Assembly: GCA_902769255.1 (NCBI GenBank)
Contig: CACXOM010000010.1
Coordinates: 36,090-87,046, forward strand
Source of the DNA: Oscillospiraceae bacterium
GTDB taxonomy: Bacteria; Bacillota; Clostridia; Oscillospirales; Acutalibacteraceae
Direction: 5' to 3'
Length of the DNA: 50,957 bases
Shown: positions 1 through 50,957 of the stretch, one piece after another
Layout: the number at the start of each line of letters is the position of its first letter
Position numbering within the stretch: position 1 is the stretch's first letter
Notes under the pieces: model-generated
Told to the model about the DNA's origin: nothing
The model's input: only the letters and a program-made list of their open reading frames with translations
Database searches by the model: none
Translations under genes and position numbers: made by a program

Positions 1-540
1 GCATAAAGTTTGGTTTTGCTTAAAGTTTTGTGTCGCCTCAGGGTTGAAAAATTGTACAAAATTAGAATAAACCTGTAGGGCGGGGGCTTGCTCCCGCCGT
101 CAAAAATTATATATTTTTATCAGACTTCGGCGGGTCGGGTTCCTACACGACCCCTACATAATTTGATAAAATTTTAAGTTACGATGTAGGGGATGGCATC
201 CTTGACATCCCGATGTGGAAAACTAAATGTTTTATCAAAATTTCACCCTTTAGTCGCCGTTCGGCGACAGTTCCCCTTTAAGGGGCACCTTTTTAAGCGG
301 CACATTTGAGCCGCCCCTTTTAGGGGAGGTGGCACACGAAGTGTGACGGAAGGGTAAAAGCCTTCTCCTCGAGGAGAAGGTGGGTTGAGCGTTAGCGAAA
401 CTCGGATGAGGTGTAAAGTTTGCACAAAACAAAAACGGCGGGAGCAAAGCCCCCGCCCTACAAAGTATTTATGTGTTTTCAGTAAACTTCGGCGGGTCGG
501 GTTCCTACACGACCCCTACAAAAATATTTTTTCATCTTTT
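1..540. repeat. Mosaic of interspersed repeats, no gene
   Basis: This stretch holds no convincing gene. It is built from modules that recur elsewhere in the window. One module contains GTGTCGCCTCAGGG (about 30-44) and recurs near 5430 and, inverted, near 34660. A second runs from TGTAGGGCGGGGGC to GACCCCTACA (about 74-157); it has a second copy whose left half is inverted (about 437-520) and copies near 5475 and 34543. A third is a string of short hairpins (about 250-350), including TCGCCGTTCGGCGA and GTTCCCCTTTAAGGGGC. A fourth contains CCTTCTCCTCGAGGAGAAGG (361-380) followed by a tail to about 422, and recurs inverted at 5511-5573. The short ORFs here have no ribosome binding sites and arise from repeat sequence. 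Confidence 0.8.
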
Positions 541-552
541 TTAAAAAAGGTG

Positions 553-602
553 TTGACAAATGAAAGTAATAGTGTTATACTATACCTACCATATTGATAG
601 GT
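553..602 (+). promoter_or_regulatory. Promoter and palindromic operator of the mccB-mccA unit
   Basis: TTGACA (553-558) and TATACT (576-581) are separated by 17 bp. Immediately downstream, ACCTACCATATTGATAGGT (584-602) is a near-perfect palindrome lying about where transcription would start. Closely related 19-bp sequences sit in the promoters of metY (19836-19854) and lysR-metA (7686-7704). I infer that an Rrf2-type repressor binds here, with the protein encoded at 8729 as the obvious candidate. Confidence 0.8.
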
Positions 603-627
603 TTTATAGGAAAGGCAGGAAAATATT

Positions 628-723
628 ATGAATTTTAAGAATATTACCGCCGAAAAATTTTATATGTGTTGTTGTTTCGCTTGTCGTTTTTCAGGCGGGG
701 CAAATTTGTTGTGTAAAAGTTAA
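628..723 (+). CDS. Cys-rich leader peptide (31 aa) of the mccB-mccA operon
   Basis: A 31-codon ORF lies between the promoter and the first enzyme gene, with a Shine-Dalgarno-like AAAGGCAGG 8 nt upstream of its ATG. The centre of the peptide reads MCCCFACRF: Cys codons 14, 15, 16 and 19 are all TGT, and a further Cys is codon 29. The ORF ends 24 nt before the terminator hairpin at 748-780. Codons 22-24 contain TCAGGCG (691-697), which is the exact complement of CGCCTGA at the start of the terminator's 5' arm. A ribosome waiting at Cys14-Cys16 would leave 691-697 free. I infer a cysteine attenuation leader that senses charged tRNA-Cys rather than a protein with its own job. Confidence 0.85.
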   Translation: MNFKNITAEKFYMCCCFACRFSGGANLLCKS

Positions 724-747
724 ATTACACTAAAATTTAGCGTTATT

Positions 748-790
748 CGCCTGAATTCCGAAGTTTCGGAAATTCGGGCGTTTTTTATTT
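748..790 (+). terminator. Attenuator terminator upstream of mccB-like gene
   Basis: CGCCTGAATTCCGAA (748-762) pairs with TTCGGAAATTCGGGCG (765-780), with one bulged base, and is followed by TTTTTTATTTT. The 5' arm can pair instead with TCAGGCG at 691-697 in the leader ORF, giving mutually exclusive terminator and antiterminator structures. Confidence 0.85.
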
Positions 791-820
791 TACTAAAATT
801 ATTTTAAGGAGATTTTTATT

Positions 821-1981
821 ATGTCAAACTACAAAAATATTGATTCAGCATTAATTCACGGAGGAATTTACGGCGACCGCTTCACAGGCGCAGTTAATGT
901 GCCGATTTACCAAACCTCAACCTACGAGCAATCGGGCTTGGGCGAAAACAAAGGGTGGGAATATTCTCGAACAGGTAACCCCACACGTGCAGCGCTTGAA
1001 GCGCTTATTGCCGAACTCGAAGGTGGCTCAAACGGCTTTGCTTTCGGCTCGGGAATGGCGGCAATTACCGCAGTTTTAAGCCTTTTTAAAACAGGCGACA
1101 AAATTATTATTTCAAGCAATGTTTACGGCGGAACTTTTAGAGTGCTTGACAAAGTTTTTAACCATTTCGGCATTACTTATTCAATCGAAAACACCGCCGA
1201 TGTTGGCACTCTCGAAAAGAAAATAACCGAAGATGTTAAGGCGATTTTGATTGAAAGCCCTGCAAATCCGCTACTTAGCATTACCGATATTAAAGCGGTA
1301 GCGCTCCTTGCGAAAAAACACGGCATTTTAACTATTGTTGACAACACTTTTATGACCCCTTATTTGCAACAGCCTATTAAACTCGGTGCTGATATTGTTG
1401 TTCATTCCGCAACAAAATATCTTGGCGGACACAGTGACTTGGTAGCAGGGCTTGCGGTTGTAAACGACAAAGATTTAGCCGAAAAACTCGCCTTTATTCA
1501 AAATTCAACAGGCGGAGTTTTAGGTCCTTTCGACTCGTTTTTGCTTATTCGTGGCATAAAAACGCTCGGTGTCAGAATGGACCGCCACACCGAAAACGCA
1601 CTAAAAGCGGCGCAATTTTTGCTCTCTCACAAGGCGGTTAAAAAGGTTTATTATCCCGGTCTAAAACAAGCGCAAGGCTATGAAATTCACAAAAATCAAG
1701 CCAAAAACGGCGGTGCTATGATTTCTTTTGAACTTTACGAAAACTACGATATTAAAACATTTTTCAAATCGCTCTCGTTAGTGGCGCTCGCCGAAAGTTT
1801 GGGCGGAGTTGAGTCGCTCGTTTGCCACCCAGCAAGTATGACACACGCTTCAATTCCTTACGAAACAAGGCAAAAAATCGGCATTACCGAAGGGCTTATT
1901 CGCTTATCGCTCGGAATTGAAAATATTGACGATATTTTGGCTGATTTAAGTCAGGCAATCCAAAAAAGCGAGGTAAAATAA
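821..1981 (+). CDS. mccB: Cystathionine gamma-lyase/synthase-type PLP enzyme
   Basis: The 386-aa protein belongs to the Cys/Met metabolism PLP family. It has the phosphate-binding region YSRTGNPTR near residue 50, the ASG-like loop FGSGMAAI, the aspartate in VDNTFMTPYL, and the PLP lysine in SATKYLGGH near residue 205. The length fits the MetB/MccB branch rather than the longer MetY. AAGGAG lies 10 nt upstream of the ATG. The next gene is an MccA-like beta-synthase starting 1 bp after the stop, so I favour a reverse-transsulfuration role (cystathionine to cysteine) over gamma-synthase; sequence alone does not exclude gamma-synthase. The gene is controlled by the Cys leader and operator upstream. 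The symbol is by analogy with the Bacillus mccAB pair. Confidence 0.85.
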   Translation: MSNYKNIDSALIHGGIYGDRFTGAVNVPIYQTSTYEQSGLGENKGWEYSRTGNPTRAALEALIAELEGGSNGFAFGSGMAAITAVLSLFKTGDKIIISSNVYGGTFRVLDKVFNHFGITYSIENTADVGTLEKKITEDVKAILIESPANPLLSITDIKAVALLAKKHGILTIVDNTFMTPYLQQPIKLGADIVVHSATKYLGGHSDLVAGLAVVNDKDLAEKLAFIQNSTGGVLGPFDSFLLIRGIKTLGVRMDRHTENALKAAQFLLSHKAVKKVYYPGLKQAQGYEIHKNQAKNGGAMISFELYENYDIKTFFKSLSLVALAESLGGVESLVCHPASMTHASIPYETRQKIGITEGLIRLSLGIENIDDILADLSQAIQKSEVK

Positions 1982-1982
1982 A

Positions 1983-2894
1983 ATGAGTTATTACAATTCA
2001 ATGCAAGAATTAATCGGCAACACGCCTATTGTAAAGCTTAACAATTTAGGTCTGCCCAAAGACGTTAATTTATTTGCAAAACTCGAACTTTACAACCCCG
2101 CCGGTAGCGTTAAAGACAGAGTCGGCAGGGCTATGATTGAAGATGCAGAAAGAAAAGGCGTTTTGAAAAAAGGCGGTACAATTATTGAGGGAACGGCAGG
2201 CAACACGGGGCTTGGCATTGCGTTTGCCGCTTTAAACAAAGGTTACAGAGTAATTTTTGTTGTGCCGACTAAATTTTCCGTTGAGAAGCAAACGCTAATG
2301 CGCGCGCTCGGCGCCGAAATTATTAACACGCCAAGAGAAGAGGGAATGCTTGGTGCGGCGAAGCGTGCCGAAGAATTAAAATCGCAAATTCCAAACGCCG
2401 TTTCGCTAAAACAATTTGAAAATCCCGCTAATCCTTTGGCGCATTACCAAACCACCGGCAAAGAGATTTACGACGATTTAGAGGGCAAAATCGACTATGC
2501 GGTTTTGGGCGCAGGCAGCGGCGGTACTTATTCGGGCGTTTTGAAATATTTGAAAGAAAAAAATCCTAAAATCAAAGGCGTTTTGGCTGACCCTGTCGGC
2601 TCGACAATGGGCGGTGGTGAGCACGGCGACTATAATATTGAGGGAATCGGCAACGATTTTATCGCAAAAACTATGGATATGTCGTTGGTCGATAAGGTTA
2701 TTAAAATTAATGATGATGACGCTATAAACGGCGCTCGAACGCTCGCAAAAAAAGAGGGAATTTTTGCAGGCTCTTCATCGGGTGCGGCGCTCTCGGCTGC
2801 GCAAAAACTTGTAAATGGCGGAGCGAAAGGCAACATTGTAATTGTTTTGCCCGACAGGGGCGACCGCTATTTTAGCAAAAATCTTTATGAATAA
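1983..2894 (+). CDS. mccA: O-acetylserine-dependent cystathionine beta-synthase / cysteine synthase family
   Basis: This 303-aa fold-type II PLP enzyme carries the PLP lysine in NPAGSVKDRVG near residue 44 and the C-terminal phosphate-side motif GSSSGAA. The asparagine loop reads EGTAGNTG, not the EPTSGNTG typical of CysK. Together with VPTKFSVEKQTLMRALGAE, the EGIG motif, and the RYFSKNLYE terminus, this resembles Bacillus MccA (YrhA), which condenses O-acetylserine with homocysteine. I therefore call it MccA-like, with plain cysteine synthase as the alternative. It follows the gamma-lyase gene by 1 bp in the same operon, so together they would move sulfur from homocysteine to cysteine. A structured terminator follows. 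Confidence 0.82.
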   Translation: MSYYNSMQELIGNTPIVKLNNLGLPKDVNLFAKLELYNPAGSVKDRVGRAMIEDAERKGVLKKGGTIIEGTAGNTGLGIAFAALNKGYRVIFVVPTKFSVEKQTLMRALGAEIINTPREEGMLGAAKRAEELKSQIPNAVSLKQFENPANPLAHYQTTGKEIYDDLEGKIDYAVLGAGSGGTYSGVLKYLKEKNPKIKGVLADPVGSTMGGGEHGDYNIEGIGNDFIAKTMDMSLVDKVIKINDDDAINGARTLAKKEGIFAGSSSGAALSAAQKLVNGGAKGNIVIVLPDRGDRYFSKNLYE

Positions 2895-2897
2895 AGA

Positions 2898-2986
2898 AAA
2901 AGGAACGCATTAAGTGATATAATGATGGTAGACACTTTTTTGTGTCTACTAAGCATTGACTACTTCACATTTTGGCGTTCTTTTTT
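2898..2986. terminator. Long structured bidirectional terminator between convergent genes
   Basis: GAACGC (2903-2908) pairs with GCGTTC (2975-2980), followed by TTTTTT on the plus strand and preceded by A-runs that serve the minus strand. Inside lies a perfect GTAGACAC/GTGTCTAC stem (2928-2935 and 2942-2949) with a TTTTTT loop, flanked by further short complementarities. It is larger than an ordinary terminator, but its place between convergent genes suits that role. Confidence 0.7.
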
Positions 2987-2987
2987 G

Positions 2988-3488
2988 CTATTCTTTCCAT
3001 TTATATTTATGTAATTGGCCTTGGTTTTGCAATTCGGGGTAGTTCCATTGGCGCAACGTTTCATAAACCGCAACACAAACGGTGTTTGAAAGGTTAAGCG
3101 AACGAATTTCACCCATCATCGGCAAGCGAACGCACCGCTCGGGGTGCGGTAACAACAATTCTTCGGGCAGTCCTGCTGTTTCTTTGCCGAAAAGCAAATA
3201 GCAGTTGTCGGGGTAATTAACATCAGAATGAGCCTGCCTGCCTTTTGTGGTAAAATAAAAATATTCGCCGTTGGTTTTTTCAAAAAACTCGTCTAAATTT
3301 TCATAATAAGTTATGTCCATAAACTGCCAATAATCAAGCCCCGCGCGCTTTAACTTTTTATCATCGGGCGTAAAACCCATAGGTTTTACAATGTGCAACC
3401 TTGCACCCGTTGCGGCGCAGGTTCTTACAATATTTCCCGTGTTTTGCGGAATTTCGGGTTCAACCAAAACTATGTTTAAAATCGGCAT
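2988..3488 (-). CDS. trmL: tRNA (cytidine(34)-2'-O)-methyltransferase, SPOUT family
   Basis: The 166-aa protein starts MPILNIVLVEPEIPQNTGNI, the signature of TrmL (YibK/CspR). The C-terminal SPOUT knot carries LLFGKETAGLPEELL and RSLNLSNTVCVAVYE, the SAM-binding loops. The family methylates the 2'-O of the wobble nucleotide in tRNA-Leu isoacceptors. The length is normal. The gene is monocistronic and convergent with the mccA-like gene, with a Shine-Dalgarno GGAG upstream on the minus strand. Confidence 0.93.
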   Translation of the reverse strand: MPILNIVLVEPEIPQNTGNIVRTCAATGARLHIVKPMGFTPDDKKLKRAGLDYWQFMDITYYENLDEFFEKTNGEYFYFTTKGRQAHSDVNYPDNCYLLFGKETAGLPEELLLPHPERCVRLPMMGEIRSLNLSNTVCVAVYETLRQWNYPELQNQGQLHKYKWKE

Positions 3489-3556
3489 TTTTATTATCTC
3501 CTTAATCTCAACTTATAACATTTTACAACTTTTTCCTAAAAATTGCAATATTGTAA

Positions 3557-3585
3557 TTGAAATGAGTGCAAATTTAGTGTAAAAT
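3557..3585 (+). promoter_or_regulatory. Promoter of the leucine-rich-repeat lipoprotein gene
   Basis: TTGAAA (3557-3562) and TAAAAT (3580-3585) are 17 bp apart, 37 bp before the ATG at 3622, which follows AAAGGAG. Confidence 0.6.
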
Positions 3586-3621
3586 AGAAGTAGTGAATAC
3601 TTTGTTTAGAAAGGAGTTTAT

Positions 3622-4566
3622 ATGAAAACTTATAAATTAGTTTGTTTTTTGGCGGTTGTTGCGCTTGCTTTTTCTTTTTGCTCTTGCGAAATAAGAAAGC
3701 CACCCGAAAGCCGACTGCAAACCACCACTTCGGCGACAGCGGTTGACGATAAAGACGCCAAAACTTTTACCGAATTTTTTAAAGACAAAGCTTTTGCCGA
3801 AACAGTTGCAATGTGCCTTGATAAAAGCGAAAATGAAATGGTTACTTTTTCAGAACTTGCTAAATATGACGGCACAATTCAATTAAGCGCGAGCAGTAAG
3901 GTTAAAAGCATTAAAGGAATAGGCTATTTAAAAAACATAACCGGATTTTCAAGCACAAAAAACGATTTAAAGGTTATTCCTGAAGATTTTTGTAAATTGA
4001 AAAAATTAAAAATAATCGATTTGTGCAAGGCTAATAAATTAGAAAAATTGCCGAAAAATTTAGGAAATCTTAAAAACCTTGAATATTTTCGTCTTAATTC
4101 AACGGCGGTTAAAGAATTGCCCGAGTCAATTACAAAGTTGAAAAAGCTTAAATATTTAAATATTAGCGAAACACGCATTACAAAATTACCGAAAAACATA
4201 GGTAATTTAGAAAAATTGCAGATTTTAAGTATGGAAAACACTTCTATTAAAAATCTGCCCGAAAGTATTTCTAATCTTAAAAATTTGATTGCGCTTGACT
4301 GCCGTGAGGCAGAGGTTCGCAACCTGCCGGAAAATTTAGGCAACGCCCAAAAGCTTGAGGCGATTGATATTTATGCTTGCAAAGTAAGGCATTTGCCAAA
4401 AAGCGTTAAAAAATTGAAAAAATTGGAATATTTTAATATTTATAACAATTATATGGCAATCGTAGACTACGAAAAGTGGTATAAAGACGACGTTTTCAGG
4501 TGTAAAGAAATTTACGATTATTCTGATATATTCTTTACTGCGAGCAACAAATACTTTTTTAAATAG
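3622..4566 (+). CDS. Leucine-rich-repeat lipoprotein
   Basis: This 314-aa protein has a signal sequence ending FSFCSC, where the second or first Cys could be lipidated. A short Thr/Ser-rich spacer follows, then about seven leucine-rich repeats of roughly 23 residues. The repeats run from about residue 100 to 295 and share the pattern LPKNLGNLKNLEYFRLNSTAV. Such repeats usually bind proteins at the cell surface; the partner cannot be told from sequence. It shares a strand with the phosphoesterase gene 12 bp downstream, so the two may be co-transcribed. The strong LPxxIxxLxxL regularity suggests repeat duplication within the gene. Confidence 0.85.
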   Translation: MKTYKLVCFLAVVALAFSFCSCEIRKPPESRLQTTTSATAVDDKDAKTFTEFFKDKAFAETVAMCLDKSENEMVTFSELAKYDGTIQLSASSKVKSIKGIGYLKNITGFSSTKNDLKVIPEDFCKLKKLKIIDLCKANKLEKLPKNLGNLKNLEYFRLNSTAVKELPESITKLKKLKYLNISETRITKLPKNIGNLEKLQILSMENTSIKNLPESISNLKNLIALDCREAEVRNLPENLGNAQKLEAIDIYACKVRHLPKSVKKLKKLEYFNIYNNYMAIVDYEKWYKDDVFRCKEIYDYSDIFFTASNKYFFK

Positions 4567-4578
4567 AAAGATGGTTTT

Positions 4579-5358
4579 ATGAGAATTTTATGTTTGGGCG
4601 ATGTGGTGTCACGCCTTGGCAGAGAAACGCTTCAAAATGTTTTGTCGAAGTTTAAAGCGGAAAATAATATTGATTTTTGCGTTTGCAACGGCGAAAATTC
4701 TGCCGATGGCAACGGAATTTTAAAACAAACCGCCGATTTGCTTTTTTCAAGCGGTGTTGACGTTATAACCGGTGGCAACCACACATTTCGCCGAAACGAA
4801 TTTCATGAGTATTTAGAGCAAAACGAGTTTTGCCTGCGCCCTGAAAATTACGGCGAGTGCGCACCCGGCAGAGGAATGTGCATTTTTGATATGGGCAGGG
4901 TGAAAATCGCCGTTATAAACATAATGGGTGTGGTGTTTTTAGACCCTGTTGCAAACCCTTTTGCAACGCTCGACAAGTGCATAACAAAGGCAAAAAAGGA
5001 AAATTGCAAAATTATTTTAGTCGATTTTCACGCCGAAGCGACCGCCGAAAAAAAGGCGCTCGGTTTTTATGCAGATGGCAGAGTTTCTGCCGTTTTCGGC
5101 ACGCACACGCACATTCAAACCAATGATTTGCAGATTTTTGAAAACGGCACGGGGTATATTACCGACCTTGGAATGTGCGGTGCAAAAAATTCGGTGCTTG
5201 GCATTAAGCCCGAACTTGCGATTGAAAAGCAAAAATATCTTTTGCCGGTGCGGTTTGAAAACGCAGACGGCGAATGTTTGATAAACGGCGCGGTTTTTGA
5301 AATAGACGAGCAGACAGGCAAGTGTCAAACCGCCGAATTAATCAACATTACTATGTAG
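4579..5358 (+). CDS. ymdB: YmdB-family metallophosphoesterase
   Basis: The 259-aa protein is a full-length TIGR00282/YmdB family member. The metal ligands are visible in order: LGDVVSRLGRE at the N terminus, NGENSADGNGI, TGGNHTFRR, DFHAEATAEK and GTHTHIQTND. Bacillus YmdB is a phosphodiesterase acting on 2',3'-cyclic nucleotides, with effects on motility and biofilm. Elsewhere it usually sits near the RNase Y gene rny, which is not present here. It lies 12 bp after the LRR lipoprotein gene. Confidence 0.9.
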   Translation: MRILCLGDVVSRLGRETLQNVLSKFKAENNIDFCVCNGENSADGNGILKQTADLLFSSGVDVITGGNHTFRRNEFHEYLEQNEFCLRPENYGECAPGRGMCIFDMGRVKIAVINIMGVVFLDPVANPFATLDKCITKAKKENCKIILVDFHAEATAEKKALGFYADGRVSAVFGTHTHIQTNDLQIFENGTGYITDLGMCGAKNSVLGIKPELAIEKQKYLLPVRFENADGECLINGAVFEIDEQTGKCQTAELINITM

Positions 5359-5612
5359 GTCGAAAGGCTCGGTCAAGTGCCTTGACACGCAAGACTTCGG
5401 CATTAAAGTCCGATTTTAATAAACGCTTTGAGTCGCCTCAGGGGTTAAAGTTTGTTAAAAACATATAAATACCTTGTAGGGCGGGGGCGTAGCAATTGCC
5501 GTTTTTTTCACAAACTTTACACCTCATCCGAGTTTTGCGTTGCAAAACCCACCTTCTCCTCAAGGAGAAGGCTTTTTTAGTTTGTGCGAAAGCGCATATT
5601 ACCTCTTACTTA
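5359..5612. repeat. Interspersed repeat mosaic, second copy
   Basis: There is no gene here. The stretch carries the module AAGACTTCGGCATTAAAGTC (5389-5408), found inverted near 34690, and the TTTGAGTCGCCTCAGGGG module (about 5427-5444). A truncated TGTAGGGCGGGGGCGTAGC module begins near 5475. An inverted copy (5511-5573) of the CCTTCTCC...GGAGAAGG module at 361-422 follows. The modules are the same as at 1-540 but in a different order. Confidence 0.75.
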
Positions 5613-5640
5613 AAAAGGTTTCTCGTAAAGAGAAACCTTT
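5605..5640 (-). terminator. Terminator of the lysR-metA operon
   Basis: AAAGGTTTCTC (5614-5624) pairs with GAGAAACCTTT (5630-5640). On the minus strand the hairpin begins 1 nt after the metA stop and is followed by TTTTT. Confidence 0.85.
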
Positions 5641-5641
5641 T

Positions 5642-6574
5642 TTAAATGTAATATAAATCATTATTTTGATAAAGTTCAAACGGGGTTTTTTGATAAACAT
5701 AATAATTAAGCCAATTTGAAAAAAGCAAGTTTGCGTGCCCACGCCAACGGGCTTTCGGTTTTTTCTCAATATCGTCATCGGGAAAATAATTAATCGGCAA
5801 ATCGGGGTCAAGCCCTTTTTCCAAATCTCTGAAATATTCCTTTTTCAGCCTGTTTGCGCTATATTCGGGGTGCCCGTTTACAAAAACACGGCGGTTTTCT
5901 TTGTCAACCACAAGATAAGCGCCTGCAAACGGCGAAGAAGCCAAAATTTCAAGTTCTTTGTGCTTTAAAATCTCTTCGTTGCGAATACCTGTGTACCTCG
6001 AATGAGGTGCGTAAAACTCGTCATCAAAACCACGAGTCAACTCCTCTTTTTTATTTTTTAATTTATGCTTGTAAACGCCGAAAAGTTTTTTAGAAAACTT
6101 GTATTTTTGTATGCCGTAATGATAATAAAGCCCTGCTTGCGAAGCCCAGCAAATATACATTGTAGAGGTTACATTTTTTTGCGCCCAATCAATAATATTT
6201 GTCAACTCTTCCCAATAATCAACCTGCTCAAATTCCAAATTTTCAACCGGCGCACCTGTGATAATAAGCCCGTCAAAAAAGTCGTCTTTTATCTGCGAAA
6301 ACGATTTATAATAGTTTTTCAAATAATCTCTTGAAACGAGTTTATATTTGTGCGAATCAAGCCGAATAAACGTTACTTTTGTTTGTAACGGCGAGTTTGA
6401 AAGCAGCCGCAAAATTTCAAGTTCGGTTGACTCTTTTTCGGGCATTATGTTGATTACCGCAATTTTCAATTCTCTAATATCTTGGTGCTCTGCTCGCTGT
6501 TTTTCCATAATAAAAATATTCTCTTTTTCAAGCCTTTTTGCAACAGGCATTGTCTCATCAATTCTAATCGGCAT
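5642..6574 (-). CDS. metA: Homoserine O-acyltransferase MetA, probably acetyl-CoA-specific
   Basis: The protein is 310 aa with the start chosen at ATG 6574, because MPIRIDETMPVAKRL aligns with the family N terminus; an in-frame GTG at 6583 is less likely. The nucleophile Cys142 lies in YICWASQAGLYYHYG, and the His of NGHPEYSANRL follows the usual order. Residue 111 is Glu (GAPVEN). In this family Glu111 goes with acetyl-CoA use, whereas E. coli has Gly111 and uses succinyl-CoA. The product would be O-acetylhomoserine, the substrate of MetY encoded at 18307. The start overlaps the end of the LysR gene by 11 nt, so the two are probably translationally coupled. Confidence 0.92.
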   Translation of the reverse strand: MPIRIDETMPVAKRLEKENIFIMEKQRAEHQDIRELKIAVINIMPEKESTELEILRLLSNSPLQTKVTFIRLDSHKYKLVSRDYLKNYYKSFSQIKDDFFDGLIITGAPVENLEFEQVDYWEELTNIIDWAQKNVTSTMYICWASQAGLYYHYGIQKYKFSKKLFGVYKHKLKNKKEELTRGFDDEFYAPHSRYTGIRNEEILKHKELEILASSPFAGAYLVVDKENRRVFVNGHPEYSANRLKKEYFRDLEKGLDPDLPINYFPDDDIEKKPKARWRGHANLLFSNWLNYYVYQKTPFELYQNNDLYYI

Positions 6575-7505
6575 TTTCTTCACCGCCTTCTTTTATTCCG
6601 AGATAATTTTTCAACTCTTTTATATAAAGCTTGGCTGTTTTGCTCGGAATTGTATTTTTTCTTGTAATATAGCCAATTTCCATTTTATCTTCTTTTGCGC
6701 CGTTATATTCAAAAGGCACAGCGACAAAGTCGTTTCCGTTTAACTCCTCGCAAATAATGCCCGAGCAAAGCGTGTAACCGTTTAGCCCTATCATCAAATT
6801 AAGCATTGTGGCACGGTCGTTTGCCTTAATTGTTCGGGGGTAGTCATTGGTTGCGAGAATTTCTTCGGCAAGGTAAAAAGCCGAAGTGTCGCCCTGCTCA
6901 AACGAAAGGCAAGGGTAATTTGCCAACTGCTCGAAAGTTATCGATTTTTTACTTGCCAACGGGTGATTTTTCCAAAGATAAACAAAAGCGTTGCAATCAA
7001 TCAGTTTAACAAATTCAAGGTCGGCAGACTTAAGCAATTTTGTAATTGCGCTGCGGTTAAAATCGCTTAAATATAACACGCCTATTTCACTTTTCAGCAT
7101 TTTAACATCTTCAATTACCTCTTTTGTTTTTGTTTCACGAATAGCAAAATCATATTCCGCTGTGTCGAATTTTTTAACCATTTCAACAAAGGCTTTAACC
7201 GCAAAAGAATAGTGTTGGGTTGAAACACCGAATTTCTTTTTCAAAAACTCGCCACCCGAATATTTTTCAAGCAAATTTTCGTAATTTGAATAAATCTCTC
7301 GCGCTTGAATTAAAAATTCAGCGCCGTCAGGCGTAAGCGTAACGCCTTTGCCGTTTCGGTTAAAAATTGTAATGCCGAGTTCTTTTTCAAGCTCTTTAAC
7401 CGAACTCGAAAGCGAGGGTTGTGCAACAAACAAAACCTCCGCCGCCTTGTTCATTGAGCCGACATTTGCAATTGTAATTATATAGTTAAGCTGATTAAGT
7501 GTCAT
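6564..7505 (-). CDS. LysR-family regulator in the metA operon
   Basis: The 313-aa protein has an N-terminal winged helix-turn-helix (LNQLNYIITIANVGSMNKAA...PSLSSSVKELEKELG, residues 3-45) and a LysR substrate-binding domain from about residue 90. The effector is unknown. Co-transcription with metA, behind a Cys/Met-rich leader, suggests it senses an intermediate of sulfur amino acid metabolism such as O-acetylserine or homocysteine; this is inference. AGGAGG lies 8 nt upstream of the ATG, just after the attenuator hairpin. Confidence 0.85.
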   Translation of the reverse strand: MTLNQLNYIITIANVGSMNKAAEVLFVAQPSLSSSVKELEKELGITIFNRNGKGVTLTPDGAEFLIQAREIYSNYENLLEKYSGGEFLKKKFGVSTQHYSFAVKAFVEMVKKFDTAEYDFAIRETKTKEVIEDVKMLKSEIGVLYLSDFNRSAITKLLKSADLEFVKLIDCNAFVYLWKNHPLASKKSITFEQLANYPCLSFEQGDTSAFYLAEEILATNDYPRTIKANDRATMLNLMIGLNGYTLCSGIICEELNGNDFVAVPFEYNGAKEDKMEIGYITRKNTIPSKTAKLYIKELKNYLGIKEGGEENAD

Positions 7506-7520
7506 AATAAAAACCTCCTA

Positions 7521-7552
7521 AAAATAAAAAGAAACCGCAATTTTTGCGGTTT
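7521..7552 (-). terminator. Attenuator terminator upstream of lysR-metA
   Basis: On the minus strand AAACCGCAA pairs with TTGCGGTTT (7532-7552), followed by CTTTTTATTTT. The 5' arm AAACCGCA can pair instead with TGCGGTTT (7629-7622) inside the leader ORF, which repeats the sequence of the terminator's 3' arm. Confidence 0.8.
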
Positions 7553-7585
7553 TTAATAAAACTTTATTCATCTGTCCGACAAAAG

Positions 7586-7681
7586 TTATTTCTGCGCCGA
7601 AACAGACGGTGCCGTTTTATTAAACCGCATCATCTTGCACATACAACACATTATAAATGAAGATGTAATAACTTTCATCAT
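7586..7681 (-). CDS. Cys/Met-rich leader peptide (31 aa) of the lysR-metA operon
   Basis: The 31-codon ORF lies between a consensus promoter and an intrinsic terminator. Its core is IMCCMCKMMRF: Met11, Cys12, Cys13, Met14, Cys15, Lys16, Met17, Met18. A modest AGGTAGG lies just upstream of the double ATG, and the second ATG at 7678 has the better spacing. Codons 18-20 contain TGCGGTTT (7629-7622), able to pair with the terminator's 5' arm. A ribosome stalled at Cys12 or Cys13 would leave that segment exposed. The geometry matches the mccB leader. I infer attenuation in response to charged tRNA-Cys and/or tRNA-Met. Confidence 0.82.
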   Translation of the reverse strand: MMKVITSSFIMCCMCKMMRFNKTAPSVSAQK

Positions 7682-7685
7682 AATT

Positions 7686-7740
7686 ACCTACCTAAATTAT
7701 AAGTTTAATTCATTATATACCACAAATTTTGTTTTGTCAA
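7686..7740 (-). promoter_or_regulatory. Promoter and operator-like site of the lysR-metA unit
   Basis: On the minus strand TTGACA (7740-7735) and TATAAT (7717-7712) are exactly 17 bp apart. Just downstream lies ACCTACCTAAATTATAAGT (7686-7704, plus-strand reading), which matches the mccB operator in 14 of 19 positions and also supplies the leader's AGGTAGG. Confidence 0.78.
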
Positions 7741-7817
7741 TAGGATTTTGGAAAAAAATATCGCTGATATAGATTTAATCTATAACGCTTGATAAAAAGT
7801 GTGTATGGCGCGGTTTA

Positions 7818-7866
7818 TTGACATTTTCCTTTGCGTATTTTATAATTTATATAGGAAAAACCTATA
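7818..7866 (+). promoter_or_regulatory. Promoter with perfect TATAGG-N5-CCTATA palindrome
   Basis: TTGACA (7818-7823) and TATAAT (7841-7846) are 17 bp apart. A perfect inverted repeat TATAGGAAAAACCTATA (7850-7866) begins 3 bp after the -10 box and is a probable operator for the hydrolase gene. Its half-sites are not arranged as in the sulfur-gene operators. Confidence 0.75.
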
Positions 7867-7882
7867 AAAAAGGAGGTTGTTT

Positions 7883-8668
7883 ATGAGCGAAAAAAGACCT
7901 GCGTTTCACACAATTTTAATTAAAGGTAAAAGAGGAAATCTTTTTTCGGTGCTTTATTCGGCAGGCGGTGAAAAGCCATCGCCGACAGTTTTGCTTTTAC
8001 ACGGCATTCCCGGCAATGAGCAAAACGAAGATTTAGCGCAACATCTTCGCCGAATTGGCTTTAATGTGCTGACTTTTCATTACAGCGGTTGTTTCGGAAG
8101 TAGTGGCGACTATTCGCTTAAAAATAATTTGCAAGATGCAGAAACTGTGCTTGATTTTATTTTAAATGATAAAGAATTCGGCTTTGATAAAACTAAAATT
8201 TTCGCTGTCGGACACAGTTTAGGCTCGTTTGTTTGCGGGCAGATTTTAGCGAAACGAAAAGAAATTAAAGCAGGTGTTTTTATAACCCCTTGCAATATCG
8301 GCAGACTTTTTGAAATTGAAAAAGAGTCGCCGAACTTGTACCAAAAAACAGTCGATTTTTTAGAAGAAACACGCCTTTGGCTTGTTGGCGTAAAAGAAAA
8401 CCAGTTTTTAACAGAGGTTGAAAACCACAAAAAAGACTATCCTCTCGAAAGTTTGGCGCCAAAAATTGCAAAAAAGCCGATTTTTGTAATTGAAGGCTTG
8501 TTAGATGAAGCAACACCGCCAAAATTCCATTCAAAACCGTTTATTTCCGCTCTAAAATCGCAAAATACCGAAAATTTAAGGGTAAAATCGTTTGAAACCG
8601 ACCATTTTTTGTCAGATAAGCGGTTGGAACTTTTAGAAGAAGTCGGTGATTTTTTGAAAAAAATTTAA
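7883..8668 (+). CDS. Alpha/beta-hydrolase (esterase/peptidase-like)
   Basis: The 261-aa protein has the start chosen at ATG 7883, 7 nt after AAGGAGG. It has the oxyanion-hole HGIPGN (about residue 40), the nucleophile elbow GHSLGS (about 114), an acid in EGLLDEATPP and the catalytic His in TDHFLSD near the end. A lid-like insertion lies between residues 140 and 195. The substrate cannot be assigned. The gene has its own promoter and palindrome and lies directly upstream of the Rrf2 regulator gene, whose -35 box starts 2 bp after this stop codon. Confidence 0.85.
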   Translation: MSEKRPAFHTILIKGKRGNLFSVLYSAGGEKPSPTVLLLHGIPGNEQNEDLAQHLRRIGFNVLTFHYSGCFGSSGDYSLKNNLQDAETVLDFILNDKEFGFDKTKIFAVGHSLGSFVCGQILAKRKEIKAGVFITPCNIGRLFEIEKESPNLYQKTVDFLEETRLWLVGVKENQFLTEVENHKKDYPLESLAPKIAKKPIFVIEGLLDEATPPKFHSKPFISALKSQNTENLRVKSFETDHFLSDKRLELLEEVGDFLKKI

Positions 8669-8669
8669 G

Positions 8670-8698
8670 TTGAAAACCTACTAAATCTATGTTATTAT
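8670..8698 (+). promoter_or_regulatory. Promoter of the Rrf2 gene with weak operator match
   Basis: TTGAAA (8670-8675) and TATTAT (8693-8698) are 17 bp apart. The spacer starts ACCTACTAAATCTATG, sharing the ACCTAC half-site with the sulfur-gene operators but little of the other half. Autoregulation is plausible but weakly supported. Confidence 0.55.
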
Positions 8699-8728
8699 AG
8701 TGATATATTAAATTTTAGGGAGAAAAAG

Positions 8729-9139
8729 ATGAAAATTTCTACAAAAGGGCGTTATGCGCTTAGAATGATGATAGATTTAGCGCTTGAAGGTGGCGACGGT
8801 TTTGTTGCTCTTAAAGATATTGCGAAAAGGCAGAATATTTCAAAAAAATATCTTGAGCAAATTATGCCTATTTTAAACCGAACCGATTTTTTGGTTACAA
8901 ACAGAGGTTATCAGGGCGGTTACAAGCTTTCAAGAAAGCCGAGCGAATATTCAGTCGGCGAAATTTTAAGAGTGAGCGAGGGCAATTTAAGCCCTGTTGC
9001 TTGTCTTGATGTTAAGCCGAACCGTTGCGAGCGAAAAGATTTTTGCTTAACTTTGCCTGTTTGGGAGGGGCTTGAAAAGGTTATTGAAAATTACCTTGAC
9101 AACATAACATTGCAAGACATTATTGATAAAAATGTATAG
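8729..9139 (+). CDS. Rrf2-family transcriptional regulator (CymR/IscR type)
   Basis: The 136-aa protein opens MKISTKGRYALRMMIDLA, the Rrf2 hallmark, with a winged helix covering residues 1-70 (ISKKYLEQIMPIL, GYQGGYKLSR). Three cysteines, Cys92, Cys100 and Cys106, sit where IscR has its iron-sulfur ligands (C92, C98, C104). Bacillus CymR lacks this triad and instead controls sulfur genes through CysK. This protein could therefore read iron-sulfur status, cysteine status, or both. Its position among sulfur genes with related promoter palindromes makes it my candidate regulator for them. A terminator follows. Confidence 0.88.
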   Translation: MKISTKGRYALRMMIDLALEGGDGFVALKDIAKRQNISKKYLEQIMPILNRTDFLVTNRGYQGGYKLSRKPSEYSVGEILRVSEGNLSPVACLDVKPNRCERKDFCLTLPVWEGLEKVIENYLDNITLQDIIDKNV

Positions 9140-9151
9140 AAAAAGCACATT

Positions 9152-9183
9152 AAAAGCACGGATTTAAAACCCGTGCTTTTTTA
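9152..9183. terminator. Bidirectional terminator between rrf2 and the TtcA fusion gene
   Basis: AAAAGCACGG (9152-9161) pairs with CCGTGCTTTT (9171-9180). The T-run continues into the stop codon of the converging gene. Confidence 0.85.
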
Positions 9184-10305
9184 CTTCTTATCGTAGTTGT
9201 CTAAAAAGGAGTGTTTTACTCCGTCTTTTTTATAAGCGATAACGGTATTTAAATTTACATTTTCAACGCTTTTAAAAATATGCTTTTCAACAAGCGGATT
9301 TGTTTTTTTCATTTCGGCGATAAGGTTTTTAACTTCAATTCTTTTTGAAAGATTTTCCTCATTATCGCAAGTGGTGCAAGTGTCGGTAAACTTGCAAGCG
9401 CATTGAATAAAATGCAAATTGTTATAATCACGCCACGCTTTAATATCGTCTTCACGAACGAGGTAAAGCGGTCTAATTAACTCCATTCCCTCAAAATTGG
9501 TGCTGTGCAGTTTCGGCATCATCGTTTGCACCTGCGCGCCGTAAAGCATACCCATTAAAATTGTTTCGATAACATCGTCATAGTGATGCCCGAGCGCAAT
9601 TTTGTTGCAACCGAGACTTTTTGCAAAATTGTAAAGATAACCCCTTCTCATTCTTGCGCAAAGGTAGCAGGGCGATTTTTCGATATTATAAACCGACTCA
9701 AAAATGTTCGACTCGAAAATTTCAATAGGAACGTTCAACTTTTTGGCGTTTTGCTCGATTATTTTGCGGTTTTCTGCATTATAACCGGGGTCCATTACAA
9801 CATATTTTACGCTAAACTCAAAGTCGCTGAAGCGTTGCAACTGCTGAAAAAGTTTCGCCATTAACATTGAGTCTTTTCCGCCCGAAATGCAAACAGCGAC
9901 TCTATCACCCTTTTTTAAAAGTTGATAGGTTTTAATCGCTTTTGTGAACTTTGAAAAAATGCTTTTGCGAAACTTTTTTTGCAAACTTTTTTCAACCGCT
10001 TTGCAAAATTCGGCGGTGTCTTCTTTCTCAATTTTGTCTAAAAGCCAAGCGGCGTAACCGCCTTTTAGCGAATAAGCGACAACGCCCAATTTACGCAGCT
10101 TTTTTACACTTTCAAGGCTTTTTTGCCCTCTTGCACAACAAACAATCACCTTTTTATTCGGCATTGGCGTGTTTAAAAGTTCGCTTTCTAAAACGCAAAC
10201 GGCATTTTCAATTTCGCCGTGCTGTTTTTCAATTTCGCTTCTTGTGTCATAAATAATGTAACTGTTTTTATCTAACAAATTCAACTGTTCAATAGTAATT
10301 TCCAT
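9181..10305 (-). CDS. Rhodanese-TtcA fusion, tRNA thiolation PP-loop ATPase
   Basis: The 374-aa protein fuses two domains. Residues 1-95 are a rhodanese domain with YDTRSEIE and the active loop CARGQKS (Cys57). Residues 110-345 are a TtcA-type PP-loop ATPase with SGGKDS (141-146), CYLC (Cys213, Cys216), GHHYDDVIET, and a C-terminal cluster QCACK/CTTC (Cys302, 304, 310, 313). TtcA proteins make 2-thiocytidine at tRNA position 32 using an iron-sulfur cluster and a sulfur donor. Here the rhodanese probably hands persulfide sulfur straight to the ATPase. The gene is convergent with the rrf2 gene. The exact tRNA target is not proven by sequence. Confidence 0.88.
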   Translation of the reverse strand: MEITIEQLNLLDKNSYIIYDTRSEIEKQHGEIENAVCVLESELLNTPMPNKKVIVCCARGQKSLESVKKLRKLGVVAYSLKGGYAAWLLDKIEKEDTAEFCKAVEKSLQKKFRKSIFSKFTKAIKTYQLLKKGDRVAVCISGGKDSMLMAKLFQQLQRFSDFEFSVKYVVMDPGYNAENRKIIEQNAKKLNVPIEIFESNIFESVYNIEKSPCYLCARMRRGYLYNFAKSLGCNKIALGHHYDDVIETILMGMLYGAQVQTMMPKLHSTNFEGMELIRPLYLVREDDIKAWRDYNNLHFIQCACKFTDTCTTCDNEENLSKRIEVKNLIAEMKKTNPLVEKHIFKSVENVNLNTVIAYKKDGVKHSFLDNYDKK

Positions 10306-10391
10306 TTTAAAATCCTTAAATTTTTGATATTAAAATTATAGTATATTAAGCGGTTTTTGTCAAACGGCTTAAAAAATTTTTTAAAAAATGC

Positions 10392-10419
10392 TTGACAAAC
10401 AAACGCATTTGTGTATAAT
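10392..10419 (+). promoter_or_regulatory. Promoter of the T-box trp transport operon
   Basis: TTGACA (10392-10397) and TATAAT (10414-10419) are separated by 16 bp, just upstream of the T-box leader. Confidence 0.8.
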
Positions 10420-10424
10420 ATAAT

Positions 10425-10717
10425 ACATAAACGAAAAACCGAAGAAGATGAGTAAGTAACTTTTTATTCGTTTTTTAGAGAGTCGGCGGTTGGTGTAAGG
10501 CGACAAACGGGTATTTAGCGAATGGACATCTGAGGGTGACCGAAAGCCTAATTTGGCGAGTAGCAGTCAACGGGAACAATCTGCACCCGTTATCAAAGCA
10601 GACTTGTATGTTAGTACAAGACAGAGCGGATACATTTTTAAGTATCAACTTGGGTGGTACCGCAGGAATTTTTGATTTAACTCCTGTCCCTTGAAATTTC
10701 AAGGGACAGGTTTTTTT
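10425..10717 (+). ncRNA. T-box riboswitch leader, tryptophan-type
   Basis: The leader contains the invariant T-box GGGTGGTACCGC (10652-10663) in an antiterminator context. It is followed by an intrinsic terminator, CCTGTCCCTT/AAGGGACAGG (10683-10710) with seven T. Upstream, stem I runs from about 10475, and the likely specifier is TGG in GAATGGACAT (10523-10525), which reads as tryptophan. The downstream genes (TrpXYZ-type transporter and TrpB2) fit that reading. Uncharged tRNA-Trp would stabilise the antiterminator and turn the operon on. The specifier was picked by eye and is less certain than the T-box itself. Confidence 0.9.
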
Positions 10718-10747
10718 ATTTGTTTTTAAAAAGGAGATAACTTAATT

Positions 10748-10783
10748 ATGATTAAAACAAAACGATGGCGACTTTTCAAATAA
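10748..10783 (+). CDS. Possible 11-aa Trp-containing leader ORF (MIKTKRWRLFK)
   Basis: An 11-codon ORF follows AAGGAGATAA by 7 nt, downstream of the T-box terminator and 69 nt before the binding-protein gene. It has a single Trp codon (TGG) among basic residues. It may be a second, translation-level sensor or only a chance ORF with a good ribosome site. No terminator follows it. Confidence 0.4.
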   Translation: MIKTKRWRLFK

Positions 10784-10852
10784 CCTTTAAAATTAAAAAC
10801 TACATTCTAAAAAATTTATAAATATAATTAATTATTAAGGAGAAAAACCATC

Positions 10853-11839
10853 ATGAAAAAAATATTAGCATTACTTTTAACATTAACATTAGCATTTTGC
10901 TTTGCTTCTTGCACAGATAATAAAGATAATAAAAACACAGACAAAACTTACAAAATCGGCATTATTCAATATTTAAGCCACCCTTCACTTGACAACTGCT
11001 ATAACGGTATTATTAAAGGACTTGACGAGTCCGGCATAAAATATGAAGTTGATTATCAAACAGGCTCTTCTGCCTCACCTGATGCCGACTGCACAAACTT
11101 TGCTAAAAAACAAGTTAGCGACGGCGTTGATATGATTTTTGCAATCGCAACACCTGCCGCTCAATCTGCTTATAACGCAACTGCCGATACAGATATTCCT
11201 GTTATTTTCTGCGCAGTTTCTGACCCGAAAGCAGCTAAACTTGTAAAATCTAACGAAAACCCCGGCTCGCTTTGCACAGGTACTTCTGATGTACTCGACC
11301 TTTCGGCACAGATTGATTTAATTCAGGCAATGCAAAAAGAAGTTAAAAAAATAGGTATTCTTTATACCGCTTCTGAGGCAAATTCGGTAGCACACCTTAA
11401 AGAATTTAAAAAGATTTGTGATGAAAGAAAACTTACAGTTGTTGATAAAGCGGTAAACAACGCTTCTGACATTCCTTCGGCAGCCGAAGATTTGGCGGCA
11501 CAGGTTGACTGCATTAACAACTTTACTGACAACAATGTTGTAAACAACTTAAAAGTTGTATTAAAAGCCGCTCAAAACCACAAAATTCCTGTTTACGGCT
11601 CGGAAGAAGAACAGGTTAAAAACGGTTGTTTAGCATCTGTTTCAATCGACTATTTAGCACTCGGCAAAGTTACCGGTAAAATGGGCGCCGATGTTTTAGG
11701 CGGAAAAGATGCTACTACTATGGCAGTTAAAACAATTACCGATGCTACACCGGTTGTAAACACCGATGTTTTAAAAACTCTTGGTATGAAAATGCCAAAA
11801 AATTATTCAAACGCACAAACAGTTACTACCAACAAATAA
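10853..11839 (+). CDS. trpX: ABC transporter substrate-binding lipoprotein, tryptophan-type
   Basis: The 328-aa protein has a lipoprotein signal (LAFCFASC, Cys20) and an ABC_sub_bind (PF04392) fold from YKIGIIQYLSHPSLD onward. AIATPAAQSA, FCAVSDPKAAKLV and the GSEEEQVKNG region are typical of the family. It lies under a Trp T-box with a permease, an ATPase and TrpB2, so I assign tryptophan (or indole-related) uptake in the TrpXYZ sense. It is followed 15 bp later by the permease gene. The name rests on regulation and context, not on ligand residues. Confidence 0.85.
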   Translation: MKKILALLLTLTLAFCFASCTDNKDNKNTDKTYKIGIIQYLSHPSLDNCYNGIIKGLDESGIKYEVDYQTGSSASPDADCTNFAKKQVSDGVDMIFAIATPAAQSAYNATADTDIPVIFCAVSDPKAAKLVKSNENPGSLCTGTSDVLDLSAQIDLIQAMQKEVKKIGILYTASEANSVAHLKEFKKICDERKLTVVDKAVNNASDIPSAAEDLAAQVDCINNFTDNNVVNNLKVVLKAAQNHKIPVYGSEEEQVKNGCLASVSIDYLALGKVTGKMGADVLGGKDATTMAVKTITDATPVVNTDVLKTLGMKMPKNYSNAQTVTTNK

Positions 11840-11854
11840 AAAGGAAAGTTTTAA

Positions 11855-12799
11855 ATGAATTTTTTAAGCGCTTGTGATGTATTTTTAAGTCAAGGCTTTG
11901 TTTATTCGCTTATTGCGTTAGGCTATTATATTTCATTTCACATATTAGATTTTCCCGATTTAACGGTTGAGGGTACATTTCTTTCGGGCGCAGTTGCTTA
12001 CGGGCTTATCTGCTCTAATGGAATTAACCCGTTTTTAGGAATAATTTTAGCGTTTATTGTCGGCGCACTTTTCGGCGCATTAACGGGTGTTTTAAATGTT
12101 AAACTGAAAATTCGCCCTTTGCTTTGCGGTATTTTGGTATCGACAATGTTAATTTCTATTAACCTTGTTTCAACAAGCGTAGGACTTGTCGGCGACTTTA
12201 CCGTAAGCGGTGAAACTTCAATTCCTTACGGAAGAGATGTTGTAACACTTCATTCTACAAAATTGTTTTCTTTTATTCCCGCAAGATTAAGAGATTTCGG
12301 CAACATAGGACTTCGAGATTTGGTAATTTTCTTTGCTTTTGCGGTAATTTGCAAAATTTTGCTTGATTTTTATTTGAAAACCAAAAACGGTTTATTGCTT
12401 CGAGCAACGGGAAATAATACCCAATTTGTAAAAATGCTTTCTTGCGACCCCGGCAAGTCAAAAATTGTCGGTCTTGCAATAGGCAACGGACTTGCGGCAA
12501 TTTCGGGCGCACTTTACACCGAAATTAACGGCAACGTAAATCAAAGCATGGGCATTGGAATGATTGTTATAGGATTAGCCTCGCTTATTATCGGTATTTC
12601 ATTGTTTAAAAAAGTTAAATTTATGAAAGATACCACAAAGGTAATTTTAGGCGCAATTATTTATCAGGCTTGCTTAACATTAGCGCAAAAACTCGGCGTT
12701 CCGAGCGCTTATAACAAATTCATTATGGCAGTTTTGTTTACTGTTGCTCTGCTTTTGTCGGGCAAACTTAAATTTAAAGGAGGCAGTAAAAATGCTTGA
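11855..12799 (+). CDS. trpY: ABC transporter permease, tryptophan-type
   Basis: The 314-aa multi-pass protein of the branched-chain-type permease family (BPD_transp_2) opens with LGYYISFHILDFPDLTVEGTF, the conserved entry of this subfamily. It continues with GALTGVLNVKLKIRPLLCGI and about eight hydrophobic segments. It pairs with the binding protein upstream and the ATPase downstream; its last 8 nt overlap the ATPase start. AAAGGAAAG lies 7 nt before the ATG. Confidence 0.86.
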   Translation: MNFLSACDVFLSQGFVYSLIALGYYISFHILDFPDLTVEGTFLSGAVAYGLICSNGINPFLGIILAFIVGALFGALTGVLNVKLKIRPLLCGILVSTMLISINLVSTSVGLVGDFTVSGETSIPYGRDVVTLHSTKLFSFIPARLRDFGNIGLRDLVIFFAFAVICKILLDFYLKTKNGLLLRATGNNTQFVKMLSCDPGKSKIVGLAIGNGLAAISGALYTEINGNVNQSMGIGMIVIGLASLIIGISLFKKVKFMKDTTKVILGAIIYQACLTLAQKLGVPSAYNKFIMAVLFTVALLLSGKLKFKGGSKNA

Positions 12800-13565
12800 A
12801 CTTAAGAATGTTTACACCTCTTTTAATAAAGGCACCGTTGATGAAATGAATCTTTTTAAAGATTTTAATTTAAAAATTAATAAAGGCGAATTTGTTTCGG
12901 TTATCGGCTCAAACGGCAGCGGTAAAACAACGCTTTTAAACCTTATTTGCGGAACTTACGACCTTGATGACGGCAAGATTTTGTTTGAGGGAAAAGATAT
13001 TACCAAAGTTAAAGAATATAAAAGAGCAAAACACATAGGCAGGGTTTTTCAAGACCCGAAAAAAGGCACTTGCTCCAATCTTACAATTCTTGAAAACTTT
13101 GCGCTTGCCGACAACAAACAAAAAAGATATTCGCTTACAAAAGCGATTTCAAAAAAGCGAATTGATTATTATAAACAAATTATCAGTCAATGCAACATGG
13201 GGCTTGAAGACAGAATGAATGTTAAAGTCGGCGCACTTTCGGGCGGTCAGCGACAAGCGTTAGCGCTGGTTATCGCAGGAATGACCGATATCGACTTGCT
13301 TATTTTAGATGAGCATACCGCAGCGCTTGACCCCAATTCAAGCGAAACAATTATGCTTCTTACCGATAAAGTTGTAAAAGAGAAAAATTTAACCGCTTTA
13401 ATGGTAACTCATAATCTTCGCCATGCTTGCGCCTACGGCAATCGCCTGTTAATGATGAGCGGCGGCGAAATTATTATGGACAAAAAAGAAGATGAAAAGA
13501 AAAATACCTCCATTAACGATATTTTAACCGTTTTCAACGAAATAAGTATCGAAGTGGGTAATTGA
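12792..13565 (+). CDS. trpZ: ABC transporter ATP-binding protein, tryptophan-type
   Basis: The 257-aa protein has the start chosen at ATG 12792, where AAAGGAGG lies 9 nt upstream; an upstream in-frame ATG at 12744 falls inside the permease gene. The Walker A is GSNGSGKTT, the Q-loop is FQDPKKG, the signature is LSGGQRQ and the Walker B is LLILDEHTA. DEHTA, in place of DEPT, is common in this uptake subfamily. It energises the permease encoded upstream and overlaps that gene by 8 nt. The next gene, trpB2, starts 31 bp later. Confidence 0.9.
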   Translation: MLELKNVYTSFNKGTVDEMNLFKDFNLKINKGEFVSVIGSNGSGKTTLLNLICGTYDLDDGKILFEGKDITKVKEYKRAKHIGRVFQDPKKGTCSNLTILENFALADNKQKRYSLTKAISKKRIDYYKQIISQCNMGLEDRMNVKVGALSGGQRQALALVIAGMTDIDLLILDEHTAALDPNSSETIMLLTDKVVKEKNLTALMVTHNLRHACAYGNRLLMMSGGEIIMDKKEDEKKNTSINDILTVFNEISIEVGN

Positions 13566-13596
13566 ATAAACAATTTCTGAAAGGAGACATTGAACT

Positions 13597-14970
13597 ATGT
13601 CAGAACAAAAAATACCTTACAAAATTTATCTTGAAGAAAGCGAAATGCCGAAAGCTTGGTACAATGTTCGTGCCGATATGAAAAACAAACCGGCTCCGCT
13701 TTTAAACCCAGGCACACATCAACCTATGAAACCCGAAGAGTTAGCACCTGTTTTTTGCGAGGAGCTTATTAAACAAGAACTCGATAACGACACAGCTTAT
13801 TTTGATATTCCTAAAGAGATTTTAGATTACTACAAAACTTTCCGTCCATCTCCGTTGGTAAGGGCTTATAATCTTGAAAAGAAATTAGGCACACCGGCTA
13901 AAATTTATTACAAATTTGAGGGTAACAACACCAGCGGAAGCCACAAATTAAACTCTGCTATCGCTCAAGCTTATTATGCTAAAAAACAAGGCTTGAAAGG
14001 CGTTACTACCGAAACCGGTGCAGGTCAATGGGGTACTGCTTTGTCAATGGCTTGTGCATATTTCGGACTTGACTGTAAAGTATTTATGGTTAAAGTTTCT
14101 TATGAGCAAAAACCTTTCCGCAGAGAAGTTATGAGAACTTACGGTGCAGACGTTACTCCTTCACCGTCTGAAACAACTCAAATCGGTAAAAAGATTTTGG
14201 CAGAATACCCAGGCACAACAGGCTCGCTCGGTTGCGCAATTTCCGAAGCGGTTGAGGTTGCAACTTCTACCGAAGGCTACAGATATGTTTTGGGCAGCGT
14301 TTTAAATCAGGTTTTACTTCATCAATCAGTTATCGGTCTTGAAACCAAAGCTGCGCTTGACAAATACAACATTAAACCTGATATTATTATCGGTTGCGCA
14401 GGCGGCGGTTCAAACCTCGGCGGTTTGGTTTCACCGTTTATGGGCGAAAAACTTCGCGGCGAGGCTGATTATAGAATTATCGCTGTTGAACCTTCTTCTT
14501 GCCCAAGTTTCACAAGAGGTAAATATGCTTATGACTTTTGCGATACAGGTATGGTATGTCCGCTTGCAAAAATGTACACATTAGGTAGCGGATTTATTCC
14601 GGCTCCTAACCACGCAGGCGGTTTACGCTATCACGGTATGAGCTCAATTCTTTCGCAACTTTATGATGACGGTTATATGGAAGCAGTTTCAGTACCGCAG
14701 GTAAAAGTTTTTGAGGCAGCTGAAGAATTTGCAAGAGCTGAAGGCATTTTGCCGGCTCCTGAAAGCTCTCACGCTATTAGAGTGGCAATTGACGAGGCTT
14801 TAAAATGCAAAGAAACAGGCGAAGAAAAAACAATCGTATTCGGCTTAACCGGCACAGGTTATTTCGATATGGTCGCTTACGAAAAATATCACGACGGCAA
14901 AATGGACGACTATGTTCCAAGCGATGAAGAATTAGAAAAATATATGTCAAAACTTCCAAAAATCGACTAA
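13597..14970 (+). CDS. trpB2: Tryptophan synthase beta chain, TrpB2 type
   Basis: The 457-aa protein is longer than standard TrpB (about 400) and has the TrpB2 N-terminal extension. The PLP lysine lies in NNTSGSHKLNSA (near residue 113), the catalytic glutamate context is TTETGAGQWGTA, and the phosphate loop is GCAGGGSN. There is no trpA in the window. TrpB2 enzymes can make tryptophan from serine and free indole, so in this T-box operon it probably salvages indole taken up or produced in the gut. GAAAGGAG lies 9 nt upstream, and a terminator follows. Confidence 0.92.
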   Translation: MSEQKIPYKIYLEESEMPKAWYNVRADMKNKPAPLLNPGTHQPMKPEELAPVFCEELIKQELDNDTAYFDIPKEILDYYKTFRPSPLVRAYNLEKKLGTPAKIYYKFEGNNTSGSHKLNSAIAQAYYAKKQGLKGVTTETGAGQWGTALSMACAYFGLDCKVFMVKVSYEQKPFRREVMRTYGADVTPSPSETTQIGKKILAEYPGTTGSLGCAISEAVEVATSTEGYRYVLGSVLNQVLLHQSVIGLETKAALDKYNIKPDIIIGCAGGGSNLGGLVSPFMGEKLRGEADYRIIAVEPSSCPSFTRGKYAYDFCDTGMVCPLAKMYTLGSGFIPAPNHAGGLRYHGMSSILSQLYDDGYMEAVSVPQVKVFEAAEEFARAEGILPAPESSHAIRVAIDEALKCKETGEEKTIVFGLTGTGYFDMVAYEKYHDGKMDDYVPSDEELEKYMSKLPKID

Positions 14971-14981
14971 TTTTTTAATTT

Positions 14982-15016
14982 AAAAGCAGACGCAGTTTTT
15001 TGCGTCTGCTTTTTTG
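14982..15016 (+). terminator. Terminator of the trp transport operon
   Basis: AAAAGCAGACGCA (14982-14994) pairs with TGCGTCTGCTTTT, followed by further T. Confidence 0.9.
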
Positions 15017-15053
15017 TTTTTTCTTCGGCAATATTACAGTTTTGTTATAATTG

Positions 15054-15082
15054 TTGCGATATTTAAAAAAATATGGTATAAT
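15054..15082 (+). promoter_or_regulatory. Promoter of the pseudokinase gene
   Basis: TTGCGA (15054-15059) and TATAAT (15077-15082) are 17 bp apart, 34 bp before the start codon. Confidence 0.65.
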
Positions 15083-15116
15083 TACTATAACTATAAGTTT
15101 ATGAAAGGTGTTTATT

Positions 15117-16847
15117 ATGGCTGATATTGAAAAACTTTGTTTTGGCTGTATGAGAGAAAAACCGGATTTTTCGCCGGAATGTCCTCATTGTAAATTTGAC
15201 GAAACAAACGACAACGACCCTCAGGCTCTGCCCATTAAAACGCTTTTGCAAAAAAGATATTATGTAGGTAAAATTTTCAATGAAAACGGAGAAGGCTTTA
15301 CCTATATCGGTTATGATATTTTAAAAGACTGCCCTGTAAGAATTAGAGAGTATTTTCCTTCGGGTATGGCGCAACGCATTAACACTTTGGTTAAACCGCT
15401 TGCGCAATTTGGCTTTGCTTTTGAAAATTACAGGCTTGAGTTTAATTCGCTTGCAAAAAACCTTTCGAGAATGAACGGTTTTTCGGGGCTTTTAAACATT
15501 CTTGATATTTTTGAAGAAAACGGCACTTCTTATTATATTACCGAATATGTTGAGGCGATAACGCTTCGTGACTTTTTGTTAAGAAACGGCGGAATTCTAA
15601 ATTTCGACCAAATAAGACCTATGCTTATGCCGCTGCTTTCTACCATTTCTTCGCTTCATTCGGTAGATATTATTCATAGGGGCATTTCTCCTGATACTAT
15701 TCTTGTCGGCAAAGACGGCAAATTGCGATTGACCGAATTTTGCATTAAACAAGCAAGAACCGCAAGAACAGATTTTAAAGCAAGCTTGCACAAAGGTTAC
15801 GCCGCAATTGAGCAATACGGCTTTGAAGGCGAACAAGGCCCTTGGACTGATGTTTACGCATTGGGCGCTTTGGTTTACAGAATGTTGGTCGGCAATCCTC
15901 CGCCGGAAGCTACCGTTAGGGTTACTGATGATAAAATGACAATTCCGGCAGATGTTGCAAAATCGCTTTCGGGCGGTGCTTTATCGGCGCTTGCAAACTC
16001 GCTTGAAATTATGCCTGAAGAGCGTACTTCTTCGGTTGAAGAGTTCCGTTCCGATATTTTGAGCGCACCGAAATTAAGCCCGAAATACAACAGCAAAACA
16101 GGCGAGGTTAAAGCGGTTGCAAGCCGACAATACCGCAGAAAAATTATAATTATTTCAGCTTGTGCTGCGCTTATTTGCTTGGCTTTAGTAGCAGCGGTTT
16201 TGTTCGTTTTTTATGACAATTCCGAGCAAAAAGATGAAAATACCACTATTACCGCAACCACAAGCGTTGAAAATGTAACGGTTGACGACTCTGATAACAT
16301 TACCGAAGTGCAAAACTATGTAGGCTTAAAAATTAGCGATTTGTTGTCAGATGCGCAATATTTAAAAGAGCGTGCAAGGCTTAATTTTGATGTTGAATCT
16401 AAAAAATATGACTCTACGCCAAAAGGCACAATTATTTCGCAGTCGCCAAAGGCAGGAACTAAACTCAAAAAAAATCAAACAGTAAAATTTGTGGTAAGTT
16501 TAGGACCGAGAAACTTCTCAATGCCTAATATTGTAGGACTTTCAAAGCAAGACGCACTTATTAAACTGCTTGAGGCAGGCTTTTCTGTTGAAAACATTCA
16601 ATTTGGCGAAAAATATTTGCCAAATTCTACGCCTGATGCGGTTTCAGACGTGTCGCCGAGCGTAGGTTCAACGGTAACGGGCGATGAAAAAGTCACGGTA
16701 AATGTTAATATTTATGTTACTACAACTACCACAACAACCGAAGCTACTACCACGACTACTACAACTACAACCACTAAAAAAACTGCGAAAAAAACTACAA
16801 CAACAAAAGCAGAAGTTTTAGAAGACGAGGAATACGATAACGAATAA
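15117..16847 (+). CDS. Zinc-ribbon, PASTA-domain pseudokinase
   Basis: The protein is 576 aa, with the start at ATG 15117 after GAAAGGTG. Residues 8-25 form a Cys4 zinc ribbon (CFGC...CPHC), followed by a Hanks-type kinase fold (about 45-315). The catalytic residues are replaced: VAIK is VRIR (Arg76), HRD is HRG (Gly189) and DFG is EFC (Glu207, Cys209). WTDVYALG and the overall fold are kept. A membrane segment (342-366) leads to two extracellular PASTA repeats (about 397-465 and 466-535) and a Thr-rich, Lys-dotted tail. PASTA repeats bind peptidoglycan fragments or lipid II in true kinases. I infer a catalytically dead, cell-wall-sensing scaffold. Confidence 0.85.
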   Translation: MADIEKLCFGCMREKPDFSPECPHCKFDETNDNDPQALPIKTLLQKRYYVGKIFNENGEGFTYIGYDILKDCPVRIREYFPSGMAQRINTLVKPLAQFGFAFENYRLEFNSLAKNLSRMNGFSGLLNILDIFEENGTSYYITEYVEAITLRDFLLRNGGILNFDQIRPMLMPLLSTISSLHSVDIIHRGISPDTILVGKDGKLRLTEFCIKQARTARTDFKASLHKGYAAIEQYGFEGEQGPWTDVYALGALVYRMLVGNPPPEATVRVTDDKMTIPADVAKSLSGGALSALANSLEIMPEERTSSVEEFRSDILSAPKLSPKYNSKTGEVKAVASRQYRRKIIIISACAALICLALVAAVLFVFYDNSEQKDENTTITATTSVENVTVDDSDNITEVQNYVGLKISDLLSDAQYLKERARLNFDVESKKYDSTPKGTIISQSPKAGTKLKKNQTVKFVVSLGPRNFSMPNIVGLSKQDALIKLLEAGFSVENIQFGEKYLPNSTPDAVSDVSPSVGSTVTGDEKVTVNVNIYVTTTTTTTEATTTTTTTTTTKKTAKKTTTTKAEVLEDEEYDNE

Positions 16848-16851
16848 TTTT

Positions 16852-16893
16852 ATGCGTTTTGAGAAGATTTTTTCTTTTCAAAGCGCATTTTTT
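16852..16893 (+). terminator. Terminator after the pseudokinase gene
   Basis: ATGCGTTTTGAGAAGA (from 16852) pairs with TCTTTTCAAAGCGCAT (to 16888) with two non-Watson-Crick positions, then TTTTTT. Confidence 0.75.
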
Positions 16894-16899
16894 ATAATC

Positions 16900-16928
16900 T
16901 TGACAACTTTAAAAAATTATAATATAAT
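16900..16928 (+). promoter_or_regulatory. Promoter of the FN3 lipoprotein gene
   Basis: TTGACA (16900-16905) and TATAAT (16923-16928) are 17 bp apart, immediately after the preceding terminator. Confidence 0.8.
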
Positions 16929-16959
16929 TTAGTTAAACCAAATGAAAAGGAGAATTATT

Positions 16960-18204
16960 ATGAACAAAGCTAAAAAAATTATTTCAATTTTACTTTCATT
17001 GCTGATTGTAATTTCGCTTGCAAGCTGTACTAACACATTAGAAACCGAAATAAAATCAGACGGCTCAATTGTTGTTTTCAACAAAGTCACTCTTTCGGAA
17101 TATGAAATTGATGATTTTTACAATGCGTATTATGACATTTTCAATTTGCCTTATGCGAGTGATTACGATTTAAAAGACAATTTCCCGCAAACCAAAGAGC
17201 AGTTTATTAACCAATCAAATTATGAGGGCTTAACTGAAACAATCGGTAGCGTTCAGTATTATTCTGTTAGAATTGAAAACACTTATACTACTGAACTTAG
17301 CGATTTAAACAGCCATATTTTGCCTGTCGGCGTAGGCAAATTCAGCAAAACTGATTTTTGGCTTTATGCTATAGAGCCTAATTCATCAGCAACAAGCGCA
17401 GATTCGGTAATGACAAGCATAAGACGTTTAGGCGATTTTCCAACAAATTTGGAATATGAAATAAAATTGCCTTATAAAATTGCAAAAACAAACGCAACAA
17501 AGCTTGATGAGTACACAGTTTTAGTTTCTGCTGATGATAAAAAAGTTTATGCAACAACTGTAAATTCAACTGCTGATTGGACTAAAGCTGATAACATTTC
17601 AAATGCGGTTGAAAACCTCGCAAAGAAAGCGCTCACACCGAAAAAAATCGATTTAATCATAGGTTATAGTCAAAAAGGTAAAAAGATTAGTGTTGAGTGG
17701 GACTCTTCTTCAGGCACACCTGACTATTTTGCAAAATATAAACTCCAACGCAAAGTTGACAAAGGAAGCTGGAAAACAGTTAAAAGCGGAGATGTTACCT
17801 CATATTCCGACAAAAATATAAAGGCCGGCAAAAAATATTCTTACAGAGTAAGAGGTTATGTTAAAACCGATGACTTTACTGTAAACGGCGATTATAAAAC
17901 AAAATCTCTTAAAGTTGCAAACTTTACCGCAAAACCGAAAATTAAAGTTAAAAAAGGCAAGAAAAAAGCAACCCTTACTATTAAAAACTTTGATAAAGCG
18001 GTAAAAGGCTATCAAATTCAATATTCCACAAACAAAAAGTTTAAAAACGCCAAAAAGGTTTATACTTCAAAGAAAAAAACTGTTATTAAAAAGTTAAAAT
18101 CCGGCAAAAAATATTACTTTAGAGCAAGAAAATATCACAAAGATATTGATGGCGATATTTTCTACGGCACATTTAGCAAAAAAGCTTCCGCAAAAATTAA
18201 ATAA
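16960..18204 (+). CDS. Lipoprotein with two C-terminal fibronectin type III domains
   Basis: The protein is 414 aa, with the start chosen at ATG 16960, because the upstream in-frame ATG at 16942 overlaps the ribosome site AAAAGGAG. A lipobox (LASC) follows a hydrophobic stretch. Residues 25-230 form an unrecognised domain starting TLETEIKSDGSIVVFNKV, reminiscent of the LppM-like lipoproteins that begin with a beta-strand 'KxDGS' motif. Two FN3 repeats follow (about 240-320 and 325-414), very rich in lysine (KVKKGKKKATLTIKNF). The basic tail may contact wall polymers; this is inference. It has its own promoter and terminator. Confidence 0.78.
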   Translation: MNKAKKIISILLSLLIVISLASCTNTLETEIKSDGSIVVFNKVTLSEYEIDDFYNAYYDIFNLPYASDYDLKDNFPQTKEQFINQSNYEGLTETIGSVQYYSVRIENTYTTELSDLNSHILPVGVGKFSKTDFWLYAIEPNSSATSADSVMTSIRRLGDFPTNLEYEIKLPYKIAKTNATKLDEYTVLVSADDKKVYATTVNSTADWTKADNISNAVENLAKKALTPKKIDLIIGYSQKGKKISVEWDSSSGTPDYFAKYKLQRKVDKGSWKTVKSGDVTSYSDKNIKAGKKYSYRVRGYVKTDDFTVNGDYKTKSLKVANFTAKPKIKVKKGKKKATLTIKNFDKAVKGYQIQYSTNKKFKNAKKVYTSKKKTVIKKLKSGKKYYFRARKYHKDIDGDIFYGTFSKKASAKIK

Positions 18205-18214
18205 TTCAGTATTA

Positions 18215-18241
18215 AAAAAGCACCCGAAAGGGTGCTTTTTG
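18215..18241. terminator. Bidirectional terminator between convergent FN3 lipoprotein and metY
   Basis: AAAAAGCACCC (18215-18225) pairs with GGGTGCTTTTT (18230-18240) with T-runs readable on both strands. Confidence 0.85.
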
Positions 18242-18306
18242 TTTGTAAATTAAGTTAATGTTAAAAATATTAGGGGGAGTATATTAAAAATTTCTGATGA
18301 ATGTTA

Positions 18307-19638
18307 TTATTTTACTGCTTCAAATGCGGCGTCAAGAGCGGCGATTAAGTCGTCAGCCTTTTCAATACCGATTGAAAGACGAATTGTGTTAGGTTTAATT
18401 CCTTGGTCGAGCAAATCTGCTTCGCTTAACTGCGAGTGAGTTGTGCTTGACGGGTGAATTACCAACGATTTTACATCGGCAACGTTAGCAAGAAGTGAGA
18501 AAATTGCGAGATTGTCAATAAACTTCTTTGCGGTGTTGTCGTCGCCTTTAATTTCAAAAGTGAAAATTGAACCACCACCGTTTGGAAAATATTTTTTGTA
18601 AAGATTGTGGCTCTTTTCGCTTGAAAGCGATGGGTGATGAACCGCCTCAACTTGTGGGTGTTTCGACAAATAATCTACAACTTTCAAAGCGTTTTCAACG
18701 TGGCGTTCTACCCTAAGCGACAAAGTTTCAAGCCCTTGCAAGAATAAAAATGCGTGGAACGGTGAAAGGGTTGAGCCTGTATCGCGAAGCAATATTGCAC
18801 GAATGTAAGTTGCGAAAGCGGCTGCGCCGACTGCGTCTGAAAAACTTATTCCGTGGTAAGAAGGGTTAGCCTCTGAAATCCAAGGATATTTGCCCGAGGC
18901 TTTCCAGTCGTAATTACCGCTGTCAACGATAACACCACCAATTGCGGTGCCGTGTCCGCCTATGAATTTTGTTGCCGAATGAACAACAATATCAGCGCCG
19001 TATTCAATTGGGCGAACCAAAAATGGCGTTGCAAAAGTAGAGTCAACAACAAGCGGAATGTTGTGTTTGTGAGCGATTTTTGCAACCTCTTCAATATCAA
19101 TAATGTTTGAGTTTGGGTTGCCGAGTGTTTCAATGTAAATTGCTTTTGTGTTTTCTTGAATTGCGTTTTCAAAAGCGTCTTTTTCCTCTGGGTCAACAAA
19201 TGTTGTGGTAATGTTTGAAGTAAGCGGTAATGTGTTTGCGAACAAGTTGTAAGTACCGCCGTAAATTGTTTTTGAAGCGACAATGTGTTCGCCTGCTTTT
19301 GCGAGTGCTTGAATTGTATAAGTAATAGCGGCTGCGCCCGAAGCGGTTGCAAGAGCTGCAACACCGCCCTCAAGTGATGCTATTCTTTCTTCAAAAACGC
19401 TTTGAGTTGGGTTTGTGAGTCTGCCGTAAATGTTGCCTGCATCACGAAGACCGAAGCGGTCTGCGGCGTGTTCTGCGTTGTGGAAAACATAAGAAGCCGA
19501 AGCGTAAATTGGAACTGCACGAGCATCTGTAGCAGGGTCTGCGTTTTCTTGACCGATTTGTACCTGACGGGTTTCAAAACCCCAATTTTTTGAATCTTTT
19601 ATATCAACTTTTGTTGTTTCTTTTTTAAATATAGACAT
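18307..19638 (-). CDS. metY: O-acetylhomoserine sulfhydrylase
   Basis: The 443-aa protein has the length and N terminus typical of MetY: GFETRQVQIGQ, then the YASASYVF and GNIYGRLTNPTQ motifs. The PLP lysine lies in HSATKFIGGHGTAIGG. The family-specific insertion, ending WISEANPSYHGISF, follows near residue 245. It converts O-acetylhomoserine plus sulfide to homocysteine. Its substrate would come from the MetA with Glu111 encoded at 5642-6574. GGAGG lies 11 nt upstream of the ATG. It is expressed from the promoter at 19863-19835 through the Cys/Met-rich leader at 19799-19710. No typical terminator separates leader and gene. Confidence 0.93.
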   Translation of the reverse strand: MSIFKKETTKVDIKDSKNWGFETRQVQIGQENADPATDARAVPIYASASYVFHNAEHAADRFGLRDAGNIYGRLTNPTQSVFEERIASLEGGVAALATASGAAAITYTIQALAKAGEHIVASKTIYGGTYNLFANTLPLTSNITTTFVDPEEKDAFENAIQENTKAIYIETLGNPNSNIIDIEEVAKIAHKHNIPLVVDSTFATPFLVRPIEYGADIVVHSATKFIGGHGTAIGGVIVDSGNYDWKASGKYPWISEANPSYHGISFSDAVGAAAFATYIRAILLRDTGSTLSPFHAFLFLQGLETLSLRVERHVENALKVVDYLSKHPQVEAVHHPSLSSEKSHNLYKKYFPNGGGSIFTFEIKGDDNTAKKFIDNLAIFSLLANVADVKSLVIHPSSTTHSQLSEADLLDQGIKPNTIRLSIGIEKADDLIAALDAAFEAVK

Positions 19639-19709
19639 AGTAAATTTTCCTCCGAATTTTTAATTTTATTTTTTATAATAGTTTGTTATTTTTTTAATGA
19701 AATTAGTGT

Positions 19710-19799
19710 TTACATACACATTCGTGAAATTTGTCGATTCGGCATTTTGCCGAGCATATTTAATTTGCAACATCGACATCGACAACTTAATGTTTTCAT
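19710..19799 (-). CDS. Cys/Met-rich leader peptide (29 aa) of metY
   Basis: The 29-codon ORF starts 10 nt after a strong GAGGAGG and ends 71 nt before metY. It reads SCRCRCCKLNM in the first half (Cys6, 8, 10, 11) and ends RMCM, with Met at 15, 19, 27 and 29. It contains a hairpin, TCGGCA-AAA-TGCCGA (19753-19739). A further pairing, TTGTCGA with TCGACAA, encloses the middle of the ORF. No U-tract follows, so if it attenuates it must use another exit such as Rho, mRNA decay or control of metY translation. It is the third Cys-rich leader before a sulfur gene in this window. Confidence 0.82.
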   Translation of the reverse strand: MKTLSCRCRCCKLNMLGKMPNRQISRMCM

Positions 19800-19834
19800 A
19801 GTTGTTTTGCCTCCTCTTTTCTTAATCTGTCTAA

Positions 19835-19863
19835 ATCTTACCATATCGATAGGTATTTGTCAA
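19835..19863 (-). promoter_or_regulatory. metY promoter with operator in the spacer
   Basis: On the minus strand TTGACA (19863-19858) and TAAGAT (19840-19835) are 17 bp apart. The spacer holds ACCTATCGATATGGT (19854-19840), identical to the reverse complement of the mccB operator except one base. A protein bound there would block RNA polymerase. Confidence 0.82.
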
Positions 19864-19875
19864 ATACATTAAAAC

Positions 19876-19912
19876 AATACCCTGCTATAGCTTTAAACTA
19901 TAACAGGGTATT
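19876..19912. terminator. Terminator of the ABC-2 exporter operon
   Basis: AATACCCTG-C-TATAG pairs with CTATA-A-CAGGGTATT around a CTTTAAA-type loop. It lies just beyond the permease stop codon on the minus strand. Confidence 0.8.
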
Positions 19913-19932
19913 TTCGTTTTTTTATTCTGTTT

Positions 19933-20829
19933 TTATTTGTTTTTCTTTGAAAGCGAGTTCATTAATATATATATTATAAGTAGTGCGAGCGAAAAGCCGG
20001 TTATAATAGCGTACATTGCAGCAAAAGAAACTTTGTTGTCGAAAAAGTAAAGGTTGCAGTCAATGCTGTCTTTAATCATTTCAATTTCTTTTGTCGGAAA
20101 ATGAGTGTTTTTCATCTCTTCAAAAACGCCTCTTAAAGCGTTTTGCTTAATAAGCGAGGTGCCGTAAGTTCCCGGCAGAAAAGAAATTGCTTTTTGTAGC
20201 CCCTTGCCAAAAGTTGAAATCGGCATATAAGCACCGCAAATAAAGCCGTAAACCGAGCTAACAAGCGAGCCGACCGCCGATACTTGCCCTTGCGAAGAGA
20301 GGAAAAAGTTTATTATAGAAGAAAGCGAAGTGCCGAAAATTACCATAATAAACAGCGTTAAAATCAGCATTAAAATGTCGCCGAATGTAATGTACCAGCC
20401 TATAAACGAAATGTAAACAAGACCAGCTCCCATTGCAAACAGGCAAATTATAAATGTGCAGGCGAATGTTGCCAAAAAATAGCCGAGCGCCAAATGCGAA
20501 GATTTAACAGGGCTTATGCGAATGTCCGCTTTTGCGCCGTTAAATTTGTCTTGCACCATAAGCATATTCGAGCAAAAAGCAACCGTTATGCAAGAAACCG
20601 CCAAAAGCGAGCCTATTAGCTGTCCGCCGACAAGTCCGTTTATTAAACTTTCGGCTACCTTAAAGCCTTTTGGCAGGTTTTCTGTAAAACTACTTTTATA
20701 TACATTTGCCAAAAAAGTTGCATAAAGAACCAGCAAAATAAAAGGGGTAATAAGTGAAGTGAAAAACAAACCCTTGTCTTTAAAAAACATTTTAATGTTT
20801 CTTCTTACTAAAAATCTAATATCGTTCAT
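19933..20829 (-). CDS. ABC-2 type exporter permease
   Basis: The 298-aa protein has about six membrane segments. It opens with a cytoplasmic start (NDIRFLVRRNIKMFFKDKG), a first helix, and a large loop holding GLVGGQLIGSLLAVSCI. The family-typical region GAYMPISTFGKGLQKAISFLPGTY lies near residue 200, before the last helices. This is the ABC-2/DrrB-like architecture of drug, lipid or polysaccharide exporters; the cargo is unknown. The start overlaps the ATPase gene by 4 nt. It is the third gene in the TetR-controlled operon. Confidence 0.86.
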   Translation of the reverse strand: MNDIRFLVRRNIKMFFKDKGLFFTSLITPFILLVLYATFLANVYKSSFTENLPKGFKVAESLINGLVGGQLIGSLLAVSCITVAFCSNMLMVQDKFNGAKADIRISPVKSSHLALGYFLATFACTFIICLFAMGAGLVYISFIGWYITFGDILMLILTLFIMVIFGTSLSSIINFFLSSQGQVSAVGSLVSSVYGFICGAYMPISTFGKGLQKAISFLPGTYGTSLIKQNALRGVFEEMKNTHFPTKEIEMIKDSIDCNLYFFDNKVSFAAMYAIITGFSLALLIIYILMNSLSKKNK

Positions 20830-21740
20830 TTTTGCTCGCCCCCTTGTAAAACTTTGCCTGTTGCATTTAAGAAAACATCGTCCATTTTACCTTTAATTAT
20901 CTCAAAATCGTCAAAAATGTCAGCGTTTTCAATTAAAATTTGCTTTGCTTTCGCAATGTTTTTCGCCTTGATTTTTATATAGCCGTTTTCCTCTTTAAAC
21001 TCAAGATTTCGCTGTTTTAAAACCTCTTTATCAACGGCGTTGTAAACTTTTAAAGTATCAAAAGAATATTTTTCTTTCAAAAAATTCGGCGTGCCGTCAG
21101 CTACCGTTTTTCCGCTGTCGAGAATTACAACATAATCCGCCTCGGCCGCCTCTTCCATATAATGAGTGGTCAAAAATACGGTAAGACCCTGCTCTTTTCG
21201 CAGTTTATCGACAATTTTCCAAACTAAAATTCTCGACTGCGGGTCAAGCCCTGTTGTAGGCTCGTCTAAAATCAAAATTTTCGGGCTGTGAATTAATGCG
21301 CGCGCAAAATCAACCCTGCGTTTTTGTCCGCCCGAAAGTTTGCCGTAAGGACGGTTTAAAACTTCATCTAACTCAAACATTTCGTTGATTTTTTGAATTC
21401 GGTTTTCAAAATCTTTTCCGAAAATTCCGTAAAGCGCGGCACGTGAGCGCAAATTTTCAATAACGCTTAATGGCTTGTCAAGCGCCGAGCCTTGAAAAAC
21501 AATGCCTATATCTTTTTTTATTTTGTCAATGTCGGTGTCAATGTCAAAACCGTTTACAAAAACCTTTCCGCTGTCTTTTTTAAGCGTTCCGCAAATAATC
21601 GAAATTGTGGTTGATTTTCCGGCGCCGTTTAGCCCCAAAAAAGCGAAAAGTTCGCCTTGTTTTACTTTCAGCGAAATATCGTCAACCGCTTTTACCTCGC
21701 CGAAATATTTTTTCAAATTTTTAATTTCAATTGCGTTCAT
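20826..21740 (-). CDS. ABC exporter ATP-binding protein (DrrA/CcmA-like)
   Basis: The protein is about 304 aa, beginning at the second of two adjacent ATGs (21743 or 21740). The Walker A is GLNGAGKST, the signature is LSGGQKRR, the Walker B is ILILDEPTTGLDP, and the His-switch is TTHYMEEA. The C-terminal 80 residues form the regulatory domain typical of DrrA-type exporters, ending MDDVFLNATGK. It overlaps the TetR gene end and the permease start, consistent with one polycistronic message. Confidence 0.92.
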   Translation of the reverse strand: MNAIEIKNLKKYFGEVKAVDDISLKVKQGELFAFLGLNGAGKSTTISIICGTLKKDSGKVFVNGFDIDTDIDKIKKDIGIVFQGSALDKPLSVIENLRSRAALYGIFGKDFENRIQKINEMFELDEVLNRPYGKLSGGQKRRVDFARALIHSPKILILDEPTTGLDPQSRILVWKIVDKLRKEQGLTVFLTTHYMEEAAEADYVVILDSGKTVADGTPNFLKEKYSFDTLKVYNAVDKEVLKQRNLEFKEENGYIKIKAKNIAKAKQILIENADIFDDFEIIKGKMDDVFLNATGKVLQGGEQK

Positions 21741-22302
21741 CATTTCCCTCTTTTCTTAAATATTCAAGCATACTCGCATAAGCGGGCGTTAAAATTTCGT
21801 CTATTTGCTCATCGGTAAAACGCTCGGTTTTAGTCGCCGTAAGCGTTGCAATCCCGTGAGTATAAATCCACATATAAAAATAAAGCTGTTTACTTTTTTC
21901 GCTGTTAAGTCCGCTTGATAATTCTACTTTTTCAAGGACATCGCCATAGTTTTCATCATAAATTTCTGCCGGCGGATTTTCGGCGTTTTCGCCCATAAAA
22001 AGCAGTTTGAAAAGCTCGGGCTCATCTTTCGCAAACTTAATATAAGCCCTACCGCTCGCTTTAAAAGCCCGTTCTTTTTTCAGCGCATTTTCTATATAAT
22101 TATTGTACAAGTCTTTCGCCTTGCGAACAAGCGCATTATTAAACTCTTCCATTGATGAAAAGTGCGAAAAAATCGGCTGGGTAGAGCAGTTAAGCCTTTT
22201 GCAAACCGCTCTTGCGTTAATTGCACTTTTACCGCTTTCACGCAAAATTTCAAAGCCGGAATTAATAATATCTTCTTTAAAAACCTTTGGTTTCGGTGGC
22301 AC
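21727..22302 (-). CDS. TetR-family regulator of the ABC-2 exporter
   Basis: The 191-aa protein has an N-terminal helix-turn-helix, FKEDIINSGFEILRESG followed by NARAVCKRLNCSTQPIFSHF (residues 8-50). Its variable ligand-binding half includes the TetR_C-like FKLLFMGENAE. It starts at GTG 22302 after GAGGTGATA. It leads the exporter operon and has an inverted repeat over its promoter, so it probably represses its own operon until the exporter's substrate is present. Confidence 0.87.
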   Translation of the reverse strand: MPPKPKVFKEDIINSGFEILRESGKSAINARAVCKRLNCSTQPIFSHFSSMEEFNNALVRKAKDLYNNYIENALKKERAFKASGRAYIKFAKDEPELFKLLFMGENAENPPAEIYDENYGDVLEKVELSSGLNSEKSKQLYFYMWIYTHGIATLTATKTERFTDEQIDEILTPAYASMLEYLRKEGNDERN

Positions 22303-22334
22303 TTATATCACCTCGCTGTTGTAAAATAACATTT

Positions 22335-22377
22335 GTTATATATCAGTTATTATATAACGAAAAAAGGCGTTTGTCAA
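22335..22377 (-). promoter_or_regulatory. Promoter and inverted-repeat operator of the TetR exporter operon
   Basis: On the minus strand TTGACA (22377-22372) and TATAAT (22354-22349) are 17 bp apart. GTTATATA (22335-22342) and TATATAAC (22351-22358) are exact inverted repeats with 8 bp between them, covering the -10 box. This is a good size for a TetR site. Confidence 0.78.
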
Positions 22378-22441
22378 TCCCCTTTTTATTTGTTTAATTG
22401 TATCTGCTTTTTTAGCAGACCACTATAAGTTGTATATAGCA

Positions 22442-22691
22442 TTGTGCATTTTGCACAATAGAAAAGTTAAAAAACCGAAAAAACACAAGGATTTTTTTAT
22501 AAATTTTGAATATTTGATTAACAAACAACTCTTTTCTATAAAAGCTTTCCGCTAAATTTGTATAAAAAATAACTTAATTAAGTAAATTTCAACAAACAAT
22601 TATCACAAATTAGCAAGAAAAGGGTTGCTTATTATGTTATTATAAGACATCATTGAATAAATATCGCTATCGAATTGTGCAACTTGCACAA
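22442..22691. promoter_or_regulatory. Twin operators TTGTGCA-N3-TGCACAA upstream of the sugar-uptake cluster
   Basis: Two perfect palindromes with identical arms occur in this non-coding stretch: TTGTGCATTTTGCACAA (22442-22458) and TTGTGCAACTTGCACAA (22675-22691), 233 bp apart. The second lies 136 bp before the binding-protein start. Two identical sites this far apart suggest a looping repressor or activator of the carbohydrate cluster. No regulator gene for it is in the window. The rest of 22380-22826 is AT-rich with no gene I can support and no promoter I can place confidently. Confidence 0.75.
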
Positions 22692-22826
22692 AAATATGAC
22701 GTAGTTTATGTTGAAAACGCCGAAAACACGTTGAAACATAACTTTTTTGTTCATAATTTGTGTGAAAAAAGCGCAAAAAATAGGGTATTTATTTTTAGTG
22801 AAAATCTTTATAGGAGAAAAACGGTG

Positions 22827-25800
22827 ATGAAAAGAGTATTTTCTATTCTTATGGCAGTTTTAATCTCTGCAACTTGCTTGGGAGTTGCGGTATCTGCCGA
22901 AAATGCAGCTGATCTCGTAAACGCCAAAGCCGCACTTGACGGTGTCGCTAAAAACAAAGCGAACACTTCGGCGGTTTACGGCAAAGTTACTTATAACGAG
23001 ATTGCTACTTATGACCAATACCTTGAAGCCAATTCAAAAATCGCTAACGGTAAAGAAAATGTAACTGTTTTAGCTGACAAAGTTACTAAAAAAACCGAAG
23101 GCGTAAAAATTGAAAAAGGTTCAAAGTATAAGTCAAACGCCGGTTTTAACTTTAAACAGGTTGTTTATACCGACGAAACCGACAATGTTACTTTCAAGTT
23201 CAACATGAAAAAAGACGGAAAGTATAACATTAAGGTTAAATATTTTACTGTGAAAGGTAAAGACATTAACATTGTAAGAGATTTGAAAATCAACGGCGAA
23301 ACACCTTACACCAACGTCGCACAATGTACTTTCACAAGAAACTTTGTAGATAATTTTGTTAAAAAGAGTGATGGCAAGTTAGGCTTCCATCAAGATTATC
23401 TCGGAAACGATATCAGACCTGACCAAAAAGAAGTTTTCATTTGGAAAGAGTCTTATATTAACGATTATCTCGGTTACAACAACGACCCGCTTCAGTTCTG
23501 CTTTAAAAAAGGCGAAAACACGCTGACCTTTGAAGCAGTTAAAGAGCCAATGGTTATAGGAAGCATTGAAATTGTTCCAATAAAAAGTGTTGACTCTTAC
23601 GAAACATATTTAAGCAAACACAAAGATGCTAAAAAATATAGCGGCGACGAGAAAATTATGGAAGCGGAGTTTGCTACTGATAAAACTGATAAAACTCTTT
23701 ATCCTTCGGCTGACGTTTCTACCGCTTCAACTTCGACTTACGGTAAAAACACTTCCGCTTACACTCAATCGGTTAATATGACAGGCGGTACAAACTGGCA
23801 ATATATGCAACAGGCTATTTCTTGGACTGTTGCCGATGATGTTAAACCCGGTTTTTATTCGCTTAACTTTAAATATCGTCAAAATGTTAACGATGGTATG
23901 CGTTCGCCGAGAAGACTTTACATTAATAATGAAACTCCTTTTAAAGAAGCAAAAGCGCTTGAGTTTAATTATACAGCCGATTGGGCTATGTATTGTCCGC
24001 AAAAGGCAAACGGCGAAGAGTGTTTGGTTTATCTTGAACCGGGTTATGTAATTACGCTTGAAACTACCCTTTCAAAAATGGGTAAATTCTTGCAAATTGC
24101 AAACGAAACTTTGAATGAAATTAACGAAATTTATCGTCAAATCATCAAAATTACCGGAACAGAGCCTGACCAAAACCGTGACTATCAGTTAGACGAGCTT
24201 ATTCCTGATGAGGTTAAAGGCTTGGGCAAATGTGCAAAAGTTTTGCAATCAATAGTTGACGGTATTGAAAAATATACAGGTGAGTCAAGCTCGGGCTTGT
24301 CAACGCTTAACACTCTTATTCGTCAAATGACAAAAATGACGAATGACAGCGATAAAATCGGTAAAGAGCTTTCTTACTTTAAAACAAATGTAAGCTCGCT
24401 CGGTACTTGGATTAATTCGGCTTCTTATGTTCCGCTTCAAATCGACTACATTTCGCTTTCGGCACCGAACAGCGACATTAAAGAGCCTGAAGTAGGTTTC
24501 TTTGAAAGTCTTGGTTACAGCGTAAACAGATTTATTTCATCATTCACCGTTGATTACAACGCAATTGGTAACGATAAAGCGGTTGATGAAAATGATGACG
24601 AAACAATTACTGTTTGGTTAGCAACCGGTCGTGACCAATTCCAAATTGTTCGTCAGTTAATTAACAACACCTATACTGCACAAACAGGTTATCAGGTAAA
24701 CCTTGAACTTGTAAATGTAGGCGCCGTTCTTTCTGCGGTAGTTGCAGGTATCGGACCTGATGTAGTTCTCGACCAAGCGACAACAGAGCCTGTAAACTTT
24801 GCGCTCCGTCATGCAGCACAGGATTTAAAGAAGTTTAAAGATGATAAAGGTACTGCCGGCAGCGATTGGGATCAGTCTTTTGATGAGGTTCTTAACCGCT
24901 TCTATTCAGAAACACTTACCCCATTCTATTTTGACAGCGTCGGCGAGGGAAAAGAGGAGGATACAGGCTTGTATGCTCTCCCTGAAAAGCAGGACTTCCA
25001 AGTAATGTTCTACCGTACCGATGTACTTGCTGCTGAGGGAATTGATATTCCGAAAACTTGGGGCGAACTCGTAACAACAATCACCGCGTTAAATAAAAAG
25101 AATCTTGAATTCGGTATGCCTGTTTCAACATCGCTTGTTGCAAACAACGGTACAAATGTTTTCTACTCTATGCTCAGACAGATGGGCGGAGATATGTTTG
25201 TTTCTGATAAAAAATCAACCGATTTGCAAACAGATGCCGCTATTAAAGCATTTAAGTTGTGGACAAATTATTATGTAAACTACGATTTGCCGCTTTCTTA
25301 CGATTTTAAAACCCGTTTCAGAACAGGTGAAATGCCGTTGGCAATCGACTCGTTCACAATTTATAATACCCTTGCGGTATCCGCTCCGGAAATTAACGGC
25401 AGATGGGGTTACACTTTGGTACCGGGTAATGAGCGTACCGATTCAAACGGCAATAAATATATTGACCATTCTACCACGGTTTTCAATAACTGTGCGTTGA
25501 TTATTTCAAGTAATAATACCAACCTTGATTTATCTTGGAAATTCTTGAAATGGTGGACTTCAACTCCGACACAAGCTTCATTCGGTAACCAAATTGAAAG
25601 CGTGCTTGGTGCTTCTGCTCGTTACAACACAGCAAACCTCAACGCTTTTGAACAGTTACCTTGGGCGGCAAAAGAGAAAAACGTTCTTAACGACCAGCTC
25701 TCTTGGGGTAAAGCACTTCCGCAAATTGCAGGTAGTTACTTTATTGACCGTCATATAAACAACGCATTTAGAAGAGTTGTTTATAAAGATAAAGACGCAA

Positions 25801-25892
25801 AAGATACACTTTATGATTATGCGCAAACAATTAACGCCGAAATCACAAAGAAACGACAGGAATTTGGACTTCCTGTATTAAAAGAAGAATAG
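22827..25892 (+). CDS. Very large extracellular solute-binding protein with N-terminal carbohydrate-binding-like domains
   Basis: The protein is 1021 aa. The start is at ATG 22827, where TAGGAG lies upstream and the signal peptide MKRVFSILMAVLISA begins; the extra upstream in-frame stretch lacks a ribosome site. It has no clear lipobox. Residues about 60-270 and 300-600 look like two beta-sandwich, CBM-like domains (YNIKVKYFTV, PMVIGSIEIVPI; FYSLNFKYRQN, YVPLQIDYISLS). The second is split by a helical insertion (KFLQIANETLNEINEI). Residues 600-1021 are an SBP_bac_1 fold (EDTGLYALPEKQDFQVMFYRTD, GEMPLAIDSFTIYN). Ordinary binding proteins are 400-550 aa. It leads the cluster, and the sugar is unknown. 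Confidence 0.85.
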   Translation: MKRVFSILMAVLISATCLGVAVSAENAADLVNAKAALDGVAKNKANTSAVYGKVTYNEIATYDQYLEANSKIANGKENVTVLADKVTKKTEGVKIEKGSKYKSNAGFNFKQVVYTDETDNVTFKFNMKKDGKYNIKVKYFTVKGKDINIVRDLKINGETPYTNVAQCTFTRNFVDNFVKKSDGKLGFHQDYLGNDIRPDQKEVFIWKESYINDYLGYNNDPLQFCFKKGENTLTFEAVKEPMVIGSIEIVPIKSVDSYETYLSKHKDAKKYSGDEKIMEAEFATDKTDKTLYPSADVSTASTSTYGKNTSAYTQSVNMTGGTNWQYMQQAISWTVADDVKPGFYSLNFKYRQNVNDGMRSPRRLYINNETPFKEAKALEFNYTADWAMYCPQKANGEECLVYLEPGYVITLETTLSKMGKFLQIANETLNEINEIYRQIIKITGTEPDQNRDYQLDELIPDEVKGLGKCAKVLQSIVDGIEKYTGESSSGLSTLNTLIRQMTKMTNDSDKIGKELSYFKTNVSSLGTWINSASYVPLQIDYISLSAPNSDIKEPEVGFFESLGYSVNRFISSFTVDYNAIGNDKAVDENDDETITVWLATGRDQFQIVRQLINNTYTAQTGYQVNLELVNVGAVLSAVVAGIGPDVVLDQATTEPVNFALRHAAQDLKKFKDDKGTAGSDWDQSFDEVLNRFYSETLTPFYFDSVGEGKEEDTGLYALPEKQDFQVMFYRTDVLAAEGIDIPKTWGELVTTITALNKKNLEFGMPVSTSLVANNGTNVFYSMLRQMGGDMFVSDKKSTDLQTDAAIKAFKLWTNYYVNYDLPLSYDFKTRFRTGEMPLAIDSFTIYNTLAVSAPEINGRWGYTLVPGNERTDSNGNKYIDHSTTVFNNCALIISSNNTNLDLSWKFLKWWTSTPTQASFGNQIESVLGASARYNTANLNAFEQLPWAAKEKNVLNDQLSWGKALPQIAGSYFIDRHINNAFRRVVYKDKDAKDTLYDYAQTINAEITKKRQEFGLPVLKEE

Positions 25893-25908
25893 GAGGAGGT
25901 TATAAAAT

Positions 25909-26850
25909 ATGGCAACTTTGTCTTCTGCTGACAAAAAAGCGATAAGAGCTACTGACAGAAAACTGCTTAAAAAGAAATTCCAAAATAACTGGGATTGCTA
26001 CCTTTATATGTTACCTTACGGATTAATCTTTTTCCTGTTTACAGTTCTTCCCGTTTTAGCGTCTATCGTATTAAGTTTTACTTATTATAATGTACTTGAA
26101 GCACCGACTTTTATCGGACTTGACAATTACCGTACCTTACTCGCAAGCGACGATATTTTTATTACCGCTGTTAAAAACACTTTGGAAATTGCAGTAATTA
26201 CAGGTCCTGTCGGTTACATAATGTGCGTTATGTTTTCCTGGCTCATTAACGAACTCGGACCGAAAACAAGAGCGATAATGGTAACAATTCTTTACGCTCC
26301 TTCAATTTCGGGTGCGGCTTACACCATATTCGGAATTATGTTCTCGGGCGACTCTTACGGCTGGGTAAACGGTACTTTAATTAATTTAGGGTTAATAAAC
26401 GAGCCTATTCAGTTTATGACCGATACAGATTATATGATTTGGATTTGTATGTTGGTTGTTATTTGGATGTCGCTCGGTACAGGCTTCCTTTCAAATGTAG
26501 CAGGTTTCAGAACTATCGACCGTTCACAATATGAAGCCGGCTATGTTGAGGGTATTCGTAACCGCTGGCAGGAACTTTGGTTCATCACTCTGCCGAGTAT
26601 GTTACCGCAGTTGATGTTTGCAGCGGTAATGAGTATTACACAGTCGTTCTCAGTAGGTGCGGTTACTACTATACTGTTCGGTAATCCTTCAACCGATTAT
26701 GCGGTTCATACAATTCTTAATCACATTGAAGACTACGGTAATGTTCGTTTTGAAATGGGCTATGCCTGTGCAATTGCAACCGTATTGTTTGCATTGATGG
26801 TTGCTTCAAACGAAATTATTCAAAGAGCATTAAGAAAGGTGGGACAGTAA
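25909..26850 (+). CDS. Carbohydrate ABC permease, MalF/LplB type (pair 1)
   Basis: The 313-aa protein has six membrane helices after a basic N-terminal tail. The first helix region is YLYMLPYGLIFFLFTVLPV, and the EAA loop reads EAGYVEGIRNRWQELWFITLP near residue 215, which docks to an ATPase. GGAGG lies 11 nt before the ATG, 16 bp after the binding-protein gene. It forms a heterodimer with the next gene's product. Confidence 0.9.
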   Translation: MATLSSADKKAIRATDRKLLKKKFQNNWDCYLYMLPYGLIFFLFTVLPVLASIVLSFTYYNVLEAPTFIGLDNYRTLLASDDIFITAVKNTLEIAVITGPVGYIMCVMFSWLINELGPKTRAIMVTILYAPSISGAAYTIFGIMFSGDSYGWVNGTLINLGLINEPIQFMTDTDYMIWICMLVVIWMSLGTGFLSNVAGFRTIDRSQYEAGYVEGIRNRWQELWFITLPSMLPQLMFAAVMSITQSFSVGAVTTILFGNPSTDYAVHTILNHIEDYGNVRFEMGYACAIATVLFALMVASNEIIQRALRKVGQ

Positions 26851-26851
26851 T

Positions 26852-27757
26852 ATGGCATCTGCAACAAAAACTGTTGACCTTAAAAAACTTAAAGCGTCAA
26901 AGAAAAAATTTAATCCGGGCCCGGCAAGAAGTCGAGGCGGTATTATTGCAAACTTCCTTTTCTTGTGCTTAGTAGGTGCAATAATGTTCATTCCTATGCT
27001 TTATGTATTTTGTAATGCGTTTAAGCCTATGGACGAATTGTTCCTCTTCCCGCCGAAACTTTTCTTCCGCAACCCGACTCTTGCAAACTTTAAGAGTATT
27101 TCAACTCTTATGAGTTCATCTTGGGTACCTTTCTCAAGATACATTTTCAACACCGTTTTCGTAACGGTTGTTGCAACTTTCTTCCATATAATTCTCGCTT
27201 CGCTCGCAGCGTACGTGCTTGAAAAGAGAGATTTTCCCGGAAAAAACTTCATATCAAGAGTAATTGTACTTTCCCTTATGTTTACCCCTGCGGTTACATA
27301 CATTCCTAACTATATTATTCAGTCAAAACTCGGTATGATTGATACTTATTGGGTAATGATTATTCCTTATGTAGGCGGTTCAATGGGTCTGTACCTTATG
27401 AAACAGTTTATGGCTTCGTCAATTCCGAATGTATTGCTTGAAGCGGCGAGAATTGACGGTGCGAGTGAACTTAGAATATTCACTCAAATAGTAATGCCTC
27501 TTGTAAAACCTGCTTGGCTTACAATGCTTATGACCTCGGTGCAGGCAATGTGGGGTATTTCCGCATCAACAGTTGTATTCACCGAAGCAAAAAAACCGCT
27601 TCAATACGCTTTGAGCCAAATAGCGGCAGGCGGTATCGCCCGTACGGGTTCCGCAGCGGCAATCTCACTTATTATGATTGTTCCGCCGTTGCTTATATTC
27701 ATTCTTGCTCAAACTCAAATTCTCGATACTATGGCTTCATCGGGTATGAAAGATTAG
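26852..27757 (+). CDS. Carbohydrate ABC permease, MalG type (pair 1)
   Basis: The 301-aa protein starts 1 bp after its partner. A long lysine-rich N terminus precedes FLFLCLVGAIMFIPMLYVFCNAFKP, the MalG entry motif. The EAA loop is EAARIDGASELRIFTQIVMP near residue 200. The C-terminal half is more hydrophobic than usual. It is the partner of the MalF-type protein upstream. Confidence 0.9.
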   Translation: MASATKTVDLKKLKASKKKFNPGPARSRGGIIANFLFLCLVGAIMFIPMLYVFCNAFKPMDELFLFPPKLFFRNPTLANFKSISTLMSSSWVPFSRYIFNTVFVTVVATFFHIILASLAAYVLEKRDFPGKNFISRVIVLSLMFTPAVTYIPNYIIQSKLGMIDTYWVMIIPYVGGSMGLYLMKQFMASSIPNVLLEAARIDGASELRIFTQIVMPLVKPAWLTMLMTSVQAMWGISASTVVFTEAKKPLQYALSQIAAGGIARTGSAAAISLIMIVPPLLIFILAQTQILDTMASSGMKD

Positions 27758-27776
27758 GAAAGGGGAGAAAGTGTAA

Positions 27777-29981
27777 ATGAAAAAGAAAATTCTTGCAGTT
27801 TTACTCATTTTGCTATTTGCTTTGCAATATAGCGTAAGCGCTGCCTCCTCGTATAAATCTTATGTTTATGACAACAACGGTGAAGACCATTTAGCGCCTG
27901 ACGCTTTCTATTTTGACAGAAACATTGACCTTAAAAATATGAAAGACGACAAGGGCAAGCCTGTCGGTATGGTAGCTCCTCACGACATTTATGCCGCAAA
28001 AGACGGACTTGTTTATGTTTCGGGCGATAATGCAGACGAAGAGGGTATGGTTTTAATTCTCAATTCCGACTTTTCATTTAATAAAGTTATTAGAGATTTT
28101 AAACATACAATTACTTTAGAAGACGGTAAAACAAAAGAAATTAAAGACAAATTCGGAAGCGTTACAAATGTTTTTGTTGACTCAGAAGATTACATTTATA
28201 TTTGTGACCAAAACGGTGCAACAAAAGAAAACTCGGATTATACAGTGAGAAAAAACATTGTAAACGAAACTTCCGGACGTGTAATTAAATTAACCAAAGA
28301 CTTTAAAACCGAAATGGTTATTTGCGGTGTTACAAATGAAATTTTGCCGAAAGATTTCATCTTCCAACCCACAAAAATAGTTGTTGATGCTTACGGAAGA
28401 ATATTTATTCTTTCAAAAGGCTTTACAATGGGTATTATGGAGTTTGACGCCGGAGGAGATTTTATTCAATGTATCGGTGCTCCTGCCGTTACATATAACC
28501 CTATTGAACTTTTCTGGCGTGCTATTAGTACCGATGAGCAAAAAGATTTGATGGAGCAATTCGTTCCTACTGAATACAGCGGTATTGATATTGATGACGA
28601 AGGCTTCATATATGTAACAAACAGTGCGTTTGAAAAAGACACTTATGATGATATTCAAGGGCTTTCAAAACTTAATGCAAAAGGTAACGATGTGTTAAGA
28701 ACTTTAGATAAAAATAAACCTTACGGCGATACTGACGCTTCTTGGAAAGCTTCGCTTGAAGGACCTTCAACGCTTACCGATGTTATGACGGTAAAAGATG
28801 ATATTTATGCGGTTCTTGACCAATTAAGAGGTAAAGTATTCTTCTATAATATAGACGGAATTAACCTTTTTGAATTCGGTACCGTTGCTGATGATCCTGA
28901 TATGGCTCACGTAAACTATATTGAGGGCAACCTTGACGTACCTGTTGGTATTGAATGGTTAAACGACCAATGCATTATAGTTGATAAAGAGCTTCATTGC
29001 ATTAATACTTATAGTATGACAGATTATGCAAAGAAAATTTTTGAGGCTTCAAGACTTCACAATCTCGACCAATATGACGATGAAATTGAAATTTGGAACG
29101 AGGTTTTGAAACTTAACAACAACTCTGTTGTCGCAAAACAAAATATTGCGAAAGTTTATTACCGCAATAAAGATTACAAAACGGCAATGAAGTATTTTAA
29201 GGAAATTAAAGACCAAGAGAATTATTCTAAAGCTTATAAATATCAAAGACAACAATATATTAACGATTATTTCACTTGGGCGTTGCTTATTTTAGTTGTT
29301 TTGATTATTTTGATTAAATTATTCAAAAAATGGCGAAAAGCTCACGAAAAAGAGCGTAAACCTAAAAAACTTTTAGAAGAAATTAAATTCTCAAAAGTAG
29401 TAATGTTTAGACCGCTTAACGGTCCGTGGCTCCTCACCCGTGAAAACAAAGGTTCCCCGCTTGCCGCAACAATTATTTTAATAGCAGTTTCGCTTATGAG
29501 CTTGTTGCAAGCAAGATTTACCGGCTTTGTGTTTAATGCCGATGCGGAAGATGTTAATATTTTAATTGAATTTTCAAAAATCTGCTTACCGGTTCTTTTG
29601 TTTGTAGTTTGCAACTGGGCGGTAACTTCGCTTATGAACGGCGAGGGTAGCATTAAAGCAATTTACATGGGAACTTGCTATTCGTTAATGCCAATTATTT
29701 ATCTCTACCCTGTAGCTATTTTGTTATCAAACATTATGGTTCAGGAAGAGGGCGACTTCTATACCGTATTCGTATCTATTGCGATTTTCTGGGTATTCCT
29801 TTTAATATTCTTAGGCAATATGAGAATTCACGACTACAATCTTGGTATGGCAGTTCTTGAAATAGTTGTAACAGTAGTTGTAATGCTTTTGGTAGTATTC
29901 CTTGCAATACTTTTCGCAGCACTTATTCAACAAATGATAACATTTGTTCAAAATATTATTGAAGAAATTTCACTAAGGTAG
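27777..29981 (+). CDS. Membrane protein with NHL-type propeller, TPR and Yip1-like domains
   Basis: The 734-aa protein has a signal peptide (LLILLFALQYSVSAA). An NHL-like beta-propeller covers about residues 55-420 (DGLVYVSGDN, DSEDYIYICDQNG, DAYGRIFILSKG, DDEGFIYVTNS). A TPR-like pair follows (425-490, KIFEASRLHNLDQYDDEIEIW). A membrane helix near 505 leads to a basic cytoplasmic stretch and a five-helix Yip1-type domain (550-734). The propeller and TPR would face outside. It sits between the first permease pair and the DUF5696 gene, as in other Firmicute clusters I recall. Its role is unknown; scaffolding or sensing of the transporter is my inference. Confidence 0.8.
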   Translation: MKKKILAVLLILLFALQYSVSAASSYKSYVYDNNGEDHLAPDAFYFDRNIDLKNMKDDKGKPVGMVAPHDIYAAKDGLVYVSGDNADEEGMVLILNSDFSFNKVIRDFKHTITLEDGKTKEIKDKFGSVTNVFVDSEDYIYICDQNGATKENSDYTVRKNIVNETSGRVIKLTKDFKTEMVICGVTNEILPKDFIFQPTKIVVDAYGRIFILSKGFTMGIMEFDAGGDFIQCIGAPAVTYNPIELFWRAISTDEQKDLMEQFVPTEYSGIDIDDEGFIYVTNSAFEKDTYDDIQGLSKLNAKGNDVLRTLDKNKPYGDTDASWKASLEGPSTLTDVMTVKDDIYAVLDQLRGKVFFYNIDGINLFEFGTVADDPDMAHVNYIEGNLDVPVGIEWLNDQCIIVDKELHCINTYSMTDYAKKIFEASRLHNLDQYDDEIEIWNEVLKLNNNSVVAKQNIAKVYYRNKDYKTAMKYFKEIKDQENYSKAYKYQRQQYINDYFTWALLILVVLIILIKLFKKWRKAHEKERKPKKLLEEIKFSKVVMFRPLNGPWLLTRENKGSPLAATIILIAVSLMSLLQARFTGFVFNADAEDVNILIEFSKICLPVLLFVVCNWAVTSLMNGEGSIKAIYMGTCYSLMPIIYLYPVAILLSNIMVQEEGDFYTVFVSIAIFWVFLLIFLGNMRIHDYNLGMAVLEIVVTVVVMLLVVFLAILFAALIQQMITFVQNIIEEISLR

Positions 29982-29993
29982 AAAGGAGGAAGA

Positions 29994-32609
29994 ATGTTTA
30001 TGTTTAAAAGAATTATTTCATCGGTTTTGATGGTTGCAATTATTATCTCTTCGGCATTTGTGTTCTCCTCCTGCGGTCAAATTGAGTCGAAAAACCCAAA
30101 AAGACCGAAAACCATTCCGGGCATAGGCGCAAGCGAGAGCGACCTTGGAAACGATGAATATACTTTAGTTAGTGAAAATAAGAATTTTAAGTTTTATTTC
30201 AACGAATATACTACTGATATTCGTGTTGTAAACAAAAAAACCAAATATGTTTGGGAAAGCGAAATTAAAAATTCATCTTCTGATGAAGTTCGCCGCGGCG
30301 AAGTTTTCGTTCTCAAATATACTGACAGTTCGGGTGCCGACCTTGAGTTGACTTCACAAGAAAGTATTGAACAGGGAATGTTCGCTTTAGCTGATGTTGA
30401 CAACGGTGTAAAAGTTACTTACGGTGCAGGTTATGTTAATTATCAAATCAGATTCCCGCTTGCTCTTTCTGAAAAAAGACTTGAGCAGTTGGGCGAAAAA
30501 TTGGGCGACCCGTTCTACCTTGCAGAATATTACGAGCTTTTCGATTATACCACGCCTGAGTCGCTCGCAGAGTATGATAAAGACGAAATCGACTCTTTGA
30601 AAAACTCTTATCCAAAAGCTTTTGAAGAACCTTGGTATTATATGCCGGCGGAGAATTATAAGAACTACAAAAGTATTGTAGAGCTTAACGAGTTGTTTGA
30701 TGAAATCGGCTATACCGAAAAAGAGCTTGAATCTGATAACGAAGGTCTTAATGTTCCTTCGGGCGAAAAAATCGAAGAATTTTCTTTCTCTGTTGAATAC
30801 AAATTAACCGAAACCGGTCTTAATGTTACAATTCCTGAAAAAGAGATTTATTGTAATAAAGAATATCCGCTTGAAAGAATTGTAATGTTACCGGGTCTTA
30901 TGGATTTTGACAATAAAGTTGACGGCTACTTCTTATTGCCTGACGGTTCGGGTTCAATTATGAACTTTAACAACGGCAAAGGCGATGTTCGTTACGCTTC
31001 AACTTATGTTCAAATGTACGGTGTTGATAATTCAAGAGTAGTTGACGAAAAAACCGCTTATTACAATGACGCAATTTTCCCGATTTTCGGTGCTTGCGTT
31101 AAAGGTGCGGTTGGAAAATCAAACGCTACAAAGAATTTCAACGGTGTATTCGGCATAATAAATTCGGGCGATACTTTCGCAGGTCTTTCGGCTGATAACT
31201 ACAACGAAGCAAACTCGAAAACTAACAATTTATCTTTAGAGTTTAGAGTAAATGAGCGTGTAAGTATGGACGCTTTCTCATACAGCGGTAACAACGACGG
31301 TGACGCTAAATACTCAAAACACCAATTCCAAAGATATCTTGGCAACATTTCATTTGATTTGTATTTCCTTTCGGGTGAAGATGCAACCTATTCAGGTATG
31401 GCGAAGCTTTATTCTGAAAAACTTTTCGGTAAAGACAGCGCAAACCTTAAAGCGAAAGATTATTATTCAACAATTGAAACGCTTAGCGTAATTAATACAA
31501 CAAAGAAATTCTTTGGTATTAAATATAACTCAAAGCAAACTTTGACTGATTTCACTCAAGTTTCAAACATTGCTTCTGACCTAAAAAAGCACGGCTTTAA
31601 CAATATGAATGTTAAATTGACAGGCTGGTGCAACGGCGGTTATGAGCATAGCTCGTTAGATGATATTGATGTCAGCAGCGATGCAGGCGGTGAAGACGGA
31701 TTAAAAGAACTTTCTAAAAATCTTAACAAACTCGGCGTAGGCTTCTACCCTGATATTGATTTCCAGAATGTTTATAAATCTGAAGAAACACCATCTTCAA
31801 AGGACAGAGCGGCTACATTAAACAGCGCTGATTCAATTGTCAGCGAATACAGCCCGATTGACTTTTTGAAAGATAAAAAACTTGCAAAATATGTTTTAAC
31901 AAAAGAAGCTTTTACCGAAAACTTTAACGATTTTATGGAAAATTATAAAGATTACGGTATTAAAAACGTTTCTTACAGAGAAATTGGTAACGAGCTTAAC
32001 TCAAACTTTAAAGATGATGAAAGCTTTACCGAAAGACAAGAAACTTACAAAGCTCTTGTAAAACTTGTCGCTTCTGCTAAAAAAGACGGTTACAATATTA
32101 TGGGTTCAGGCGGTCAAGCTGCTTACCTTAAATATTTAAGCGTAGTTAATGAAATGCCTATTGAATCGGCTCATTATGATAAAACCGATTATTCGGTTCC
32201 GTTTACAGCAATGGTTCTTTCGGGTCATATTGATTACACCTATCAACCTATTAACCTTAGTAACAACAACCGTCAGAATTTGCTTAGAATTATCGAATCC
32301 GGCGCAGGCGCTTATTACAAGTTGACCGGAACATATTACGATGAACTCGCAAACACTTCTTACGATTCGTTCTATTCAACGGTTTACAGCGATATTAAAG
32401 ACCAAATCTTTGATTCTTATGAATATGTTTCAGAAGCGCTTAAAGAGGTTTACGGAACACCGATTAAATCTCACGAGCAAATAGCCGAAGGTGTGTTTAA
32501 AACAACCTATCAAAACGGTAATTCAATTTATGTAAATTACAACTCGAAAGAGTATAAAGCAAAAGGCATTACCATAGCGGCACAAGATTATATTAAGGAG
32601 GGGGAATAA
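29994..32609 (+). CDS. DUF5696-family lipoprotein, glycosidase-like barrel
   Basis: The protein is 871 aa (or 869 from the ATG at 30000), after AAAGGAGG. A lipoprotein signal ends FVFSSCGQ. The N-terminal half is beta-rich (NKKTKYVWESEIKN, VKVTYGAGYVNYQIRFP, YFLLPDGSGSIMNFNN), as in glycoside-hydrolase supersandwich domains. Residues about 500-780 resemble a TIM barrel: NMNVKLTGWCNGGYEH, VGFYPDIDFQN, SYREIGNELNS and GSGGQAAYLKY. The family has no assigned activity that I know. Its place in the transporter cluster suggests it trims or remodels the imported glycan at the cell surface. Confidence 0.8.
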   Translation: MFMFKRIISSVLMVAIIISSAFVFSSCGQIESKNPKRPKTIPGIGASESDLGNDEYTLVSENKNFKFYFNEYTTDIRVVNKKTKYVWESEIKNSSSDEVRRGEVFVLKYTDSSGADLELTSQESIEQGMFALADVDNGVKVTYGAGYVNYQIRFPLALSEKRLEQLGEKLGDPFYLAEYYELFDYTTPESLAEYDKDEIDSLKNSYPKAFEEPWYYMPAENYKNYKSIVELNELFDEIGYTEKELESDNEGLNVPSGEKIEEFSFSVEYKLTETGLNVTIPEKEIYCNKEYPLERIVMLPGLMDFDNKVDGYFLLPDGSGSIMNFNNGKGDVRYASTYVQMYGVDNSRVVDEKTAYYNDAIFPIFGACVKGAVGKSNATKNFNGVFGIINSGDTFAGLSADNYNEANSKTNNLSLEFRVNERVSMDAFSYSGNNDGDAKYSKHQFQRYLGNISFDLYFLSGEDATYSGMAKLYSEKLFGKDSANLKAKDYYSTIETLSVINTTKKFFGIKYNSKQTLTDFTQVSNIASDLKKHGFNNMNVKLTGWCNGGYEHSSLDDIDVSSDAGGEDGLKELSKNLNKLGVGFYPDIDFQNVYKSEETPSSKDRAATLNSADSIVSEYSPIDFLKDKKLAKYVLTKEAFTENFNDFMENYKDYGIKNVSYREIGNELNSNFKDDESFTERQETYKALVKLVASAKKDGYNIMGSGGQAAYLKYLSVVNEMPIESAHYDKTDYSVPFTAMVLSGHIDYTYQPINLSNNNRQNLLRIIESGAGAYYKLTGTYYDELANTSYDSFYSTVYSDIKDQIFDSYEYVSEALKEVYGTPIKSHEQIAEGVFKTTYQNGNSIYVNYNSKEYKAKGITIAAQDYIKEGE

Positions 32610-32612
32610 ATA

Positions 32613-33524
32613 ATGGCTAAAAGAAAAACACTTGAATCAAAACAAAAAATAAGCGGTTATTTATTCACGCTTCCGTTTGCAATAGGTTCGCTTGTTTTTG
32701 TAATTTTCCCTATGATTTGCGCAGTAGTTTTCAGCTTTGCGGAAATTAAAAACGGTAACGGATTTTTAGGTTATTCTTACTCAAATTGGGGATTTAGCAA
32801 TTTCAGCGAAATCTGGATGGAAACAACCACTTTCAGAGATGCAGTTTTCACTTCGCTTACTGAAATGCTTTACAACGTTCCTGTTGTTGTAATTTTTGCA
32901 TTCTTTATTGCGAGTGTGTTAAACCAAAAATTCAAAGGCAGAGGTTTCTTCCGTTCGGTAATGTTCTTGCCGGTAATTATTTCGGCAGGTTTGATTGTTA
33001 CATTAAGCGGTGACGGACTTATCGCTTCAATCGTATCTTCGGGCGACCGTTTTTCCGAAACAGGCTCGGGCGCAGCAATTCAGGTTACCGATGTGTTTAA
33101 AACAATGCTTGAAGATATGGAAATTGCCGATTGGATGGTAGATTTAATTGTAAATTCGGTAGCGAATATTTCAAATATCGTTTCAATGTCGGCAATTTCA
33201 ATAGTAATTTTCATAGCCGGCTTGCAAAGCATTTCGCCTTCGATTTATGAAGCTTCTTATATGGAGGGCGCAACCAGATGGGAAACATTCTGGAAAATCA
33301 GTCTTCCTATGGTATCACCTCTTATACTTTTGTCAGTCGTCTATACCATTGTCGACAACTTTAACGGCTCGAATAACGGAGTAATCACGCAGATACATAC
33401 CAAAGTATCACAGGTTGCTTTTGATACCGCTTCAGCAATGGGCGTAAGTTATTCGTTGATTATAATTGCTATTTTGGTAGTTGTATTCGCCGTATTAAAT
33501 AAAGTTGTATTCTATCAGGATTAA
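32613..33524 (+). CDS. Carbohydrate ABC permease, MalF type (pair 2)
   Basis: The 303-aa protein has six helices. It begins YLFTLPFAIGSLVFVIFPM, and the EAA loop is EASYMEGATRWETFWKISLP near residue 215. An unusually long periplasm-side loop lies between helices 3 and 4 (GDGLIASIVSSGDRF...MEIADWM). It starts 3 bp after the DUF5696 gene with AAGGAGGGGG upstream. It is clearly diverged from the pair-1 MalF protein, so it is not a recent duplicate. Confidence 0.9.
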   Translation: MAKRKTLESKQKISGYLFTLPFAIGSLVFVIFPMICAVVFSFAEIKNGNGFLGYSYSNWGFSNFSEIWMETTTFRDAVFTSLTEMLYNVPVVVIFAFFIASVLNQKFKGRGFFRSVMFLPVIISAGLIVTLSGDGLIASIVSSGDRFSETGSGAAIQVTDVFKTMLEDMEIADWMVDLIVNSVANISNIVSMSAISIVIFIAGLQSISPSIYEASYMEGATRWETFWKISLPMVSPLILLSVVYTIVDNFNGSNNGVITQIHTKVSQVAFDTASAMGVSYSLIIIAILVVVFAVLNKVVFYQD

Positions 33525-33537
33525 GGGGGGAGTTTTA

Positions 33538-34446
33538 ATGAGTACTTTAGCTAAAACAAATAAAAAATTCGATAAAGTAAAGTTCAAAAAATATTCCCTT
33601 AAATATACAATATCAACAGTTCGTTTGATATTCCTTATCGGAATGAGCTTTATTGTGCTTTTCCCTCTTTTCCAAAAAATCGTATTCTCGGTTATGACTT
33701 CGTCTGACTTATATGACGCAACGGTTAGTTACATACCAAAACATTTTACAACCGCAAACTATGCTGCTGCTTGGCAAAAGTTAGGCGGTTTAACGGTAAT
33801 TTTAAGAACGCTCGGCTTAACAATAGCTTGCTCGCTTCTTAATGTTGCTTGTGCAACGCTTGTAGGTTACGGCCTTGCAAGATTTAAGTCAAAAGTTACC
33901 GATACACTTTTCTTGGTTGTAATTTTAGCGCTCGTTTTACCGAGTGACTTGCTCTTTACAACCCGTTATATGATGATGACCGCAACAGGTCTTACTGATA
34001 CTTGGGGACCTATGCTTTTGTTCTCGGCAACCTGTACAGGTTTTAAAGCTTCGCTTTACATTTTCCTTATGCGCCAGTTCTTTAAAGGTCAGCCTCACGC
34101 ACTTGAAGAGGCGGCTTACGTTGACGGCGCAGGTCCGCTGAAAACATTTATTAGCATTATGTTGCCGGGCGCTGTTTCTATGATGATTACAATTTTCTTG
34201 TTCTCGTTTGTTTGGCAATGGCTTGACTCTTCATATACCTCAATCTTTATGAAGAATATTGAGCTTATTTCGACAACTTACGGCAAATTGTTTACAGACT
34301 TAGATACTTCTGCGCTTTCTACTTTGAACGTTTCTTTAACAAAAGCGGCCGGTGTAATTATTATAATTTCACCGTTAGTATTGCTTTACGCGTTTACTCA
34401 AAGATACTTTGTTGAAAGTATCAGCCGAAGCGGTCTTGTAGGTTAA
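33538..34446 (+). CDS. Carbohydrate ABC permease, MalG type (pair 2)
   Basis: The 302-aa protein has the start at ATG 33538 after AAGGGGGGAG; the upstream in-frame ATG lies within the previous gene. Six helices are present with the MalG entry LIGMSFIVLFPLFQKIVFSVM. The EAA loop is EAAYVDGAGPLKTFISIMLP. It completes a second permease heterodimer in the same cluster. A terminator follows, and no ATPase gene is present, so a shared MsmX/MsmK-type ATPase elsewhere in the genome is presumably used. Confidence 0.9.
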   Translation: MSTLAKTNKKFDKVKFKKYSLKYTISTVRLIFLIGMSFIVLFPLFQKIVFSVMTSSDLYDATVSYIPKHFTTANYAAAWQKLGGLTVILRTLGLTIACSLLNVACATLVGYGLARFKSKVTDTLFLVVILALVLPSDLLFTTRYMMMTATGLTDTWGPMLLFSATCTGFKASLYIFLMRQFFKGQPHALEEAAYVDGAGPLKTFISIMLPGAVSMMITIFLFSFVWQWLDSSYTSIFMKNIELISTTYGKLFTDLDTSALSTLNVSLTKAAGVIIIISPLVLLYAFTQRYFVESISRSGLVG

Positions 34447-34457
34447 TAACAAATTAT

Positions 34458-34492
34458 AAAACCCGACTGTTTTTAAACAGTCGGGTTTTTTG
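34458..34492 (+). terminator. Terminator of the carbohydrate-uptake cluster
   Basis: AAAACCCGACTGT pairs with ACAGTCGGGTTTT, followed by TT, 12 nt after the last permease gene. Confidence 0.9.
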
Positions 34493-34499
34493 TTGATAG

Positions 34500-34738
34500 G
34501 CTTAACGAGCAAGCCTTCTCCTTGAGGAGAAAAAATAAACTCTGTAGGGCGGTGGCGTAGCTGCCGCCGTCAAAAATTATATGTTTTCAGCAGACTTTGG
34601 CGGGTCGTCTGGGAAGCCGACCCCTACACCGTGATTTTTAGTCTTATCAAACTTACACCCCCTGAGGCGACACAAAACTTTAAGTGAAATCAGACTTTAA
34701 TGCCGAAGACGAGGGAGTCGAGCCTCTCGAGAGGCGGT
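34500..34738. repeat. Interspersed repeat mosaic, third copy
   Basis: There is no gene here. It contains GCCTTCTCCTTGAGGAGAA (34512-34530), the TGTAGGGCGGTGGCGTAGC...GACCCCTACA module (about 34543-34628), and an inverted CCCCTGAGGCGACACAAAAC module (34660-34679). An inverted GACTTTAATGCCGAAGAC module (about 34690-34708) follows. A short GCCTCTCGAGAGGC hairpin (34722-34735) lies at the 3' end of pyk and may act as its terminator. Confidence 0.75.
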
Positions 34739-34740
34739 TA

Positions 34741-36153
34741 TTATATTATTTCAACTTTAATCATACTTGTGTTGCCGGATTTTCCGGTAATTCTGCCACC
34801 GGTTACAACAACTTTATCGCCGTCTTGCAAATTAAACACCTTTTTTGCACTTTCAACCGCTTTGTAGGTTAAAACATCGGTTGAATCGTACTTTTCGCTA
34901 AGCACAGGCGTAACACCCCAAGAAAGCGCAAGTTTATGCCACGCTTTTTTGTTGGTTGTCATACCGATAATATCAATCGGCGAGCGAAAACGTGAAATAA
35001 ATCGAGCGGTAATACCCGACATTGTGCAAGCCACAATGCAGTTTGCGTTGATATCAATCGCCATAGCGCAAGTCGAGTGCGAAACCGCATCGCTAATAGA
35101 TTTTATTTTGAAATTGTTTTTATAAAAACGCTCTTTATAATTAATGTGTTTTTCCGCCTCTTCGGCAATTTTTGCCATAGTCGCAACCGTTTCGGCAGGG
35201 TATTTGCCTGCGGCAGTTTCGCCCGAAAGCATTACCGCACTTGTGCCGTCATAAACCGCATTTGCAACGTCTGAAATTTCCGCTCTTGTCGGGCGCGGGT
35301 TGTGAATCATAGATTCTAACATTTCGGTTGCGGTTATAACACGCTTGCCGAGCAGACGGCAGGTTGTTATTAAATGTTTTTGAATTGCAGGCAGTTCCTC
35401 AAAAGGAATTTCAACGCCCATATCGCCACGGGCTACCATAATTCCGTTACATTCTGTACAAATTTCTTCGATATTGTCAACGCCCGAACGGTTTTCGATT
35501 TTTGCAATTACATCAATATCTTCACCGCCGTTTTGTTTCAAAAAATTATTAACATCAACTAAATCTTGCTTAATCGAAACAAAGGAACAAGCAATATAAT
35601 CAACACCGTTTTCAATGCCGAACAAAATATCGCTTTTGTCTTGCTCGCTTAAATAAACTTGATTTAAAACCTTGTTAGGAAAACTCATACTTTTTCTGTC
35701 AGAAAGCTCACCGCCTGCAAGGCAGTCGCAAACAACATCGGTATCATTAACTCGTTTCGCTTTAAAAACAACAAGCCCGTTGTTTACAAGAATTTTGTCG
35801 CCGATATTTATCTCTTTCGCCAAATCTTTGTAAGATACTGAAACCGCTTTGTTATCACCCTCAATATCTTTGCTTGTAAAGGTAAACTCATCGCCGTCTT
35901 TTATTGTAACTTTGCCGTCTTTAAAGGTTTTAATGCGGTATTCGGGGCCTTTTGTATCAAGCATAATCGCAAGCGGAACATTAAGTTCTTTACGCACTTT
36001 TTTAATTAAATCAATATATTTTTTGTGGGTTTCGTGGGTGCCGTGCGAAAAATTAAGTCTTGCAACGCTCATTCCGTTTTCGCACATTTTAATCAGCGTT
36101 TGCTCGTTGCAACTTGCAGGTCCAATTGTACAAACTAATTTTGTTTTTCTCAT
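34741..36153 (-). CDS. pyk: Pyruvate kinase
   Basis: The 470-aa protein carries TKLVCTIGPAS at the start, the nucleotide/metal motif MLDTKGPEYRI, and the active-site lysine region IDVIAKIENRSGVDN. The signature MVARGDMGVEIPFEELP and TATEMLESMIHNPRPTRAE follow. It converts phosphoenolpyruvate plus ADP to pyruvate plus ATP. It lacks the extra C-terminal phosphohistidine-like domain found in Bacillus Pyk. Its ATG overlaps the NUDIX gene's stop as ATGA, so the two are coupled. Confidence 0.97.
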   Translation of the reverse strand: MRKTKLVCTIGPASCNEQTLIKMCENGMSVARLNFSHGTHETHKKYIDLIKKVRKELNVPLAIMLDTKGPEYRIKTFKDGKVTIKDGDEFTFTSKDIEGDNKAVSVSYKDLAKEINIGDKILVNNGLVVFKAKRVNDTDVVCDCLAGGELSDRKSMSFPNKVLNQVYLSEQDKSDILFGIENGVDYIACSFVSIKQDLVDVNNFLKQNGGEDIDVIAKIENRSGVDNIEEICTECNGIMVARGDMGVEIPFEELPAIQKHLITTCRLLGKRVITATEMLESMIHNPRPTRAEISDVANAVYDGTSAVMLSGETAAGKYPAETVATMAKIAEEAEKHINYKERFYKNNFKIKSISDAVSHSTCAMAIDINANCIVACTMSGITARFISRFRSPIDIIGMTTNKKAWHKLALSWGVTPVLSEKYDSTDVLTYKAVESAKKVFNLQDGDKVVVTGGRITGKSGNTSMIKVEII

Positions 36154-36701
36154 ATTTTTGCCTTCTTTTTATTTAAAATTTTATCGGCTTTTAAAACTGC
36201 GGCAACGGTTTTCGAGTCGCAAATTTCGCCGTTTAATATCTTTTCAACTAATTTGTCAAAAGGTATTTTTTCAACATTTAAAAATTCGTCTTTATCTAAA
36301 TTTTGCGAAGAAAAAGTCAGTTTTCTCGCTAAAAATAAATAAATTATTTCACCGCAATAACCCGGTGTCGGGTAAATTTTTCCAAGCGGTATAATTTCAT
36401 CACAAACAGCGCCAATTTCCTCTTTTAACTCCCTAATTCCGCCTTTTTTCGGGTCTTCATCGCCCTCACGCTTGCCTGCTGGAATTTCGGTAATTACTTT
36501 TTGATAGGGCGAGCGCCATTGCTTAACAAGGTAAGCGTTGTTTTCGTCATCAATCGGCAAAATTCCTATTCCGCCGTTGTGCTCAACAATCTCTCTTGTA
36601 CCAAAACTTTTGTTTGGCAGTTCAACCTTATCAACTCTAACATTAATAATTCTACCTTTAAACACATATTCTTTATCAAGGGTTTTTTCTTCTAATTTCA
36701 T
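36150..36701 (-). CDS. NUDIX hydrolase, ADP-ribose pyrophosphatase type
   Basis: The protein is 183 aa, with the start chosen at ATG 36701, 8 nt after AGGAG; the longer in-frame start has no ribosome site. EEKTLDKEYVFKGRIINVRVDKVELPN is typical of ADP-ribose pyrophosphatases. The NUDIX box runs from GKREGDEDPKKGG to IRELKEEIGA (about residues 75-97). It probably hydrolyses ADP-ribose to AMP and ribose 5-phosphate. It sits upstream of and overlaps pyk by 4 nt. Confidence 0.9.
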   Translation of the reverse strand: MKLEEKTLDKEYVFKGRIINVRVDKVELPNKSFGTREIVEHNGGIGILPIDDENNAYLVKQWRSPYQKVITEIPAGKREGDEDPKKGGIRELKEEIGAVCDEIIPLGKIYPTPGYCGEIIYLFLARKLTFSSQNLDKDEFLNVEKIPFDKLVEKILNGEICDSKTVAAVLKADKILNKKKAKI

Positions 36702-36804
36702 AAAAAAATCTCCTAAAAAATTCTTTGCGGTTATAAGTTTGGCAAACCAATCGAACAACAAGAATACAGCATCAACATAGAGAAATTTACTTTCATTACG
36801 GCGA

Positions 36805-36828
36805 AAATACGCCCAAAAAGGCGTATTT
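36805..36828 (-). terminator. Terminator of the second LysR gene
   Basis: AAATACGCC pairs with GGCGTATTT around a short loop, with T on the minus-strand 3' side. It lies about 60 nt beyond the LysR stop. Confidence 0.6.
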
Positions 36829-36890
36829 GCTTGCTAATTTATTCTCTTATGCGAGCGGTAGTTGCCTCACCACCGCCAAATTCAATTGCG

Positions 36891-37772
36891 TTATCGCAAC
36901 ATATCAATAAGTTTTTTGCCCGCCGGTGATGGCGTTGCATTTTTTCTTGTAACAAGCCCTATAGCCCTTTTTGGAATTGGCTCGGAAAGTCGCAACTTTT
37001 CAAGCGTGCCGTTTTCTAACTTTTCTTTAACATATTGCTCAATTACTGCCGAAACGCCAATTCCGATTTCGGCAAAACGAGTTAAAAGGTCAATGCTCGC
37101 AAGCTCAACCGCAGGGGTTGTTTGAATACCTCTTTTTTGCAAAAAATCGTCTAAAAACTGCCTTGCGGAACTCTTTTTATCAAGCATTAAAATCGGGTAG
37201 TTTTCGAGTTCTTTTAAATTAAGCGTGCGGCGAGCCAAATGAGAATATTTGCCAGATACCACAAAACAATCGTTAATATCGGTAATTTTTTTAATATTAA
37301 ACTTTTCTTCATCGACAATCGGCAATGCGACAAACGCCATATCAATTTCGCCGAGCATTAATTGCGATAAAAGTTGATTTGTAGTTTGATTTATAAGTTG
37401 AATATTAATTTCGGGGTACTTTGCGTGAAAATCTTTTAAAATGTTGGTTAAAATAAGTGCGCAAACCGTATCGGAAGCGCCGATTTTTATTTTGCCGAAT
37501 TTCAAATTTTTCATATCAAAAAATTTATTCTCTGCACTTTCAAGCAATGAAAACGCACCATCGGCATATTCAAAAAGAATTTTACCTTCGGCGGTCAATT
37601 CAACCCCTCTTGACTTTCTGTCAAAAAGTTTTGAGTCAAGCGCTTTTTCGAGTTGCTTTATCGACTGGCTGACAGCCGACTGAGAAACAAAAAGCTTTTT
37701 CGCTGCGCCGGAAAGGCTTTTTTCTCTTGCAACGGTGCAAAACACCTTGTACAAATCGTAATTAATATCCAT
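36891..37772 (-). CDS. LysR-family transcriptional regulator
   Basis: The 293-aa protein has a winged helix-turn-helix at residues 1-60 (YDLYKVFCTVAREKSLSGAAKKLFVSQSAVSQSIKQLE) and an effector domain from 90 (GKIKIGASDTVCALIL...). The domain resembles the CysL/CbbR branch, but the ligand is not readable. It is divergent from the Cys-rich small protein gene at 37923, with a 150-bp shared intergenic region, so that gene is a candidate target. Confidence 0.88.
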   Translation of the reverse strand: MDINYDLYKVFCTVAREKSLSGAAKKLFVSQSAVSQSIKQLEKALDSKLFDRKSRGVELTAEGKILFEYADGAFSLLESAENKFFDMKNLKFGKIKIGASDTVCALILTNILKDFHAKYPEINIQLINQTTNQLLSQLMLGEIDMAFVALPIVDEEKFNIKKITDINDCFVVSGKYSHLARRTLNLKELENYPILMLDKKSSARQFLDDFLQKRGIQTTPAVELASIDLLTRFAEIGIGVSAVIEQYVKEKLENGTLEKLRLSEPIPKRAIGLVTRKNATPSPAGKKLIDMLR

Positions 37773-37922
37773 AATGAAATTCCTTTAAAATTTAAAAAAT
37801 TTCGCAACCTAATTATATACTATTTCAAGCGAATATTCAACCAAAAATTTAGCTTTTGTAATAAATTCGGGCATTTACACGCTATTAAAAGATATAGCAT
37901 AATATGTAATGAGGTGAAAATT

Positions 37923-38048
37923 ATGGAATATTGCTATTACGACTATGTAAATCAATCTGTAAAAACAAAAATTTCAAATTGCTGTTGCGAGCAAACACAA
38001 AACGATACCGAGCAAAACTGTTGCAACAACAGCGAAAAAAACGATTAA
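37923..38048 (+). CDS. Cys-rich small protein (41 aa)
   Basis: A 41-codon ORF follows GAGGTGA by 7 nt. The peptide has six cysteines, mostly clustered (SNCCCEQ and QNCC), an acidic, Asn/Gln-rich tail and no membrane segment. A possible promoter (TTTACA 37874, CATAAT 37898, 18-bp spacing) lies upstream, and an intrinsic terminator lies 22 nt downstream. It could be a metal-binding peptide or a further Cys-codon leader. Unlike the three sulfur leaders, the gene beyond its terminator (DUF951-prfA) is not sulfur-related and has its own promoter, so I favour an independent small protein. I do not recognise a family. Confidence 0.65.
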   Translation: MEYCYYDYVNQSVKTKISNCCCEQTQNDTEQNCCNNSEKND

Positions 38049-38070
38049 ACGCAAAAATAAAGAAACTTAT

Positions 38071-38103
38071 TCCCTGCTTGTTTTTTAAGCAGGGATATTT
38101 TTT
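38071..38103 (+). terminator. Terminator after the Cys-rich small protein gene
   Basis: TCCCTGCTT (38071-38079) pairs with AAGCAGGGA (38087-38095), followed by TATTTTTT. Confidence 0.88.
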
Positions 38104-38123
38104 GCAAAAAAGTAAAAAACTAT

Positions 38124-38152
38124 TTGATTATTGCGCTTATATATTATATAAT
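38124..38152 (+). promoter_or_regulatory. Promoter of DUF951-prfA
   Basis: TTGATT (38124-38129) and TATAAT (38147-38152) are 17 bp apart, 37 bp before the DUF951 start. Confidence 0.65.
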
Positions 38153-38189
38153 ATAAAATGAATAAATATTATTTTCAAAGGTGATAAGA

Positions 38190-38387
38190 ATGGATATTCA
38201 GGTCGGCGATATTATTACAATGAAAAAACCGCACCCTTGCAAATCAAAAGAGTTTTTGGTAAACCGCATTGGTATGGATTTTAAAATTAAATGTTTAGGT
38301 TGCGACCACGAAGTTATGATACCACGCTCCGCCTGCGAAAAAAACATTCGCAAAATTATGCGAGACGGCAAAGAAATTGCAAGATAA
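38190..38387 (+). CDS. DUF951 family protein
   Basis: The protein is 65 aa, with the start at ATG 38190 after AAAGGTGATAAG; the in-frame ATG at 38181 overlaps that site. The sequence follows the DUF951 consensus: VGDIITMKKPHPC, then a central LGCDHEVMIPRS motif, ending EKNIRKI. Conserved Cys residues suggest a small beta-barrel with metal or nucleic-acid contact; the function is unknown. It is next to prfA, 18 bp upstream. Confidence 0.9.
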   Translation: MDIQVGDIITMKKPHPCKSKEFLVNRIGMDFKIKCLGCDHEVMIPRSACEKNIRKIMRDGKEIAR

Positions 38388-38405
38388 ATTTGAAAGGAAA
38401 CTTTT

Positions 38406-39485
38406 ATGTTTGATAAATTAAAAGAAGTTGAGCAAAGATTTGATGAAATTCAGCAAAAGTTAATGGACCCTGCGGTTGTTACCGACCAAAAACTTTATAC
38501 CTCGCTGATGAGAGAAACTAAAAAATTAACGCCTATTGTTGAAAAATTCAGAGAATACAACGGTGCAAAAGAAAATTTGGAAGATGCAAAACAGCTCATT
38601 TCTGACGGCGAGACTGACAAAGAAATGAAAGAAATGCTCGAAGAAGAAATTGAAAATTCAAAGCAAATTATGGAAAAATGTGCCGATGAACTTAAAATTC
38701 TTTTACTTCCAAGCGACCCGAATGACGATAAAAACGTTATTATTGAAATTCGTGGCGGTGCAGGCGGTGAAGAGGCGGCTCTTTTCGCAGGCGAACTGCT
38801 CAGAATGTATACAATGTATGCCGAAAGCAAAGGCTGGAAGGTTGATATGCTCTCTGCTAACGAAACAGGACTTGGCGGTTATAAAGAAGTTTCGTTTATG
38901 GTTGAGGGCGAGGGCGCTTATTCAAGACTGAAGTTTGAGTCGGGCGGACACCGTGTACAGCGTGTTCCCGAAACCGAAAGCCAAGGGCGAATTCATACTT
39001 CGGCAGTTACCGTTGCGGTATTGCCCGAGGCCGAAGATGTTGAAATTGACATTAACCCTGCCGATTTGCAGATTGATACTTACCGTTCATCAGGCGCCGG
39101 CGGTCAGCATGTAAACAAAACCGAGTCGGCTATTAGAATTACCCATTTACCGACAGGCACAATTGTTGAGTGTCAAGATGAACGCTCGCAACACAAAAAC
39201 CGTGAAAAAGCTATGAAAATTTTGCGTTCACGCATTTATGATAAAGTTCAACAAGAGCAACAACAGGAAATTGCTGAAACCCGAAAAACTTTGGTAGGTT
39301 CGGGCGACCGCTCGCAACGAGTTAGAACTTATAATTTTCCTCAAAGCAGAATAACCGACCACAGAATCGGTCTTACAATATATAAATTAGAGCAGTTTAT
39401 GAACGGTGATTTAGACGAGGTTATTGACGCTTTAATAACTGCTGACAGAGCCGAACAGTTAAAGGCTGACGGAGGAAATGATTAA
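38406..39485 (+). CDS. prfA: Peptide chain release factor 1
   Basis: The 359-aa protein has an N-terminal coiled region ([18 protein letters not shown]) and the peptidyl-hydrolysis GGQ in [17 protein letters not shown] (near 230). The RF1 C terminus [13 protein letters not shown] is present. It terminates translation at UAA and UAG. GAAAGGAAA lies upstream. Its last bases overlap a possible start of the FAD oxidoreductase gene. Confidence 0.96.
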
Positions 39486-39486
39486 A

Positions 39487-41253
39487 ATGAAATTTATTGA
39501 AAAAAATTACGAATTAGTAGTTGTAGGTGGCGGATTTTCAGGAATGTGTGCCGCAATTGCAGCAGCAAGACACGGCGTTAAAACCGCGCTTGTTCACAAC
39601 CGCCCCGTGTTAGGAGGAAACGGCTCAAGCGAAATTAGAATGCATGTTTGCGGTGCCGACAGACACGCCGCAAGAGCAAATGCGAGAGAAACAGGCATTT
39701 TAGAAGAGCTTATGCTTTTGAACAAATCGAGAAACGATAAAGATAATTATTCTTGGCCGATTTTCGATATGTGTATGTGGGAGAAAACTCATTTTCAAGA
39801 AAATCTTGATTTATATTTAAACACAAATTTTGACGAAGTTACAACTGTCGGCGACAAAATTGAGAAAATAAAAGCGGTAAACAACAACAACGAAACTGTT
39901 TACACCTTTTTGGCAGATTATTTTGTTGACGCTACCGGTGACGGAATGCTTGGCGCACTCGCAGGCGCAGAGTTTATGTATGGCAGAGAAGACAAAGCCA
40001 CATTCGGCGAGCAAGACGGATTAGACAAAGCAGACAACTACACAATGGGCAACTCAATTATGTTTTATGCGGTTGATACAGGCTCGCCTGTTAAATTTGT
40101 AAAACCCGATTGGGCTTACACCTACACCGAAGAAGATATGAAAAACCGCCCTCACGACAACATTTCATCAGGCTATTGGTGGATTGAACTCGGCGGCAAA
40201 ACTTTACATACAATTTATGATGCCGAAGAACTTCGAGATGAACTTAACAAAACAATTTACGGCATTTGGGACCACATTAAAAACGGTGGCGACCACGGCG
40301 CCGAAAACTATAAATTAGAGTGGGTTGGCACACTGCCCGGTAAGCGTGAAAGTCGCAGACTTTTAGGCGATTATGTTTTAAGAGAAAACGATTTGTTAGA
40401 GGCAAAACCTTTTTTTGATGCAGTCGCTTATGGCGGTTGGGATATAGATTGCCACGTAATTGAGGGTTTTTTATCAACCGAAAGCCAGCCTGCAAAAAAT
40501 ATCGGTTTGGAAAAAGTTTACCCAATTCCTTATCGCTCGCTTTATTCAAAAAATATAAGCAACCTGTTTTTAGGCGGCAGAGCAATTTCCGCTTCGCATT
40601 TGGCGTTTGCCTCTACTCGTGTTATGGGCACTTGCGCAGTTTGCGGTCAGGCAGTCGGAACTGCGGTGGCAATTGCGAAAAAATATAAAACAGACCCTCG
40701 CGGTGTAAACGAGCATATAGCACAGTTGCAACAAGAACTTTTGAAAGACGACTGTTTTATTCCAAATTTTAAAAATGAAGATAAAAACGATTTTGCTAAA
40801 AGCACAAAAGTTTTTGCAACCAGCGAACAAAAAGGCTTTGAAGCGGTTAATGTTATTAACGGCGAGCAAAGAACTATTGATGAAAATTCAAACCTTTATA
40901 TGTCAAACGGCATCGGCTCAAACGGCGAGACGCTAACGCTCGAATTTGAAAAAGAGGTTAATTTAAAACAACTTCATATAAAATTTGACAGCAACTTATC
41001 AAAAGAAATTGAAATTTCAATTAACCCTTGGGTAACCACTCGTCAAGATAAAACGTTGCCTACAACGCTTGTAAAAGATTATTCGGTTACCTTATTTAAC
41101 AAAGGCGAAAAGGTAAAAACGCTTGATTTTTGCGATAATATTTACAGGTTCAACAAAATTGATTTTGATAACAAATGCGATAAAATCGAAATTAACTGTA
41201 AATCAACTTACGGCGATGAAAATATAAGAATTTTTGAAATTAGGGCTTATTAA
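39487..41253 (+). CDS. FAD-dependent oxidoreductase (PF12831) with C-terminal beta-sandwich domain
   Basis: The protein is 588 aa from ATG 39487, which has GGAGG 11 nt upstream; ATG 39478 sits only 2 nt from that site. The FAD-binding Rossmann motif is VVVGGGFSGMCAAIAAARHG, and HNRPVLGGNGSSEIRM and DATGDGMLGALAGAEFM follow. The second signature is GGRAISASHLAFASTRVMGTCAV. Residues about 440-588 look like an F5/8-type, galactose-binding-like domain (ETLTLEFEKEVNLKQLHIKFD). The family is often linked to sugar breakdown, and the substrate is unknown. No signal peptide is present. It is the first of three redox/NAD genes here. Confidence 0.84.
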   Translation: MKFIEKNYELVVVGGGFSGMCAAIAAARHGVKTALVHNRPVLGGNGSSEIRMHVCGADRHAARANARETGILEELMLLNKSRNDKDNYSWPIFDMCMWEKTHFQENLDLYLNTNFDEVTTVGDKIEKIKAVNNNNETVYTFLADYFVDATGDGMLGALAGAEFMYGREDKATFGEQDGLDKADNYTMGNSIMFYAVDTGSPVKFVKPDWAYTYTEEDMKNRPHDNISSGYWWIELGGKTLHTIYDAEELRDELNKTIYGIWDHIKNGGDHGAENYKLEWVGTLPGKRESRRLLGDYVLRENDLLEAKPFFDAVAYGGWDIDCHVIEGFLSTESQPAKNIGLEKVYPIPYRSLYSKNISNLFLGGRAISASHLAFASTRVMGTCAVCGQAVGTAVAIAKKYKTDPRGVNEHIAQLQQELLKDDCFIPNFKNEDKNDFAKSTKVFATSEQKGFEAVNVINGEQRTIDENSNLYMSNGIGSNGETLTLEFEKEVNLKQLHIKFDSNLSKEIEISINPWVTTRQDKTLPTTLVKDYSVTLFNKGEKVKTLDFCDNIYRFNKIDFDNKCDKIEINCKSTYGDENIRIFEIRAY

Positions 41254-41275
41254 ACTGAAAACAAGGTGATTTTTA

Positions 41276-42742
41276 ATGTTAAACAGCAGAAAGTACGATG
41301 TGCTTATTTTAGGTTCGGGCGTTTCCGGACTTTATTCTGCGTTGAATCTTGATTCTGATTTAGATGTTTTGTTGATTTCAAAGGCGGAACTAAAACTTTC
41401 AAACTCTTCGCTTGCACAAGGCGGTGTCGCCGCTGTTTTAGACAAGCAAAACGACAATTTCGACTTGCATTTTGAAGATACTATGATTGCAGGCAGACAG
41501 GCTAATGATAAACACGCAGTTAGAGTTTTGGTTGAAAACGGCCCTGCCGATGTTATGAACATTGTTAACATGGGGGTTGATTTTGACAGAAACGCTGACG
41601 GCTCACTTAATATGACGCTCGAAGGCGGTCATTCACGCCACAGAATTGTGCATCACAAAGACTCAACCGGCGATGAAATGACTACCGTATTAATTGAAAA
41701 AGTTAAAGCCTTGCCAAATGTTGAAGTTTGTGAAAATACGCTTTGCGTTGATGTTAATCACGCAAATGACGGCTATTTTGCAACGCTACTTAAAGACGGT
41801 GAATATATAACCGTTTCGGCTTCGTTTTTGATTTTGGCGACAGGCGGAATAGGCAGAGTTTACAAATATACCACCAATTCCAAAATTGCAACGGGCGACG
41901 GCATAAGGTTTGCTTATGAACTTGGCGCAAAAATAAAAGACCTTGACTATATTCAGTTTCACCCTACCGCTTTTGCCGCATCATCAGGCAGAGAACGCTT
42001 TTTAATCAGCGAGGCAGTCAGAGGCGAGGGTGCTTATCTTTTAAATTGCAATAAAGAGCGGTTTATGCACCGCTATGACGAGCGGTTGGAACTCGCCCCG
42101 AGAGATAAAGTTTCGCACTCAATAATGATGGAATATCGCCGAACAGGTTCAGACAAGTTTTATCTTGATATTTCAAGGCTTGACAGCGAATTTTTGAAAA
42201 ACAGATTTCCGCTGATTTACGGAAGATGTTTGGAAGAGGGAATTGACTTAACCAAAGAGCCTATTCCTGTTTTCCCTTGCCACCACTATTTAATGGGCGG
42301 AATTCAAGTAGACGACAATTCTTATACCGGGATTTCAAGGCTTTATGCGGTTGGCGAGTGTTCAAACACAGGCGTTCACGGCAAAAACCGTCTTGCCTCA
42401 AACTCACTTTTAGAGGCGCTTGTTTTTTCAAAACGAGCCGCCAAAGAAATAAACCGTCAGGCTCACGAGCCTACTTTTGTAGCAGTTCACGGCGCACCGC
42501 CCGAATTTAAAAACGGCGTTGCCCCGTTGCCGAGCGGAATTAGAACAAAAATAAGAGATATAATGCAAAAAGCGCATTTTGTTATACCCGACCAAAACGC
42601 CGCCGAAAAAGGTTTGAAAATAATTGAGCAAATTAGGCGCAGGCTTGATAACGATAAATTTTTAAAAAATGCGGATTATGAGGAGGCAAAAAGCCTTGCA
42701 ACCGTTGCCGCAATAGTTTTGAGAGGAGCAATTAACCGATGA
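41276..42742 (+). CDS. nadB: L-aspartate oxidase
   Basis: The 488-aa protein has FAD motif LGSGVSGLYSALNL, SSLAQGGVAAVLDKQND, GGHSRHRIVHHKDSTG and GKNRLASNSLLEAL, all diagnostic of NadB. It oxidises aspartate to iminoaspartate, the first step of NAD synthesis, using an acceptor such as fumarate in anaerobes. AAGGTG lies before the ATG. It overlaps nadC by 4 nt. The quinolinate synthase gene nadA is not adjacent. Confidence 0.95.
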   Translation: MLNSRKYDVLILGSGVSGLYSALNLDSDLDVLLISKAELKLSNSSLAQGGVAAVLDKQNDNFDLHFEDTMIAGRQANDKHAVRVLVENGPADVMNIVNMGVDFDRNADGSLNMTLEGGHSRHRIVHHKDSTGDEMTTVLIEKVKALPNVEVCENTLCVDVNHANDGYFATLLKDGEYITVSASFLILATGGIGRVYKYTTNSKIATGDGIRFAYELGAKIKDLDYIQFHPTAFAASSGRERFLISEAVRGEGAYLLNCNKERFMHRYDERLELAPRDKVSHSIMMEYRRTGSDKFYLDISRLDSEFLKNRFPLIYGRCLEEGIDLTKEPIPVFPCHHYLMGGIQVDDNSYTGISRLYAVGECSNTGVHGKNRLASNSLLEALVFSKRAAKEINRQAHEPTFVAVHGAPPEFKNGVAPLPSGIRTKIRDIMQKAHFVIPDQNAAEKGLKIIEQIRRRLDNDKFLKNADYEEAKSLATVAAIVLRGAINR

Positions 42743-43575
42743 AATTACTTGACTTTTATGTTGATGATTTAATTAAAACCGCCCTGCAAGAAGATATTAA
42801 TTATATCGATACTTCGGCGGATTTGGTTATTGATGAAAACGATACTACCACCGCTTATTTTGAGGCAAAAGCCGAGGGCGTGCTTTGCGGACTTGAAATT
42901 GCGCTTAGGGTTTTTGAACTTTTAGATAAAGATTTTAAAGCGAAAGTTTATAAAAAAGACGGCGAAAAAGTTAAAAAAGGTGATATTATTGCCGACCTTT
43001 CGGGCCATACTGTAAAACTTTTAAAAGGCGAGCGCACCGCACTTAACCTTTTGCAACATATGTCAGGTATCGCAACTATGACTAACAAAGCGGTAACACT
43101 TTGCAAAGGTACTAATGCGAGCGTTGCAGATACAAGAAAAACTTTACCGGGACTTCGTGCTATTCAAAAATATGCCGTAACGGTAGGTGGCGGCAGAAAT
43201 CACCGCTATAACCTTTCAGATGCGGTTATGTTAAAAGATAATCATATCGACGCTTGCGGCGGGGTTACAAAAGCAGTCGAAAAATGTCGAAAAAACCTCG
43301 GTCATATGGTAAAAATTGAGGTTGAAACCAGAAATTTAAAAGAAGTTGAAGAAGCGTTAAAAACAGGCGTTGAAGTAATAATGCTTGATAATATGGACAT
43401 TGAAACTATGAAAACGGCCGTTGAAATGAATAACGGCAAAGCGCTTTTAGAAGCGAGCGGAAACATTACCGATGAAACTATTTCAGCGGTTGCAAAAACA
43501 GGGGTTGATATTATTTCAATCGGTGCGCTTACACATTCAGTAAAAGCGTTTGACATTTCAATGAAAATTAAATAA
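42739..43575 (+). CDS. nadC: Quinolinate phosphoribosyltransferase
   Basis: The 278-aa protein carries ERTALNLLQHMSGIAT, DTRKTLPGLRAIQKYAV (the phosphoribosyl site), GGGRNHRYNLSDAVMLKDNHI and the C-terminal SIGALTHSVKAFDISM. It makes nicotinate mononucleotide from quinolinate and PRPP. The start overlaps the nadB stop (ATGA). Confidence 0.96.
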   Translation: MKLLDFYVDDLIKTALQEDINYIDTSADLVIDENDTTTAYFEAKAEGVLCGLEIALRVFELLDKDFKAKVYKKDGEKVKKGDIIADLSGHTVKLLKGERTALNLLQHMSGIATMTNKAVTLCKGTNASVADTRKTLPGLRAIQKYAVTVGGGRNHRYNLSDAVMLKDNHIDACGGVTKAVEKCRKNLGHMVKIEVETRNLKEVEEALKTGVEVIMLDNMDIETMKTAVEMNNGKALLEASGNITDETISAVAKTGVDIISIGALTHSVKAFDISMKIK

Positions 43576-43586
43576 GGAGTTTTCTC

Positions 43587-44147
43587 ATGGACGTTTTTTT
43601 TGAGCAAATTATTAAAAAGAAGCAAAACGCTTTGCAAAAATTTTTAAAAATCGGGTTTATTGTAACCGCAATAATTTTAATTGTTTTTGTTTTGTTTTAT
43701 GCGGTTTTGCTTATGGGTTCGGGCAACCCAAAATATTCAATAGTCGCTTCGCTATTATTGCTCGCCTGCTTTGGCATAGGCTATTTAACAAGGTGGTATG
43801 TAAAACGCCTTTATTTAGAATATGAATATTCAATAACCAACGGCGATTTTGATATTGACAGAATTATAGGCAAAGCGAAAAGAGAGCGCATTATTTCAAC
43901 TAATTGTAAAGATTTTGAAGAGTTCGGCGTTTATGACGAAAACACAATTAAAAGGTTTGAAAACCGTGAGTTTGACTCAAAGGTAATAGCCGCAAATTTG
44001 GCAGAAAGTCCGCTTTATTATGCGGTTGTAACTCACAAAACGGCAGGCTCGGTTTTAATTGTAATTCAGCCAAACGAGCGAATTTTAGGCGCTTTAAAAA
44101 AATTCATTCCAAAAGCGGTGTCAAAAGATGTTTTCGGTTGGAATTGA
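43587..44147 (+). CDS. Two-helix membrane protein, DUF6106-like
   Basis: The 186-aa protein has a short cytoplasmic start (VFFEQIIKKKQN) followed by two membrane helices (about 24-48 and 52-68). The soluble remainder contains LYLEYEYSITNGDFDIDRIIGKAKRERI. I recall this pattern from DUF6106 proteins of Clostridia, without an assigned function. It starts 11 bp after nadC with AAGGAG, and its last 20 nt overlap acpS. Confidence 0.7.
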   Translation: MDVFFEQIIKKKQNALQKFLKIGFIVTAIILIVFVLFYAVLLMGSGNPKYSIVASLLLLACFGIGYLTRWYVKRLYLEYEYSITNGDFDIDRIIGKAKRERIISTNCKDFEEFGVYDENTIKRFENREFDSKVIAANLAESPLYYAVVTHKTAGSVLIVIQPNERILGALKKFIPKAVSKDVFGWN

Positions 44148-44481
44148 TTTAGTCGAAATTTGTCGAATTGAAAAATCGCTCGAAAACCCCGCCTTTTTAA
44201 AAAAATATTTCGGCAAAAATGAAATTTTAGAGTTAAAGTTAAAAAGTTTTAAAGCCGAAAGCGTTGCAGGCGCATTTTGCGCAAAAGAAGCGTTTTTAAA
44301 GTCGCTCGAAAAAGGGCTTGGCGCTTATTCTTTAAACGAAATTGAAGTTTTGCACAAAAAAAGCGGTGCGCCTTACTTTTTGCTTTCCGGCAAAGCAAAA
44401 CAGGAAAATGAGAATAAAAATTTTTCTTTAAGCATTACCCATACAAAAGATTTAGCACAAGCGATTGTAATTGCTCAATAA
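44128..44481 (+). CDS. acpS: Holo-[acyl-carrier-protein] synthase
   Basis: The 117-aa protein has the metal-binding GIDLVEICRIEK at the start and FCAKEAFLKSL with the conserved CAKEA box. SITHTKDLAQAIVI lies near the end. It transfers 4'-phosphopantetheine from CoA to acyl carrier protein. It overlaps the upstream membrane-protein gene by 20 nt and is followed by a terminator. Confidence 0.93.
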   Translation: MFSVGIDLVEICRIEKSLENPAFLKKYFGKNEILELKLKSFKAESVAGAFCAKEAFLKSLEKGLGAYSLNEIEVLHKKSGAPYFLLSGKAKQENENKNFSLSITHTKDLAQAIVIAQ

Positions 44482-44494
44482 TACTAAAAAAAAT

Positions 44495-44521
44495 AAACGC
44501 CTCGAATTTTCGAGGCGTTTT
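44495..44521. terminator. Bidirectional terminator between acpS and glnS
   Basis: AAACGCCTCGAA pairs with TTCGAGGCGTTT at the point where the two genes converge. Confidence 0.88.
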
Positions 44522-44535
44522 AAAATGTGCTTTTT

Positions 44536-46209
44536 TTAGTTCTTTTTAGCCCAAGAATCTTTTAATGCGACAACACGGTTAATAATCTTTTTGTCAGCGG
44601 TTGAATCTTTATCAACACAAAAATAACCTTGGCGCATAAACTGGAATGTTTTGCCGACTTCGGCATTTGCAACATCTTCGGAAATTTTGCAGTTTTCAAG
44701 TGTTACACAAGAATTCGGGTTCAAATATTCGGTAAAGTCAACATCAGCGTTGCCAACAGGGTTTTCAACCGTGAAAAGTCTGTCATAAAGACGAACTGTA
44801 GCGGTTTCGCAATGCTCGGTTGAAACCCAATGAATTGTGCCTTTAACTTTTCTGCCGTCTGGCGACTCACCGCCGTAAGAAGCAGGGTCATAAGTTACAT
44901 GAACAGCGGTAACTTCGCCGTTTTCGTCTTTTTCGCAAGAAACATATTTAATGAAATATGCGCCTTTTAAGCGAACTTCTTTTTCAGGGCAAAGACGGAA
45001 ATATTTTCTGTTCGGCGGACACTCCATAAAGTCCTCTTTTTCAATATAAATTTCTTTTGAAAAAGTAACTTTTTTGGTACCGAGTTCCGGCATTTCAGGG
45101 TTAATCGGCACTTCAATTTCCTCAGTTTTGCCGTCTTCATAATTATCAATAATAACTTTAAGCGGATTTAAAACAACCATTGCTCGCTCGGCGTTTTTGT
45201 TCAAATTATCACGAACGCAAGACTCAAGCAAAGAATAATCAATAACCGAATTTGCTTTTGAAACGCCTATTTTGCCGACAAAATCACGAATAGCCTCAGG
45301 CGGATAACCTCTACGGCGCATACCCGAAAGCGTAGCCATTCTCGGATCGTCCCAACCGCTTACCAAACCATCGTTTACAAGTTTTAAACAACGGCGTTTT
45401 GAGGTTATTGTATAGTTTAAATTCATTCTTGCAAATTCAATTTGTCTTGGTGGCTCTGCCCACTTTTTAAGTTCTTTAAGTGGCCAGTCATAAAGCGGTC
45501 TGTGGTCCTCAAATTCCAAAGTGCAAAGCGAAAAAGTAACTTTTTCGTCAGCGTCTGAAAGCGGGTGCGCAAAGTCATACATCGGGTAAACGCACCATTT
45601 GTCGCCTGTTCTGTGGTGTGTTGCGTGCAAAACACGGTAAATAATCGGGTCACGCATATTAAGGTTTGGCGAAGCCATATCAATTTTTGCCCTAAGCACC
45701 TTTTCACCGTCAGCAAATTCGCCGTTGGTCATACGCTCAAATAAATCAAGATTTTCCTCAACCGAGCGGTTTCTGTAAGGGCTTTCAATACCCGGCTTTT
45801 CATAAGTTCCGCGATATTCTCTTATCTGCTCGGGCGTTAAGTCGCAAACATATGCCTTGCCTGCTTTAATAAGTTCAATTGCATATTTGTGAAGATTGTC
45901 GAAATAATCAGAAGCGTAATAAATGTTGTCAATATGAAAACCGAGCCATTTAATATCTTCAATAATAGCGTCAACATATTCGGTATCTTCTTTTGTAGGG
46001 TTGGTGTCGTCAAGTCGCAAATTGCAAATTCCGCCGTATTTTTCGGCTGTGCCGAAATCAATACAAATCGCTTTTGCGTGGCCTATGTGCAAATAGCCGT
46101 TAGGCTCGGGCGGAAAACGGGTTTGCACCCTTGAATAAACGCCTTCCTCTAAATCTTTGTTAATAAATTCTTCAATAAAATTGGTAGGTGTAATGTTTGA
46201 AATATCCAT
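44536..46209 (-). CDS. glnS: Glutaminyl-tRNA synthetase
   Basis: The 557-aa protein begins the catalytic core with [17 protein letters not shown] (HIGH motif), [19 protein letters not shown] and the KMSKS-like ITSKRRC. Two anticodon-binding beta-barrel domains follow from about residue 340. It charges tRNA-Gln directly. Having GlnRS beside GltX is of interest because many Clostridia use the GatCAB amidation route. It is 12 bp after gltX in the same direction. Confidence 0.96.
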
Positions 46210-46221
46210 TATTCTTCCCCT

Positions 46222-47862
46222 TTATTTAATCGCATTGTTAATTCTGTTTAAAACACGCTCTTTGCCGAGAAGTTGCATAATCTGGCACAAATCGGGCGTG
46301 TTCTGCCTGCCTGTTACCGCAACACGAATAACTGTTGAAACTTCGGCAACACTGCCTTTAAAATCATCAGGATTTTGTTTGTAAGCTTTCATATCGGTGG
46401 TAAAACCTAACTTTTCGCTCAACGCTTTAACTTTGTTAAACCATTCCGAATTATCATCGTTTTCATCATAAACGCTTAAATATTCGCTTAAAATGTTTTT
46501 AACATCTTCGCTCGAAATTTTTTCGGGGTAATCTTGCGAAGGGGTAAACAATTCATCATAAAAATATGAGCAATAATCTTTAGTTTCGCTCCAAACCGCA
46601 AAATCTTTTCTCGGTTTTTTACCGCCCCTGCCAATAGCGAAAATGCTTTTCGCATAAGCTGTATCTTTATTCAACAATTCAAAATAAACGCCATCAAACT
46701 TTTTCGCCCAAACAAGCAGTTTTTCAACCACTTCGTCAGCGCTGAACATTGAAATAACATTCTTTGAAACATCGTTTAACTTCGCCTCGTCAAAAAGCGA
46801 GCCTGCGGGGTTCATTTTTTTGTGAGAAAATTTAAACTCGTGAGCGTCAGCGGTTTTGTTTGCCCTGCGCCAATCTTCAAAATTAGAGTTTAAAATCGTC
46901 ATCAAATATTCATAAATTGACTCAACAGGGTAGCCTGCCTCTTCGTAAAATGTAAGTGCTGCTTGCGGGTCTTTTCTTTTTGAAAGTTTGCGTTTTGACT
47001 CGCCGTCCATAACCATAAGCGGACCTATGTGCAAATATTTTGGAATTTTAAAATCGAGCGCGCGGAAAAGTTGAATGTGAAACGGCAAAGTCGAAAGCCA
47101 CTCGTCACCCCTTACAACATGGGTTGTGCGCATAAAGTGGTCGTCAATTGCGTGAGCGAAATGATAAGTCGGCACGCCGTCAGATTTTAATAAAACATGG
47201 TCAATATCATTTTCGGTAAGTTCAAGGTTGCCCTTAATTAAATCGGTAAATTTAATTTTGTTTTCAATTGAGCCGTTCGAGCGAAAACGAAGCACCCAAG
47301 ACTTGCCTGCGCTTATTTGCTCTTCAATTTCCTCTATTTCGCGGTCACGCCAAACAGCCCACTTGCCAAAATAGCCGAAGTTTGCCTTTTGCGCTTCTTG
47401 CTTTGCGTGAATTTCGGCTAATTCCTCTTCGGTGCAAAAACAAGGGTAAGCAAGTCCTTTTTCAACCAATTCTTTTGCAAATGTATGATAAATTTCAACA
47501 CGCTGGCGCTGGCGGTAAGGGCCGTAATTTCCTTTGTCGCCGTCAATTGTTGCGCCCTCGTCAAAATTAATCGAATAATGTTTAAGCGAATTAATAACTG
47601 TTTCAACTGCGCCTTTAACCTCACGCTTGGCGTCAGTATCTTCAATTCTTAAATACAAAACACCGCCTGTTTGGTGCGCAATTCGCTCGCTGGTAAGCAC
47701 TTGAACAAAATTGCCCAAATGCACAAATCCCGTAGGGCTTGGCGCCATTCGTGATACGGCCGCCCCTTCGGGCAAATCTCTTAAAGGATATTTTTCTTCC
47801 CAATAATCTCTTGTATATTTCACATCGGGAAACAAAAGGTCTGCTAATTTTTTGTAATCCAA
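46222..47862 (-). CDS. gltX: Glutamyl-tRNA synthetase
   Basis: The protein is about 546 aa, with the start chosen at TTG 47862, 9 nt after GAGAGG; the upstream in-frame ATG has no ribosome site. HIGH-type PSPTGFVHLGN, DTDAKREVKGAV and KMSKS-type KRKLSKRKDPQAAL are present, with a long helical anticodon domain. It charges tRNA-Glu. It lies upstream of glnS, forming a two-gene aminoacylation unit. Confidence 0.94.
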   Translation of the reverse strand: MDYKKLADLLFPDVKYTRDYWEEKYPLRDLPEGAAVSRMAPSPTGFVHLGNFVQVLTSERIAHQTGGVLYLRIEDTDAKREVKGAVETVINSLKHYSINFDEGATIDGDKGNYGPYRQRQRVEIYHTFAKELVEKGLAYPCFCTEEELAEIHAKQEAQKANFGYFGKWAVWRDREIEEIEEQISAGKSWVLRFRSNGSIENKIKFTDLIKGNLELTENDIDHVLLKSDGVPTYHFAHAIDDHFMRTTHVVRGDEWLSTLPFHIQLFRALDFKIPKYLHIGPLMVMDGESKRKLSKRKDPQAALTFYEEAGYPVESIYEYLMTILNSNFEDWRRANKTADAHEFKFSHKKMNPAGSLFDEAKLNDVSKNVISMFSADEVVEKLLVWAKKFDGVYFELLNKDTAYAKSIFAIGRGGKKPRKDFAVWSETKDYCSYFYDELFTPSQDYPEKISSEDVKNILSEYLSVYDENDDNSEWFNKVKALSEKLGFTTDMKAYKQNPDDFKGSVAEVSTVIRVAVTGRQNTPDLCQIMQLLGKERVLNRINNAIK

Positions 47863-47943
47863 ATTAAACTTCCTCTCAAAAAATACTATATCTAATATAT
47901 TATTACATATTTTAATCAAAAAAACAACACTTTTTAATAAAAA

Positions 47944-47972
47944 AACGCTTTTAGCATAGCGCTAAAAGCATT
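47944..47972 (-). terminator. Terminator of the spoVA operon
   Basis: On the minus strand AAATGCTTTTAGCGC pairs with GCTAAAAGCGTT, followed by TTTTTTA, 14 nt after the last small gene. Confidence 0.82.
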
Positions 47973-47985
47973 TTATTTTAAATTT

Positions 47986-48261
47986 TTAACTAAAAATAAA
48001 GTAAATTACAGCGCAAAGTAGCAAAAAATAGCCTGCCAAAATAAAAAACAGTCGTCTGTGTCGCTTTCGCCCACTTTCTAAATCATATTCAAATCTTTTG
48101 CCCTCAAAAGCGGTTTTGTCAATAAATTTTTTAGCGCTATTTTGCAGTTTTGCGTTGCTTTTGTTAGAAAATTCGGGGCGAACATAAAAAACCGCTTTTT
48201 CAAAAATGTCGCTTTTTGTGTCGTTCACCTCAATAATAACCTTGTTCACGCCTTTAATCAT
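47986..48261 (-). CDS. Small single-pass membrane protein in the spoVA operon
   Basis: This 91-aa protein is not recognised. The first 65 residues are hydrophilic and charged (VIIEVNDTKSDIFEKAVFYVRPE, FEYDLESGRKRHRR), followed by one C-terminal membrane helix (LFFILAGYFLLLCAVIYFIF). The ATG overlaps the spoVAD stop (ATGA), so translation is coupled. In most Clostridia a spoVAE gene would occupy this position, but SpoVAE is a multi-pass membrane protein, and this protein does not look like one. It may be a lineage-specific spore membrane protein. Confidence 0.75.
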   Translation of the reverse strand: MIKGVNKVIIEVNDTKSDIFEKAVFYVRPEFSNKSNAKLQNSAKKFIDKTAFEGKRFEYDLESGRKRHRRLFFILAGYFLLLCAVIYFIFS

Positions 48262-49274
48262 AACTTACACCCCTCAATCTCAACCAAATGCGCAACGCTC
48301 GGAATCGAAAGCCCCTGATTTTGCGAAGTCGGCGACAAAAGCGCCCCTGTTGCGCAAAAAAGCATTTTTTTAATCTCGCCGTTTTTTAGTTTTTGCATAA
48401 TATGCCCTGCAAAAACGCTTGCCGAGCAACCGCAACCCGAACCGCCTGCAACGCATTTTTCATCGTTCAAATCAAAAATAATAAGTCCGCAGTCGTCGTG
48501 CTGTTTTGATATGTCAATACCCTCTTTTTTCAGCAGTTCAACAACCAATTTTGAGCCAATTTTTCCTAAATCGCCCGTCAAAATAAGGTCAAAATCTTCG
48601 AGGCGCTTGCTCGTGTCTTCAAGGTAAGTTTTAATAGTATCGGCAGCCGCCGGCGCCATAGCCGCCCCCATATTGTTAGCGTCTGTAATGTCGTAATCTT
48701 TAATTTTTCCGAAAGTTACCGCTTTAATTTGCGGTGCGTTTTTGTTCTCCGCCAACAAAAATGCGCCCGCACCCGTAACCGTTCTTTGCGAGTTAGGCGT
48801 TCTTTTTGAGCCGTAAGTCAGCGGAAAACGAAACTGTCTTTCAGCGGTGCAAAAATGCGAAGAAGCCGTGCAAAGAGCGTGTTTTGCCGCCCCCGACTCA
48901 ATAAAAATTGCGCCAATTCCCATTTCAAGCGCCGAAGCGGAGCAGGCAGAAAAAACGCTAAAATGCGGGAGGCAAAAATCTTTTATCGCAAAAGTCGAGG
49001 CGATACTTTGGTCGAGCAAATCGCCCGTTATCGCAATGTCAATATCGCTTTGCGAGATTTGCGACTTTTTTAAAACCTTACTTATCGCCTGTTTTATCAT
49101 CTCGCTTTCCGCCGCCTCATATGTTTTTTGCCCCAAATAATCGTCTTCAAAATGCAAGTCGAAAGTAGATGAGAGCGGACCTTCGCCCTCAACCTTGCCG
49201 ACACAGCAGGCGCTGTTTAAAATCGCAATGTTTTTGTCAAAAACAACAGTCTGTTTCCCTATTTTTCTCGCCAT
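48258..49274 (-). CDS. spoVAD: Stage V sporulation protein AD
   Basis: The 338-aa protein has the start chosen at ATG 49274, which follows AAAGGGCGG and gives the family N terminus MARKIGKQTVVF; a TTG at 49292 would add six residues. The thiolase-like fold shows FSACSASALEMGIGA, GDLLDQSIAS and AGGSGCGCSASVF. SpoVAD binds dipicolinic acid and takes part in its uptake into spores. It is coupled to spoVAC upstream and to a small membrane-protein gene downstream. Confidence 0.95.
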   Translation of the reverse strand: MARKIGKQTVVFDKNIAILNSACCVGKVEGEGPLSSTFDLHFEDDYLGQKTYEAAESEMIKQAISKVLKKSQISQSDIDIAITGDLLDQSIASTFAIKDFCLPHFSVFSACSASALEMGIGAIFIESGAAKHALCTASSHFCTAERQFRFPLTYGSKRTPNSQRTVTGAGAFLLAENKNAPQIKAVTFGKIKDYDITDANNMGAAMAPAAADTIKTYLEDTSKRLEDFDLILTGDLGKIGSKLVVELLKKEGIDISKQHDDCGLIIFDLNDEKCVAGGSGCGCSASVFAGHIMQKLKNGEIKKMLFCATGALLSPTSQNQGLSIPSVAHLVEIEGCKL

Positions 49275-49288
49275 AAAACCGCCCTTTC

Positions 49289-49726
49289 TCAAAACAAATT
49301 TACTATATAAATAATAATTCCAAAAACCCAGCCTGAGAATAATCCGTAAACAATAACCGGCCCCGAAATTTTAAAAATATTTGCGCCTATTCCTAAAATA
49401 TGCCCCTCCGGCTTAAACTCAATAGCAGGCGAGGCGCAAGCGTTCGCAAACCCCGTTATAGGCACAAGCGTTCCGGCGCCGGCGAATTTTGCAATTTTCG
49501 GGTAAATGTTAAGCCCCGTCAGTATTATCGCAATCGCAATCAGCGTAATGCTTGAAAGCGTTTTAGCATCTAAGGTGCTACTTCCCAAAAATTTAAAGGC
49601 ATCGCAAAGTGATTGCCCCAAAACGCAAATTAAACCGCCCGTAAAAAATGCAAAAAAACAGTCTTTTAAAACAAAAGATTTGTTGTTCGCCTTGTCAACC
49701 AGTTTAGAATATTCTTTATTTGTCAA
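49289..49726 (-). CDS. spoVAC: Stage V sporulation protein AC
   Basis: The protein is 145 aa from a TTG start after AAGGAGCGAGG. It opens EYSKLVDKANNKSFVLKDCFFAFFTGGLICVLGQ, the SpoVAC signature, and has four membrane helices with GAGTLVPITGFANACASPAIEF. SpoVAC is a membrane component of the dipicolinic-acid channel, mechanosensitive in Bacillus. It overlaps the possible upstream spoVAD start. Confidence 0.94.
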   Translation of the reverse strand: MTNKEYSKLVDKANNKSFVLKDCFFAFFTGGLICVLGQSLCDAFKFLGSSTLDAKTLSSITLIAIAIILTGLNIYPKIAKFAGAGTLVPITGFANACASPAIEFKPEGHILGIGANIFKISGPVIVYGLFSGWVFGIIIYIVNLF

Positions 49727-49831
49727 AATTCCTCGCTCCTTTTTACTTTTTATTATAGTTTTTCAAAAAAATGGTTGAATATTTACGAATTTTTAAATTT
49801 TATTCGGCAAAAATAAGTTTTAGGTGATAAA

Positions 49832-50509
49832 ATGAGCGTAATTAAAACCGAAAACATTGAAAAAATCTATAAAACAAAATCGCAACAAATCGTTGCTCTA
49901 AAAAATGTCGGCATTGAAATAAATAAAGGCGAATTAGTATCAATTGTCGGCTCGTCAGGCTCGGGCAAATCAACTCTAATGAACATTTTAGGCTGTCTTG
50001 ATAAAGCGAGTGGCGGCAAATATTATTTTAACAATCGCAATATCGCCGATTTTTCCGAGCGTGAACTTACAACGCTTCGCCGAGAGAACATAGGGTTTAT
50101 TTTTCAAAAATTCAATCTAATTTCAACCCTAACCGCTCTCGAAAACACCGAATTACCGTTAGTTTATGCAAAAATTCCTAAAAAAATACGCCGACAAAAA
50201 GCTAAAGAGGCGCTAAAAACAGTAGGTCTTGAAAACAGAATGTACCACAAGCCTTGCGAACTTTCGGGCGGTCAACAGCAAAGAGTGGCGGTCGCGAGAG
50301 CAATAATATCAAATCCTGAAATAATTTTGGCAGACGAGCCTACGGGAAATTTAGACGAAAAAAGCGCACGCCAAATAATGAACATTTTAAAAGAATTAAA
50401 CAAAAACGGCAAAACCGTAATAATAATCACGCACGACAAACAAATAGCAAACCAAACCGCACGTAAAGTTATTGTAAAAAACGGCACAACTCAAAACGCT
50501 AATATATAA
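49832..50509 (+). CDS. ABC transporter ATP-binding protein, MacB/LolD type, without a partner permease
   Basis: The 225-aa protein has Walker A GSSGSGKST and Q-loop FIFQKFNLI. The signature is LSGGQQQR, the Walker B is IILADEPTGNLD, and the His-switch is ITHDKQIA. This is the MacB/FtsX-permease-linked subfamily. No permease lies on either side: spoVAC is divergent upstream and a small convergent gene follows. Its ribosome site is weak (TTTTAGGTGAT), and a terminator follows closely. Confidence 0.88.
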   Translation: MSVIKTENIEKIYKTKSQQIVALKNVGIEINKGELVSIVGSSGSGKSTLMNILGCLDKASGGKYYFNNRNIADFSERELTTLRRENIGFIFQKFNLISTLTALENTELPLVYAKIPKKIRRQKAKEALKTVGLENRMYHKPCELSGGQQQRVAVARAIISNPEIILADEPTGNLDEKSARQIMNILKELNKNGKTVIIITHDKQIANQTARKVIVKNGTTQNANI

Positions 50510-50521
50510 TATATAAGAAGA

Positions 50522-50545
50522 AACCTCAGGCAAAAACCTGAGGTT
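50522..50545. terminator. Bidirectional terminator after the orphan ABC ATPase gene
   Basis: AACCTCAGG (50522-50530) pairs with CCTGAGGTT (50537-50545). It serves both the ATPase gene and the convergent small gene. Confidence 0.88.
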
Positions 50546-50549
50546 AATT

Positions 50550-50732
50550 TTATTTTATCATATATGAAATGTTTTCCATAAAATCAGAAACACCTTTTAC
50601 AGCGTGTTTCAACTTTTTCTTTGCACTTTTTGCGCCGGTGTTACACATACAGCAGGCAACTGCGCTCGAAACAGCGCCAAGCGCCACTCCTGCAAAAAGC
50701 CCTTTGAAAAAATTGCTTATAGGTTTTGTCAT
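50550..50732 (-). CDS. Small Gly/Ala-rich membrane protein, YtxH-like
   Basis: The 60-aa protein has one membrane segment (FFKGLFAGVALGAVSSAVACCMC), followed by a basic amphipathic helix (AKSAKKKLKHAVKGVSDFMENI). GAGGTGA lies 7 nt before the ATG. The layout resembles YtxH-type stress proteins, but the match is loose. Three Cys sit at the end of the membrane segment. Confidence 0.68.
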   Translation of the reverse strand: MTKPISNFFKGLFAGVALGAVSSAVACCMCNTGAKSAKKKLKHAVKGVSDFMENISYMIK

Positions 50733-50892
50733 TTTCTCACCTCTTTTTTACATTATATTTTTAGTTTGTGACATTTTAACAAAATTATTATATATTATAT
50801 ATGTATAGGCATCTAAATATTGTATAATACAAATAAAATTATACCTAAATATTGAAATTAAAAATTTTTTTAAAAAAAGATAAAAAAGGGGG

Positions 50893-50921
50893 TTGACAAG
50901 AGGGTAAGATTGTGGTATTAT
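50893..50921 (+). promoter_or_regulatory. Strong promoter reading out of the window
   Basis: TTGACA (50893-50898) and TATTAT (50916-50921) are exactly 17 bp apart. The gene it drives lies beyond the window end. The 160 bp before it are AT-rich and show no gene. Confidence 0.75.
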
Positions 50922-50957
50922 ATTTGAGCACTCGCAAAACGGGGGCTTAAAAAAAGA

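Follow-up and report, generated by a model that had tools for sequence, protein, structure and literature searches.

The stretch of DNA analysed here (50,957 nucleotides, referred to as the window) carries a pair of genes resembling mccB and mccA, placed behind a short open reading frame rich in cysteine codons, and the question raised by this locus is whether that frame and the terminator that follows it act together as a switch through which the supply of charged tRNA-Cys sets expression of the pair. Based on sequence and folding, our answer, to which we give a probability of about 0.9, is that the element is a predicted ribosome-mediated transcription attenuator sensing charged tRNA-Cys, and possibly also tRNA-Met by way of neighbouring Met codons.

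Parts and predicted folding of the leader

From the promoter to the second gene, the locus is composed of the following features.

553..581 (+): sigma-70-type promoter, TTGACA, 17-nt spacer and TATACT with an extended TG; from the promoter scan, kept in L006 and L007
585..601 (+): operator-like dyad CCTA-N9-TAGG (CCTACCATATTGATAGG), directly after the -10 element; from a sequence search
628..723 (+): 31-codon leader ORF MNFKNITAEKFYMCCCFACRFSGGANLLCKS, with Cys codons at 667-675, 682-684 and 712-714; kept in two relatives of the genus
673..702 (+): protector (1:2) hairpin, 673-683 (the Cys-codon segment) with 692-702; predicted fold
690..755 (+): antiterminator, 690-699 with 746-755, inner helices 700-707 with 733-741; predicted fold
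748..786 (+): intrinsic terminator, hairpin 748-780 (CGCCTGAATTCCGAAGTTTCGGAAATTCGGGCG) and then a TTTTTT run; sequence and fold
821..1981 (+): mccB-like gene, PLP enzyme of Cys/Met metabolism (cystathionine gamma-lyase/synthase type); scores under the cut-offs of the displayed NCBIfam models
1983..2894 (+): mccA-like gene, PALP enzyme of the cysteine synthase / cystathionine beta-synthase type; likewise under the cut-offs of the displayed NCBIfam models

An earlier note on this DNA had claimed a promoter, an ORF with a ribosome site and an intrinsic terminator, and all three were recovered. The promoter is made of TTGACA at 553-558 and TATACT at 576-581, with 11 of 12 consensus matches; the scan is weak by itself, as 4 kb yielded 10 promoter-like sites vs 7.8 in shuffles, and the site at 553-581 ties for its best score and is conserved in relatives. 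The ORF starts with ATG at 628, behind an AGGAAA ribosome site at approximately 617-622, and has five Cys in 30 codons (binomial p ~5e-5, for a window Cys frequency of 0.0134 that derives from greedily called ORFs). The hairpin at 748-780 folds at -20.2 kcal/mol (z -4.0); because of a bulge in its stem it was absent from the output of a simple terminator scan, which did contain a hairpin at 672-703. The mccB-mccA pair is preceded by a ribosome site of its own. By sequence, therefore, the leader has the promoter, the translatable ORF with a ribosome site, the Cys run (CCCFAC) and the terminator before the first gene that are looked for in an attenuator, and in predicted folding its antiterminator is exclusive with the terminator and available when a ribosome sits on the control codons. 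Four things had escaped the earlier reading: the Cys-codon hairpin, the operator-like dyad, another such leader 7 kb away and, in relatives, the Met codons that lie beside the Cys runs. A block, cttcggcgggtcgggttcctacacgacccctaca, was also seen by eye to be present twice upstream of the leader, at about 125-163 and 485-523 of the window.

The leader RNA from 664 to 790 has a minimum free energy of -40.1 kcal/mol (z -5.5), which none of 200 shuffles equalled, and in its fold 673-683 is paired with 692-702 and the terminator is formed. When the Cys segment and the 3' arm of the terminator were removed, 690-699 was predicted to pair with 746-755. The complementarity between TCAGGCG (691-697) and CGCCTGA (748-754), on which the earlier note had built its antiterminator, is indeed exact, but the pairing was underestimated, as it actually extends over 690-699/746-755 and is continued by the inner helices. 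The longest exact complement between the leader and the 5' arm of the terminator is 8 nt, a length reached by 5 of 2000 shuffles.

We then took as a measure of pairing the strength with which the terminator 5' arm is captured by the RNA downstream of a ribosome placed at a given codon. By this measure the antiterminator scores -12.5 kcal/mol for a ribosome at Cys15, a strength that 1 of 500 shuffles attained, and -10.2 kcal/mol for one at Cys14 (12 of 500), while it falls to -3.7 at Cys19, to -5.5 at the stop and to -7.9 kcal/mol on ribosome-free RNA. These values are in line with the proposal that a ribosome at Cys14-16 frees the complement, given that predicted capture is strong there and much weaker at Cys19 and at the stop. 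The protector hairpin is present in the predicted fold, and its predicted effect is modest in the window, judging from the ribosome-free value against the stalled one.

For comparison, the same script was applied to six E. coli K-12 leaders (thr, trp, his, leu, phe and ilv). Their stalled values, taken at the best codon of each run, range from -8.4 to -14.9 kcal/mol, against 0 to -3.3 with the ribosome at the stop and -0.4 to -3.7 without one. The stalled value of the window lies inside this range, whereas its stop and ribosome-free values are stronger than those of the controls, and termination may thus be leaky. Equilibrium folding with a stalled ribosome gives the terminator a probability of 0.97 in the window and of 0.86-0.96 in the six controls; since equilibrium favours the terminator throughout, the model requires a kinetic choice in window and controls, made during co-transcriptional folding. 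Equilibrium folding was consequently dropped as the sole test, as it predicts termination for the window and for the E. coli controls alike.

In the mechanism that we propose, a ribosome amply supplied with Cys-tRNA would pass the Cys codons and proceed to the stop, where it would cover or clear region 2, and the terminator would form. With Cys-tRNA scarce, the ribosome would stall at Cys14-16 and open the 1:2 hairpin, upon which the freed region 2 (690-699) would capture the 5' arm of the terminator (746-755) and polymerase would read into mccB-mccA, genes of families that make cysteine from homocysteine. We infer the response of the leader to cysteine from this predicted folding.

The earlier note had named a lack of conservation of the ORF or of the pairing as one outcome that would speak against attenuation; looked at in the genus, both are kept in two relatives. 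A match to mccB was found in two of the three other genomes of the genus, the third (G001) giving none at the cut-off, and the leaders of these two relatives (L006 and L007), with start codons picked by ribosome-site score, read MKNNKFTTVKLNMCCCFACVSGGTDLLCKK and MKFYNITAEKFNMCCCFACICSGEADLLC. Both keep the Cys codons (CCCFAC), region 2 (as TCAGGCG or TCGGGCG) and region 3 (CGCCTGA), as well as the terminator, the promoter and both ribosome sites, while the spacer and the terminator loop vary. CCCxxC matches 17 places in the window's own genome. Besides the mccB leader, these comprise 16 that either coincide with long ORFs or have a run preceded by no start codon.

Cysteine-codon leaders before mccB operons of other bacteria

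At the cut-offs used, matches were found in 23 of 398 genomes of the family and in 42 of 391 of the class, 30 of the latter 42 giving loci; a one-genome-per-species scan contributed its best 80 loci of more. The operon consists of mccB-mccA alone or begins with a methyltransferase gene (Pfam LCM), in some cases also with luxS. The earlier note had suggested looking for short ORFs with Cys runs upstream of mccB, and such ORFs are enriched there: among 125 operons, 44 had an ORF with at least four Cys in seven codons within 300 nt upstream of the first recognised gene, compared to 4 of 171 regions upstream of other genes in the same loci and 1 of 125 opposite strands. Putting Leu, a common residue, in place of Cys gave 23 of 125.

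A terminator accompanies the Cys-run ORF in 43 of these 44 regions (the exception being L093) and was found in 18 of the 81 operons without such a run. Ten of the 18 do have a Cys ORF, but one with fewer Cys or one whose start is lost at the contig end (L015, L026, L040, L058, L083, L125, L131, L135, L136 and L141); among the remaining eight, L127 has a T-box and seven have neither (L027, L043, L053, L056, L078, L111 and L126). In the other 63 operons no terminator was found in the 300 nt, and in many of them the first recognised gene follows without intergenic space (31 of 107 in an earlier set). In 20 loci lacking a clear Cys leader, the sole Rfam hit was a cobalamin riboswitch of L032, which lies on the minus strand, far downstream of mccB.

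For the analyses below, two loci with <55% identity and the 31 of 107 loci short of intergenic sequence were left out, and the other 76 loci supplied 44 leaders having both a Cys run and a terminator. Taking out L093, whose ORF overlaps the hairpin, and adding by hand eight leaders from the class level gave a set of 51, from which L066 and four near-duplicates were removed to obtain a non-redundant set of 46. Going by record titles, which are fallible (L042 is titled Alphaproteobacteria, and L040, titled Clostridiales, has a Fibrobacter-like leader), the leaders come from Ruminococcus, other Clostridia, Fibrobacter and Treponema; the records are mostly MAGs. The strict cut holds six Fibrobacter-titled records (L036, L038, L044, L045, L047 and L068) and one titled Treponema (L030), and the named strains with leaders include R. 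bromii YE282 (L016) and R. flavefaciens ND2009 (L059). The records nearest to the window are titled Ruminococcus and Clostridiales. In the 51 leaders the Cys codons are TGT 202 times and TGC 71 times; in the window's long ORFs, greedily called, TGC is counted 134 times and TGT 64.

In the 46 leaders, which were preselected for a Cys run and a terminator, capture has a median of -10.1 kcal/mol when the ribosome stands on the first Cys of the run; the ribosome-free median is -5.1 and that at the stop -1.6. Capture is stronger when stalled than at the stop in 46 of 46, although a ribosome at the stop leaves less RNA free, which makes this difference in part trivial; it is stronger when stalled than on ribosome-free RNA in 42 of 46, and this difference is not trivial because here more RNA pairs less, as the protector hairpin predicts. 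The antiterminator pairing, for which the earlier note had put forward a check of covariation, was examined by a swap of terminator arms among the 46 leaders, in which a leader captured its own arm better on average than a foreign one (mean -9.35 vs -5.66, permutation p 5e-5), even though the own arm was the best in only 9 of 46 and among the top three in 16 of 46. Shuffling 44 leaders left at most 3 of 60 shuffles as strong in 22 of them and more than 3 of 60 in the other 22 (including L093, which could not be scored). Weak antiterminators, and a poor fit to the model, are seen in L049, L057, L063, L076 and L085. In L021 and L023, GAC stands where relatives have GGC, a change that turns a G-U into an A-U pair, altering the peptide but keeping the pairing.

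Met codons, the lysR-metA leader and the operator-like dyad

The Met codons that accompany many of the Cys runs raise the possibility that the leader senses cysteine and methionine together through interleaved codons, with mccB working in either direction of transsulfuration, a reading that we regard as conceivable but rather improbable. That more than one amino acid can be sensed by a leader is known from ilvL, which senses three. Of 115 non-Cys residues within the Cys cluster or immediately following it, 27 are Met, vs 46 of 1137 elsewhere (Fisher p 1e-11, an optimistic value, as related leaders are counted repeatedly); Met lies just before the cluster in 22 of the 51 leaders and in or next to it in 32. 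The other 19 have no Met in or next to the cluster, however, and the window's own mccB leader, apart from its start codon, has just one Met, immediately ahead of the run. Moreover, induction by low Met of a pathway leading from Met to Cys would make little sense unless the enzyme works forward.

Mixed codons are found elsewhere in the window, where a second leader precedes a LysR-type regulator gene and metA:

7712..7740 (-): promoter-like sequence, TTGACA at 7740-7735, 17 nt, TATAAT at 7717-7712 (consensus-like); by eye
7687..7703 (unstranded): copy of the dyad with one mismatch; dyad search
7586..7681 (-): second leader ORF MMKVITSSFIMCCMCKMMRFNKTAPSVSAQK, containing MCCMCKMM; kept in G002 as MKDIKTYFIMCCMCKMMRFKTYAPSVSAYK
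7532..7552 (-): terminator hairpin of the second leader, whose 5' arm pairs with GCGGTTT in the leader ORF; fold
6564..7505 (-): LysR-type regulator gene, first behind the second leader
5642..6583 (-): metA, homoserine O-acyltransferase

The terminator hairpin of this leader reaches only -9.7 kcal/mol, and its antiterminator is predicted at -10.2 kcal/mol with the ribosome at the first Cys, a strength that 0 of 500 shuffles equalled. The run MCCMCKMM speaks for dual sensing, but the antiterminator has already been lost (about 0 to -1 kcal/mol) at the Met codons that follow the Cys run, so these would not induce.

A search for MCCxC in four genomes of the genus gave 8 places, including the lysR-metA leader in the window's genome (G000) and in G002; of the others, five overlap long ORFs, and one free ORF in G001 (L272) has no terminator. 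The lysR gene had no match at the cut-off in G001 and G003. In G002, the lysR gene behind the conserved second leader (L237) has one in-frame stop codon, which may be a MAG error or decay. Upstream of metA in 30 loci of the class, a credible Cys leader was found in one, the window itself; two further metA loci with three Cys in seven codons have no terminator, and the only other lysR-metA pair among the 30 (L275) has a terminator and no Cys ORF. No Cys leader was found upstream of cysE in 23 loci, some of whose reading frames are not clearly cysE. LysR genes of the same type lie within 160 nt after mccA in 8 of 30 loci (L241, L245, L246, L252-L255 and L260).

Of the dyad found at the mccB leader, the second leader has only a copy with one mismatch. 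Within 110 nt upstream of the leader ORF, the exact CCTA-N9-TAGG is present in 18 of 51 cases vs 17 of 2040 random 110-mers from the same loci, and with at most one mismatch in 33 of 51 vs 44 of 2040. Part of this enrichment may be due to the promoter, given that in some leaders the dyad overlaps the -35 element as CCTATTGACATAGTAGG, the inner part of which is promoter sequence. In the window, the dyad with up to one mismatch has 10 sites vs 7.4 expected, a count that is weak alone. The extended form, ACCTA-N9-TAGGT, occurs once in each of G002 and G003, at the mccB leader. The window's own genome likewise has it at the mccB leader and once more inside a transketolase-like gene (named by eye), an occurrence that names no second target. 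LysR-type sites follow T-N11-A and Rrf2-type sites CC-N13-GG, and the spacing of the dyad fits both, making it a candidate operator and suggesting a second control at the level of the promoter. An Rrf2-family regulator gene lies near sulfur genes at 8729-9139 (+), above the Rrf2 superfamily cut-off, with the IscR and CymR models below theirs.

T-boxes, other readings and known attenuators

A T-box was considered for the window leader and rejected, as the covariance model had no match at 560-860; an Rfam search of the leader likewise gave no match. Searched as a whole, the window has a T-box only at 10433-10694. This one (+, 97 bits) lies upstream of an ABC-transporter-like gene set starting at 10853, and its specifier, UGG by eye, suggests tryptophan. 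In six of 20 clostridial loci searched, on the other hand, the mccB operon is headed by a T-box. In L127 it stands immediately ahead of mccB, and in L128, L132, L133, L138 and L139 ahead of a gene of 209-259 codons abutting mccB; by eye, all six have UGC, a Cys codon, at or one base after the conserved GAA. The cysE gene of the window's own genome (L170, contig C6 near 52416-52898, minus strand) is preceded by a T-box match of 76 bits (E 5e-15), below the Rfam cut-off of 93, with TGC in the place of the specifier by eye. Taken with the Cys leader of mccB, this match means that the genome appears to read tRNA-Cys by two mechanisms, a leader peptide and a T-box.

These findings could be joined into a regulon for sulfur amino acids extending over Clostridia, Fibrobacter and Treponema, in which leaders of mixed Cys and Met codons would control reverse transsulfuration and, in this genus, lysR-metA, a dyad with T-N11-A spacing would be shared, and cysE would keep a T-box of its own. 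We offer this only tentatively, at slightly less than even odds; our estimates for the regulon and for the sensing of two amino acids are both somewhat lowered by the position of the second genomic copy of the extended dyad within a gene and by the absence of a Cys ORF from the other lysR-metA pair.

A different use of the Cys-rich ORF is suggested by Actinobacteria, where Cys-run leader ORFs precede cys/cbs operons, with the run near the stop and no conserved terminator, and where mycobacterial Cys-rich uORFs are described as cysteine-responsive attenuators, likewise without conserved terminators, according to PMC1262725. By analogy, the nascent peptide in our leaders could itself arrest the ribosome, or the ORF could couple translation, with no role for the terminator or for tRNA charging; we consider this very improbable, as an intrinsic terminator stands between ORF and gene in 43 of the 44 cases and the peptides diverge widely outside the Cys run. 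Arrest peptides, unlike the Cys leaders, are not known to be so widely divergent in sequence. A 2020 title by Canestrari reportedly has the mycobacterial polycysteine uORFs leaderless; the window leader differs in having a ribosome site and the terminator at 748-780. Least credible of all is a terminator that acts constitutively or ends a transcript coming from upstream, combined with a Cys ORF that encodes a small functional cysteine-rich protein or arose by chance, a view that the strength of the terminator at equilibrium would fit but that is opposed by the enrichment of Cys runs over matched controls, the outcome of the arm swap, the promoter directly upstream and the T-box that heads the operon in relatives.

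Attenuation by a ribosome stalled on Cys codons thus remains our preferred reading, and it has known counterparts. With the trp, his, thr, leu, phe and ilv attenuators of E. coli the window shares a leader ORF with runs of codons for the end product, an antiterminator, a terminator and the range of stalled energies; it differs in its codon, Cys, in its clostridial host and in an operon thought to make cysteine from homocysteine, and its stop and ribosome-free states are less clean. The idea of a Cys transcription attenuator is itself already known: excerpts of PMC8632094 describe the uORFC-8-2 motif of cysS in Rhodobacterales, where the Cys codons are usually at positions 14-15 of the uORF and a U run is consistent with an intrinsic terminator, and ribosome-mediated attenuation is predicted. 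As described there, that motif is found in Alphaproteobacteria before a cysteinyl-tRNA synthetase gene and has two Cys codons, whereas the window leader precedes an mccB-like gene in Clostridia. Leader peptides in place of T-boxes are also described for His attenuators of Firmicutes, including Peptostreptococcaceae, in excerpts of PMC2965389 and PMC9413887; these are found in Gram-positives, like the window leader, but carry histidine codons and precede his genes. For the ubiG-mccB-mccA operon of C. acetobutylicum, excerpts of PMC9943018 describe conversion of methionine to cysteine and S-box control.

T-box-controlled operons of the ubiG-mccB-mccA type have the same kinds of genes as the window, but in them the tRNA binds the RNA directly, with no leader peptide. 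T-box control of this operon in C. acetobutylicum is reportedly the subject of a 2008 title by Andre. Among the matches listed in our search of the open-access literature, none dealt with attenuators of the Cys-leader type, whether in front of mccB operons or in Clostridia, Fibrobacter or Treponema; as far as that literature was searched, the host groups, the target pathway, the mixed codons and the exchange with the T-box are new.

If the proposed mechanism is true, Clostridia and several rumen phyla would have a leader peptide that reads cysteine in organisms where T-boxes are the textbook solution, and one signal, charged tRNA-Cys, would be read by two machines in one genome. Similar predicted switches precede the same genes in many gut and rumen bacteria. 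Many small Cys-rich ORFs would be explained, and a handle would be gained on cysteine regulation in Ruminococcus bromii, R. flavefaciens and Fibrobacter. Such a mechanism depends on the coupling of transcription to translation, and its presence would therefore bear on coupling in these bacteria.
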